Origin: Branchiostoma floridae | Lineage: Eukaryota; Chordata; Leptocardii; Amphioxiformes; Branchiostomatidae | NCBI RefSeq assembly: GCF_000003815.2 | Contig: NC_049994.1 | Span: 14,333,190 to 14,397,189 of the forward strand | Length of the DNA stretch: 64,000 nt | Direction: 5' to 3' | Shown: positions 1-64,000 of the stretch, piece after piece | How positions within the stretch are numbered: the stretch's first letter is position 1 | How the letters are laid out: every line of letters begins with the position of its first letter | Made by a program: the position numbers and the translations under genes | Notes under the pieces: model-generated | Seen by the model: only the letters and a program-made list of their open reading frames with translations | Told to the model about the DNA's origin: nothing | The model's database searches: none

Positions 1-89
1 TAGATGGTGTGCAGCTCGTAGAAGCCGGTGTCATCTTTTGTCAGGTCACGGATTCTGATGGAGACTGTACCAAAGAGTTCTGCACGGTC
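1..89 (-). CDS. Ig-superfamily gene, exon (second half of V-like domain 2), cut by window edge
   Basis: The minus-strand exon follows a pyrimidine-rich acceptor (ctctcctctccag) and opens in phase 0. It encodes DRAELFGTVSIRIRDL and then the F-strand block TKDDTGFYELHTI. The D-x-G-x-Y pattern marks the F strand of an Ig V domain, but the Cys normally two residues after the Tyr is Leu. It is the partner of exon 1069-1247 and matches the second half of V-like domain 1 (14238-14385). The exon continues beyond position 1, so its donor and the rest of the protein are not visible. Confidence 0.8.
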
Positions 90-840
90 CTGGAGAGGAG
101 AGATTGACGTTATTGTGAAGAATAATGATAATAATAATAATGATAAGAAACCAACTGTCTATGGGTGTATCCAAAATACAGGCTTACTTTCTAACGATCA
201 GTGACAATGAGAAATCATTCCTATTATCAAAATCAAAGACCCCACACATTATAAAAGAAGTGGGTAAACTCGTCTTCCACTGCCTAAAAAGAAGTTAAAC
301 CCAACAAAACGAGTATAATGTACAATGTATAATGTAGCGCAATATAGTCATAGAATGTAGTTATTATACGTGTTGTTTGTACCTGCAATTAGCCTCCTGG
401 CATGAACATGCAATATACATATATATTGTTAAGAATAATGGGTAAGGATAATGGCAGCTCCATAGTCTTTTTTAAGGCTGTAAGGGTAGTGGCAGTGGCA
501 CTGTAGTTGCTGTAGTTATACCCCTGTCACATTATCCATGGAAGCGTATCGTTGGAAGGTCGGCCATATTTAAGATCGACAGAGGGTTGCGCGTATTTTT
601 CACCTGAAAACCGTGTCCCAGCCATACTTTGTACCCTGTACATGGGTTCTATCAGTCTATAGAGTTCAGCTCTCTCTTTCTTGTACAAATTGCATTCTAC
701 TACAAGATGATGTCCATTTTCTAACTTATCTAGATTGCAGTATCTACATATTCGCTGTTGTACTCGTTAACATTTACCTACAGAAGTGGTATTAAGTATT
801 TACACAAACCTGACATTCACAAACCGTGAATAATGTCAAC
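90..840 (-). other. Intron inside V-like domain 2 (part)
   Basis: This non-coding tract separates the two halves of the second V-like domain; the intron runs 90-1068. It holds a short (AAT)n-like run near 121-146 and otherwise AT-rich sequence with no exon or repeat that I recognise. The remainder of the intron is the 40-bp tandem array. Confidence 0.7.
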
Positions 841-1080
841 AACACACAGTAGACACACTGATACTCACCAGAAATATCTTAACACAGAGTAGACACACCG
901 ATACTCACCAGAAATATCTTAACACAGAGTAGACACACTGATACTCACCAGAAACATCTTAACACACAGTAGACACACCGATACTCACCAGAAACATCTT
1001 AACACACAGTAGACACACTGATACTCACCAGAAATATCTTAACACACAGTAGACACACCGATACTCACCAGAAATATCTT
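841..1080 (-). repeat. Six-copy 40-bp tandem array of duplicated 5' splice sites
   Basis: Six units of exactly 40 bp lie head to tail (841-880 through 1041-1080) with only single-base differences. Read on the minus strand, every unit carries the last 12 bases of the Ig exon (aagatatttctg, or one-base variants) followed by GTGAGTAT, a consensus 5' splice site. The unit nearest the exon (1041-1080) overlaps the true exon end at 1069; five further donor copies follow downstream. Units alternate between ACACTG and ACACCG, which suggests growth by 80-bp dimers. From the authentic exon, read-through enters the first unit in frame and meets TAA after nine extra codons. Confidence 0.95.
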
Positions 1081-1247
1081 GGTTTCCCCATTAGGATTGC
1101 GCAAGGCTACCGGGGCGCCAGTCTCGGCCCTCACCCAACGTTCTAGAATCACGTCTGGAATGTCCGTGTAGTTCCACACAAGTTCTGCGGTACTGCCCTC
1201 TTCTGCTTCTATCACTACGTTCGGAACGACTATTTCTGGATTGGCTG
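1069..1247 (-). CDS. Ig-superfamily gene, exon (first half of V-like domain 2)
   Basis: The 179-nt exon has a phase 1 start, a phase 0 end, and a CTG|GTGAGTAT donor. It encodes about 59 residues: ANPEIVVPNVVIEAEEG, then the B-strand block STAELVWNYTD, then the C-strand ILERWVRAE. The B-strand cysteine position (V/L-x-Cys-x-Tyr) is Trp. The C-strand Trp is kept. A possible N-glycosylation site (NYT) is present. The acceptor is a CAGCAG (NAGNAG) tandem, so one Ala codon may be optional. The phase matches the preceding I-set exon, whose final A plus CA gives a Thr codon. Confidence 0.85.
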
Positions 1248-1738
1248 CTGAAAAGTGTACGTTGGAAATACATAATTGATCACTGCGAGAAGTGATACTA
1301 TGGAATTAAAAAAGGTATCAAAAGTTATAGCGCACATACAAAGACCCTGCGACAGCAATTGATTGTGGACAGTTCTTGGGATAGCTGTGATCAAGGAAGC
1401 TATGTTGAACCAAGTCCTTCTCCTTATAACCTCCTTGTTGGTTTTGTCGATTCAAAAACAACTGCTTGCGACGGTAGAATGTTGCCATGGCTCTACTCTC
1501 CAAGCAGGGATTCGGCTGTTTTTGAGGTATTTTCGATCGTGCTCGCCGAACCTCTGCTTGGAGAGTATCATAGCGCGATTGTCATTCATAACCGTTGGCT
1601 CTATCATAGCCTTACTAATCGTATCGTGGATTTGACTTCGTAATAGACTATGTACTATCTTTATCTTTCTATATACTAATTGACTAGTTGTAGCGTTTGC
1701 ACAATCAAAACATACCCGTAAGCAAACAATATACAACT

Positions 1739-1772
1739 AAGGAGGTTAAAAAAAGGATATTTTAACCTCCTT
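1739..1772. repeat. Perfect 13-bp inverted repeat (hairpin)
   Basis: AAGGAGGTTAAAA at 1739-1751 is followed after 8 bases by its exact reverse complement at 1760-1772. No coding context or flanking target duplication is visible. It may be a remnant of a small palindromic element. Confidence 0.8.
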
Positions 1773-3137
1773 GATACAGCATACAAAAGCGAAGCATGTA
1801 CATTTGCCTAACATATTCAGGTAGTGCTTGACATTTTTATCCATGTCATAAATGTGTCGCTTGACTTGCCATAAAGTCACATCAAGTCAAAGTTTATTGC
1901 ACAACGATTGCATCACGTACAATGTATAGCAAATAACACATGTATTACTAATGTGTAAACTACCCACACTAGTGAACGTATCTAACATCATTACGCAATA
2001 CAAAATATAGTGGCATAGTGTGCTTCGAACACATTGTATTTGCAAGACTTCTTTTTCTGTATAGCATTGTTTGTCTAGAAGATACCGCATTCTTTTTGGT
2101 AAGGCTCTCCAAGTGACCAAATTTCAAAGGCGACCAAAAGTCACAATTGTGTGACGCTTGATTTTATGATTAGAATATGATGTACGATGTAAAAGAACGA
2201 TTTCAAAAGACAACAAAACGCACAAAACGCAAGAAAGTACGTTCTTCATAAATGAGATCTGTTGAACTATCTGTCAAATCTTTGGTAGCTCAGTCGCTGG
2301 CCGCAGCTTCTAGTGGAAATGGGATGTAAAACATCATAGTCTACTTCCTGTTGTGATATTTTGCACGTCAGTGTGCTGAAGAGTTCACCTGTCTAGGTTT
2401 GAAATGTTTGCTTATTGCCAAGGACTAAACTTAAGGAGGCTGTCACTGTCTCCAAGAAGATCCTACGGTAGCATGAGATAGTATTAAAAGCTGGCAGAGG
2501 AGTGAAGCAGACCTAGGAGTGTGTTTCGCTACCGGGGCAAATGGAAACATTTTGGCTGACTACACTCCTTAGCCAGTTGGTACTATCTTATGCCATTGTA
2601 GGATTTGCTTGGAGATTATGATTCATACACAGTCGGACTGTGTAAGGATCAGACAGTGGAAGTGGATAAAGCAACAAACCCCGACTGGACCAGATGTGGT
2701 ACGTCATCTTGTTTGAGGACGTTTTGTCGGCGACGAACCGCCGAGAAATCGTTGTTTACATTAGACCTGACTAATATCACGCACATCCTTTGAACAACCT
2801 CTTCGTTTTCCTGTTTGAAATCAGACACTGTCTTGTTGTTATCCGTTTTGTTTCCTTGCTTGAGTCACCGCACACACTTAGTGTCAGACGTTACGGCATG
2901 ATGTCGCTGCTTATTTTGCCTTTCCAACTGCGTTTGTTTGAAATATGTTGATCCAAACAAGCAAACTAACGGCAGATTCCAATCCCTGTCGTCTGTATCT
3001 GTTGGATGTGACCTCCAAGCAGATGCAAGGATCTGTCTCATTCTAGTGCTTTACGTGTGCTATCACAACGTTAGTAGATATTTCTAGTATTGTATTGAAG
3101 AGGAAGCGAACTAAAAGATGACCGATGATGCAAAATT

Positions 3138-3372
3138 GGTAGTCTCCACCAGCTCGCTGGAAAATAGTAGAAATTGGTCAAATAAGACAGAAAACACGCC
3201 AGAGATGTTAGATGGCCGAGGAGTAAGTTACAGTTTGTCTCAGGCGTTACAGCTTGTACTTCTAGGTTACAGGTTACAGTTTGTACCAGTCGGCCATCTA
3301 ACTCCTCTGGCGTGTTTTCATTCTTGTTTGTCCAATTTTTCTAGCTACCTGTGGAGCCTGGTAGAGGCTACC
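3138..3372. mobile_element. MITE with long inverted repeats (GGTAGTCTC ends)
   Basis: The termini GGTAGTCTCCACCAGCTC (3138-3155) and GAGCCTGGTAGAGGCTACC (3354-3372) are imperfect inverted repeats. Inside them, 3171-3230 pairs with 3287-3343 (shared core: ACACGCCAGAG and AGATGGCCGA). The structure is a foldback element of about 235 bp with no coding capacity; the open frame over it is incidental. No clear target duplication was seen. Confidence 0.7.
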
Positions 3373-6300
3373 GAAATGATCTTAGCTTGAAGTTAAGGTT
3401 CTAGACTGAAGTGTCCTAGCTGGCAGCCCAACTAACGGACGCGCGTCGCCAAATATTTACCTTGTGCCACGTCTGTGTGGTGTTGAGTCGGTATTATGTG
3501 CTGTAAAGGTTAATAAATAACAGGTAGCCTTAGCGTGGCACACATTTTTACCGGCTGAGGTCAGCTGAACTTTTAAAGGTCTAGATGTTCATGGCCATGG
3601 AATGCGTGTAATAGATTAGATATTCTTAGATATTCTGAAGATTCAATATTTTATGTCCTCATGTCAGCAAATATGTCGAACGACTCAATCATTGAGATCT
3701 TCTTCAGAGCCACAGCACATCAACACATCACAAAGCGATTTACTCTGTGTGTGCGTTATATAGACACATATTGTATTCCGTTCTTTTATGCGGTATTCAT
3801 CAAAAGAGGAAGGAAAGGGGGCTTGAAATTTCTATTCGTGGCATTTTTGGTTCCGATGAGTTAATTTTGTATGACTATAGATGAAGATTGCAGAATATAT
3901 TTACTGAAAATTGATGATTATAGGAAATCCCTAGTCATGTTTACTTTATCAACTGCCACCCACTTTCAGAATTTATATTGTTCAATGATCCAGTGTTCCA
4001 GTTTCACAGATATGTTGTAATGCATTTGTAAAGCAACCTCATCATGTACACGTGATATGTACACGTAGTCAACAGAATACGAGCTTAATTTTTTTCCATT
4101 TTTTATATTATACTAGTGGATCCCACTCAGGTCCTTGAATGAAGGATACATAAGGAGACATTACAATTTGCAGCGCAGACTAGAAAATATAAGTTGCGTA
4201 AAAGTAGGTACAACAAATTGCACTTATACAGGCCATTTCTTAAAGCCATTATAGTAGAGTGTTGTCTATGTTTTGTGAAGTTGCCAGGTCGGTGAACATA
4301 CGTCATTGGTAAGAAATGTTACTACAATGAGTCACGAGATGTAACCGTAGAAGAATGTCAAAACAACGCTTTAATTCAATGTTTAATCATTAATAATTTC
4401 ACAAAGGAAGAGGAAAACATCCATTAAATGCCATTGCTTTTGTCTATTGTACAATTTACATACAATCTTTTAGATAGTCATATTTTGTTTTTCATATCAT
4501 TTTTACCATTCCAACACGTACAAAATGTATTCTATCATTTATCATCGATGTAGAGCATAACTTTTCTGAAGCATTTGTGTTGAGAGTTTCGATGGATATT
4601 ACGCAGGTATCTAGGTTTCCACTATTTTGATTTATAATTCAAGTTCAAATTCACCACTGAAAATTAGATTTTTTTATAACATGCCATGGTATGTGTATTC
4701 CGTAATTCGGGAAAGGAGTCATTTGAGTTTAGTTACTGAAAGAAATATATCCGCCCCCCCCCCCCCAAAAAAAAAGAAATCCTTAAAAATGTAAAGTGAC
4801 AAACTATTCAACTGATGCTACTAAACCATTGGAAGTCCTCACTACGTCTTAGTTTCTTGTATACAGGTAAAGGTATGGGATAATGTTTTTGATCTAAAAC
4901 TTAGTCATTAAGTTCCTGAAAAATGAATCTAAGCTAAAATTTGACCTTCAAACTGCAATGATAAACGCGACCCACACGGAGGCCGCCATTTTGAATTTGT
5001 GCAACCCAAGTCTGGTATGACAGTCCTTTATCGGATTTTCCCTTAAACAAACTGCCCTACTCTTCACGAGTTGTTCAATTCGTGTCTTTACTATGGTTGA
5101 CTGGAGACAGCATAGCTCAGTGTGGGGAATGCGTAACCTGAGACTGAAATAAGAAACGTGTTGAACAAGTTCCGACCGTTGCACACTTCAGGCCATGCGT
5201 GGTTACACTGTGTGTGTGTGCATCCCAAGCTGTCAATAGTAGTCTTTATGTCTTACTTTACATTCATTGTATTACACTCAGTAAAGGTTTCAGCTTTGGA
5301 AGGATAATTGTTTAGTAGTTCATTTTGACATCGAAATCACGATTGCTCAATGTCATACCTGTCTTTTCAAAAGGACGAATAAGCGTTTAGCAAATACAGA
5401 ACCGCCAAGAATTAATTGTTTACTCTGCAAGCTGTCCTCCTAAAGTCTACTATCTCTTCATCGAACCACATTCTTTGTATTGAAACTATGAATGTCCTGG
5501 AGAGCCCTGATACTTTTGAATACTAAAATGTTTGGTCAATTGTAAACCGTAAACCGTACTTCCCTTTAGAACGTGATTATTGTTCTGGACATGACATATC
5601 GAAAACTTACCACACCTACTTGTTGATTATTTGATATCACTCACTTTACTTATGGTGATACTGAGCAAAAAAGTACATTTGTACAAATAAAACACAGCTA
5701 TAGGAAAAGAATACGATGGTCCCGACTTCCTCTTTCATTTGAGAAAAGTTCTGTAATGAAAAGGTCTTCACATTTCCGGCCACCCAAATACACCTGTTGC
5801 GTACTAGGTGACCAAAGCACACAGAAACAGAGACTTCTACAAAACATACCTTAAACATTGAACTCACCTTGCGTTCTGTGGAGCGATATCGTCAGTATTA
5901 GACAGCAAAGGGATCTGTAGGACGACATTTTGGTCGGCTTCTTGTGAAATCGGGCGATATGGACTTTTAACACACCGTTACAGAAGGCAGGGCAAAGGTC
6001 GATCACGTCATTGGTTGCGAGGAATTTCTTACGGGGAGGAATGATTATAAATTGCTCACACTTCTTGATTACGTAATGTGCTTTAAGGACCACATATAAA
6101 TTTCTTTGCACATGGGTTTGTAATGTGAAAAGCAAACTGGTGTTTTTGAAGCATTTGTCGTTAAGAGTCTGTGAAAGGGTTGTCTTGTGGAGTTGAGAAG
6201 TTTAAAAGATCATTCCTGTCGTAAATTGTTGTCACCTGGAGTGTATGTGGACAGTATTTGTTCAGTGGGGAGTGGAACACACACACAGGAGTTGGTCAAC

Positions 6301-6387
6301 GGAATCTTTAAGATAGTCCTCTGTCTGAGAACGAAGACACACAAAGACGGTTAGGGAGCCAAGACGCCTGCTGTGGTGGCTAGCACC

Positions 6388-6455
6388 TAGCCTCCATCAG
6401 GCCTTCTTAAGGAGTTATGGATGGTAATTTCGGCAAACATAGGGTGAATAATCGA
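6388..6455. repeat. Dispersed repeat, copy 1 (related to 34897-34965)
   Basis: Starting at TAGCCTCCATCAGGC, about 68 bp align by eye to 34897-34965 (TAGCCTCCACCAGGC...), including GGTTATGG/GAGTTATGG and ATAGG..GA blocks. The family is unknown. Confidence 0.5.
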
Positions 6456-7302
6456 CTAGAACAGTGAGTTAGATGTAGGGGTAGCAATTCTAATAACTGT
6501 ACAGGTAAGGATGGCTACCACAGGTGGGCAAACCTCTCTGGCAAATTATTCTCTTTACAGCCAGTATAGTTAGTCTGGTAGGGACTACCAGGAATGGTAG
6601 TGCATCTTGAACTTTACCTTGTGTGTGTTAGGATTCGGTGTACATGTTAACCAGCTACAAACAGCAGAGTCCTCGTCAAGTTTTTGTGTAAACTAAATGC
6701 CCTTTTCTTATCTGTGGTTTCAAGCACTGTTGAGCCAAGTCATTGTTTGTTGCATATCTGGGGGCGAGTGACTTTAGGCGCATGTCTGGGAGACAGTCAA
6801 AAATAAACTTGTGTCGAATGGAATTTGTAGGCGTTCCGTTTGAAACGGGTTACCAAGCATGACATGGCCCTCTAAAGCTTCTGTTGATAGTATTCTACCT
6901 AGAAAGTACTCGGCCAATGTTCTCCTAGCGGTCAAAATGTATTCTGCAAAAAATGTCTCTCTCGGCTTGGCTTCGCGAACGAAGATTGTCTAAGCAAGAA
7001 CAAACATGAAGATATTTTGGCTGCCTAGCACCTTGCACTTTGTTAATGAATCACACGCCTCAAGTTTCGAAATGGTGGACCAAAAAGGAATTTAGAACTT
7101 TGAAAAAATTCTATATCTATTTGAAAATTTCTAACCTACGACGCAAGAGTATAAAGACAATGTATTGAATGTGTGGCTTCAATTACAACGTATATGACAA
7201 ATACCCTTTCCTGTGAGGAGGGTTGGTAGAAGCTGGTTTCGCCATTGTGCTGATCCTATACTATAATTTGTCTTGCTTAATTTGATCTGACTTTAATAGG
7301 CC

Positions 7303-7488
7303 AACGTCACATTCCCAAACCGGGGCTTTTTGTCGAATCGAAGAATAGAATTGTATACCTAACATATACACAAATGATGCTAACGGCTATTCTTTTTACG
7401 TCTTGTGAAGTTTGGTGTCTTTTATATCATACTAGTACTTTTCGTTCCCGAAAGCTGCCCGGCCAGGCCCCGCTTTTGAAATGTGACG
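7303..7488. mobile_element. MITE with GTCACATTTCCAAACC-type inverted repeats
   Basis: The left end ACGTCACATTCCCAAACCGG and the right end CGCTTTTGAAATGTGACG are inverted repeats of a family that recurs at 28594-28760 and 53183-53547. The flanks carry TAGGCC on both sides (7297-7302 and 7489-7494), a possible 6-bp target duplication. It is non-coding. Confidence 0.6.
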
Positions 7489-7836
7489 TAGGCCTTATCG
7501 CGTGTAGTGTTGAATAAATGTATCAACATTGTCGTCAAAGTCTGCGATATAGAGTCCACACACTAATAGAAACTTGTACACACAGGATTTATTTATTACA
7601 TCCTCAGATGACACACGGTGAAAGTTGCAATTATGGACGACAGTAGTAGTATTACAGGTGAGCTACTAAGTGCTATATAAACTTTCATACATAGCCATGG
7701 TGTCTACGCTTCTGCAGAACGACATATGTAGTTAAGAGGCAGTGTTATAGAGAATAGGTGGTGAGCTGTACAGAGTGTGTTGTGGATGCGGTTTGCTAAA
7801 CCTGCCCCCCTCCCATACACAGTCCGGCAGTATACC

Positions 7837-7905
7837 ATAAGCTTCCTCACGGTTCCGAGTGCGCATGGACAGTCGTGATGCATTGTGGTCTGGGTCAAAG
7901 TTCAA
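7837..7905. mobile_element. Solo arm of the CACGGTTC...GCGCATG MITE family
   Basis: The stretch starts ATAAGCTTCCTCACGGTTCC and continues through GCGCATGG and TGATGCATTGTGG. This matches the arms of the elements at 10960-11158 and 15302-15551. No opposite arm is found nearby, so this is a truncated copy. Confidence 0.55.
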
Positions 7906-8961
7906 GATCCCAATGATACCCGATTAGGATTTTTTTCGAAGTACTAGTAACCTTCAGACGAAGATCAATTCGCTTGCAGATGATTCCCACTTGTATAGAC
8001 GTTTTTGCTTCAGACAAAAAGTTCAAACAGTAAAGAAAGTCCCTGAAAACGAGTACAGTCCTCTATTGGGCAGTAAACGTTTCAAAAACGGAATATTACT
8101 CCTAAAACCCGATTGTGTACTGAAATTTTGAACTCTGACCTAAACTTGGAACCATGAGATGCAAGTAGCTGCATCTGTAGAGTTTTTTGACGTTTGTACA
8201 CGGAGTTTGACCTACCCATAATGCTTGTCACATCACGTGATCACAGTCTTGAATTCTCACCAACTCGAAGATTCACGGGTCGTCCTTGAAGGGATTGTGG
8301 GTAATATACAAGATGGCGGTTACATTCTCTATACATTTTGGAGCTGGATGCTCATTGGTTGTGGGGTTTTGCTGCCATAGAGCTTGCGTCGAGAACTTCG
8401 ACTTAAAGTCAACGTGCAGTTAACGTTATATCAGTGGTTATCAATTATAGGTCGTGATAATGGCGGCGACATTTTTACAGATTTTTTGAGGTACGTCATT
8501 TAGAATATTCAGCTTTTTGTTAGACGAGATGTTAACATTCAACTGGTCAACATGGATTTCATTTTTCATTGAAAGGAATAAAAGGATAAGATTTTGGTGA
8601 TATTAGAATAATGGCAACCGATCACGGTGATAACGAAAGGTAATATTTTCTGTTGATAAATCATACTTTGACCTTGCAACACAAGCATGTCACCAAGCGC
8701 TATAGAAGACTATTGGTAGGAAGAATTGGCTCCTTTCATACATATTCCCAAGCAACATATCTTTCGATGTACAGACGCTTGTCAAGAGTTTTAATGGCAA
8801 CTAAAATCATCTAGAACAATGAAAACAATGAAATAACACATCGTCCATTCGAACAGCTATCTCTAATTGAAACTTTTCACTTCCACAAACAGTCACTCTC
8901 ACACTTTGCCTACAATGAACCGATCCAGTCGAACGCCATATCGAACAGATAGAACCCTATA

Positions 8962-9038
8962 TTCTATTCGAACACCTCCGTCAAAAACTGCCTTATTGGA
9001 CAGAAATGGCTGTTTTGATGGAGGTGTTCGAAATAGAA
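8962..9038. repeat. Hairpin with ~29-bp arms
   Basis: TCTATTCGAACACCTCC...TCAAAAACTGCC (about 8963-8992) pairs with GGCTGTTTTGATGGAGGTGT..CGAAATAGA (about 9008-9038), leaving a loop of about 16 nt. Further TCGAAC motifs surround it. It could be a MITE core; no terminal duplication is seen. Confidence 0.7.
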
Positions 9039-10231
9039 CCATGATCGAACAGGGGGCGAGGTTTTAGGATCGATCCATTTCAAACGCACCCTTACCCATC
9101 ACATATATGTCGGCACACAATTCTTCTCAGTTTCTGACAACAGAACTTGATGCTACTAAGCACCAAGGAACGATTTTCCGTCGAATCAAATGAAATACAA
9201 CTTTTGTACCCACCCAACTGCACAATACCTATTCCTAGCTAGCGTTATCTAAGGCCCTTGCTGACTACAAAAGTTAAAACGTCTACATAAAATCATAGTT
9301 ACAACTTTGTAAAACAGACGAAAGGAGGAACCAATGTAAAAAATACTAAATATTCACAAACGCTAACTAACCTTATAGGATACATTATTCACCCTGCTGA
9401 CTGTTCAAAAGTCGCATTTTTTGCCATCATGATATACAAATATAATTATGCACAATTATTGTACGACGACTCATTCCATTACTTATTCAATACTTCACAA
9501 CGCACGCTTTTTGTTAGTTACACACCCTGATTGGCACAATTTTGTACAGCACAAGCAACTTACTCCAAGTCTCGTATTTGGGCAACCAAGCAGTTGTCCA
9601 AATCTCGCGAGAGCAAACGAGATTTCCTTTCTGACGGAATGACGAACCAAACTTGCCTCGAATTCTTTTTTTTACAAGATTTCTCAAGTCATGATAAAGC
9701 AACAATTCACTTCTCTATAGACCTGTGTATCTACGTAATCTAGGGAAAACCTGTTTTTCTTTCAAGATGGCGACTATGACGTTCCAAGATGTAGTAGTGA
9801 GAAGAAAATATGGCAGCTAGAATACCATTCTGTAAAAATATGGTGACTATGTGAAAGAAGAAGTCAACAAAAAAATTCACGATCAATGCCTACCTACTGT
9901 CACACTCGTTATGATCCCTAACGCTAGTCTCAGAATCAGTCTCCAAGTGATGGGGGTAAGTCTCTTTGCTAGTTCAATGTTTTCTCCTCTTTTGTTTACC
10001 GTATAACGGTCGATAAGTTTCAATGTACCATCGAAACATAAGTTCAGACCACAAAATTAGAATAGCAGATGCAAAGGTTTCACCCCGACCAATCGAAGCC
10101 TGTCTGTGCACATATTCTATCACACGTCATCATTTGTTGGGCGCCTGTATTGGGTACGTCACACATGAGGAATCATGACTGCCGAGGTCCAGCGAGGAAT
10201 ATGCTGAGCAGTAGGCACATGACGTACATAC

Positions 10232-10342
10232 AGGCCTGCAATCTCCCCACGCCGGACCGTGGAGCCGGGTACAGCGCTGTGGCCGTGCTCTCTGGATCCC
10301 CGTCATCACCGACAACAAGAGGGGGCAGGGTGGCGTCGATGC
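10232..10342 (-). CDS. Candidate exon, Pro/Ala/Ser-rich, phase 1-1 (unconfirmed)
   Basis: This minus-strand block is noticeably GC-rich inside an AT-rich intron. A good acceptor (gacctactctccag) precedes it, and a GTATGT donor-like site follows at 10231. The 111-nt frame reads IDATLPPLVVGDDGDPES and then TATALYPAPRSGVGRLQA, with no domain that I recognise. In-phase and out-phase are both 1, as at the inter-domain introns of the flanking Ig exons, so insertion would keep the frame. It could equally be chance. Confidence 0.25.
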
Positions 10343-10959
10343 CTGGAGAGTAGGTCACGGAAAGAGATGGGTAAGATATCTATTTTGTTCCGAGAACAGG
10401 AAGCAACATAATCGTTTTATTTTTCGTTCGTTTTTTTTTCAATTTTGGGCAAAGGTTTTCTTGTAAACCTAACACAGTCGCTGATGTGGGAGTTATGATA
10501 TGATAACGTTTTCATAATTTCCAAGAAGAAGTGGATACAGAAACTGGTACCTTCGATTATGATGTCAGAAAGGAGTTAGCGAAGAAGGACCAGTTCTTCA
10601 CATCTTCTTGGAATCGACAAGTTGCATATGTACGACAACTTGAACATGTCGTAAGGGTATATGCACAGATTAATTATACTATGTAAATGAGTTAAAGGGG
10701 AGGGTATGGAATATCAAGGGAAAGAACTCAATAGGAGATGGAAGTTATTTCACCCGAATGTTTCGATAGAATTCATTTGAATAAAATCAATCATTTTGAC
10801 AGATAGCGATACTTTTAAGAAGCACAGGTATAGGATAACTTTCAATCCACCTGTGCCAGACACAGACGTGAATACAGTTGGGCCTTCAGATATAAACGTA
10901 AATGAAACTCATAATCCGGATCCTAAAAGGCAATTGTAAAGATACTGTGACGACTCAAT

Positions 10960-11158
10960 AGGCTTGTTCACGGTTCGAAACGCGCATGCGCAGCAAGATG
11001 CATTGTGGCCATTTGTGGGTGATATGTCAAAAGTGAAAGATCCTGAGACATGTCTGAACAAAACATAAGTCTTCACGACACTTAGGGGCCTTAACCTTTG
11101 ACATATTGCCCACAATGCATCTTGCTGGGCATGCACGGTTGGAACCATGATCAAGCTT
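10960..11158. mobile_element. MITE with CACGGTTC...GCGCATGCGC inverted repeats
   Basis: The left arm (10960-11035) and the right arm (about 11090-11158) are inverted repeats sharing GGTTC-AAC, GCATGC, AGCAAGATGCATTGTGG and TATGTCAAA. The left arm contains GCGCATGCGC (10982-10991), an NRF1-type palindrome. The family is shared with 15302-15551 and 7837-7905. No clean target duplication is visible because the flanks continue the inverted pairing. Confidence 0.7.
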
Positions 11159-11239
11159 ATTACATCTCTGAGTGACTCCGCAACGAGCCGCCATTTTGCT
11201 CTGACACGCCCACGTTGCTTTCAAAGCCTTCTTACTCAC

Positions 11240-11359
11240 CCTCTGAGGACAGTGAAGGTACAACAGACGTCACAGATGACGTCATAGATGACGTGAGAGG
11301 TGGTAGTGGTGACGTTAGTGACGGTGTTGGGACCAGGGTGGTAAGTTCAAGTTGGTCGC
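11240..11359 (-). CDS. Candidate Ser/Thr/Pro-rich exon, phase 1-1 (unconfirmed)
   Basis: A strong consensus donor (AGAGG|GTGAGTAAG) sits at 11239-11231 on the minus strand. Upstream, 39 codons read DQLELTTLVPTPSLTSPLPP and then LTSSMTSSVTSVVPSLSSEG, a mucin-like linker. The proposed acceptor (caccaag) has a weak pyrimidine tract. If real, the exon is symmetric phase 1-1 and would add a stalk after the I-set domain. The same DNA is a cluster of TGACGT motifs, so a regulatory explanation competes. Confidence 0.3.
11267..11315. promoter_or_regulatory. Cluster of four CRE/ATF-type TGACGT motifs
   Basis: ACGTCA (11267-11272), the full palindrome TGACGTCA (11277-11284), TGACGT (11289-11294) and TGACGT (11310-11315) lie within 49 bp. 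TGACGTCA is the consensus for CREB/ATF factors. On the minus strand the repeats coincide with ACG TCA (Thr-Ser) codons of a candidate exon, so the density could reflect coding repeats. Confidence 0.45.
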
Positions 11360-12443
11360 CTTGGTGACGGGACCAACGGAAATACGGCACGAAAAGGACC
11401 AACCAAGATGGCGGGCAAACCACGGGGTTGGGCGTGAAAAAGATTATTGTAAAAGGGAAAAGGAAGAATGTGTTATAACGTCATAGGTTCTTTTGGAACG
11501 GCGCCGTGAGCGACAGAGGAAGGATTCAGAGACAGGGAGAAGGACAGGAGAAGGATAAGTTGGGATAGTGGAGGTCTCGTTTTCTCTCGCGTTATAAATT
11601 GGGATCACGTCTCTTCTTGCGTGAGTTTGAATCGCAACGAGACTTTCAGTCAAATACATCGTATGCATCAAGTGTGTTATAATCAGTTTTTAGTCAGATC
11701 CTATAAGTAAGTGCTACCACAATCAGAGTTTCTGCCCTTGAACAGGTCTTCAACACAAAATGTGGGCAAAACGCTCAATTATGCTTGTCTATTCAAAGTT
11801 TGCTGTCCCAACAGCACTCATCTCAAACAAAATGGCGGACAAATATGGTGGGATTTTTTAAGTTCGATCGAACATATATCATGATGTACATAAAGATGAA
11901 GGGTGTTGTGCAGAGGGTGAGTAAGAGTCAGATAAAAGAGAAGAGCCGACATGTTCTGGAAAGGTTGCCACCTACAGCTTAGTGAACGGAGTAGTAAGTA
12001 AGATAGTGCGAGAGAAAAGCTTTGGGCCACATAGTTTGGGTCCCATGTTCAGCATAAACGTTCCAATGACTAGTTATTATGAGGCTTTTGCGCGGGGAAA
12101 ATAAAGTGCGAAGACTTGGTTGAGAGTTTGGAGAGCGTAAGTTAAGGAACGATGGAGAAAGAAAAATTCAACCAGCGAGAGGCACCAAATTTGCTCGCAC
12201 AAACACTGACAACTATTGACGACCACAAAGTCCACCAAGGACGATGATAAAAAACATAGATCGTTCATAGAGCTCTGAGCTCTCTCTTAATTTACACTAG
12301 TATTTTCGGTCGGTTTTCTATTGACTTTTCGGTTCTTATGATATGACTGTAGTTTATGAATTGCCGACGTTATGCGGTGTTATAACCAAACGGCAAACCA
12401 ATCAAAACATAGACCATAAGCTGGTGTGTTACGCCGAAGGGCG

Positions 12444-12610
12444 GTTATACCGTAGCCTCCATAGCAGGCTCTCTGGGGCCTTTTTCGCGAGGCCGGCAGT
12501 CAGGTAAGGCCAGCAATCAGCGACCCAGTACAAAAAGAAATGGCCAGCAAAAGTGTATTATGATCCAAAAAAAGGCCTTAGAGAGCCTGCTATGGGGGCT
12601 AGTTATACCG
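12444..12610. mobile_element. 149-bp MITE with 9-bp target-site duplication
   Basis: GTTATACCG occurs at 12444-12452 and 12602-12610, flanking a 149-bp element (12453-12601). Its ends are inverted repeats of about 33 bp: TAGCCTCCATAGCAGGCT at left and AGCCTGCTATGGGGGCTA at right, followed inward by CTCT and GGCCTTTTT. The host DNA (GAAGGGCGGTTATACCGG..) is itself a retroposon-like repeat, with uninterrupted relatives at about 20193 and, inverted, at 50601-50636. A 9-bp duplication suggests a Mutator-like family; an 8-bp (hAT or P) family with one chance base is possible. Confidence 0.85.
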
Positions 12611-13391
12611 GCTATATAGCTACAGATACAGATGCCATGAGGATATGAGTAGTGCCCCATAGTACTCAGAACAAAGGAAATCAATCACAAAAGTGGCGTG
12701 TGACGTATGGAAGAGAGAAAGTGCACCACTTACCAGCGACAGAACAGACAGAATAGACAGTGCAGAGAAGAAAGAAAGACCTAGCTTAGCATCTAGCAAC
12801 AGGATTAGTAGAATCTTCTAGCTACACACCTTAACTTGCAATAGCTAGTAGAAGAGGTGGATAAGAGTGCGGGAAATAATCGGATCTACGAATATGATGA
12901 GGCTTTTCGTCTAAGTACTATGCACAGTTTCGAAAGAGTTCTCCGCTAAATACATGCCCAAAACCTTGAATGTATTCCTATACGTACATTGACGTTGTTT
13001 TCTACCTACAGTCACTATAAAAGCATGCTGTTCAACAGTTTCTAACTTGCATGATTTTCACAGGCACATCGACGATCTCACTACTGTCAAACCTGACCAA
13101 GAAGACCACTCAGGTGACCGATAAAATGTAGTCTATATAGACAGTGGTCACTATAGACAGTGTTTTAATGCTTGTGCCAATGGGAAAATCCTCTGATGTA
13201 CCACCAAATAGTGGTCGTATTGGCCAGGTGGTCCTTTCGTAGAGGTGTTCACTGGTACAGGTTTGATAGTACATGCGTTCAAGAGCATTAACGAAAAAAA
13301 AGATGCTTCAAATCTTACGCTGGTCGCATGGTGGCGCTTATGTACAGCATTGCCAAGACTCAAGACTACTCAGTTCAGAGAACATACTCAC

Positions 13392-13667
13392 TTAGGACAT
13401 TGATGGAGATATCTTTGGAGGCGGCTTCAGGAATGCCGTTATCCACGGAACACGTGTACGTCCCCTTGTCTGCCAGCGTGATGTTGGGAAACACCAGATT
13501 GCCGGAGTTGGCGTCGATGGTGGCGGCTTTACCGAGGGCGCCGCTTTGTCTGGTCCAGCGCACGGCGGGTTCGGGGTTGCCGTCTGCGTTGCACATGAGG
13601 GTGAGGGAGGAGCCTTCTCTCACGGTGGAGCTGGGGCTGGCCGTGATGCCGTCAATGCTGGGTGGGT
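13392..13667 (-). CDS. Ig-superfamily gene, exon encoding I-set/C2-like Ig domain
   Basis: This is a single 276-nt exon, phase 1 in and out, with acceptor atgtactccag and donor CTAA|GTGAGTATG. It encodes a complete canonical Ig domain: PPSIDGITASPSSTVREG, SSLTLMCNADGNPEPAVRW, ANSGNLVFPNITLADKG and TYTCSVDNG. Both disulfide cysteines (LMC and YTC) and the core Trp are present. N-P-E-P-x-V-x-W is typical of I-set/C2 domains of cell-adhesion receptors. A glycosylation site (NIT) lies before the F strand. It joins in frame to the flanking V-like modules, giving the order V, I, V. Confidence 0.9.
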
Positions 13668-16600
13668 CTGGAGTACATATGTTTAAAACAAGACTGGCAA
13701 TTAAAACGTTATTGCCATGGCAGCTATGGCCTCTAAAAAGACAACTAACTTGAAACGGGAATCGACTGAAGGTTCCTGTCATGAAGTCTCTGGGGCATCG
13801 CCAAAGTCAGACGGCCAATTTCTAGCATTCAGCAGGTAAGGTACCCTTGGAAAAAGCGCCTGTAATGTTTTTTCTTTGGATATGTTTTGGATTTTGTAGG
13901 TGCATAAGGTAAGTTTTCTTTTACCTTTATATTGTGTTGAAAAACGATTTGTTTTAACAATGTTTGTGGTTGCAGTAGGCTCTAGAATTTAGGTGTTTTG
14001 ATGTTCTTTACAGACAGTGAAGACGGGTCGAAAGGTCACCATGTATGCTATGGTCATATTTCACGTGTTCCGCCGTATATTTTTTCTTGGTTTAGTGTTC
14101 AATTTACACTTTTGAAAGAGGCCGGACAACCATGCCAATGTGAGTTTTTCATGGTGTAAAACTCAGGTAGGTGATTTTTGACAGCCTCTTTCTGTCACGA
14201 TTTCTACTACATGTACTGTAATGTTACCGGTACTCACAGTTGACGATGAGGTAGGCTGTTGAAGATAAGACGTATCCGTTTCCGAAGGTGATTGACAGCT
14301 CGTACGGTCCGTTATCCTCCTTCTGCACATCCTTCACCTGCAGCGTGGCCAGCCCGATCACACTGTACTTGGGATCGCCCCCGTTCTGTGGAGAAGTGCA
14401 GAAGTTGCTTTTCTGTTTTTTAAAGGACTTTGTTCATTGCAAGACAATTGACCACTACGCTCACTGTAGCAGCATCTGAAGCATCGAGCTTCGGTAAGTT
14501 CGACTATCTGGCCCTGGCCAATAGGAGAAGCAGGGGTTACGAGGCTGCTCAGGAAAACTCCCACCCCATTTGGCTGGAATGATCCACTTACAGGGGGAAG
14601 GTCATTGCTTTTAGACAGACGAAGACAGTGTGGCACTGCACTCAGGTTAGTGACTTATTTTAACAGTACCGCATACAAAGTACAGACAGAAGGGAAAGGT
14701 AGTCTTATAATTAATTCTCTGACCGAATTCAGGTACTAAGTACCCATTTGTACACCTGGGTGAAGTGAGGAAGGTCGAGTAAAGGTCTTTCCCAGGGGCA
14801 CAACGTCGAGGACACGGTGGGTATCGAACTCAGGGCCTCTAGAGCTATGTTCCAAGCCCAATCTATCTTTGAAAGTTTCTTGTTCGATGGCCACGCTAAC
14901 ACAAGTTGACCTTACCTGAGTGCACCTCGTCTTACCTGTACTCGTTTATGTTTGCTTGATGAGAAAAAAAATAATTACCTGGTTTTGTCGGAAGTACTGG
15001 ACTGGTCCACCGGACCTTGAAGCCAGCGCCATGGAGGGCGCCTTCTTCCAGACCTCGAATAACCGGAGCTGGCCCTGTGCGTTATACGTCCACTCCAGGT
15101 TCACCGTGTCGCCGATAGACGCAGTCACGTTTGCTGGGTCGTTTATCACTTGCGCTGTAGAAGAGAAAAAAAGGGTCCTTATATAAGATAACAGAAGTGC
15201 ATTTTTATCATTACCATTATCTCGCTCTTTGAAAACATTTTGGGTTGGCAGAAACTCTAGCTGACTGCCTATCTCTACAAAATGTCAAGAAAGCCACCTA
15301 ACAGTTCAAAGTGCGCATGCCCAGTCGTAATGCATTGTGGTATATAGGTCAAAGGTAACTAATATTTTCAGTACGTATTTCAGGGAGTAATCTAATTCAT
15401 ACCGCTTAGTGTTGAGCAACTCCTACTTGTCTACAGCCCTTTATGAGGCAAGAGAACATTACCCTCTGAAAATCCTACTTGGCAGTCCTGGAATTTTGAA
15501 CTTTGAAATAGACCACAATGCATCACAACTGCGCATGCGCACTTGGAACAGTAAGACCTCCCATTTATTAAAATTTTACTTAAAAGTTTACTTAAATAAA
15601 TATAAACGAGAAAAACATAATTGCCGAGTGCTACAAAATATATACGTATGCAGGCAAACATATATTACGTGTAAAGGTTATTGGATATTCCAAGGCAGCG
15701 TATTAAAAATCGTGACATGGCAAAAACGGTAAATGTGATAACATTAGCACTGGAGTCGTTAATGTGAGAAGTAGGTCAATTGACTGCGCCTCCTCCAGGG
15801 TAATTTACTTGAGTTATACAGGTCAGATATCGGTCATCTGTATTCCAGGACATTATATTTTTATTTGTGGGACAAACAGTCTATTTACTTATACAGAAAG
15901 GTACAACTACAACAACTACAAATCAGCAACTAGAGGGATAGAGGTAGATGCATTAGTAGAAATCACTTCTGCAAAATTGTCATGTGGGATACTTTAGTAT
16001 TCCACCTTTTCATTGGATGTGCTGGAATGTTTAAGGTGTGGACTGGGAAATGTTTACATGTTTCAGGTACTTCAGGGTATGTATCAATGATAAAACTCTA
16101 TTTCATTAACGGAACCCGTCAACTGTATTTTATTTTATAAGAAGAACGGTGCCAAGACATGGACGAAGTGTCGCTGCACTACAATAACGCATATTACAGT
16201 GCCACAGAAAACCACACAAGATTAGACAAAGACAAACTTAAGCATCCTTCGCTCCCGTCCTTTTAAAATAATATACAAAATCGCGTATTTCCCATCGCTG
16301 ATGTGAGAATTACGTCACGACTAGGGAAGCAACAGGAAACGTTTTCACACCTCATCTATCTTTTATGCCATCGAAACCTCATTATCTGCTAATCAATTTA
16401 TCGTCTGACAGCCAATCAGGTCATCGATCCAATAAGACGAATTAAGGCTAAGTGGTGGGGGCCGGGAAGAGTCCTTAATCAGGAGTTGACCTTATTACGG
16501 TACGGAAACGAACTTCGTAACAAGTCTGAAGTAGGAGATACAGGCGCCCACGTTTAGACTTCAAGAGAGGATGATTAAAATCTTTTGAGACGTTTCCTTT

Positions 16601-19600
16601 GTCCAAACGAGTCGGTGAGTCTAAGCCCTTGTCGTAATGAGTGACACACAACTAATTAAGCTCAGTTGAGTTCATTTGTAGAAACTAACGTCTCCCCCCC
16701 CCCCCCCTGCTTTGGCTTATGAGCTACGGGCTAAAACCTCACATTGTATACAACGTTTGCATGTGACGTCATCGGTGTGCTTGTCTCCATGTTGGTGTCC
16801 CTCTTTGCAATTCAATGAATCATAATGCAGGTATTGTCTTACACTTGGGCTTCTAAAATAATCACAATCAAATTTCTTTAGCTCAAAGGCAACGATATTA
16901 GAGGTATATCTTAGAACTAGCTGATAGAACACAAAATGCTGTGTACGATTGGACTACGATACATTGATGAAATGCAAATGAGGGACACAAATACGATGGC
17001 AGTCAACACATGCCTGCTTAATTTATTGATGTGTAAAAACGTTTTATAGAATTTCAGGCCTGATAAGGTGAATAGCTATAGTTATATGATGATGCATACA
17101 GAATAGCATTTGAGGTCAGTCTGTTCATCAATTTTGATGCCGTTTCAAATACCACACTAAATGCACATGTCTTTCTCACTGTCCTCAATTCGTACCGCTT
17201 ATGACTTCTTAAAATGTCATTGAGCAGATGTCAGTTGTGAATTATGACTCACAGAGTTTTCTTCCGGTGCTGAAAAATGGACCGTCATCAATTATTCGTT
17301 AACAAATCACACCCGCCGATACAATTCCAAGAACGACCATTAGTCGTTAAAGACATTCTGAGAAAATCAAACGTCTTGAATCGATAGAAGAAGGTGATGA
17401 TGACTGGGAAGGTATAATTGTGTTGTAGCACTAAACGTTAATCGTTTGTGTACAGATGATAGTTATGTTAACAACAATTGGGACGAGGGTAAAACCAGAC
17501 TAATGCCCAAATGAAGAATGAACTGTCATCACTTATTCGTTAACAAATTACAGCCGCCAGTTCCAAGAAAGACATCCTGAGAAAGTCAAACATCTTGAAG
17601 CGATAGAAGAACGTGATAATAACTGGGATGGTATAATTGCACCACTAAACGTTCATCGTGATTGGGATAGATGATAGTTGTGTTGTTAACAAATGAAACA
17701 TTCTGAGAAAGTCGAACATCCTGACGCTATATAGTAAGAGATGATAATGACTGAGATACACGTAGTATGGTTGTGTGTTGCGTCACTAAACGTCAATCGT
17801 TTGTGGGACAGATGATAGTTGTGTTAATGTTCACAACAAATGTAACGAAGGTAAAACTGGGGACAGAAACTAATGCCCAAATGAAAAATGAACCGTCATC
17901 ATTTATTCGTTAACAAATTATACCCGCCAATTCTAAGAAAGCCATCAAATCATTTTTAGAAAATCTAAGTCATCTTGATTCAGTGGTACTGACTTGGATA
18001 GTATGGCTATATGTTGTGTTCATCGTGCGTGGGACAGTTGATAGTCGTTTTGACAACAAATAGGACGAGGGTAAAACCAGAGACAGAAACTAATGCCCAA
18101 ACGTTAAACGGCTATACATCACATAGGAGCCCACAGAACAGGCTATTCATCACTAAGAAGGTTTTAACCTGTACACATACTTCCATGATGCAAATCTGTA
18201 CAAGGAAAAAGCACAGCACTTAAAACTGGAAGAAAAGCCGCTGCAGTGGTTGTAAAGCTGCACAATTCAGCCTCCTCGGCTGAAAGACTGCTTTTATTTC
18301 GTGTCATTTCTCTATTAGTGAAACGAATAAGTAAACAACCAGTCTATGAAAGACTTCACAAACTGGGATATATTCTACAAACAGGACCCATCAATTGCAA
18401 GGCAATAGGCTTTGGCTTACGGGTCATATCGTTAGAGTCATCTAAAAGATTGAAAGCCGAAAACAACAATCGTCTAAGATATTGAAAACCCCAAACAACA
18501 ATCATTAGCCCTAAATGAATTAAAAGCACTAATCGACATGCAGATAGTAGAAACTCAAAGGCAGGAAGAAACTGGAATGCATGACGATTTTGGTAAGGTG
18601 CGATGCAGGGTTGTAGCCAGCACCTGTCATTCAGTCCTTTGAAGGAATTTTGCAGCTGGGGACTGAAAAAATTTTTCCCAATTAGGTCCCCTGGGACAGA
18701 CAAAATTGATACGTAAAGATATAAAAAAAAACTGAAACACATGTGTTCTTCTTCACCAAAACAGGTGCCATTGAACAGCTTAGTCTACAAGCAAAATTTG
18801 CACCTTAAAATGCAGGAAATAGTATTTCAGAGGGTCTTGATTTAAAAACTTTCTGAGACCCAGACCCACTAGAAATGATGCACAATGTCACGCCATGTCT
18901 TCGGTGCTCGATAGGATTCCCATTCAAAATCAAGGGGACTGAAAATGATTCCAGGCTGGCTACAATCCTGGTGCGATGTATTTGTTTTCAACACAGCACC
19001 CCTACAACCCTTAATGGCTCGTTCCGAGTAATAAAAACACCAGGCAGAACGCCCCGCGGATGACTGTGTTTGTCCCTACAACTGTGCTGCGCCCTTGAAC
19101 TCCGTACCCTGCCCATAGGTGGAGTACCGTGCACGTCATCACTCCATTTTCGGGATGAAAATTGATCGAACCCCTCTTGTGGCTTGAGGGGTCGAACGTC
19201 GCCCGTACAAGGGACCGTTAGCGATAGACTCAGCGAGCTCTCGTCTCACAGATCCATGGATCGATAACTGAATGGTTTTATTGAACTCGAGTGACTGATT
19301 TTTAAGAATCTTTCTGGCTATTAAAAGACAGGGCAAAACGTAAGCGTCAAAGTTCGAAGAAGATTGTATCGTGTTGCGTAATGTATATTTCCCCCTTCTT
19401 CTTCGTTATCTTTTCCCATGTTTCTTTCTATAGTCTTTATTGTTATGCTGAAGTAATCAATGTTGAACGAGATACCAAAATTGAGTGTTATGCTGCAGTT
19501 CCATACACAGTCGCTAGAAGGACAATAATCAAACTTTTTTTTCTTCTTTTGCTGACGCCTACCCACATACCAAATACCCTAAAAATCCACCACAGTTTCT

Positions 19601-22600
19601 GTGTCTTGATGTCAACAAACAAACAAATACGCAAACAAACAAACAAATACGCAAACAAACAAACAAACCCATAGATGGCACCAAAAACGACCCTCATGAT
19701 GAAAGTAATAAATTTATGGACCAGAAGTCTGTATTTCATTGAGAACGACACGATTGTGTCGGTACTTTTGATAGGGTAGCGTCCATTCATGCTCACATTT
19801 CACTATAAATCAGCCAACAGTAGTGACTAGTGTACAACTGAACACGTATCTGTCCCACAAAGGGTGCCATGCAGGGTGAACTCGTGTGAACTTGCTGAGA
19901 GCGGTTCGGTAACGCACAGAGAATATCAATAACCTCCTCTGGAATTTCATGTCATCTACTATAATGCACGAAGTGGTGAAAGGACATGAAAGGTATGTTA
20001 CTCTCCAAGCATAAGTTAGGCGCCGGAGGTTTCTGACGTGTTTGCACACTTTTGTCGGGCTTTCTATTTCGTCTCTTTTTCTTTATGCTTGGCCGACGGA
20101 CATTAAGAAAACGATACAAAATAGAACGCCAGAAAAAAACCGCCTAAAAACTCATCAAAAACAGCCGGAGCCGAACCTCTGCTTGAGCAGTAAGTTATAC
20201 CGGCTATACAGATACAGATACAGAAAGGGTCCCTCTTGTAGCCACGCTAGCAGACCTCTGAGGACCATTATTAGCTAACGAGTCGTTTTATATTTTCCCA
20301 CTAATTTCATTCAAATAAGGCGAGGAACGTTATCAAACATACATATAAAGAACATGTAGACCTAATTATTTCACTTAACCATAACGATACCAAACAATCG
20401 ACCAATGAAAGCTCTACAAACGCTGACAAACAAGCCAATCACGATGTTCAAAAGACGCCCTCTTCTCATCAAACGACTGCGCATGCGCCTGCTCAGTGTC
20501 CCAAGTCCTACTAACCCCAAGTGAACCCTCCTTATGATAACGACTACCTGGGGCGCACCTACCCTTTCACGGCCCCACGCGAACGGAACCCGCCATATGG
20601 TCTCATTGATGTATTACTCCGAGCCAAACAATAAACGGCTGCCTGGTCGCGTGTTTTTAGCAGTGAGAAATGTCCTTTTAGCCAGCGGAACTGATCTCAA
20701 AAGTAAGATTAGTGAAAACTTGTTTGTACCTGAAGAAATTAGCAGTTAAAATTTGGCAGCCGCGCGCTAGGTCAGAGGTACACAGTCCTGGGTTCTGAGT
20801 GGTACGAGCAGCAAAAGAGTGTCTCTTGCGGGGATTGACTAATTGTAATTTGTAATTGCTATAAACAACAAACGTATGGATTCTGGTCATTGGCATTTTC
20901 CCCCATCATAAAAAGTAAATGTGCTCAACATAGAAGGAAAAATCTGCTGACATTTCATGTAGCTTCATTATGAACGTGACCATGTAAAACACGTATTATA
21001 AACAATGACAATGAAGTTTACTGCATATTCATGCCCCATTGGGGCTAAATGCAGTCAGTTTGATATAAAAGGTAGTAAACGAAAAGTTATACATATACTA
21101 TAGTTTACATGTTTCTTCTCTCTTCTTAAAACATGTGTAGACAAACTTACAGAGATTTTCCAGTATATCGTGGTCAGATGATGACATAAGATATTTGAAC
21201 ATATCTTCCAACATAGAAGTCTATGGGAAGAAGAAAACTCATCAACTCGCCATATTGGACGGCAATATTTCATCCCGTAGCGTTGTTGTTGTGCTTCTCC
21301 CTTATCCCCGCCACCTGGCATCTCATCTGAGATAATGTCGGTGGTAGTTTGTCACCGGGAAGGGGTCGCTGTACCAGGGCTCGGCGGATCGACCAAGCGA
21401 GTACAAGCAAAGCGCACTTTTCCTCTGATAGCCTTATCTACCGATGGGACTCTCCCAAACTCAAATAGCTTGCATGTAGTGTGATAGAAAAAAAACTGAG
21501 AATACTTTTAAAATCAGTGACAGGAAGGATACCACGAAGGCGCTTCAACTATTTCAGTATATGTTGTAGAATACAGCACCTAAAAAAACGTTGAAAAGTC
21601 ATACATATGACTTGCGAATGAATCTATTTCCACTATGAATGTACGAAGAATGACGTTTAAATCACCATCTGCCGCCTAGACTTGGATCAGTTATATTATT
21701 GTAGATCTGTCCTGCCAGGCCTAGGCCGCCCAATTAACCAAGACGTCCCGCTTATACACTCCAAACACTTTAACAGAAAGGCAGGGACGTAGATTAACGG
21801 TAAGCATCATAAATACGTCAATGCAGGTTAGACATCCAGGTAATAAGATACGCATGATAACAGCTACTCAAGCGACTGGATTGATTTGTAAACGGTCAGA
21901 CGTTTCAGATAGCAACCGCTATCTTCCCTCAGTGTCACAAAATCTATCCATGGAGTTGCTTGAGTAACGTTAGGCCACACCGACTTAATTCTATGGATAA
22001 CATCCTCTGGACAAACCAAAACCATTGCGTGTGAACGAAAAGAAGAAAAATACAGCAAAAAAAAAAAAAAAATACTGCTAAACCACAGGACTAAACATCT
22101 GGACCATTCTTTCCTGGCTTGGTTTGTCTTCTGTTCACCTCTACTACGACTGTAAGAGACAATCGTCACCGTTTCTATTATGTTTATATTGACATTCTTC
22201 TTTAAGGAGGAAACAAGGGTGCTGCGGCCCCACGTGCCCCTTCATCCCACAGGGCAGATACTCTGGTAAGCATGAAATTCTGATTGACCAGCGATACTAT
22301 ATTGTGTAACATTTGGCCACATTTTCTTTTGACAACGGGCGAAATTTAATGCGCGCGCGGATGTCATCCATAAAATTTAGGCAATGTGGCCTTACCTTGC
22401 TTGCGCATCGTAAATACTAAGTGCGAGGCAAATATGCCATCCGTACTGCTGTTATCACCAGACGGTAGAGAGAGAGTGGGAAGGACGATTTACGACGTCA
22501 TAGTCACAAGACGGTCCGGCTGATGCCTGCCCTGGTGATATCGATTATTTCATATTTATGTACTTGTTATGTGGTGGGGGACTTCTGGGGGAGTTTGAAC

Positions 22601-25600
22601 TGTATCAGAATCAGAACATGGGATTCTAATATCACAAGAACATTCTGCGTATCAGACAGAGATATAAGTTGGTAGGGCAAAAAAAATAAGTATCGTTATT
22701 GATATTTGAATCCACATCCTGTTGCAAAGCGGCTCATGATCGCGAGACCCAAACCTATTCATATGTGACGTGATATATAGAAAAATGCACAAATGCAATC
22801 GGATTTGAAATGACGGAATGCTTAACAAAATGCAGTGAAATAGCACTTATATAATATTATGTAACGTTTTAAGTTACGAACGTTACATTAGATGACAATA
22901 ATCTTTACTACATATCCATTCTGAAGAAATAAATGCACATATGACCACACATGGTCTAATGAATGCAAAACACTAAAAAGAAATTAGACATCAAGATAAT
23001 ATAAACTAATATGTACGAAAACACTATATCATTACAAAGCTAAATAACAAAATGTGAAAACTACGGATCTGACCGGATTAAAATGACACTAAAAATCAGG
23101 CCTCGCGTTTGATAGGGTATCCAAGAAATAAAAAGGGAATCAAAATCAATAATAGAGGATTATAAGAACGATTTTGTATCCATGCCAAATATAAATGGAA
23201 TCAAAATCAATTACAGAGGATTATAAAAACAATTTCTGTAGTAAAAATATAAAGGGAATCAAATCAATAACAAAGGAATATAAGATCGATTTTTGTATCC
23301 AAAAATAAATAGTAAATAAAAACAGAGGATTATGAAAACGATTTCTGTATTAAAAATAGAAAGGGAATCAAATCAATAACAAATGATCATAAGAACGATT
23401 TTTGTATCCAAAAGTAAAAAGTAAATAAAAACGGAGGATTATGAAAACAATTTCTGTATTAAAATAGAAAGGGAATCAAATCAATAACGGAAGATTATAA
23501 GAGCGATTTCTGTACCCTGCCCACCAGAAGGCACGCGGTAGGGAATGCTATCTACCCCGGGGATCTCTTATCTACACTGCGGTGCGCTCGTCTATTCATT
23601 ATTAGCTTTGACTGAAAGCCAATATTAAATGTGCACGAGACGGTTGGAAATTATGTCAGGAGTTCTTTACACAAACGGGAATTGGGTAAAACTATGACGT
23701 CAGTGTTTTGGGGTACGGTTATTGGTTAAGGATCTCAGTGATGACGTCATAGAATGTGAAGGTTGTTAACATTGGGGTTTGCTTTTGTATTCGGGGGTGA
23801 ATCCGGTTTAAACTAATGAATGTGAGCGACCAAAATCGGGTGTGAACTGCCGACTTTTAAACCGTCTCAAGCCAGTTTGAGAGAGAGATGTGAGCTGGAT
23901 TTGATTCGGATCCGATCCCCTTTGTGACCTGTTCGCACTCACAACATATTATTGCATGTGAACGATTCAAACCGAATGTGAATTGAGTTATTTTCAAACT
24001 GCCTCAAATCAGACTTCAGAGGTGAAGAAGGCGAATCTGATTTAAATCCGATTTGGCTTGTTCACATTTGCAAATTCTAAATTGGTTTTACGCCGATGAA
24101 GGTCACCGGCGAAAGATAACGGATGTTATCTGAAACGTCTGTGACCGTTTCCAAAATCATATCCAATGGCTTGAGTAATTGCTACTGAGCGTACCTAAAT
24201 TGGTTTTGACCTAAGATAGGTCCGAGGGTAAGTATGAACTCATGAGGACAGTCATCTCTTCTCTCAAATTAATCTCCATAGTCTGCCGATTTTTACCATT
24301 TTTGCACCCACAGAGTAGCCCTGTGGAGACTTGACCAACCACCTGGCGCAGATAACCATCTTCAGTCATAAGAATTATTCTGCGCCAATTTCACAAAGTC
24401 AAGACCCCTATAGTCACCAATCATCTTTCCTTACCCCTTAGAGCCCTTATGGAAAAGTGGGGTCCCAGCCAAGATGGACAGACTGCTTGTGACTGCGGGC
24501 AGGAGCAGACCATGAAACACCTTCTTGTCTGCCCCCTCCTGCCCGAACCATGCACTAAGGAAGATCTGGAAGTTCTGACCCCCAGAGGAAGGGCGTGTGC
24601 AGAGTATAGTCTCCAAGCAGACGTGTCAGCTGGATGACAAAAGAGAGGAATTTGGCCAAATAGGGACAAATAAGTTGCCATGGAATCCCAGTCAGTCTTT
24701 TGCGTTCAGTCCACTCCTAGGCCAGTTAACTCCTACTAGACTTTTATTCCTAAAAAGGTCCCAGATTACTACTAGTATTCGACCAGACTATGCGGAGTAC
24801 TGGAGTGGAAGAGTGTAGCAGAAGTGATGGCACGAGAAGAAGCCTAGAAGAAGAAAGTAGTCCATTGAGCGGTTGATGGGACCAAGTTTGCATGAGTAGT
24901 CATATGGAGACTATAACCAACCAACCGGCGCCGACAACTACCTCCAGCCATAAGCATTATTCTCCATCAATTTTACAAAGTCAAGACTCAAGACCCCTGG
25001 TCGCCAATCATTTTTCCTCAGTCCCTTGAGTGGTTGCTGTGACCATGTTTGCTTGAGTGAAGTAAATCTTGCGCAGGGACGACGTCAAGAAATAAGCACT
25101 GCATTAGAAGTCTACGGAGCGTACAGATGGTATTAGTCCACAGTCACGCTCACACACGTAGTGCAGTGATATTGCCTGATGACATGGCGATCTACAGGCA
25201 CGGTTCGCTGTTCTGTGGATGTGTGATTTGTGTTAGTGGCGCGGTACTTTTACACCGTTCAACAATACATATGTCACACCATGACAACTCAGTTGGTGGA
25301 CCGTGGCACAATGGAAGACAGGATTGGACTGTACCGGAAACATCGTAATCTCCAACAAGATGTAAAATATATGCTCAGTGTTCTATACGTTACCTGTTTT
25401 TTTGTCAACATTTAGTAAGATTTTTCCAATATTGTAGTTTTTGACGATTCTCTTGTGTTAAAAAAACGCGAACTGCTGTGAATACAGGCATAAAATACTG
25501 CGAATGAGCCGAATTATTGTATCTTCTTAAAAATAATGAACGCCCCACTATCGCAGTACAAAAGGAACGGTAATGCATATACTATGGTAGAGCAATCGCC

Positions 25601-28600
25601 CTTATTGAGAAACATCATGCTTTTAAAGATAAGATAAAATGTCTCAAAACTGCCATACTTTGTTGACGCGAAACAAAAACACGGCGACCTACTTTTGTAG
25701 ATGATTATAAATATCCATTGCAAGCGATTATACTCGTAACGAACATGTTTTATGTCTCTATTATTACAGTTATAATAGTAAACCTTCCTAGATTTAACGC
25801 AAAATTTAGGCCGTTCTTTGAACATTGAGAATAGATATGCACAATGATTCACAATAATCACCACCAAGTTCAACAAATAATCTTTCCCTTCTTATTCTAG
25901 TATTGTCCATCTCCCGGCGAAGAAAACGGTCAGTCCCCTAGCTAATCCATACACGATATGCAGGAAGGTATAAACCCGCCAAGTTAGCGTAAACAAAAGA
26001 TGATTGATGTAAGACGGGGTGGGACACCATTGCGATCGATGTCGGAGACGCTTTCCAAATTAAAAGGTCGCCATGACCGAGTAACTGCGACTCGCGTCTA
26101 ACCAACCAATCAGACAGCGGGGAAGAATGATGGGTGTCACGTGTTCACACGCGTGATCTTCACGTGACTCCTCACGTGACATCATGATCAAAGGCTTTCG
26201 TATAGTACTGTCATGGGGTTCTCATTAGATACGAATACGTAATTTTCATTCCTCAAGAGCTTCTGATTGTAAATGAAGAACAGAAATACGTGACAATATT
26301 CAGTTTCAAGCTTTTGCGTGGGCCATGGGGATCATTTTTATCAATTTTACGTGACTTATGTTTACGTACGGTTATAAATAACTTGCTTCATGACTAGGTT
26401 AAATGTATTCTCCTCATGAGCGCTTTAAATCGGTGATATTCAGCGCACACAAACGCTACCAATCTAGCTAATCCGTACGCGAAGAAGCAGAGCCATTGGA
26501 GTCATCCCTCTTTCACTCGTACTGACAGCGGTGCTTTCTCGCCGTAATGACACCCAAGCGAACGCAGCGTTTTTACGCCGGGCGCCCCACGGGTGCAATC
26601 GAGGGTCAGACGAACTGAGTATATCGCTCCACACATATCTTACTTTGAGAGAACAAAGAGTGCTTCAAGTGTAGGCTATTTTTTTCTTGGAGTCTATAGA
26701 CATATAGACGGCAATGGTTATGTGATTGTGCATTCAGCACCAAGGACAGGGAAATGCTTTCACCAACAATAGCTGTGAAATGAGGGATAGACCATCATAA
26801 CTAGAGGTTCAAAAATGATAGGTAGCCATCAATGTTATTACAATTGAGAGAATGGTTGTATGTATGTATTTTTATTTTGTATTGATACGTTAGGTAGGGG
26901 TGGGCGGGGTTACGACATCGCTCTATTCTTGGCCGGTTCCGAAACAAACAAGCGTGTATAGTTTGATCGTTAACAACCATCTATTCAGAATTTCAGTAGA
27001 TTTTGGATGAAATCATACATCGATTAGGATAGCTGTCAAAAGATGTCTACGCTGTAGAGAAGAGTGCTCAACACTCGGTACAAGGGACTGACAATTGTTT
27101 GGTGGCGCCTTGCCAGCGACCCGCCATGAACAGTGATACAGTGGTAGCAGACACAATTAGAGGGAGGTCTGACAAATGCACCGCATCCCTGCCTGTCGCC
27201 CAGAGGGGAAAATGTGCGATCTGTCTTTTGATCTGATAAATCTTGTAATGTACAGACCTGTACGCGAACATTTTTCATTTTCGGGGGGCGTTTCACTTCT
27301 TATTCTAGTCTGCTGTATAACATTTTTTCATTCACAGTTCAGCATATTTCAAAATTACCAACATTATTCAATGAATGAAAATGATGACAGTCCAAAACCC
27401 TAGGCGTTTGTTGGTTTAGGGAAAATGAAAGAGATAAATAGAACCCAGATGCCAAAATAGAACAGAAGGAACTGCTTTTTGGAGGCGCTGTGCTGAAGAC
27501 CTTATCACCACACAGTTTCAGGTTAGATCCATGCGCGTCCGTGACCCTTGCGGAGGTCATGTTGTGAAGCCAGCCATGGATTGAACCGTGGATAATGGAG
27601 AGTCGTGATAAAAGGAAATTCACGGTGTGAGCGTGAACCGTACTTCATACGTATCATCACAAGGAGACAGATGTACGTAGGAAAACGCGTAGAAGCAGAA
27701 ACCGTACGATTTTTGTGGTGAATTCTAATTTGAACATACTTTTCGCGTTACATTCTCTGTATGCATTTATCATACTCATCCTAGCCGGCATGAATATGTA
27801 GCCGTAGCTCTTTGAAACAGAACATTGTAAGTTTCAATCTCTGATGAAACTTAACAAATTTTGTTTTTCTTTATATATAAGAAATTTATGTGAATTCTAA
27901 TTTGAACATACTTTTCGCGTTACATTTTCTGTATGCGTTTATCATACTCATCCTATCCGGCATGAATATGTAGTCGTAGCTGTTTGAAACAGAACATTTT
28001 AAGTTTCAATCTCTGATGAAACTTTAAAAAAATTTGTTTTTCTTTATATATAAGAAATTTATTAATTGGTCACATGCAGATATGTTAAAGCGTCAAAGAT
28101 AATTTGGTTAGGATGTTTTCGGTTTGGTTGAAAACATTTAAAGTTTGTATCTCTGATGAAGCTTAACAAAATATTTTTTTCTTTATATGTATGAAATTCT
28201 TAAATTTTTCATACGCAGATATGGCAAAGCGTCAATACACTCGGATAATTTGGTGAGGATGCTTTTAGCTTGGTTATAATTTTGTCTCATTTGTATGGTC
28301 AATGGCGCGTTTGCTACTAAACGTGTCCCTGGGATCACGTACATGCGCGCCGAACTGACCTCTGGTAGTGACCTTTGCCACTAACCGGCGTTTTCACGAA
28401 TACCTCCCGCTCAACTTGTCGGAACCGTTAGTTTATATGCGTACAACATGCCCCAGTAGCAGACCTGTAATTGCTGGGTACAGTGTTCGTAAGTGCTGTG
28501 TCTAGGTCAAAACTACCACAAAAGCACTAGTGATATAAATCATTTCTAGACGACAGGGGCAGTATCTCTTCTCTCTAACGCTAGGGTCACATTTCCAAAC

Positions 28601-31600
28601 CAGGGCCCGATCGGGGAGCTTCAGGGAACGAAAGTATGATATAAACACAGCATAACACACAGAACGTAACAAAATTGTCATGAGCATGGTATTACTTGAT
28701 GAAAACTGTCACTTTTGGTTTTCGCAAACATCTCCGGCCCGTGCCATGGTTTGAAAATGCTACCGTAGCATAAGTCAGAAGCATCTTTAAGTGTGCGATC
28801 TATTTTTTCGATTAAAGTCATTAGTTTAACTGAAAGAGAAAAGTTTTATTGTCATTGAACGGATACAAGCTCTGAAAATAGAAAGGTATAATGGATACTA
28901 CAATACTTCGTAACCTGATTGAATCTCGCTTATAGCAGCCCACCCAACGTTAGACCGGCCTCCTAGAAGGAGAGGCCAGTTACAGCTCTGGACAGCAGAG
29001 TTTGTGTTACACACAGAATAAATATTTCGTTCTCAGGGTCTAATTGGGCTTGTTAAGTGGAAGGACTGCAAGAATCCTAAATAAAGCCTCTAAAAGCAAA
29101 TGTGGCCACAATCTACAGGGGAATGAGAATGTATTTTCCTTGTTTTGTTCGCGCACTAGGCAATACCCCTCAGCTGGGGTCAAGCGTCAAGGGAGGTGAG
29201 CTGAGCTGTTATTGCTGCGATTTCAGATGTAGATGGACCGTATCCTTCAAGTTACTGTAGGGTCTGAAATTTATGTTTAATGTATCACACGGTTAATGTG
29301 TTCCGTAACCCCATAAAAAAGGAAACAACAAAGAACTGGTATGGACGATTTTCAAGTCCGTTCTTGAAAAATGACCATAACCCCAAAACTAAGCGAAGCA
29401 TGCTTGCCTTTCATAAAACCCTAAAAGTAGCAGTCGTTTCCCTTTAGCAATGGTTTAAATGGTTTCTCTTAAATTGGAAATGTATTTTTTACCTTAGCAA
29501 CAATCAGAACGACAGAAAGCGGGTTTTTGTAGAGACGATTTTCAAGTCCATTCCTGACAAATGACCGTCACCCTAAAACTAAGCGAAGCATGCATGCCTT
29601 TCCGGTAAATCACTATCATTAGCGGCCGCCTTCCCTCGGCAATATATGGTTTCTCTGAAACGGCTTGCTTCGGAAATTTATTTTCTCCTAACAAACACCA
29701 ACTTAAGAGCAAGAAAAACAGAATATGGATATAGACGATTTTCAAGTCAGTTCACGAAAAATGACCATAACCCCAAAACTTAGCCAAACATGCATGCCTT
29801 TCATATAAATCACCGACATTAGAAGCCGCCTTCCCCCGGCAATATATGGTTTCTCTGAAACGGGAGCTTTTGGTCGAATATGGGAATAATAAATTACCCC
29901 AGACAGCAATGTACTCTCCGTAATGCACCTGTTACCGTAGGGGTGGCCTCTGTGGATTTTATGGGTTCTTGTTAGAGCTTAGTAAGTTGTTCCTGTACTC
30001 AATACTGACTGTAATGCGCGCAGTACTGTGTGTGGTTTGTCATGTCTTATGTCTTGTTTAATAACTCATAAGAGTACCATCCAGACACAGGTGCCTTTTC
30101 CTATTCTCACAAATATCTACCTGTCATGATAAGGTTGAGGTGATTTTTGAGAAATCTTGGGGTGATCTTGACATTGATTTTTGCAGTATATTTACATTTA
30201 TGGATAGGTGTTTGTCAATTTATAGCCATATGTCATATTTCCTTGCTTTGGAGTTCTGACTCATATAAATTTGGTATCAATACTTTACATTCCAATAAAG
30301 TGAGATCTGTAAGTGATTCTGAAAATGATACATGTGTGTGTGTGTGTCTGTGTGTGTGTGTGTGTGTGTGTCTGTGTGTGTGGNNNNNNNNNNNNNNNNN
30401 NNNNNNNNNNNNNNNNNNNNNNNNNNNNNNNNNNNNNNNNNNNNNNNNNNNNNNNNNNNNNNNNNNNNNNNNNNNNNNNNNNNNNNNNNNNNNNNNNNNN
30501 NNNNNNNNNNNNNNNNNNNNNNNNNNNNNNNNNNNNNNNNNNNNNNNNNNNNNNNNNNNNNNNNNNNNNNNNNNNNNNNNNNNNNNNNNNNNNNNNNNNN
30601 NNNNNNNNNNNNNNNNNNNNNNNNNNNNNNNNNNNNNNNNNNNNNNNNNNNNNNNNNNNNNNNNNNNNNNNNNNNNNNNNNNNNNNNNNNNNNNNNNNNN
30701 NNNNNNNNNNNNNNNNNNNNNNNNNNNNNNNNNNNNNNNNNNNNNNNNNNNNNNNNNNNNNNNNNNNNNNNNNNNNNNNNNNNNNNNNNNNNNNNNNNNN
30801 NNNNNNNNNNNNNNNNNNNNNNNNNNNNNNNNNNNNNNNNNNNNNNNNNNNNNNNNNNNNNNNNNNNNNNNNNNNNNNNNNNNNNNNNNNNNNNNNNNNN
30901 NNNNNNNNNNNNNNNNNNNNNNNNNNNNNNNNNNNNNNNNNNNNNNNNNNNNNNNNNNNNNNNNNNNNNNNNNNNNNNNNNNNNNNNNNNNNNNNNNNNN
31001 NNNNNNNNNNNNNNNNNNNNNNNNNNNNNNNNNNNNNNNNNNNNNNNNNNNNNNNNNNNNNNNNNNNNNNNNNNNNNNNNNNNNNNNNNNNNNNNNNNNN
31101 NNNNNNNNNNNNNNNNNNNNNNNNNNNNNNNNNNNNNNNNNNNNNNNNNNNNNNNNNNNNNNNNNNNNNNNNNNNNNNNNNNNNNNNNNNNNNNNNNNNN
31201 NNNNNNNNNNNNNNNNNNNNNNNNNNNNNNNNNNNNNNNNNNNNNNNNNNNNNNNNNNCGTAAAATGTTGCAAAACATGCATAAAACACTGATCCTGATC
31301 CTAACATCTGCTCACCACTTATATCTGACACAGCACTTCTCAAGTCACCTGGCGGCATATGGGATGGATACCGATACTGGCAGAACTAGGGCGCGTGCCA
31401 TTTTTTCACCAGGCCATCAAAGTAGATAGAGTTGTCCCAGATCAGCCGATAATTAACTGTCTTATAAAACGTTACAGAAGTCTAATATTTCATCTGAGGT
31501 CACCTGGGTGGCAGGGGTAAACGGTAAAGGCAGTCACACAGCCTATCAGCCCCTTTTTTGAGGTCGTAAGGTCAGAGGGTTGTTATCCACTGTGTCTAGG

Positions 31601-34600
31601 TCACGATATTGGGGCCCATCCCTCTTTTTCTACCAACGTTTACCTCCCCAACCAAAATTAGGTACTCACTTTACACCTGGACGGATTGAGGAAAGTCATG
31701 CCAAACCCGTGACCTCTCAATGTCTTGTCAACTAGCCCAGCTACTTGGCCCCATACTGATCTATAGGAAAGTGTAGCGTAGATGCCAGACTGTTTCCAGA
31801 GCCTATACAGATCCATACAGCGAAACTCCTCGGCTCTAGGGCCAACCTTCCCCCAAGGAAGTTCTACAGCAGGCTACCTGAGTTAGACTCTGGTAGTGTA
31901 CGATAGACATTATAGATACTATTGAGATCGGGCCGGAGTCTGGTATCCAGGCTAAGAAAACTGATCACTAAAGGAGCTGAAGGAACCTACAGTTGCCTGG
32001 ACCGATGATGACGACGATGATCAAAGGAGCAAGCGGACCTTTGTCAGAGGAACGAAAGAAGCTAGGACAGAGCTCGAGTGGATACCAGGCTAAACCATAA
32101 ACCCACAATGTGACATACAAACGGTATGAAACCTAACCCTCTTGGCAAAGGAAGGCAATAATCAACTTATAGAAATCTAGATTTTGTTGACACAGGAAAA
32201 AGACTATATATATAGCGAACGAACATTTAACTTCATTGGAGCGAATTAAGCGTAGATTGTAGTCAAGATACCGACCGTAATCATATTAGATATGAAAAAT
32301 GCCGGACATGAGTCACGTGGTCTGGTCTTTGGTGACTTACTTATCCTCTTCATCCCATGTGGGACATAAGGCTGTGATAAGTTTCCTCCACTGGGGTCTG
32401 TTCTGTGCTAGGGGCTGAGCAGCATCCCAGGGGATCCCAATGGCCGCTAGGTCTTTAGCAACAGTACATCTCCATGTGGTTTTAGGACGTCCCCGTTTTC
32501 TCTTCCCCTCAGGGGCCCAATGTAGAGCAACTTTGGGGATACGGTCATCCGTCATCGGCAGAACATGGCCCAACCATTTCAATCTTCTGATGGTAACTTC
32601 AGTAGACAACCATGCCCGTAGCTAGGATTTTGAAAAATTGAAATCTTAACCCTCTGAAACGCCATTTCCTGCATTTTGACGGGCAAAATTCGCTGGCTAA
32701 GTTTAATGGAATTTCTCTTAAAATACACAAGGTTTTTGGCATAAGTCTTTGAGGCCGACTCCCCCGACATATTTTCACTATGTCCGATACCAAAGGCGGG
32801 AGGCGTTGCAATGGTGGTCCGGGGAAATTTTGAAATCTGGACCCTCTGAAAAGCCATTTCCCGCACTTTCTGGGGGCAAATTTTGCTGATAGACTCACTA
32901 GGCTCGAATGAAATGTCTATCGGTGAATAATGCAAATCAGTCATGCCTTTGAAAAAAAATCTTGGACATGAAAAGGTGGAGCTTTGAGCATGAAAAAGTG
33001 GACCTTTGAGTGTGNNNNNNNNNNNNNNNNNNNNNNNNNNNNNNNNNNNNNNNNNNNNNNNNNNNNNNNNNNNNNNNNNNNNNNNNNNNNNNNNNNNNNN
33101 NNNNNNNNNNNNNNNNNNNNNNNNNNNNNNNNNNNNNNNNNNNNNNNNNNNNNNNNNNNNNNNNNNNNNNNNNNNNNNNNNNNNNNNNNNNNNNNNNNNN
33201 NNNNNNNNNNNNNNNNNNNNNNNNNNNNNNNNNNNNNNNNNNNNNNNNNNNNNNNNNNNNNNNNNCTTCAGATGAGCCAACTGCTCCATAGCCCGTATGT
33301 ACCTGGTGAAATGTGCCTGAGATACGGGAAATACTTTATACTAATGCTAATGAGGCACCATTTCCCTAGATAGCGATCGCTGTGCGACCATAAAGCGACC
33401 AAAATTAGATTTGTGTGACCCAACATTTTATATCTGGAATCTGATGCAAGATTTCAAGCTATGATTAAAAAGATAACAGTTATTGTCTCCATCTCTATTG
33501 TCATTATGTATTCTTCTGTTATTTCTGTTTATTTGAAATGCAATAAATATAAAAAAAAAGATAACACAACACACAAAACGTAAAAGCATCGATCTTTATC
33601 TGTGAAATTCGTTGAGTGATCCGTCAAATTTTCGTATTCTCTACCAGACTCCGGCCTGGCCGAATAGTAATAGGGGACTTTGACCAAGTTAGGAATATAA
33701 TCCTAGTACGATATAATTGGCCTAGGAGTGAACTGTCCGGCCGGCGGACTGAAAAAGACTGACTGAAATACTATGGCAACTTGTTTGTCCCTATTTAGCC
33801 AAATTCTTCTCTTTTTTTTCATCCAGCTGATACGTCTGGTTGGAGACTAAAATATTCGGCCGCTCAGTGGGCTGAACGCGGTGCATACTCTATCGGTAAG
33901 GTAGTGTAACGACTGTTATAAATGCAACAGGAAAGCCTGCAATAACACATATATACGCTACCCACTTAATTTCCCCACTCCCAGTAATACAGTTGCCTTC
34001 CCCTGAGGTAGTGAACTGCTTGAGTCCAGGTTTATATCACCTTTCAGTATCTAAATTGACTCTCATGAAGACCGAGTCTCTGCGATAAAACTGGATGACC
34101 GTCACGTGACCTGTCGGTAGAACTATCGTCCGCCATCTTTTACGGTTCGAACACTTTTTATGACCTTTCAAGACAAACCGCAAACACGGGGGAATATAAA
34201 CTCTGTGTAGAGTGGATTTCCTCAGAATAGTTCATCTATATTCAAAGCTCTATCATTGAACGTCTATCACGTATATAGCGGTTATTGTTGGGGAGACAAA
34301 CGGATAGTAGCGTTAGGCAATACTCATTTCTGTATCGTCGTCAGTAGTAGATTCGACGAAAGATTCGCGTTGGACACTGGCAATACAATTTGCTATAACG
34401 TCTGTGAGAGAGGCGAAACGACTTGGTTTATTTTCGAGGATGTCGTTTGCTGAAGAAATTGGCGCCTACTTTTGGCAAACAAGCCAGTCTTATCAATGTT
34501 TACGTTACAATTGCAAAGTCATGAAATGAATCCGTTGGAAATGCATTACAAACGCACACTCGTAGACGCACTGTGACGAATATGTTCAAATATTATGGGA

Positions 34601-37600
34601 ATATTGATTTGAATATCTGAGAATGCAGATAATTGAAACTAAATCCGTCAATGGACAATTATCTTTGCATACAACAAGGACCATAACATCTATTTATGAG
34701 ATCACTTGAGAACATATTTGTAGTGGAGCGGCTATATCGTCACTGATATCTTAATGGCACCCTTAATCATGGAATGGAGAGATAAGGATGACTCAGACTG
34801 AGAGCAAATAGACAGATGCTAGGGACGATAAGCTGCTATTTATGCGTTTAATCCACTTGTTTTTCTGGCTGTTCTCCATTTTGTTGGGGAGGGCGTAGCC
34901 TCCACCAGGCATTCCTAGGTGGTTATGGGTAGTAAAAGTCTACGAAAATATAGGATGAGCAAGGTCCATATGAGATACTACCAGGAGGCCAAAAATCGAC
35001 CATCTCTGTCGGGATCACCCCATCTACTCACCTACCAAACCCCATAACAATCCGTCCAACAGTTCTTTAGATATATTCCCTTACATCTTCCAGAGTAAAA
35101 TCATTACCTCCATCTTTGCAGGCTGTTTGTGGAGGCAATAATTGACTAGGCGAGGCTGGAATTTCTCGTGAAATCTGTACTCCTAATATAGTCTTACTCC
35201 TCTAACTAACAAGTTATTCGACATATCTGGCCCTATTTCTACCATTTTTTTCTCAAGGAGTAACCCGGACTCTGGTAGAAAGACTAGAGACCAGGGAGGG
35301 CGAGCGGCCATTGTTTCTGTTCGAAGTTAGATGAAAGGCGTTTTTGGGGACGCGTGAGTCAAACCAGGGACAAACGGAGAGAGAGCACGTGTGGGTAATA
35401 TCAATGTGAGGGGTTCACACAGAGTTCAGACGATTTGTCCTAATTTTTTGGGGACGAACCATGTATTGGAAATCTTGCCTAGCTAAAGCGCAAAGTCAGA
35501 TTTCGTCAAAGACTGTAGAAATAGTCTTCATTCGGCTGCAGAAAGAATACTTAAGAATTCGGTTAACTAAATATGTAACGTTATACAGCAATTCTTTATG
35601 CGTCCTTGACTCGAGACCTAAAAACATGTAAAAGAAAAAAACAACAATACAAAACTCAAATAAATTCAAACTGTACAAAACTAAAAAAAACGAATAAAAT
35701 TTTTGATAATATGTCAAATTTATTTTCTGTTTTATAAATTATACTAAAATATATGAGTAACTCAAAGAAACTAAGAGCTGATATGATGTAGATACGTGAT
35801 CAGAGCAGTAAACAAAAATAGAGACAAGCATCGCAACCATAACGAACAATAAGAAACTATAAACAATAGAAACACTGCCACTATCGCGCGGCTGTCGTTA
35901 TCGAAGGATTATCAGCTTCTTGACGACGGTAAACTCAGCTTTTGTAGACTCAACGGTGTTTGAGGATGGTGATAAACAAAAAAGGACGACAATCCCTTCA
36001 GTAAGTAGTGATTATTCCACCTCAGTAGCCTACAGGGAACAGTGGGGAAGGTTCGTTGTTGTAAGAGCGGGTAGTATAGCATCATCCCATAAAGGTATTT
36101 CTGATCCGCCTCTATAGCAAAACCTCCAGAAAACCGTCCTGAATTTCTAGGAGTAGTAGTTACTAAGCGTCTCTTTCTTTTTGTTCGCGTGAAAAATAAG
36201 ACCAGCCGTTAAAGACGATTTGCAACATTAAACATACTAATAACAGTGCTTCATCCTGACTACTTGTAGCACAGATGTGCTCAACACTTATGGATGTGTA
36301 AGAGGCGGAAAAGCTTCTGGGCGACCTTGGCGTATCTCTACCAGTGCAACACCACACCGCAACGTTATCACTAGTGCACAGTCTACACAGATGGACCTTT
36401 AAGGCAATTTTCGAAAGATTCAAGTGAGACAAAGTGTGAACAAGCAAATGATAAGATGAAACAATATCGCAATAAAGAATATTTGAGCCTATAGCGTAGA
36501 TTTAATGTTGCAATAAAAGGAGCAAAGATGATTCCAGAGTCTAGATTCAGCCACAATAGACAATAATATCATATATATACACAGATATTGCTATAAAACA
36601 GCGAGCATGTGTGGTAATGGTATTGATGTTGAATCGCTGTAGCCCATCAAAATTGGAATAATGGCAGGAAATGATGTGGCTAAAGCTGTGCACAAAGACA
36701 AAATTGCAAGCAAAAGCTATAGTTTATATTCATACCGCTTGCAATTTTACGGTACCGGTAAGTGCATGTTCCTGTTGTGGAACCGTTGTACTAGGGAAGT
36801 TCGTGTTTTAATCTACTGGTTGAACTGACCAGGGACAGCGAAGGAAGTCCTTCCACCTCGAGCTAGTGGAACAAAATCAATTATTTCACCTCGACTGCAC
36901 GTAATTACTTCTGCTTCATAATGTATGGGTAGAGATGTGATAACAGATTACGTTAAAAATGGCTGGTACGGAAATATGTATTTCTTTGTGGTCAGAAAAA
37001 TAAATGCCGGAACACACATGATATACGAAGGCTGAAAGGGGAGCAGTAATAGTAAGGGCGATTTGGAAAATATCAATTCATGCGCCTTAATAGCACATAA
37101 ATACATCTGCTTCATAATATATGGGTATAGCTTTTGTGCATTTAATAACATATTACGTAAAAAATGGCTGGTTCGGAAATATGTATTTCAGTGTGATCAG
37201 AAATATGAATGGCAGAACCTCACCTAACAGATATCATTCGCCAAATATAAGTGGTACGGAAATATGTCTTTTTTGTGTTCAGAAAATGAAAGACGGAAGA
37301 TATACATAAACGCTGGAAGGGAAATAGCAATAGACATTGAGTAAGGACGATTTTAAAAAAAAATCGATGTTTGCGCCTCGATAGGACATAAATATTTCTG
37401 TTTCATAACTTATGGGTATAGATTTTGTATGCTTGATACCAATTTAGTTAAAAATGGCTGGTACGGAAACCTGTCTATTTTGGGACATAACGTTACATGA
37501 ACGCTGGCAGGGGAAAAGCAACAGACACTGAGTAAGGGCGATTTGGAGAAAAATCAATGTTTGCGCCTCTATAGGACATAAATATTTCTGTTTCATAACG

Positions 37601-40600
37601 TATGGGTATAGATTTTGTATGCTTGATACCAATTTACGCAAAAATAGACCATGAAACATGTATAAGAACGCTATGGGCAGCAATAAGCACTGAGCAAGGA
37701 CAATTTGATTGGATGAGCGAGTAGATTTGATTAAAGTCTGTGACACCTCGCTGATAGGACGGCTCCGGGGGCGAATCAGTCATATTCTTGTCAATATCCA
37801 TACCACTAACAACCTTGACGTGTCACTACGCATGTGCGAACAGGTGCCGTTATGACTTTAAATTTCAAAACATTAACGGAAAATTTCGAAAAATTCAAAG
37901 ATCAGCGAGCGACTGACTTTTCCTTGAGCTGTCATCAAGTTGAAAGTCTACCAGTGCACAGCAACCGTTGGTGATGATTTGTTTGATGATAAGCGAATTG
38001 TAAAAATATTTACGCGTTTTTACTGGCTGTATATACTCTGTCTAACCGCATAAAATAAACAAGTCGTAAAGTTGTGTGCTGGACAATAACTTTGAATTTA
38101 GAGCCGTTACTGTAGATAAAAATGCGCACATTGTACATTTATGTCCACAAGTTGTGTGCACATGGCAGGCAATAATGCAATTTACGGTAGTTGTTAACAC
38201 TGCAGACAATTGGCGATAATACAGTCTCAATCATAAACTCAATCGAAAACAACAACGTGTTAAGAATGCTAATAACTCAATTGCATTTATGTCATCGTAA
38301 AATTGATCCTTTGATAAACAAAGGAACAGAATTCTGACCACATGTATGAAGCCTCGCAGGTATAATTCATTAACATATTTCTCATGGGAATTGTGTGAAA
38401 CGAATTTCATAAATCGTATACGTTATCGTATTAAATAAACTATTTTCTAATGTTGCGGTTATCAACAGTTTTTAAATGAAAATGAGCATTTCTTTCGGCT
38501 TACCATGTAACTGATTTTAGCTGCTAACATCTGTAAGTACTCAGATAATCTGGTAGATAATCATGAAGCCTTTGGAGGAGAAACTGGCCCTGACAGGCTG
38601 TTGACCGTGAAATACAATAATCATTTCCTTAGAAACAAAACAATTATCGATACTTTCTAACCAACAATTTAGAAGTTACACACAAGGGGGGGGGGGATTT
38701 CCGTACAGCAAAACAAACAAACAGACAAAAATGGACACATATCGACCAGAAAGTAAAGTACAAAAGAAGAACACAATGACAAACAAAACAATCACATACT
38801 AGTACATAGAATACGAAGTAGATCAATAAAACATTGCGGACGAAAAATATATCCTCCAGTGCCTACATATAATGGTTTTCATTTTCCATTGGGGTTATAA
38901 AACAACCACGAATTTACGTAGGAGCTAATCTATCCCTGTTTTATGACTGCTATCCTACGGCACCAAATATACACTGGTCATAAAGCTGACATGTACGCAG
39001 TCTGGCGACTCCTTAAAGCACGGTTTGATGTAGAGACATTATCATTCTTTAGTCATATGACAGGTACCAGGTCACTTCCGTTAAATATGTGCGCAGTGCG
39101 GTCACCATTTTACAGGTACAACAGATACAACCTTCGGGGCGCCAGCTAGGTAAAGGTACGGAATGTAAGATTAAAACGCTGCTCTAAGGAAACGCTCAGG
39201 CCGCGCTCTTCCAAGGCCTTTGAATTGCATAACATAACAATATTCAGTGAGCAAAACATAAACAACCATAAGGAGTGCTCCTTTTAAAGGTACTAAATGT
39301 GAGGTGTGTTAAGGTGTGTTAAGAGTCTATAAGATGATGTTTTAAATTTATGCTCTGGCCATGCCTTTCCACCTTGGCCTTTGAATTGCATTACACAACA
39401 ATATTCAGTGAACATGTAGCATTTTTCCTAAATGTAAGATTTAAAATGATGCTCTAAGGAAATGCTCTGGTCATGACCCTAAGGCCTTTGAATTGCATTT
39501 CATAATATAATTCAGTGAGCATAACATAAACAACCTTGAAGGAGTACACCTTTTAAAGGTGTACTAAATGTAAGGTGTGTTAAGAGTCTATAAGATGATG
39601 TTTTAAATTTATGCTCTGTCATGTCCTTTTGGTGCCTTTGAATTGCATTGCATAACATTATTCAGTGAGCATGAGGCATTTTCGTGCAAAACATAAACAA
39701 CCTTTAAGGAGTCCTCAGATTAAAGGTACTAAATGAAAGGTTCAAGACGATGTTTTAAATTTATGCTCTGGTCATGTCCTTCTGATGCCTTTACAAATTG
39801 CAAAGCCTTGCAATATTCAGTCACAAGGCGACAATGTTGCGCCTGACAAGGGTGTAGAAAGATGCGGGTTTGTTTACATCTATCGAGCGTAAATTTATTG
39901 GAACCATAAAAGATAAGGGTACTTAAGTGCGGGTTGTTTTTGCGTTGTTTGCAACCATAGGAAAGATCATATGATGATGCAAATGTCTTGAAAGGTGTCA
40001 ATAATGTCATCGATAGCAAGATTTTATCATCAAAATATTTGTTAATTTTTTTCCAATTTTGCCGCCCAAATTCTATTTGGAACACTGTTAAAGAATCGTC
40101 AGGGAAAGGCAAAACGTCAATTTTTAACAAAAACAGATCAATTTCTGAGAAAAATAGATCAATTTCTAGGTGAAATCGATAAATTTGATATTCCGCCATT
40201 GATTATTCTATTATCCCATCGGGTCGCGGTTTCGGGGGTCCATTCGCAACATTTCATTATTAAAATCAAATCGACTGCCGCTTCCCTTTTGCATCGGCTG
40301 CCCTTTCATTCCGGCTTCACCGTGCGAACCCGCTCATTAGGGAAGCAATTTTATCGCCACACTTTGAACTTTTCAAATAGAATTACCGTTACCCCCTTTC
40401 TGCCCAGCCAGCGTTGGCATTAACACTGGGGCCTCTAGGCGTTAATGAAATTATTGAGTGTGGCAATTCTGGTCAATTCGGACACGCTAAGTAAAACTGT
40501 ACATTCACAGCTCATGCTAATTCCGACCTGGGCAATTTACATATAAATTAGTACAATAAATGACCTGGACGAATCTAAATAGATCCAGTGTGGAGATAAA

Positions 40601-43600
40601 ATGAACTGTCCCATATGACCAAGACAAATCTCCCTAGATCCATTGCGGAGATAAAATGAACTGTCCCCTCCCAAACGTGTGAAGAATGAAGATCCAGTGA
40701 TGATATCCGTTTTTTGCTAGAAGCCAGCAAAATTTGCGATCAAGCCGCGGAACGAAGACTATCGGCGAGGGGATTATGAGGGATTTAAGGAGGTTCCAAA
40801 GAGAAGATTCCTCAGAGGAATAGACCTTTCAGTTCGGCCTCTGGCAACTTTGCCTTCATTTTTATTCACACATATTTATTCAATGGCTGATCGGGCAGAA
40901 AACTTATAAGAAACCGTCTCCTCAAAAACATGTATATAAAACAATAGCATTTTGTTTAACTTTCGATTATTTACGTTTTATGTTTATGTGATTATAGTTG
41001 AGTTGAAGGGCTCCCTTGGAAATCAGTTTCTCGAAATCTAAAGGGACTAGACTACCCTACAAGATTAATAAACAGAAGTAAAAACACAATTAGATATGCA
41101 TAAAAATAAAAATAAAAGGATAACAGAAAGGTAAATGTAAACAAGACAAGGTAGTCGGTACGATCAAACACGAAAATCTACCTGTACTATCGATAAAGGT
41201 GTGAATAACATCACAGTTTGGTGGGTATGAAAACAAAGTTACTATCTATCGTTGCTTATGAGATGCCCTCTCCTCAAAAACAGAGATATGAAACAATAGT
41301 ATTTAGTAAATTAGATATGCATAAAAATAAAAGCGGGATAACAGAAAAGTAAACGTAAACAAGACAAAGTAGCTTACGATAAACCACGAAAATCTACCTA
41401 TACTACCAATAAAGGTGTGAATAACATTTCAGTTTGGTAGGTATAAAAATGACGTTACTATATATCGTTGCTATCAGACAAAATTACATGTACACAATTT
41501 TTGTTCTATTCACTGAGTACGTTAACTTAGAAATGCCCTTTCTATTCTAGTACATCGTGACGAATATATCAACAGCACCAGCATTGAGTGTGGTAAGATG
41601 TCTGTCTATCAATAAAGGTGTGACTAACATTACAGTTTGGGAGGTATAAATGAAGTTACTATCTATCGTTCAGACAAAATTGCATGTACACCATTTTTGT
41701 TCTATTCACTATTCAGTAAGTAACGTTAGTAATGCCCGTTCTATTCCTGTACATCGTGACGATTATATCAACAGCACCAGCATTGAGTGTGGTAAGATGT
41801 CTGCTTTAGTACACAGCTGCTCTGTACATAAGTACTGGGTAAACACATTATCTTTGAGCGGTTTCTTCGGCAAACATCATCAGAGCTCTTCTACTGTAAG
41901 GGTCCCCACAAAAAGAAAAAGAAAAGTTTCGCCAACTTCAATCCATCCGCGAAATATAACACATTGCGTCAAAATATTTTGAAATTGTACTGATCCCGTT
42001 TTGAACTTTTCCGCTAACGTTAACGCCTAGAACGGATGTTTATGCATAGCGAGCTGACATTGTCATTTTCAGATACACTCGTGTAGAAACATCGGATGTA
42101 GAGAGGGCATTCCATATGTCTAATCTTATTACACATAAACACAGCGCAAGCCAAGCGATGCGTCCCACACCCGGAACTCGTGACTGGCTGGCGCCTTTTT
42201 TATTACTGAAAATTTGTCATCCAGGAATAGGCTTCATAAACACTGGGTGAGGAGAGGCGATGTTTAGAGTTGAAAGTGACATTAGCTAAGGCCATGGTCG
42301 CTGCTTGCCGTAGCAACTTCACAAAAATGATTAAAAACACTTCAAGAAAGCATGAATTCAGTAAGAATTTTGATAGAAAAGCGAAATTTCATCGTCGTTT
42401 TAGCTGTCCGTCCATAAACATTGGGTTAGGAGAGGCGATGTTTAGAATTAGAGTTAAAAGTGACCTTAGCTAAGGCCATGGTCGCAGCTTGCCGCATCAA
42501 CTCCACAAAAATCATTAAAAACACTTTAAGAAAGCATGAATTCGGTAAGAATTCTAGCACGAATTCAGTAAGATTTCTAACGGAGAAGCGAAATTTCATC
42601 CTCATTTCAGCCAGCAGTACGTGTGAGTCGGTTGGAATAGCCGCGAGAGATGCCACGCCCCTTCCCCTGCAGTTAGGGGCACACTCCGGGCTGTGAAGGA
42701 ATGCACCCTCGCTGAATAGAAGAAAAATACCCGTGCCAAGAAGAATCCATCTATTTCCCAGTCGATAGTTACCGTAAGATCAGAGGTCACCTGGTCCCCA
42801 GTGGTACCGACTGTGTTACACTCTACCCAATACGTAATCGACCCCATAACGCTTACACTGTTCGGACTGTCCAAAGAATTTAGCGAACGGTAGAAAAAAC
42901 TCTAGCCTGGGTACCATCCTATTTCTACCGTGGCTCTTTACACTCGCTGTCCTAAAATCCTATTTCTACCGGGGGTCCTTATACTCGCTGTCCCAAAAAA
43001 ATTAAGGACAGCTTGTGCAAGGAGCCTGGCGTTAGAAATAGGATGGTACCTGGGCTAAATCTTTTCTAGCGTTCGCTAAATTCATTTCGTATTTTTCCTA
43101 ACCCTAAAAATATTTTTGTGGCAACGAGTGTAAGGTAGAAATAGGATGGTACCCAGGCTAGAACAAATACTTTCAGTTCGATGCTATAGAAAAATAAACT
43201 GTATCTTTCGCCCCGCAGGTGAGGCGCTTCTAATGTCACACATTATTCAATTTTATCTGATGTACGTGTAACGGCTGACATGTGAAATGATGTTTGGATC
43301 GCGACGTGTGAAAGAATTCGATAGTCTAGCGTTTGAGGGGTGCTTTATCGATACTTTTCCATTTCGAAAATAACCGTCATTGGGAGGGACGTGTGAGAGC
43401 GCGATAAGTGTCCCCCGGCCTTCATATCACAAGCAATAAGGCTGTAAGATTAATGGTTATGCCTATAATGTATTACAATCGGATGCTGGTCTTGAAAATG
43501 GGCTTTTAGGACGAGTCCATCAAGGACTACAGGTAGGGCGTTAACAAGCGCCATTTTTATATGACGTAAGGTTTTTAATCAGGACACCGTCACAGTCGTC

Positions 43601-45739
43601 CGGTAGATCACCGTACGGTTTTGATGCCGTACAATTTACAAGCAGGCTGTGACAGAAGCAACCACTGACAAGGATCTAAGATAGCATTTTGCCGTATTAA
43701 GGCACCTGCATTTTTCACAACAAATTCCCGACTATTCAAAGACTATTCAAAGACTACTTTCAAGCAGTTTGCGATCGTCCGACAATCTTGCGACGTACGG
43801 CCCTTAGATCTCAAAGCAAGAACAGGTGGTTTGGAAAACACTAGAACAGACTAGCCCCCATATAAGGCGTGTTAACTTTTGTGCTTATCACAAACTATTT
43901 TCTGATTTAACCCGGTTTCTAACAGTCACCAGCCGAACTGATATGTAATCAGAACATGGACTAAGCCAAAACAAGCCTTGTCACGCAGACTGACATAGGC
44001 TTGGTACAACGAAGTTTGTTGAAAGTAAAGCGAGAAGAAGACTTGAATGTAACCGTTGGGGTTTGAATGGAAAAAACACGCCCCCTTCAGTTCCAAAGAC
44101 AAAGGAAAGCAAAATATTGCGACAACAGAGGCGAGAAACCCAAAACCTGGCCCTTTCACGCTTCCAGACGCAGTTCTATTTTTCTAGACGCCGCCTGAAC
44201 AAAAGAAAGTTTATTTGGGGCGAATCTGAAACGCACGCTACCTTATGGTCCCTTTCGTAATGACAAAGATAAAATCTAGAATTAGGACAGCATATGTCTG
44301 CCTCCCTTTTTTTTACTAGATATTATGTGTATTAATCCTGTAAACGTAACATTCATCAGAAAAGTGTTTTATATGAAATATTTCCTTCATAATATCTGTC
44401 AGCGAACCTTATAAATCAAATGTAACGGTTGAATGGCTCTCGTAAAAGTGTAACAACGTTGTAGCAAATTTATGACCACCCCATAAAAAAGAAACATCTT
44501 TATAATGTTTAAATTTATGCATTTGTGATTTTTGAAAGAGGGGGTTAAACATGAGACTTTTGTAAAAAAATAAACATTACAACCTTTTCTTCAAAGGATG
44601 TATTAACGGACATAAATCACGAATAAACCAGTTTTGTACCGGTAGTCTCTACTTTACGACCAATTTTGTTGAAGCCGTTTGCGGCTTGTTCTATCAAAAT
44701 AAGCCTCAATGAAATCGACGTTCTGGTAAATAAATTTCTTGGCGGGAAAGAGAAGGACGGCCACGTGGTGCCACTTAAATCGTCACAAGATCCGGGAGGA
44801 CCCGGATTTTCTCGTTTAGTAGTGACTGGAGGGATATACATAAGGAGTTCAACGACTTTAAGTGTGTAACACTGGTTCAGATTTATCATGAATGCTCCTA
44901 GAATGCTCTATCGTATTTTATAGCGCCAAATAGTCTGTAAACTCCGTGAGAAGATGACAAAAGAACTTGGTGATTTAGGGGGATGATTAAGAGATTTTCT
45001 GGGGCGTAATTTTAAGGAGGTGTGTCTGGTTCAAACCAGGAACAACCGGAAAGTGGAACAGGTATACAACATTACGTCATCTCTACCCACCTGGTGCCTT
45101 TCTTCCCAAATCAAAGAGTCCCGAAATTCTATCCATACCGTTCGGACGCTAAAAAGACCCAGGACGCGTTGGGGTGGCATTGATGACAAATGTTTCTCTG
45201 TTTATGGGTCAGAAACGATACGCGACCGGCCGGTCCTACCCTATCTCGGCCACGTAGCAAAAGGCGCCTGGTAGCAAAAGGCATGGCTGCAAACGTAACG
45301 GGCAGATGCCTTCACTTTGGTGTGAAATTCCCGTAGCCTGTCGCAAAACATACACAGCATTGCTCGCTATGGGAATTTCACAAGTGGTCGAGCGGTGACT
45401 CGTTTTCTCAAGTGGAATGGGTGCCCCAGAAAACAGATGAGATCGTCTCGAATTTTCTTTTGAATGGCGCCGGGACAAAAAATCCTGTTACAGAAAGATG
45501 GTCCTGCGGCATCCAATTTCATTCTTAATATCAGTTTCAACCACCCCTGTATGTTATGGATGTTTTAGAGAGTCAGGCGACGTAACATGTTTAGCAGAGG
45601 TACCCATCAAAATACCAACGTCGAGGATACGGGACATCATATCATAAGCGTGAAATGGAAATGTAGTTAGCTCCCTACCTGAAGCGTTGAGACCGCATAT
45701 GGCAACGACGAACGCACATACTGTAACTTTCCACCCCAT
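13392..45739 (-). CDS. Gene-level view: V-I-V immunoglobulin receptor-like gene (join of minus-strand exons, continues past left edge)
   Basis: Joined coding exons on the minus strand are 45739-45679, 15154-14979, 14385-14238, 13667-13392, 1247-1069 and 89-1. The predicted product has a 20-residue signal peptide and V-like, I-set and V-like domains, and continues off the window; no membrane segment is visible here. Splice phases match at every junction (1,0,1,1,0). The V-like domains lack both disulfide cysteines, as in the N-terminal domains of vertebrate CEACAM and SLAM-family receptors; this is a resemblance, not a claim of orthology. The long first intron makes the link to the signal exon the least certain join. 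Confidence 0.7.
13668..14237 (-). other. Intron between V-like domain 1 and I-set domain
   Basis: The 570-bp phase-1 intron contains a weak inverted pairing around GAAAGAGGC (about 14115) and GCCTCTTTC (about 14183). I see nothing else that I can name. Confidence 0.7.
14238..14385 (-). CDS. Ig-superfamily gene, exon (second half of V-like domain 1)
   Basis: The 148-nt exon has phase 0 in, phase 1 out, acceptor cacttctccacag and donor AACT|GTGAGTACC. It encodes NGGDPKYSVIGLATLQVKD, VQKEDNGPYELSITFGNGY and LSSTAYLIVN. The D-x-G-x-Y-x-x pattern is the Ig F strand, with Leu where the second disulfide Cys would be. The terminal T combines with AC of the next exon to make Tyr. TAYLIVNY is the usual G strand leading into the next Ig domain. 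Confidence 0.88.
14386..14978 (-). other. Intron splitting V-like domain 1
   Basis: The 593-bp phase-0 intron lies at the same relative place in the domain as the intron 90-1068 in V-like domain 2. It contains a SINE-like copy at 14721-14872. The rest shows no feature. Confidence 0.75.
14721..14872 (-). mobile_element. tRNA-derived SINE-like repeat
   Basis: Read on the minus strand, the copy has a Pol III B-box-like GAGTTCGATACC (at about 14830-14819). It then has GTGCCCCTGGGAAAGACC and the block CACTTCACCCAGGTGTACAA ending near GGGTACTTAG. The same order is seen at 55540-55680 (plus) and in part at 31640-31745 (minus). The family name is not assigned. Confidence 0.6.
14979..15154 (-). CDS. 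Ig-superfamily gene, exon (first half of V-like domain 1)
   Basis: The 176-nt exon has phase 1 in, phase 0 out, acceptor ctcttctacag and donor AACCAG|GTAATT. It encodes QVINDPANVTASIGD, TVNLEWTYNAQGQLRLFEVW and KKAPSMALASRSGGPVQYF. The B-strand Cys position is Trp (V-N-L-E-W-T-Y). The C-strand Trp (FEVW) is kept. NVT is a glycosylation site. Its first codon is completed by the final G of the signal-peptide exon at 45679, giving Ala-Gln-Val right after the signal sequence, so this is the first Ig domain of the mature protein. Confidence 0.88.
15302..15551. mobile_element. PIF/Harbinger-like MITE with TAA target duplication
   Basis: The ends CAGTTCAAAGTGCGCATGCC and GCGCATGCGCACTTGGAACAG (read inward, right arm to 15551) are inverted repeats of about 50 bp that include ATGCATTGTGG. 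TAA lies immediately outside both ends (15299-15301 and 15552-15554); a 3-bp TWA duplication is the signature of PIF/Harbinger transposons. The right arm holds GCGCATGCGC (15531-15540). No transposase frame is present. Confidence 0.75.
17276..18104. repeat. Four-copy tandem array, ~200-240 bp units
   Basis: Copies begin near 17284, 17525, 17686 (head missing) and 17895. They share GTCATCA, TTATTCGTTAACAAAT, GAGAAAGTC, CACTAAACGT, GACAGATGATAGTTGTGTT and ACTAATGCCCAAA blocks in the same order. Copies are about 80% alike by eye with indels. It is non-coding. Confidence 0.8.
18598..18978. mobile_element. 365-bp hAT-like MITE with perfect 8-bp target duplication
   Basis: The element at 18606-18970 starts CAGGGTTGTAGCCAGC and ends GGCTGGCTACAATCCTG, its inverted counterpart. 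It is flanked by GTGCGATG on both sides (18598-18605 and 18971-18978). An 8-bp duplication with CAGGG...CCTG-type ends is the hAT pattern. No transposase is encoded; the overlapping minus-strand frame is incidental. Confidence 0.88.
19613..19671. repeat. AAAC-rich microsatellite with 20-bp higher-order unit
   Basis: AAACAAACAAACAAATACGC units repeat with the same phase. This is simple sequence. Confidence 0.9.
20190..20235. repeat. Fragment of retroposon-like repeat (GTTATACCGGCTATA..ACAGATACAG)
   Basis: GTTATACCGGCTATA followed by ACAGATACAG matches the right flank of the MITE at 12602-12640, without the MITE. It is an uninterrupted relative of that insertion site. Confidence 0.6.
20479..20488. 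promoter_or_regulatory. NRF1-type palindrome GCGCATGCGC
   Basis: GCGCATGCGC occurs outside an obvious MITE arm. It matches the core of the NRF1 consensus. There is no adjacent gene, so function is unsupported. Confidence 0.3.
21866..21976. mobile_element. Palindromic element (CTCAAGC..GCTTGAG ends)
   Basis: CTACTCAAGCGACTGGATTG at left and CATGGAGTTGCTTGAGTAACG at right are imperfect inverted repeats. The interior holds GTCAGACGTTTCAGATAGC. A related stretch (GTTATCTGAAACGTCTG..GACCGTTTCC..GGCTTGAGTAA) lies at 24102-24200. Confidence 0.55.
23135..23520. repeat. Seven-copy AT-rich tandem array with alternating unit types
   Basis: Units of about 50-62 bp repeat seven times. Odd copies carry GGGAATCAAATCAATAA and GATTTTTGTATCC. 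Even copies carry GAGGATTATGAAAAC and ATTTCTGTATTAAAA. The pattern implies a dimeric higher-order unit of about 110-120 bp. It is non-coding. Confidence 0.85.
23692..23752. promoter_or_regulatory. Inverted pair of CRE palindromes around a CCAAT box
   Basis: CTATGACGTCA (23692-23702) and its exact inverse TGACGTCATAG (23742-23752) flank a 39-bp spacer. The spacer contains ATTGG, the reverse of CCAAT. Known roles are CREB/ATF and NF-Y binding. No transcript start is evident. Confidence 0.35.
23797..24102. mobile_element. MITE-like element with degenerate inverted ends
   Basis: The left end (GAATCCGGTTTAAACTAATG..AATGTGAGCG) pairs loosely with the right end (TTCACATTTGCAAATTCTAA..TTGGTTTTACGCC). 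The interior contains palindromic blocks such as GATTCGGATCCGATC and GATTTAAATCCGATTT. It is non-coding and the boundaries are approximate. Confidence 0.45.
24330..24866 (+). pseudogene. LINE 3' remnant (C-terminal reverse-transcriptase fragment)
   Basis: A 62-codon frame (24449-24637) contains ACDCGQEQTMKHLLVCPLLP. This Cys-x-Cys-Gly...Gln-Thr-x-x-His-x-x-x-x-Cys motif is typical of the extreme C terminus of non-LTR retrotransposon polymerases. The rest of the protein is absent (5' truncation). The region ends in a GAAGAAG-rich tail near 24866. A piece of the same element lies on the minus strand at 33773-33860. A diverged direct repeat of 24330-24425 lies at 24930-25065. Confidence 0.7.
24930..25065. 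repeat. Diverged direct repeat of 24330-24425
   Basis: The shared order is CCAACCA, GGCGC, CAT(C/A)AG..ATTATTCT, TTTTACAAAGTCAAGAC, ACCCC, CACCAATCAT and TTTCCT. The two copies bracket the LINE fragment about 600 bp apart, which may be coincidental tandem duplication. Confidence 0.5.
26097..26182. promoter_or_regulatory. CCAAT box plus three CACGTG E-boxes
   Basis: CCAATCAG (about 26107) is followed by CACGTG at 26138-26143, 26161-26166 and 26173-26178. The third lies in CTCACGTGAC, close to the TFEB/MITF CLEAR-type consensus GTCACGTGAC. A GC box (GGGCGGGG, about 26896) lies farther right. It looks like an enhancer or an unannotated promoter; no start site or transcript is visible. Confidence 0.35.
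27718..28272. repeat. Tandem array: 172-bp unit twice plus a related third block
   Basis: The unit beginning GTGAATTCTAATTTGAACAT repeats at 27718 and 27890 with about 95% identity. The 3' half (AGTTTCAATCTCTGATGAA and TTCTTTATATATAAGAAATT) recurs once more near 28140. The block GCAGATATG..AAAGCGTCAA is duplicated at about 28075 and 28215. Confidence 0.9.
28594..28760. mobile_element. Degenerate MITE, GTCACATTTCCAAACC family
   Basis: GGGTCACATTTCCAAACCAG at the left pairs loosely with CATGGTTTGAAAATG at the right. The subterminal block GGGAACGAAAGTATGATATAA is shared, in related form, with 7303-7488 and 53183-53547. Confidence 0.45.
28910..29030. repeat. Dispersed repeat, copy 1 (related to 49173-49262)
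   Basis: CTGATTGAATCTCGCTTATA and GCAGCCCACCCAA, then GGCCAG and AGAGTTT.TGT.ACACA, align to 49173-49262. The family is not identified. Confidence 0.55.
29344..29873. repeat. Three-copy tandem array, ~190-200 bp units
   Basis: GACGATTTTCAAGTC begins copies at 29344, 29534 and 29734. Each continues with AAATGACC, CCCAAAACT, AGCATGC and GCCTTTC; the last two share GGCAATATATGGTTTCTCTG. Confidence 0.9.
30334..30383. repeat. (TG)n microsatellite abutting assembly gap
   Basis: TG dinucleotides with occasional TC run directly into the N block. The gap probably reflects failure to assemble the repeat. Confidence 0.95.
30384..31258. other. Assembly gap (875 N)
   Basis: Run of N. Nothing can be said about content, and long open frames reported across it are artefacts. 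Confidence 1.
31640..31745 (-). mobile_element. SINE-like remnant
   Basis: GGTACTCACTTTACACCTGG then TTGAGGAAAGTCATG and GTGACCTCTCAATG resemble the 3' body of the copies at 14721-14872 and 55540-55680 in reverse orientation. The B-box region is degraded. Confidence 0.45.
32337..32609 (-). pseudogene. LINE C-terminal fragment (endonuclease-reverse transcriptase family)
   Basis: The minus-strand frame contains IRRLKWLGHVLPMTDDRIP, HWAPEGKRKRGRPKTTW and PQWRKLITALCPTWDEEDK. The order R-x-x-W-x-G-H-V, G-K-R-x-x-G-R-P-x-x-T-W, then a Trp-rich end with D-E-E-D marks the last ~90 residues of many invertebrate non-LTR retrotransposon polymerases. It ends at a natural stop (32337) but is 5' truncated near 32610, where a different repeat begins. 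It is a dead fragment. Confidence 0.8.
32627..32905. repeat. Two-copy tandem duplication, ~200-bp period
   Basis: CCCTCTGAAACGCCATTTCC (about 32650) and CCCTCTGAAAAGCCATTTCC (about 32851) open similar blocks with GGGCAAA.TT.GCTG. It lies next to the LINE remnant and reads as a long incidental minus-strand frame. Confidence 0.7.
32963..33014. repeat. 27-bp tandem repeat running into second gap
   Basis: GCATGAAAAAGTGGACCTTT and a close copy sit head to tail and end in N. The gap probably contains more units. Confidence 0.7.
33015..33265. other. Assembly gap (251 N)
   Basis: Run of N; content unknown. Confidence 1.
33773..33860 (-). pseudogene. LINE 3' fragment, same family as 24330-24866
   Basis: On the minus strand the order TAGTCTCCAACCAGACG, TCAGCTGGATG, AATTTGGC, AAATAGGGACAAA and AAGTTGCCAT matches 24607-24680 on the plus strand. 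It is non-coding here. Confidence 0.75.
34101..34139. promoter_or_regulatory. CLEAR-type GTCACGTGAC and YY1-like CCGCCATCTT
   Basis: The perfect palindrome GTCACGTGAC (34101-34110) is the TFEB/MITF/USF consensus. CCGCCATCTT (34130-34139) follows 19 bp later and fits the YY1 consensus. There is no exon nearby, so activity is untested. Confidence 0.35.
34897..34965. repeat. Dispersed repeat, copy 2 (related to 6388-6455)
   Basis: TAGCCTCCACCAGGCATTCC, then GGTTATGGGTAGTAA and AATATAGGATGAG, align to 6388-6455. Confidence 0.5.
36905..37700. repeat. Four-copy tandem array, ~190-290 bp units
   Basis: CTGCTTCATAAT.TATGGGTA or its variant starts copies near 36907, 37106, 37397 and 37587. Shared blocks include AAAAATGGCTGGTACGGAAA, GAACGCTGG and AAGGGCGATTTGGA. 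The two last copies are closest to each other. Confidence 0.85.
39180..39830. repeat. Five-copy tandem array, ~107-161 bp spacing
   Basis: GCCTTTGAATTGCAT recurs near 39215, 39376, 39483 and 39633, with a degraded fifth copy near 39786. Each is followed by ATATTCAGTGAGCA or a variant. AAACATAAACAACC, TAAAGGTACTAAATG and GATGTTTTAAATTTATGCTC recur in most copies. Confidence 0.88.
40560..40670. repeat. Two-copy tandem duplication, ~56-60 bp
   Basis: Two adjacent copies end GGAGATAAAATGAACTGTCC and share AGATCCA. Each holds a GATA motif. Confidence 0.75.
40905..41815. repeat. Complex tandem array interrupted by a retroposon tail
   Basis: CTCCTCAAAAACA repeats at 40918 and 41271. TAAAGGTGTGAATAACAT..CAGTTTGG repeats at about 41193, 41410 and 41612. 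CAGACAAAATT.CATGTACAC repeats at 41477 and 41670. CACCAGCATTGAGTGTGG repeats at about 41576 and 41776. The first copy carries about 150 bp of extra sequence that contains a retroposon tail. Confidence 0.85.
41005..41075 (+). mobile_element. Retroposon 3' tail inside a tandem-repeat copy
   Basis: GAAGGGCTCCCTTGGAAATC followed by AAAGGGACTAGACTACC and AAGATTAATAAACA matches the 3' tail of the element at 60520-60881. The second copy of the surrounding tandem repeat lacks it. Confidence 0.65.
42235..42612. repeat. Two-copy tandem duplication, 178-bp period
   Basis: CATAAACACTGGGTGAGGAG (42235) and CATAAACATTGGGTTAGGAG (42413) open two copies. They share GAGGCGATGTTTAGA, TTAGCTAAGGCCATGGTCGC and AAGAAAGCATGAATTC. 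Short frames over the array are incidental. Confidence 0.9.
42872..43163. mobile_element. Foldback/MITE element with three related arms
   Basis: The left arm (42872-42928) contains AATTTAGCGAACG, CTAGCCTGGGTACCATCC and TATTTCTACC. Its inverse occurs at 43028-43084, and the terminal part occurs again at 43134-43162. Between them, a block TCCTATTTCTACCG..ACTCGCTGTCC is duplicated. TA sits next to the GCCTGGGTACC ends, as expected for a TA target site. A CCTGGGTACC motif also occurs at 54879 and 55221. Confidence 0.75.
45321..45384. repeat. Short hairpin, 16-bp stem
   Basis: GTGAAATTCCCGTAGC pairs with GCTATGGGAATTTCAC with one G-T wobble over a loop of about 28 nt. The stem is too short to call a microRNA precursor. 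Confidence 0.5.
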
Positions 45740-45742
45740 CCT
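45679..45742 (-). CDS. Ig-superfamily gene, signal-peptide exon
   Basis: The ATG at 45739 begins MGWKVTVCAFVVAICGLNAS, a standard signal sequence: a Lys near the start, a hydrophobic core VTVCAFVVAICGL, and a small-residue cleavage region. The donor TCAG|GTAGGG leaves phase 1. The next exon (15154) is the only one seen that completes the codon, giving Ala-Gln-Val. A near-ideal acceptor (tctctctccttttgcag) lies three bases before the ATG, so the 5' UTR is spliced. Linkage over 30 kb is inferred from phase and sense. Confidence 0.7.
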
Positions 45743-47081
45743 CTGCAAAAGGAGAGAGATGCAATGAGAAATGCCGTATAAAGAGCGATTTCCATATAAT
45801 TCAAGCAGCGTCAAGAGGGCGTGAGGGTACCGGCAGAGCGGCACGGGGGGCTCTTTAGAGAGCGCTGGGCTTTCAGGGGTTTCAGGGGAGAGGCGAACAG
45901 TAATCCTTTTACACAGCAAGTTGGCGCGCCTATCTCTTCCATTTTTCTTACATCTCTGACATGGAATGAAACAGCACATGTTAACTGACAAGCCTGGGCC
46001 GATACGCATGTTTTACCTCGCACAAAAAGCGGTGGCAAGGCAATTTTACAAGGCAATCAATCTTTCCTGTATCTGATAGTCCCGCCGAAAACATCGTTCA
46101 TGATGCAGCACTGCACCGCACCTAACCCTGCTACCCATTCCTCCTCACGGTTCCTCAACCGACGTCTGTTCGGGAAAAATACCACATACCTGCGATCAAA
46201 CCACTGTGACTAAGCGAGAATAGACAATGCCACTTACCAAATGTACCGGTACACACACACACTCGCGATTCAGAAACCGTGGGCTTCCCTCCCTCACTGT
46301 TCCTTATTTGCTTTTTGGACTGTTTGTCAACCGATGGGACTCATTTGTATAACGTGAATAATGCATCAACCCAGGCAATGCAAACAGGGGAAGGGTGCTG
46401 ATTGGCCAGATTGCCAGAAAATTTAGCCTTACACCAGACTCTTTAAGGAATAAAGAGAAGGGTAGAAATTGCAATAGAAACAGAACATCGTTTATCAAAG
46501 GAGCTAAAAAACATCAATTTGAGTTAAAAATGTATTGTTCTATTGTTGTAAAGCTTTTTTTGCCAAAGCATTCACCTTATTCATAAAATTTAAAGAAAAT
46601 TGTGAATATCCTAAAACGCCTGATTGAGACTACCCAAGGCACAGATGAGGGTGCGATATGGTTTTCAAGATTTTGTAAAAAACATCAACTGTTGAAAATA
46701 TACCATTCAAAACAGTATTCTCACTTAATACATTAAGTATATTTCATATGGTTATCAATGTTTTATGCATATTATGCGCGATTAGCTTGGGTATTTCGCT
46801 TAAATCACGCATACTCAAAAACGCCTTTCAGCCCACACATCCGGGATATCAAACGTCAGGATCAGACGTAATCGTCACGGGACAACCGCAACAGCACGCA
46901 ACAGAAATTATAAAATAGAAATAGAGATATTGATATAAAAAAAAGATTATTTCCATTTTTTCTAAAAGTTTCATTTTATTTTTAATTTGATATATTTTCT
47001 ATTATATTGTTTTATCTTTCAATGAATATTTGTCTGCTAACCACTTATTTGTAGAAGCTTGATACGTTTGGTTGCGTCACC

Positions 47082-47130
47082 GTCACATGACGTAGCCACC
47101 CGGCATTGACAAGATATCTCCTCACAGGTG
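47082..47130 (+). promoter_or_regulatory. Candidate V-ATPase promoter: M-box/CLEAR-like site and 5' UTR donor
   Basis: GTCACATGACG (47082-47092) contains the M-box TCACATGA and resembles the TFEB/MITF CLEAR element, a known class of regulator of V-ATPase genes. A consensus donor CTCACAG|GTGAGAAGG follows (exon end 47127). Together they could mark a short non-coding first exon. This is inference; no start site is proven. Confidence 0.25.
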
Positions 47131-47868
47131 AGAAGGATTTGCCAATTTTCATCAATTTTCAAGCTTTATGAAAGTAAAATTTCAAAATCATTGCTTTTAT
47201 TGCACTGAAAACAAGATGACGGTATAAAACTGAGCCCGGTAAATGGCCGTTTTACCGAAGAAATGTGCGAAAATGGGAGGGTCTCTGGCGTGTTCCGTGA
47301 CCTAAAAAATATGGAGGTTTATAATTTTGTGTCATAGTTCACAAAATTATCGTGGTTCTACCATCATAGTCTGCCGTGGTTTATTTCTACCTTTCCTGAA
47401 AAGACAATTTTGCTTTGATACGGAGACAGGATTCTATGGATTTCGAAAATAGAAGTGCTTACAAGTAGAGAGTATGTTCTGTATAATTTTGTATTTTTAT
47501 GACCTCCCTCAAGAAAAGATGTTATGCAGCAGGTTGATATTTTCAATGTGAATTGCAGTAGATAATAAAAGTTGCAGTGCTTCTTCATTTCATCAATCAG
47601 TAAAAATCACTATTGTTGATATGATTTATAAAAAGCAGTGCACCTTTTTGACACATTCCATAATTCTTTGCTACAACTTACTACAAGATGATTGTATAAT
47701 TTCTTGATAACGTCAGTTGCTGTAACGTCGCAAAGTAAATAGATGATACAATACAGCAGTTTATAAAGTTATGGATGATATTTTCTCATCAAGTTCCAAC
47801 AGAGAAGCAATAAGCTCGCAGAGTTCATGTATTGTTTAATTAGAGGAATCCTGGGTAATAGGTCAAAG

Positions 47869-48003
47869 GTGAAGGCCCATCAGACCTAAACAGTCTCGCT
47901 TTGACCATTGTTTCGCTTTGTGTAACAGTGTCCGGAACTTATAGGCGCCTGCAAAATGGCAGAAAGTGTATGTTCATGGGGCGTTTACCTTTGACATATT
48001 AAC
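47869..48003. mobile_element. Small foldback element
   Basis: GGTAATAGGTCAAAGGTGAA at left pairs with TTTACCTTTGACATATTAACC at right. The GTCAAAGGT subterminal block resembles the Harbinger-like MITE arms at 15302-15551. Confidence 0.5.
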
Positions 48004-49172
48004 CAGATTTCCTGTCACGGCCGCACATGTGAAGTGTAAAAAAGCTTATTGCATGCCACAGATACTGCGAAAACAAAACACGTTTACATGAAAAGAATAA
48101 GTACAATGTAGTTACCAGTTCATTGCGAGAGTTTGTTGAAAAAATGAAATCACAACTCACCGATCTAGAAGAGTAGGGTTGAACCAGTGTGCAGCGGCTT
48201 AAGATGTGATCCGTAGGGATGCCACATTGCACTTGTAGAAGTTCTAGCAATTTGAAAAAGCATAACCCTTGACATTGTAGTTGAGGCTAACTGCTTTGCC
48301 TGATGAAATTACCTTTGAGAATCACAGCCGCTCACCATTACAATTAACATGTGGTATATATATATAGCATTGAAAAATTGTCTGTACATACACACTTCTG
48401 TCAACACTCATCAACAGAAACCATACTGGCTGACTGGAATTCCCATCAAAAACTAAGTTCATCTAACTTCTAAGGATATTTTTTGGGGCTGGAGCAGATT
48501 AAAGAAGTTAGAAATATAGACCTATGTTTCTCTTGGACAAAGTTTCTAAATAATCCTTTGATATAATGTTATCACAGTTGGAAAGAAAGTTGGAGTTAAG
48601 GCCACCTTTATGTTAATGCCAAAAAATTCTAGTAAGATATAAACACTTCCCCGTTTGACTTCATTTAAAGCTGTTATTGAGTTATTACACATGAAGGATT
48701 TTTAAACCTTTCATTAATTCAATAGAAATTATTACTACAGCCATAAAAGTATGGCAATGCTTCAGTCAAAAATTAAGAACAGTGTTTCATTTTTATCTGA
48801 AATTGAAGATAGAAGAAACTTCAGGTCACGGTCAAAATGCTACCAAAGTTCACGGAACCTTCAGGGTCATCTTCAAAGCTGGCCAAGTTCATGGCCACTG
48901 TTCCAAGTGTGTCCACCAGATGTGATGTTGATTGACTCTGATGGTAACATGCGTAAGGTTCCTTGATGTTGGGGATTGCGAAGCCAGATTTGTGAACTTT
49001 ATCAGGAGGTGAAGTTAGATTTCTACATATGCTTGTCATCATAGATAAAAAGTTGCTGCACTGATACTTTACAGGTGACTATCAAGTAAATACAGATGTG
49101 TGAAGACATAAAACAGGAAAGTCTATCGTAGAACCCCCCCCCCCCTCCAAAAAAAAAGAAACTTTGTCCGGG

Positions 49173-49262
49173 CTAGCCTGATTAAATCTTGCTTATAGCA
49201 GCCCGCCCAATATCTGGCCAGCCTCTGTGGGGAGGTGCCCCAGACCGTAGAGTTTATGTCAC
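49173..49262. repeat. Dispersed repeat, copy 2 (related to 28910-29030)
   Basis: CCTGATTAAATCTTGCTTAT and AGCAGCCCGCCCAA, then GGCCAG and AGAGTTTATGTCACACAGA, match 28910-29030. It lies 70 bp before the first coding exon of the V-ATPase gene. Confidence 0.55.
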
Positions 49263-49327
49263 ACAGACTAGGTCTAGGCAACTTGCCCAAGATGATGATT
49301 AAATATATATTTTTCTCTTTTTTACAG

Positions 49328-49508
49328 GACGCCTACAAAGTAAAAAGAAGCTTTTCTTGCTGAAGAATAAGAAGACAGGTGCAGGGTCACCATGGGGTCG
49401 CTGTTCCGCAGCGAGGAGATGACCCTAGCGCAGCTTTTCCTGCAGTCGGAGGCTGCGTACGCCTGTGTGTCCGAACTGGGGGAGCTCGGATTGGTGCAGT
49501 TCAGAGAC
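49328..49508 (+). CDS. ATP6V0A1: V-ATPase subunit a, first coding exon (CDS 49392-49508)
   Basis: The exon follows acceptor ctcttttttacag. It has 64 nt of 5' UTR, then CACCATGG, a strong start context. Codons 1-39 read [39 protein letters not shown]. The FRSEEM...LFLQSEAAY and ELGELG.VQFRD blocks are diagnostic of the N terminus of the 116-kDa V-ATPase subunit a. The donor is GAC|GTAAGT, phase 0. This cytosolic N-terminal part contacts the V1 sector stator in the known complex. The acceptor before the ATG shows that an upstream non-coding exon exists. Confidence 0.96.
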
Positions 49509-52500
49509 GTAAGTAGAGTAGATGTTAACACCCCCCTAAGGGACTGAGATGTTTTATGTGTGTGTGCGTGTGTGTGCATGCGTGCGTGTGTGTGTGCGTG
49601 CGTTTGTGTGTGTGTGTGTGTGTGTGTGCGTTTGTGTTTGTGTGTGTTTGTGTATTGCCCCAACAAAATATGAGAAACATTAGATGTACATGCCCAATGA
49701 ACAGAAAATTTCATCTCAGTTTTTCTAGTCTCACTTGTTGTACCAGGTGTTATTTTGAAATCCATAAGCAACCTACCAATTTTAGCTGGCATCAAAAGCA
49801 AGAAATTGTCTTGCCAAATATGTCAGCAAGTTGTAAAGGCATTTTCAGCATCAATATGGATATGTTGACGTGTTGAACCAGTGTTTTTGAATCAGTGCAC
49901 GATGTCGAGGGAGCAGCTGATGTTTGCCGTTCACAGCGCCTGCCCAAAAGATTTTTCAGCAATACTATTCCTGAATAATATCCGAATAGAATATGCTTCA
50001 CTCTGGCGATTTTGAAATTCTGTGACCAGGCAATCAACAACTTTGGCAGAAGGCTTAAGTGAATGCCTAGGTGCTACTTTCCTTTCCCCTCATCAGGTAT
50101 GACCATGCATATTAACGCATATGCATGGATCAGGATGGCAATTATTCATGATAAATATTAATTCCAATTTGAGTCATTTTAATTGGCTTTAGGCTGAGTA
50201 ATGAATATCGTGCTGTTTAACTAATTGCGTAAGGGGAAAATTTGCATTTTATTAAATCTGGTGGATTAATGCAGGCAAGTCAGCTAATCTATTGTCAGGG
50301 ATATTCTTCTACACTCATTGATCAAAATGCTGCCAAAGGGCTATTTGTTAAAACCATATATATTCTATTTGTTATAACAAATGTAAATGTATTTAAGTTT
50401 GCGGGGATTTATTTTCGCGGTAGTGGGGAAACGGAGTTTTCGCAGTGGTTTTAATTTCGCTGTAGCGCCATTGACTGCAGTCTCATACTATATAATGGAT
50501 AAATGTTCGTGGTGGTTAGTTCGCGGTGAAGTGGCCACCACGAAAACCGCGAATATAAAACCATTGCGAACATTTCTGCATTTACAAACTTATATATTTA
50601 GCTGGTATAACCGCCCTTCAGCATAGCACACACAGCATACAGGCACCTGTAGTGGCAGCAGATAGTTCTGTTAGTAATGGCCTGTCACACGTAACCTTTG
50701 CACGAATAGCTATATTACATTGTTTAAAGCTTATATCTAAAGAGGATGTGTCACCTCTCTGAGGATGAACTGAACTGAAAGAGGATGCTCTGCTACCGTA
50801 CTTGATGACTACATATTCCACTCTATTTCAGATATTGGAAAAGAAACTTTTGATATTGTCTTTAAAGATGCCAACATTACTATCTTCTGATATACATTGT
50901 TGCAGCTGAATCCTGATGTCAATGCTTTCCAACGGAAGTTTGTCAACGAGGTGCGGCGGTGTGATGAGATGGAAAGAAAACTACGTAAGTACACAAATAA
51001 ACTTTTGAAATTGTTATATCATAGCATCTAGTTGTAATGTGGTTTATGTCAAGACCTGTTTCATGACTGTCATTTAGTCAGAAGAATGGAGAACAGAACT
51101 GTTTTAGTAGTTTCAAAATACAATCAACATAAAATCACAAAGAACACTTTTAATTACAGCACTACTGTACCAGTGGTAAGAATTTTTCGGTTGTTGACAA
51201 TTTGTTTTTGCAGAGAGATTTATCCAGTATACATGTATAAATTGTAACACCCCTTTCCTCTAAGATGGTAACTGTTGAGGAACTCTCATCATCTTCGGAG
51301 TTCAAAGAAATTTCTTCAATAAAGAAGTGTATTCTATTTAAGTTTTCTTTGGTGTCTTTGAATTTGATATCAGACTTTTGTACAGCAAATCATATTCCTA
51401 ATGATTATAAAATCATAGGTTATATAAAATCCAATTTTGGTTGCTCTAAGGTATCCATTCAGTAGATAGGGGACCTAAACTATGGACTTGAATGGAGATT
51501 TTCCAACCATGGAGATACATATTGTACACAAGCAATCATTGTGCTGCCTATGACGCAAAGAAGAAATACGCTTCTATGGAAAGCTATTTCTGGGTACACA
51601 AGCAAGTTATGGTTCAGTTATGAATCTGATAGACTGTGTTCACATCAATCACATGAATGGTAGCAATGTATTCACTAAATAGTCTCCAAATAAAGCACCC
51701 ACCTTTATCACAGTGATTGGCTCCTTATTGTAGCCTAAGGTCTAACAGACTGGCAGTGGCGTAATAGGCAATATAGTTTATGTATTACGCTAAGCTGATG
51801 CTCTTTGGGAACGATAGTAAGTCCTGCCAATATGGAAAATGTTGGTAGTCGTTGTACAGCAGTGTGCAAGATTAGAGAGGAAATAGGCAGCTGGGGGTAG
51901 TTGAAGTTAAACCCTGACCATGAACTTGCAGGGAATTCAAATTTGGCATCTGGAAGCTTCCATAGCAGGGTTCTTGGTTCAAACAACAGGAAAAACACCT
52001 TTACTTTATAAACTTGTAAGGAAACCAAAGTTGGCATTGAAAAGCTACCATAGCAGGGATTTGGGTTTTTTCTTGGTTCAGATACGAGAAAAACCACCTT
52101 TACTTTAAGCATAACTCACTGCCGTTGTGTGCTCGATGTGTGGGCGAACGTATGATCTTTGTTCAAATAATAGGAAAACCCGCTTTGCTTTAAGCATAAC
52201 ATACCGTGGTGTGTCCGATGTGCGGGTAAACATATGCCTCGGCATTTGGGCTGCGATCACACCTGCAACACTGTTTAAGTCATCGTCGTAGAGCGATGGA
52301 CATCCAAGAACGCACCAGGTTGTACAGTCATTACAAGTTGTGTAAGTCCAAACTGTAAGGTTTGAACAACTCACACTGGAATGGACCTATTCTATTCTTC
52401 TTGATGCATTTGTTGGAATCTTCAACGTGCTTGAGTTTGGGTTCTCCTCAAGCACTTATGTCCCATTATTTTGTAGCAGGAGGGAAAAGGTGGTTTCTAT

Positions 52501-55500
52501 AGTGTTTACAATTAGCAGTTGGAATTCTTTATAGCAGTTAGCAGAAATATATTGAAAACGCTCATTCGTGGAGTCACATATTCATGTTGCAAAGATCCCC
52601 GCGATGACTGCAAAAATGAAACAACTTTGAATGTTTCAAGACTTACAGTATGTCGCGATTATGACTTTGAAACTGTAAAACTAAATGAATTCACCGTACA
52701 TGGAAATTGACAGTAAAAATGGCAATGACGTTGAAGCTCAGGTGTTGTTAATAGGTACAGATTCGTGCCATCTACTGCAAACGACGCCCCGTTTTCTCGC
52801 TGATGAAGATAGCTCTTTCTGTGTTATCTAGTCGTATTACAGCAAATGGTCGGTGATGAGAGCTGTGCAGGCTTGTATTAGGCTTTGGGTCTGGGTGGGT
52901 ACTGGATTGAATACCAATAGGTCTAACTTGCCCTGTATTGATTATCTAATTTAGATCAAAATCGTACATGTCGTCAATGATCGGTGAAAAGGTATTAGGT
53001 GACGCAGATAAAGGAGAATAAGGAATGGGTTTGGAATATGCAGAATTTGCGCTCTTTCTCTAATCGTGTTAAATGCAAATTTGTATGCCATATGAAGAAA
53101 ATGTTATGGTTGTAAACGCAAGAAAACAGGTACTCAACTGGATAGATTTTGAAAATTGAACATGCCTAAGGCCTACATGTATGTCACATTTCTAAACCGG
53201 GGCCCAGACAGTCAGCTTTCAGGAATACAAAGTATGATATAAAACTAAAAGATACCAAAACCACACAAGATGCAAAGAGAACAATCGTGGGCATTATTTG
53301 TGTATACTTTTGCGTATACAATAGAAGCCAGTTAATTGCACAACGGATTAACGCACACTTCTGACAACTGCACGGAATCCCAAACCGGTGCGGTCCAGCT
53401 GGATAACTTAGCATTATTGCACCAGCCGGCGGATAATTGCAGGAAATTCACTGGCAAATAGGCCATGGAATTAAGCGGCTTCTACTGTACATTTCTATTT
53501 TTCGTTTCCACAATCAGCCCAACTGGGCCCTGGTTTGGAAATGTGACCTTAAAGCCTAAGTTGATATAACTACACACTTGTGTACCCGTAAGGCGTATCT
53601 GTCTTCTTCAATACATTTCTCCTCATTGAAATTCTCAGCAAGTTGATCTTATCTCGACAAAGTACACAGTACAGGAGACAAGGGAGGACTCGAACATTAC
53701 TAAGTTGTAATAACTACACATTTGTGTTACTGTAAGGAGATTGGGGCGTGTCCGTCCTCTTCAATACATTTCTCCTCATCAGAATTTTCAGCGAGTTGAT
53801 CTTTTCTCGACAAAGAACACAGAACAGGAGAAAAGGGAACATTGCTAAGTTGTAATAACTACACATTTGTGTAACTGTAAGGAGATTGGGGCGTGTCCGT
53901 CCTCTTCAATACATTTCTCCTCATCAGAATTCTCGGGGAGTTCCAACTCCAGGAAAAGCTCGTTAGTTGAAAAGGCTGTTTCTGCAAACAGCCCGGACGG
54001 GTCCCGGTTTGGAAATGTAACGTTAGCCTAAGTTGTAATAACTACACATTTGTGTAACTGTAAGGAGATTGGGGCGTGTCCGTCCTCTTCAATACATTTC
54101 TCCTCATCAGAATTCTCGGGGAGTTCCAACTCCAGGAAAAGCTCGTTAGTTGAAAAGGCTGTTTCCACGAACAGCCCGGTCGGGTCCCGGTTTGGAAATG
54201 TGACGTTAGCCCAAATTGTAATAAGTACATCCTTGTGTAACTGTAAGGACATTGGGGTGTGTCTGTCCTCTTCAATACATTTCTCTTTATTAGAATTCTC
54301 GGGGAGTTCCGACTCGAGAAAATACACAGTACAGGAGACAAGGGAACATTGCTAAGTTGTAATAACTACACATTTGTGTAACTGTAAGAAGATTGGGGCG
54401 TGTCTGTCCTCTTCAATACATTTGTCCTCTTAAGAATTCTCGTGGTGTTCTTACTGGAGAAAGTACACAGTACAGGAGACAAGGGAGGACTCAAACATTA
54501 CTAAGTTGTAATAACTACACGTTTGTGTAACTGTAAGAAGATTGGGGCGTGTCTGTCCTCTTCAATACATTTGTCCTCATTAGAATTCTCGGGGAGTTCC
54601 GACTCCAGGGAAAGCTCGTTAGTTGGAAAGGCCGTTGCCGTGCATCTTGCTGAGAAGCTTCCCATCATTCATCCACAGCGCTGAATCGCATCATGTTAAT
54701 GACGGCCGCGGTTCTGCGCCGGTAATCAGTCGCCTTGCTGTGACCTGAGATAACGGATTTAAGTACTGCTCAGGTGTTTTGGAGAGATGTTCCTTGCTGA
54801 ATGCCAGGTCCGGTGATAATGGCATCTCTGGTACATGTTTTGTGTAGGAAATGGGTTACTTGTATGTAGTTGATAGCCTGGGTACCATCCGGATAGTAGT
54901 TTGCTCCAACGTTTATTATACACTATATACAGTTGCTTCTTGCTCCGACTTTTATTATATACTATATACAGTTGCTTCTCGCTCCAACTTTTATTATACA
55001 CTATATACAGTTGCTTCTTGCTCCGACTTTTATTATACACTATATACAGTCGCTTCTCTGCTATTCTGTTTCAGAATCTTGACATCTTTAATGCCTGGTT
55101 TCCTTCAAATTTTGGACGAGGGTGCTACAAGAGATGTTCCTTCCCTGTATGCCAGGTCCTGTGATAATGGCATCTCTGGTACATGTTTTGTGTAGGAAAT
55201 GGGTTACTTGTAGGTAGTTTATAGCCTGGGTACCGTCCGGATAGTAGTTTGCTCCAACGTTTATTATACACTATGTACAGTTGCTTCTTGCTCTGATGTC
55301 ATTATACACTATATGCAGTTGCTTTTCGTTCCGACTTTTATCATATACTTTAAACAGTCGCTTATCTGCTATTTTGTCTGGGAACCTTGACATCTCTAAT
55401 GTCTGGAATCGTCCAAATAGTTTATAGAATGGTAGGTGAAACTGAAAGACAGGTAATCCAGGCTTGTAGAACATGTCGGATATCACCAGCCATTCATTTA

Positions 55501-58500
55501 GGTAAAAATTCAAGCTCAGGTACATTTAAGTAGGGGCATAGATTGGCAGGGTGGTAGGGCTTAAGGAGACACGAGGTTGAGAGGACGTGGGTTTGATTCC
55601 TGGCATTGCTAGCTATTTCTTGTGTCCTTAGGAAGGGCATTTTACACGACTTTTGTTTTTTGTAACCTGACCTTTGTTGTGGAGGTGAAAGGCCTTGAAG
55701 TTGAAAGGAAAGGAAAGGGATATGCTTGCCTCCAAGGCCCTAGACACAGCAAATAACAACCCACTGCCCCCCCTACAGCCTCAAAAAGGTTATGGCATTA
55801 GCTAGGTGTACCTTTACCTTTTCCTTCTTACCAGGTGTTCGGCTGAGATGTTCTCTCCCTGGATGTCTGGTAGTGTGAAACTCTGATAATGGCATTCACT
55901 GTCACCGTGAAGAAAATGTTTCTGTGGCATCACACATTTTTGTATGTAGTTGATAGACTGGCAATTGAAAGACTACATACATTTATACACATGTATTACA
56001 TTATGTAGGTAATTTAGACTCTTGAAGAACAGGTTTCATGTTGTCTTTGATATATTCATTCTGTACAGTATTCATTAAGTACATACTTGAAGAATAGACT
56101 GGCCAACAATATACAGCAGTTATTTTGTTTGCAATTTGTATTCAGCCATTAACTGCAAATTGTAACAACTTTAGTTACAATCTATTTTATGATTTTGTTC
56201 CATTTTATGATATTTTTTGTTTTTATGATGTTTTCTTGCATATATAAAAATACTTAATTAATCATTCAGTCTTGGAAAAAAATCATCTAAACCTTAAAAG
56301 CCAAAATTGATTCCAAAGCTGCTTTTTATCCATACATTCATTTAAGCTACTTACATCTTGCAATTGCCCTCAGCCTTAAATCGATGCTGTAATATTTCAT
56401 TGCCACTCAAGTTCTTTTCCTTTAAGCCCTATTATCTGTCACCAAGCTAACGAGCGCCACTTAATTCTAATCTACTGCGTTGAAGAAACACTTTCTCCTG
56501 GCTATGAAGGTCTATAGGAGGGCCTCTTGGGTTTTACTCGCTATGATGTACCTACGTAACAACGCCATCAGACAATTGGCGTAAGCTTCCACCATTGGCG
56601 TTGTGTCAAGTACACACAGGGCTCGAAATACCACCTGCATATGCAGGTTAGTGTAGGTAAAATTGGAGCTGTGCAGGTATTTCTGGTGTCTACCTGCGCC
56701 TAACCTGCACTAGTCCATGTAAGTTGGGTTTTATGCATAAATGTCATATGATGTAGGTGTATTTGGATTGTTATAAGCTGCATTGACTGTTAACACCTTT
56801 AAGTATAAAAGAAAGAAATGGCAATGGTTCCTGAACAATTTTAGTATGATCCATACTTCCTAAATTCAGAGTGGTGCAGGTAATGTTTGTCTGGTGCAGG
56901 TAATTTTGAATGTTACCTTCACCAGTGCAGGTATGCAAAAAAAAGTATTTTGAACCCTGCAACGTAATGACTTCATCTGACAATTGGCGTAAGCTCCCAG
57001 CATTGGCGTTGTGTCAAGTACACATCATTTATTGACCACCGCTGCGATGCCACATGCCGTTTCGTTTTTCCTAATTTGTTACGATTGACGCTGCCATGAA
57101 ATTCCCACCGCCATCATCTGCAAAAAAAGAGGAGAAATTAAGAGATAGCCCAGATGGTCATAGGGGATGTAAAATTGATATTAGAGCAGATGACTTGCAG
57201 TTCTTTTGGGTAAACGAGTTGCTAGCAGGTCGGAGTCTTGTACTTGCTATAGGGTGGTTCCTGTAATGATGAAGAACAGTGATGAATTGGGCACTGATCA
57301 ATATTGCCAGGCGGCGATTGCTCTGGGAAATTCAGATGTTTTACTTGACCCAAGCTAAATGGGAAAGTGTTTCCCATCAACTCGATTTTGTTCCTTTTGA
57401 AACATCTTCAGGCTGAGCTATTTGGAATGAACTTGTTTGCGGCAATTGCTCTGGAAAAATTCAGATGTTTTATTTGACCCAGGCAAAATGGAAAAGTGTT
57501 CCCCATCAACTTAAGTCTGTTCCTTTTCAAAATGCCTTAGGGCTGAGCTATTTGGAATAAACTAGCCTGCAAAAGAATTTGAAAGTCAATTGCATATGGG
57601 TTTCATTAATGATTTAGATGTTTTTATTGCATTGCCGCAGAATTTTTCATTGAGTGCCACCGTTAAGTGCTTACATTTTGCATGGTTTATGTACGGTAGG
57701 TTTTCTTAGCCGCCATCTTCAATTTTTGTTCCTATCAATTCCACCCACTCCATATACTGTCTTGTCGGTTTAGAGCTGGCCTTACATTTGTAAGAATCAG
57801 AAGTGTTAAATGTGAAAGATTTGATACATACAAGCTGTGGTGTATTTTGTAAAGTCCAGGCAATACTGTATTTTATGGCGACTGAAAATGTTTTATGCAT
57901 AGTTAATTAAGGAAGGCAATCAAGAGATGGTAACTTTATCTGTTGGAAACTAGGTTGATGAGGACTTATCGTGCATGAATGTGCTTAATGCTCGTAAAAC
58001 TAGTTCAACTAGGCCACTGCCACATGTGACGTCCGTATGATTAGGCTTACCGCATCATGTAGATTTTGCTTAGTAATGTATAAAAAGATGCTACCTTTGA
58101 TTTAATCTTTTAAGAATTCTTTCAAGAGTTATTAGGCATGTATATTCAATGGTTATGGACAGACTCAATGTCATTTACTGTTGAGTGTGTCTGTCCTCAA
58201 ATTTAGAAAGATATATTGAACCTTGGTGCATACAGTTTCAGGAAGTGGATATGGTCAGATCTAAGGTTCGTCTTTTCAGCCCCATTTACCTTCTAGCTTA
58301 GTAATATTTGGATAAACAACAAGAAAATCAAAGAAATGACTTGGTTTAACCTATATATTATTATTAGTAAATAGATTTTATTTTTGATGATTTTCCAACT
58401 GCAGACATGTACATGGTGTATTGACTGTTTCATGTTTTTATGCAACAACAAAACCAACTACCGTGATGCGGTAAAGGCATCAAGTATTTGGTCTGGCCCA

Positions 58501-61500
58501 ACCCAACTAAAAGAAATTAGGAGATAGTATGATGTGTGCCAAGAGACATATGATTTAGTAGTTCTGTATCTAACTCAGTATCCCACAAGTCTCAGATAGG
58601 GTCATGAGGGTCTAACTGTATATTTCTTCGGAGGTTGGAATGAAGATTTCATCTTCTCGTAGGGACCATATTAAACTGTTCTGTCTATACGTTCACGTCA
58701 ATAAGGTTCCTTTGGGTCATTCCAACATTTAAAGTGAATTATACATTTTAGCAGTTTAAAATTTCAGTTCTTGTCAAAATAAACTGTTTATTAAGTGCTG
58801 AATTACGGGTGTGTATATGGGTATGCATCTAAACTATCAAGTCTTATTCTGACAGAAAACTATATGTATCTTGAAGTCATTGTGTTAGTTTTTTGTTGTT
58901 GCAAAAGTCATGTCATTGCAACTTTTCACTTTGCATCATTATTACATTCCAGAATTTTTTCAACTGCAAACTTAAAACAGTCCCCCAAAATCCCCTTTCC
59001 CTTTCTCATACAAAATTAAGTCCCCATGAACAAAACTGTTACATGTAACTACTTATGTACTACACAATACCCACTTGCAACTGTGCAATTGGGTATTGTG
59101 AGCACTGGATTAAATGATGGTAAACAGTTTTCTGACTTGTATTGTAACAGCCAGCCTACATGTATTTTGTGAAATCTACTCATGAGCTCATCTCGTTCTG
59201 TCAGCCCGTGTCAGTGACTTACACTTGAACATGAACAGAGCGAGCCTGCGCTTTGTCACAGCAGTTCCTTTCCAGTCCTTCTTCGCACAAAGACATTGTG
59301 ACTGTTTTTGTGCGGAAAGAACCGGAGAAGAAAGGAAGTCTGTAGGGTCAGGATTAGGGTTACTTGCGGATCACTTGTGGTTTAAAGATGGGCAAATACA
59401 GCTTGTCGCACAATGGGGCTTAAGGGATAGCCAACTTGAAGTTGGGTGTAGTTTTTACATGGGCAAAAGGAGGCTGCAAAAGGGACTTTGTGGAACCTAC
59501 TTATACAAAGCCAGGAGAAGGTTGTAAAATGGAATTCAAAACTAGAATGCACTAAAAAAAAAGGTTGTGATAGGGGCTTTGTTGCAGAACGTACACGGCC
59601 AAAAAAAGGTTGTGAAAGGGGTTTTGTGGAAGCCGGATTGTACACAGTCAAAAGAGGGTTGTGAAAGGGGCTTTGGTGGCACCAGATTGTACATAACCAA
59701 AAGAAGGTTATGAAAGGGAGTTTGGTGACACCAGAATGTATGTAACCAAAGAAGGTTGCGAAAGGGAGTTTGGTGATACCAGATTTTACGTAGCCAGAAG
59801 AAGGTTGTGAAGGGAACTCTGCTGATTATACTTTTCTCTGTCCTTGCCAGATATTTGTAGCATTTTTATCTATCATACATTGTCATGTACAGTGTTAAAT
59901 CTGATGTCTATATTTCTGAGGAAACTTAAGTAACTAACTATTCCACAAATGTTCTTGTTTTCCCCAGGATTCCTTGAGAAAGAGATCCGGAAGGCAGGCA
60001 TTCCCATTGTGGACACGGGGGAGAACCCTGATGCACCCCCTCCCAGAGAGATGATCGACTTAGAGGTAAAAATATTTCAGATTAAGGACAAGTTGATTAG
60101 CCTTATTGTCCAGGGCGAGTGAAAGTGCTGATTGGGCAAGTGCATGACCTACCCCACTTGCCCAATCGGACAAGTAAGATTTTTCCATGGAGTGAGATTT
60201 TTATGTACTTGTTACTTTTTTACAGTCATGACTTCAAGCAATGGTCAACCTAGAAAAATAGAAGCAATGATAAGAATTCTATTAATGGAAGTGAAAGAGT
60301 AATTTAGGATCCATTGCGACCCGTGAAGGCATCTCCGATGTCCACGTTCAAGGTTCAAGGTTCAATTTAGGATGAATATCATTTTTTTCGTATTCCATGT
60401 TTATGCATATAAATATGCCTTGACTTTGTATTAATCAACATTTTGTGTAATAGCACTCTCTCTCTCTCTGTCAGTCAGTCTGCCAGTCAGACTATGGCAA
60501 ACTACGCAGTAGCACTATATGAACTCTATTTATATAGTCGTCCCTCGGATAGGACGTTAAATGGAGGTCCTGTGTATGGGGAGAGCCATACCCCATGCAC
60601 GTTAAAGAACCCCCACACGTGCGATGGTGCGGTGTGCGTTGGTGCAAAACCTTCTGTCGGAAGTTGGTGATTCACTTCAAATCACCCGGATGGAGGCCTG
60701 GCGACCTCTGTCTCGTATCAGCCACATGGTGATCTACATCATTCACCCGGACGGGTGTGTCACCCCGTAAGGGGCGGTATAACCCGTCGTTGTGCGAACA
60801 TGTGCGAACATGTATATAGGGCTCCCTTGGAAATCAGTTACTACGTTAAAGATCAATAAATAAATAAATAAATAAATATGTTTTTGTACCATGATATGTA
60901 ATGATATACGTTGCTAGATTTATGAGTACTGTATCTTTGTTGTATTCTATCTGACCCTCACCTCCCTCATGACCTCAATGAAAAGTGGCCTGCAGGCCGA
61001 TTTGAGCTTCTCATGAATAAAAAATGTTCAAAGAACCAAAGCAGCACTAAGTATGCCTTGTATTATTAAGTATTATCAATTTTGTTAGAATGTAGAAGAA
61101 TTCTAGTATGCTGATATATTGCTTTGTATCTCATGAGTCTTCATTATGAATTGGACTACTCTAGATCTTTCGTTATTGGCTCAGAGGATCAACCAATAAA
61201 AGCGTAGTGGTCATTTTTCAGATTTTACCAGAAAGGTTTTTTTATGTGATCCTTGGCATTGCATATTTATAGGGAATCAAGTGCTGGCATGACTTCATTT
61301 CAGTACAACCTCGGGAAACGTAGATTCATGTATTGTACATGTGTGTGGATAGAAATTTATTAAGTTATCTTCAGAAATAGGTATTGCCATCGTTTGTAAA
61401 TTTTCTGATTTGAAGCAGGGCCTTGGTTTTGAAGAAAGTGTTGTCCTATAAGTGAAAGTCTTGAAACATTTGGGCATCATTCGTAGCTTGGGAAAATGAC

Positions 61501-63742
61501 AGCTCAGAGACGACTCTTGAAACATTTGGGGTTATTTTATTTTTCTGCTGACCCCTTCACCATAAAATCATGACCCTGTGAATAGTCATAGATACAATGT
61601 TTCCATTGAGAAAATAAAATATTGCAAGAAGCTCCTTTCTTTTCCTCCAATGAAATCAAATTTAGTACATGAAAACAGGCTCGATTTTTGAAGTAACAGA
61701 AAGCCCTTTGAGTCTGTCCAGAGTCACAACAGATTGTGCAAAATTAATGTATATTTCTGGACCTCAATATTATTCAATTTAACAATTTATGTATCTTGAC
61801 ATGATTCTCTTGGGCCTTTCAGGTCCAAGTCTTTAGTTATTTAACTCTAGCGGACTGGGATATATTGTCTGGCATATGCAAGGGGCACAGTTCTATTGGG
61901 TTAAATTGATGATTTCTTTATGTGTATTAATGACATCATCAGCTATTTCTAAGGGACTTTTCATTATCACAAAAAGGTTGAGTTGTTTTGTATATTGCAA
62001 AAATATTCAGATCACTTTAAGCACAATGTTTGATTTGATATTCAAATTAATTTTCTACTCCTTGTCTTGAACCTATTTAATCCTTGCTTTGAACTTATTT
62101 TGAAGAGATAGTCAATGAAGATTAAATTAGCGACAGGGCTCGAAGTTAACTATGTCCCGATGTCCCGGGGCCACTAAAATTTAGGCCGGGACAACTGAAA
62201 AATCTTTTTGGGACACTTTTGGGACAATAGGAAAATAATCAACGAATCAACATCAGAATGTCCGATCTCCCCGCGCCCCGCGGTTGTCAGGCGTGCGTAC
62301 TCTGACTTACAGTTGTTGTAATACATAATTTCTGAATATAGGGTTGGGACAGTCCATCCTCACTTCGGGACAGTTGAAATTTATTTTTGGGACAATGCTG
62401 TGACAGTAGGGAAAAAAGTTAATTTTGAGGCCTGAGCGATATTATCATTTACTGATAAAGTAGCACTCAGTATCTTTCCTCCAAGCCAGCTAATGGCAAA
62501 TGGAATTTTCCACTAAGAAATGTATTTTCCCAAGGGCACCATAAACATGTTGCCATTAATGCAAAATTGCAACATGGGCCATATTGTAATATCAGGGCTA
62601 GAAATACTGGGTGCTTATGCACCTTTTTTTGCACACAAAATTGAAGCTGTGCACCAATTTTTTTTTCTGTTTGTACATCTACATGCATATGTTACTGTTA
62701 GATAAGGTACATAAACTTTGATAAAGTTGCTATTCTACACTGGTATACATCCGATTCTTGGCATTCCTGTCAGAAAAAAAAAACAAGTTTTTGTCCTCTT
62801 ACTTGTTGAATGTTTTGACGTTAGCTGCAGAATTTCATTTTCAAGTTCTGGAGAAAGGCTTGTATTTTTTGCTGGCATTCTATTCAATGTTGTGCACCCA
62901 AAAACAGTTTCTATACACCTAGATATTTAGGCCAGGTTCGAAAATTGAATTTCGATCCCTGCGATATTGATTTGGTTGGGTTCATCTCCAGATATTTTTG
63001 TCAGAATTACGGGATATCAAACTTCCCATCCATCAAATTTGACCGAGTTTCTGACAAGACCAATTTCAGAATACCACGTTTGAGACCAGGTGCATTTACT
63101 AGGGCATGATGTGAATATCATTAATAACAATTTCCACTTGACAGAAGAAAATATTTGACACAAATGATAACAAATAGCTTTTATTATTATGATACAGAAT
63201 GTTGGCCAATGGGATTTTTTTCCATTGCAAAATTGTCCACTTTTCTTGTACTTTTTTTTTACTTTTCCCAAAGGAAATGAATTTTTTTTGTTTTTGTCAT
63301 TTTATGATACTGTATGTCTCTACAGCATTACCATGCATCCTCGGTGTTGCTATATTGTCTGTTAGTCAACAGTAGAGAAGCAGTATGAGTAAAGTAGTGA
63401 AGTCTGTGCTACTGCGCCCGGATATAACCGAGATAGGACATTCCCCAGAAGTAACAGCTTTGCGCACATTTAGCTCGTGAAACCTGGAAGTTAGGGGCGT
63501 TGGCTTTGTTCAAGGTTTTCTTTCCGGAGGTCAGTGGTCATACACTTGCAATGAGAGCATTTATTGGGCTGAAACTTTGGCAGTTTATATCTTTTTCTGT
63601 GTTTGTTTTTCAGGCCACATTTGAAAAGCTGGAGAATGAGATGAAGGAGGTGAACACCAACCAGGAGGCCCTGAAGCGAAACTTCCTGGAGCTCACGGAG
63701 CTCAAACACATCCTGCGCAAGACTCAGAGCTTCTTCGAGGAG
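49392..63742 (+). CDS. ATP6V0A1: Gene-level view: V-ATPase Vo subunit a (join of four exons, continues past right edge)
   Basis: Joined coding exons are 49392-49508, 50906-50984, 59968-60065 and 63614-63742, giving residues 1-141 of a protein normally about 830-850 long. Subunit a carries the proton half-channels and the essential transmembrane Arg in its C-terminal membrane half, which lies outside the window; only the cytosolic N-terminal domain is seen. All junctions keep frame (phases 0, 1, 0, 0). The match to vertebrate a1-type sequence is close throughout, but a lancelet gene may be co-orthologous to several vertebrate paralogues, so the symbol is nominal. Confidence 0.93.
49556..49652. 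repeat. (TG/CG)n alternating purine-pyrimidine tract
   Basis: About 97 bp of TG with interspersed CG and TT steps starts 48 bp after the exon 1 donor. Alternating TG/CG tracts can adopt Z-DNA. Confidence 0.95.
50386..50582. mobile_element. MITE with TTCGCGG-type inverted repeats, TA target
   Basis: AATGTATTTAAGTTTGCGGG and TTTATTTTCGCGGT at left pair with ACCGCGAATATAAAACC, TTGCGAACATTT and TGCATT at right. TA precedes and follows the proposed ends, as for Tc1/mariner-type insertions. It is non-coding. Confidence 0.65.
50601..50636 (-). repeat. Retroposon-like fragment, uninterrupted relative of the 12.4-kb insertion site
   Basis: On the minus strand it reads GTGTGCTATGCTGAAGGGCG then GTTATACCAGCTAAA. 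This is the host sequence of the 12453-12601 MITE without the insertion. Confidence 0.6.
50906..50984 (+). CDS. ATP6V0A1: V-ATPase subunit a, second coding exon
   Basis: The 79-nt exon has acceptor tacattgttgcag, donor CTAC|GTAAGT, and phases 0 and 1. It encodes [18 protein letters not shown] and CDEMERKL, with R split into the next exon. [21 protein letters not shown] is the invariant block that starts the long coiled-coil arm of the subunit a N-terminal domain. Confidence 0.96.
51928..52240. repeat. Four-block diverged tandem array, ~100 bp spacing
   Basis: TTGGTTCA.A..AGGAAAAAC and ACCTTTACTTTA recur with CCATAGCAGGG..T. Later blocks share GCTTTAAGCATAAC and TGTG..CGATGTG.GGG. Open frames on the minus strand follow the repeat and are not gene-like. 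Confidence 0.7.
53183..53547. mobile_element. MITE (GTCACATTTC..AAACCGGGGCC ends) containing a nested element
   Basis: GTCACATTTCTAAACCGGGG at left is inverse to CCCTGGTTTGGAAATGTGAC at right. It is the same family as 7303-7488. The element is enlarged by a 169-bp insertion (53319-53487). Confidence 0.75.
53319..53487. mobile_element. Nested pogo-like MITE with TA target duplication
   Basis: The ends CAATAGAAGCCAGTTAATTG and TTAAGCGGCTTCTACTG (inverse: CAGTAGAAGCCGCTTAA) are inverted repeats. TA lies at 53317-53318 and 53488-53489. CAGTAGAA-type ends with TA duplication fit the pogo/Tigger branch of Tc1/mariner. No transposase is present. Confidence 0.75.
53558..54650. repeat. Seven-copy tandem array with 183-bp long and ~145-bp short units
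   Basis: AAGTTGTAATAACTACACAT starts copies near 53558 (variant), 53702, 53847, 54030, 54213, 54354 and 54503. All contain GGGCGTGTC(C/T)GTCCTCTTC and AATACATTT..CCTC. Long units end in GGGTCCCGGTTTGGAAATG, the right end of the neighbouring MITE. Short units end in ACAGTACAGGAGACAAGGGA. Two adjacent 183-bp units keep a frame of about 99 codons open on the minus strand. Confidence 0.9.
54783..55480. repeat. ~347-bp duplication with internal 39-bp subrepeats
   Basis: AGAGATGTTCC opens copies at 54783 and 55130. Each contains ATAATGGCATCTCTGGTACA, TTTTGTGTAGGAAATGGGTT, CCTGGGTACC and TCCGGATAGTAGTTTGCTCC. These are followed by 39-bp subrepeats (TTATTATA.ACTATATACAG, TTGCTTCT): four in copy 1, three in copy 2. 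A third, decayed copy head lies near 55845-55965. Confidence 0.9.
55540..55680 (+). mobile_element. tRNA-derived SINE-like repeat
   Basis: An A-box-like TGGCAGGGTGG (about 55544) and a B-box-like GGTTTGATTCC (55590-55600) are spaced as in Pol III promoters. CTTGTGTCCTTAGGAAGGGC and ATTTTACACGACTT follow. It matches the reverse-strand copy at 14721-14872. Confidence 0.65.
56560..57025. repeat. ~65-bp direct repeat bracketing a hAT-like element
   Basis: GACAATTGGCGTAAGCT, then CATTGGCGTTGTGTCAAGTA and CACA, occur at about 56571-56616 and 56978-57024. The element 56617-56959 sits between them. Confidence 0.8.
56617..56959. mobile_element. hAT-like MITE, CAGGGCTCGAA ends, GCAGGT subterminal repeats
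   Basis: The termini CAGGGCTCGAAATACC and AGTATTTTGAACCCTG are inverted. GCAGGT or ACCTGC occurs five times in the left subterminal region and three times in the right one. No target duplication is clear. It is non-coding. Confidence 0.7.
57311..57572. repeat. Two-copy tandem duplication, 128-bp period
   Basis: GCGGCGATTGCTCTGGGAAA (57311) and GCGGCAATTGCTCTGGAAAA (57439) start the copies. Both continue with TTCAGATGTTTTA.TTGACCC, CCCATCAACT and GGCTGAGCTATTTGGAAT. Confidence 0.9.
59457..59815. repeat. ~49-bp tandem array, about seven copies
   Basis: AAAAGAAGGTTATGAAAGGG, variants of it, and then TTTGGTG.CACCAGA.TGTA recur at about 59650, 59699, 59748 and 59796, with older decayed copies to the left. 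It ends 150 bp before exon 3. Confidence 0.88.
59968..60065 (+). CDS. ATP6V0A1: V-ATPase subunit a, third coding exon
   Basis: The 98-nt exon has acceptor cttgttttccccag, donor GAG|GTAAAA, and phases 1 and 0. It encodes [18 protein letters not shown] and [14 protein letters not shown] after the split Arg. EKEI.KA.IPI.DTGENP and MIDLE are family-specific blocks of subunit a. Confidence 0.96.
60111..60190. mobile_element. Possible end of a hAT-like element with GGGCAAGT repeats
   Basis: CAGGGCGAGTGAAAGTGC resembles the ends at 56617 and 62134. ATTGGGCAAGTG, its inverse CACTTGCCCAAT, and GGACAAGT follow. No opposite end was found. Confidence 0.35.
60520..60881 (+). mobile_element. Retroposon (SINE-like) with AAATA tail
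   Basis: The ~360-bp unit starts near ACTCTATTTATATAGTCG and contains CCCTCGGATAGGACGTTAAA, GCACGTTAAAGAACCCCCAC and GGGCGGTATAACCCG. It ends GGGCTCCCTTGGAAATCAG followed by a (AATA)n tail. The tail matches 41005-41075. No coding frame is present. The family is recognised as a common marine-invertebrate repeat type but not named. Confidence 0.7.
60945..61025 (+). mobile_element. LINE 3'-UTR tail
   Basis: CCTCAATGAAAAGTGGCCTG, then GCCGATTTGAGCTTCTCATG and AATAAAAAA, resembles the 3' end of lancelet CR1/L2-type LINEs. There is no coding part. The family assignment is from memory and untested. Confidence 0.55.
62134..62434. mobile_element. hAT-like MITE, CAGGGCTCGAA ends, GGGACA subterminal repeats
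   Basis: The termini CAGGGCTCGAAGTTAACT and AGTTAATTTTGAGGCCTG are inverted. GGGACA or TGTCCC occurs five times on the left and three on the right. AGCGA flanks both ends (62129-62133 and 62435-62439). It is non-coding. Confidence 0.75.
62593..62961. mobile_element. hAT-like MITE, CAGGGCTAGAA ends, TGCAC subterminal repeats
   Basis: CAGGGCTAGAAATA at left is inverse to AATTTCGATCCCTG at right. TGCAC occurs three times near the left end and once near the right end (TTGTGCACCC). No clean target duplication is seen. Confidence 0.65.
63614..63742 (+). CDS. ATP6V0A1: V-ATPase subunit a, fourth coding exon
   Basis: The 129-nt exon has acceptor tgtgtttgtttttcag, donor GAG|GTGTGT, and phase 0 at both sides. 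It encodes [38 protein letters not shown] and SFFEE. The [17 protein letters not shown] block is a hallmark of subunit a and is predicted coiled coil. The reading continues beyond the window. Confidence 0.96.
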
Positions 63743-64000
63743 GTGTGTGTTCATCTGAAGTGTCACGATTCTTGCAACATTGTAGCAGATTTTGTTGCCA
63801 TTTCGAAACTTACCCAACAATTTGGAATTTTGATATTGTTTGTACTAGCTTGGAATCCAGTCTTGTTAGCTTGAGTCCACTTCCAACAGTTGTTATCCTG
63901 AGTGTGCTAGTCAACTTTGGAAGCAGACTTAAAAGCTAACAAGACTGGATTCCAGGTTGCACTTGTTCATGTTTAGTAGGGTGGAAATAAAATGTGCCTG
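63743..64000 (+). other. ATP6V0A1: Start of V-ATPase gene intron 4
   Basis: Intronic sequence begins at the GTGTGT donor. It contains the hairpin element 63851-63954. The next exon lies outside. Confidence 0.85.
63851..63954. mobile_element. 104-bp foldback element
   Basis: TGGAATCCAGTCTTGTTAGC at left is perfectly inverse to GCTAACAAGACTGGATTCCA at right. Weaker pairing continues inward (GAGTC.ACTTCCAAC with GGAAGCAGACT). No target duplication was seen. Confidence 0.8.

Follow-up and report, generated by a model that had tools for sequence, protein, structure and literature searches.

Minisatellite-like tandem duplications of exon/intron borders have been described in amphioxus under the name 'mirages' in Adh3 and the globin genes (PMC3087553), and PGBD5 has been added to the genes that carry them in an account that also cites TnC (PMC3902484). 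According to a citation in PMC3087553, the class has been in print since 2002. The units are given there as 10–72 bp in Adh3 and 150–160 bp in the globins, and the same paper tells of BflGb6 haplotypes with 6 versus 3 units and of somatic instability in Adh3. Both papers report mirages without disturbance of regular splicing. No genome-wide mirage survey was found among the papers listed, which were largely open-access ones, and the words mirage and minisatellite are absent from the main text of PMC4284660.

The window analyzed here, i.e. the whole stretch of 64,000 nucleotides of contig NC_049994.1 of Branchiostoma floridae, holds a tandem array at 841..1080 (minus strand) that fits anatomically as a member of this lancelet class. 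The initial annotation had missed the known class, but the anatomy that it gave, namely an Ig exon end, a border at 1068 and truncation beyond it, stands.

Anatomy of the array and its host gene

Tandem Repeats Finder resolved 841–1080 into 6.0 copies of period 40 with 95% matches and 0% indels, and together with direct reading this agrees to the base with the six 40-bp units on the minus strand that had been claimed earlier. Direct reading likewise placed the GT dinucleotides at 1068, 1028, 988, 948, 908 and 868 (minus strand), and recovered the last 12 exon bases and a donor in every unit, as annotated. On the minus strand each unit begins with the 12 exon-end bases, continues with the donor GTGAGTAT and then the intron start, and includes 28 intron bases. 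Of its 40 columns, 37 are invariant among the six units and variation is confined to unit positions 6, 22 and 34; the donor, CTG followed by GTGAGTAT, has the same sequence throughout. Neither flank holds a clear further unit, as the consensus is matched at only 17 of 40 positions in the 40-mer after the array and at 4 and 9 in the two that precede it. Triples of GGTGAGT with gaps of 15–45 nt occur four times in the window, all within the array, and in none of 100 shuffles, which excludes chance as its source.

The repeats thus lie in tandem across an exon-intron boundary with the donor included in each unit, the 40-bp unit is of minisatellite size, and the coding border at the array edge is intact, with the join from the first donor giving a V-set domain. 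It is very probable, in our estimate, that the array is a mirage, that is, a nearly neutral minisatellite at a donor border which is spliced from the first donor, the wrong products presumably being destroyed.

The exon at the border (1069..1247, minus strand; ANPEIVV...GETKIFL) encodes the first half of a V-set Ig domain, as indicated by its open frame, the junction translation and a V-set match across the junction, in agreement with the Ig exon of the initial annotation. It measures 179 nt if the first AG of its cagCAG acceptor is used, and ends in phase 0 at the exon-side donor. This double acceptor (~1244–1250, minus strand), with which the V-domain exon starts, may make one residue optional. 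The following intron (90..1068, minus strand) is 979 nt long and contains five and a half array units, and the next exon, with the second half of the domain (DRAELFGTVSIRIRDL...), occupies 1..89 (minus strand) and continues beyond the window edge. The 88-residue product of the first-donor join matched the Pfam V-set model with E 4.3e-4 and 20.9 bits, below the cut-off of 26, and a longer join that includes a second Ig domain matched it at residues 12–103 with E 2.2e-10 and 41.1 bits.

Downstream, in locus L009, we noted more Ig exons and a hydrophobic C-terminal end (the latter by eye), so that the gene is a multi-Ig gene and its protein is likely to be GPI-anchored or membrane-bound. By sequence, carcinoembryonic antigen and the contactins are the best relatives of solved structure; elsewhere in the genome no close relative of the exon protein was found, its one match being itself. 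Beyond the Ig gene lies a Rho-family GTPase-like gene (L009 ~2900–660, minus strand), recognized by eye in translations.

A second Ig gene, or a part of one, lies in the window with its exons at 13378–15154 (minus strand); it is related to the array gene and matches V-set, below cut-off, and Ig_3. Its V domain (15154–14979 and 14385 on) has 27% identity to that of the array gene with E 1e-10 in a single comparison, and its first-half exon (14979..15154, minus strand; ...VQYFRQNQ, then gtaatt) served as the comparison locus. A phase-0 intron interrupts this domain too, within the same loop region, and Tandem Repeats Finder detected no array there. The two introns may be one old intron, a notion weakened by their alignment 8 columns apart within a gapped loop (MAFFT). 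The intron of the array gene may be older than the array, but the reading of the array as a mirage is independent of whether this is so.

The same intron carries, just beyond the array, a dispersed element at 700–762 (minus strand), for which 39 other places at 90% identity were found on contigs C1–C11 among the 40 scored of 138 candidates. An open frame overlapping it (766–530) has no Pfam match.

Such an element, together with a donor-bearing family of ~51-bp units that is dispersed in the genome (see below), brings up the notion that the array itself is a transposon or other dispersed repeat lying at an exon end by chance. A 601-base query from the region matched at full length only itself in the genome (40 of 138 candidates scored, simple repeats skipped), and its 39 other scored matches cover the last 63 bases alone, outside the array. 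The 40-bp unit is absent from the other 80 places in the genome with tripled CTGGTGAGT, and it begins with 12 bases that form the coding end of the host exon itself. Given the query matches and the tripled-motif places, we reject a dispersed repeat as the source of the window array and regard this as the least credible of the readings considered here.

Choice among six identical donors

The exon-side donor (GT at 1067..1068, minus strand) is followed on the same strand by duplicated donors 2 to 6, with their GTs at 1027..1028, 987..988, 947..948, 907..908 and 867..868. With a predicted U1 pairing of -11.1 kcal/mol, the six tie for the best among the 123 GTs scored on the minus strand (plus coordinates 1500 to 11). 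When donor 1068 is joined in silico to the following exon, the frame stays open as far as the window edge, and this is the sole donor that keeps the Ig frame. Use of donor 2 adds 40 nt and a stop after 9 extra codons. In silico, all five distal donors give an identical frame of 68 residues from the exon start, ending in VSIGVSTVC, which bears out the earlier statement that any of them would run into a TAA nine codons past the border.

The proposal that the array is a buffer of redundant donors fails as a simple backup, since the distal donors add 40–200 nt with an in-frame stop and hence cannot rescue the protein. The alternative of a switch yielding truncated forms, also raised in the initial annotation, is conceivable but found no support here.

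Donor 1068 is probably the one used in RNA. As the six donors are equally strong, position and not strength must decide the choice; donor strength cannot account for the first of six identical donors winning. SRSF1 is reported to favor intron-proximal donors and hnRNP A1 intron-distal ones (PMC5585400), and in a reporter assay 26 of 31 downstream intronic elements suppressed the intron-proximal donor (PMC1877881). Given that so many intronic elements placed between donors have this reported effect, a choice of the exon-side donor is not odd in itself. Its exclusive use, as the intron-distal donor, may rest on intronic elements of this kind, on exon definition or on the decay of wrong products.

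On these grounds the history of the array as a mirage can be sketched as follows. A 40-bp segment across the donor would have been duplicated in tandem, and the copies, perhaps as 80-bp pairs, would have expanded through unequal exchange or slippage. Since the copies came to lie toward the intron, both the exon and its original donor would stay intact. The spliceosome would join donor 1068 to the acceptor at 90/89 and remove the remaining units with the intron, and transcripts cut at distal donors would acquire a stop in the added sequence and presumably be cleared by nonsense-mediated decay. The array would be tolerated as nearly neutral, and its copy number would probably drift.

The same anatomy could also serve as a splicing brake, in which distal cuts are destroyed and the number of units sets the level of functional mRNA. 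That six donors tie for the best U1 pairing and that every distal choice leads to the same premature stop would suit such a device, as would the reported preference of SRSF1 for intron-proximal donors, which are the wrong ones here. On the other hand, most elements in the reporter assay suppressed just these donors, the 25 array groups considered below have no frame preference, and other mirages are reported not to disturb splicing, though steady-state RNA would hide decayed products. On balance we consider the brake unlikely.

Donor arrays elsewhere in the genome

The genome contains other donor arrays of like architecture, and the idea that the window array is a unique curiosity can be rejected. 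Tripled GGTGAGT was found at 2021 places as against 520 for the reversed motif, counted as overlapping places with simple repeats included. For tripled CTGGTGAGT there were 84 places against none reversed, 44 of which belong to one paralogous family on C4 and C13 and 4 to the window array (hand count), and for tripled CAGGTAAGT 50 against none. The motif AAGGTGAGT, with 22 tripled places against 10 reversed, shows hardly any excess. Not all donor arrays are mirages: 24 of the 50 CAGGTAAGT places, or 17 of 24 sites, resemble by eye one dispersed family with a unit of ~51 bp. This tandem family (e.g. C9:22694953, C10:9105055 and C17:11831462) is apparently mobile or satellite-like. Many tandem places at C10 ~2.995–3.073 Mb also have a 51-bp unit, beginning TTTCAGGTCGTCAACAG, and are perhaps coding repeats.

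We examined 28 loci, comprising nine arrays on C1 with tripled GGTGAGT (9 of the 12 among the arrays listed there, two simple-repeat arrays and C1:5563544 being left out), 12 CTGGTGAGT regions (exclusive of the window array and of one C1 array already in the set) and seven other CAGGTAAGT arrays. Dropping L054–L056 as paralogs of L053 left 25 loci. Of the 25, 18 have a first counted donor that closes an open frame of at least 60 codons. In 84 kb of the window neighborhood the same holds for 12 of 68 sites of the reversed motif and for 10 of 58 isolated donors, a comparison that is only indicative, as the arrays come from selected lists, the controls from one neighborhood and 6-base motifs, and L064–L070 have little upstream sequence. 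L050, L067 and L068 are without an exon-like frame.

Homology was detected at 10 of 23 loci when Pfam and PDB-sequence matches are combined, the remaining exons being supported by open frames alone. Pfam matches with E of at most 0.01 were found at eight of the 23 (L043, L051, L052, L057, L061, L063, L069 and L070), four of them (L051, L057, L063 and L070) below the curated cut-off. Five of the seven loci tested had PDB-sequence matches (L044, L063, L064, L069 and L070), and L047 and L057 had none.

Donor-bearing arrays, often with many identical donors, are thereby seen at exons of conserved genes, namely those for CDK8, dynein heavy chain, DNA-PKcs and S-adenosylmethionine (SAM) decarboxylase. 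CDK8 (L063) is the clearest case, in that homology extends through HRDL right up to the first donor, and the KPANILVMGEGPERG exon comes after the array. Splicing from the later donors would lengthen the message by 34, 68, 111 and 154 nt in a frame that meets a stop after 23 codons, so that an intact kinase can come from the first donor alone. The CDK8 intron (C170:248400–252700, minus strand) contains five donor units and, in addition, a longer copy of the exon end that has decayed and in which the donor has become GATGAGT. At DNA-PKcs (L069) homology stops ~10 residues short of the first counted donor, near an earlier and weaker GTGAGA border, which is for this reason probably the authentic one.

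The effect of distal donor use is predicted to differ among loci. The arrays of L043 and L057 meet a stop within a few codons. At L044 and L048 on C1 the 39-bp units can be read in frame without a stop for at least 120 codons beyond the first donor, and use of a distal donor would there lengthen rather than truncate the protein. L053–L056 (C4 15.87–16.12 Mb) and L059 (C13 9.31 Mb) are related genes with open frames of 427–898 codons and a common donor array, which suggests that an array can apparently be passed on through gene duplication.

Acceptor motifs were counted in the same manner. Tripled TTTCAGG occurs at 304 places versus 98 reversed, these being overlapping places and not arrays, with some simple repeats among them. 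A donor is present at some of the listed places, and a similar 51-bp unit recurs at many of those on C10. In 84 kb, single sites of GGTGAGT number 14 (six of them the window array) versus 5 reversed, and those of TTTCAGG 16 versus 9. With overlapping counts, simple repeats, a shared 51-bp unit and such base rates, the comparison of donor with acceptor arrays is given no weight. An upstream AG tends to be used first, and fewer acceptor arrays could therefore follow from selection alone.

The window locus adds one gene to the known mirage class, and the arrays raise the questions of whether duplications are preferentially seeded at donors and of how, among equal donors, that on the exon side comes to be chosen. 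Provided that no other donor of an array is used, the arrays offer natural test cases for the spliceosome's choice between 5' splice sites of equal strength, and also for whether a copying process favors such sites. We regard as doubtful, though worth stating, that 5' splice sites in this lineage actively attract tandem duplication, e.g. via RNA-DNA hybrids or replication trouble at exon ends, instead of merely tolerating it.

Growth, neutrality and relation to known systems

Division of the first donor-donor spacing by three left remainders of 0, 1 and 2 in 9, 8 and 8 of 25 groups (hand count), these being the window and 24 other loci groups, with L053–L056 and L059 taken as one. Several of the arrays have mixed spacings, the set includes loci without an exon-like frame, and 25 groups leave a weak frame effect possible. 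The absence of a preference for multiples of three is what would be expected if the units leave with the intron. Among the three options of the initial annotation, neutral slippage is accordingly the best supported, fitting both the known class and the spacings, and the redundant-donor buffer is not.

The claim of recent growth, which had been based on the homogeneity of the units, is weak. The units differ by 4.2% on average in pairwise comparison, close to the 3.2–4.2% reported for amphioxus heterozygosity (PMC12862219), and there is no need to regard the array as particularly young. At unit position 22, G and A alternate along the array (G,A,G,A,G,A). This hints at growth by 80-bp pairs but is no more than a hint, as on simple counting 2 of the 20 possible arrangements would show such alternation.

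The assembly has one copy of the array locus, and copy-number variation in the window array is plausible by analogy with other mirages. Copy numbers of arrays are reported to differ between two assemblies (PMC3902484), and one array is reported as mis-assembled in the draft genome (PMC3087553), in line with the suspicion that the array, or its length, is an artefact of collapsed or expanded polymorphic reads. The units carry different variants and other loci share the architecture, which argues against this, and we hold an artefact to be very unlikely, less probable still than the brake; the exact number of six units in the window could nonetheless be an assembly error.

In including a splice signal within the duplicated segment, the array resembles the Rogers model of tandem duplication of an AG/GT proto-splice-site, as cited in PMC3087553. 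Unlike the intron gain of that model, the array locus bears no sign of intron creation, and we found no support for this origin. The related V domain is also split in phase 0 in the same loop region, but 8 alignment columns away, which leaves intron creation conceivable. The human internal tandem repeats described at exon-intron boundaries in segmental duplications (PMC2812944) also have minisatellite-type units, averaging 30 bp x 4, which can sit at gene boundaries and introduce cryptic splice sites. Those cases, as described, are found in paralogs of recent origin, where they often make exons longer or give rise to introns, whereas the window exon would be unchanged if the first donor is used.

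The likeness is closest to the amphioxus mirages of Adh3, BflGb6 and BflGb9, TnC and PGBD5, in which, as here, a border is duplicated in tandem with splice signals in the copies, and the 40-bp unit falls within the 10–72 bp quoted for Adh3. The window array is distinguished from BflGb6, where the duplication comprises the 3' intron end and the exon start, and from the published mirages in general by its V-set Ig host gene and by having all six donors identical, as against the retention of signals in many but not all repeats.
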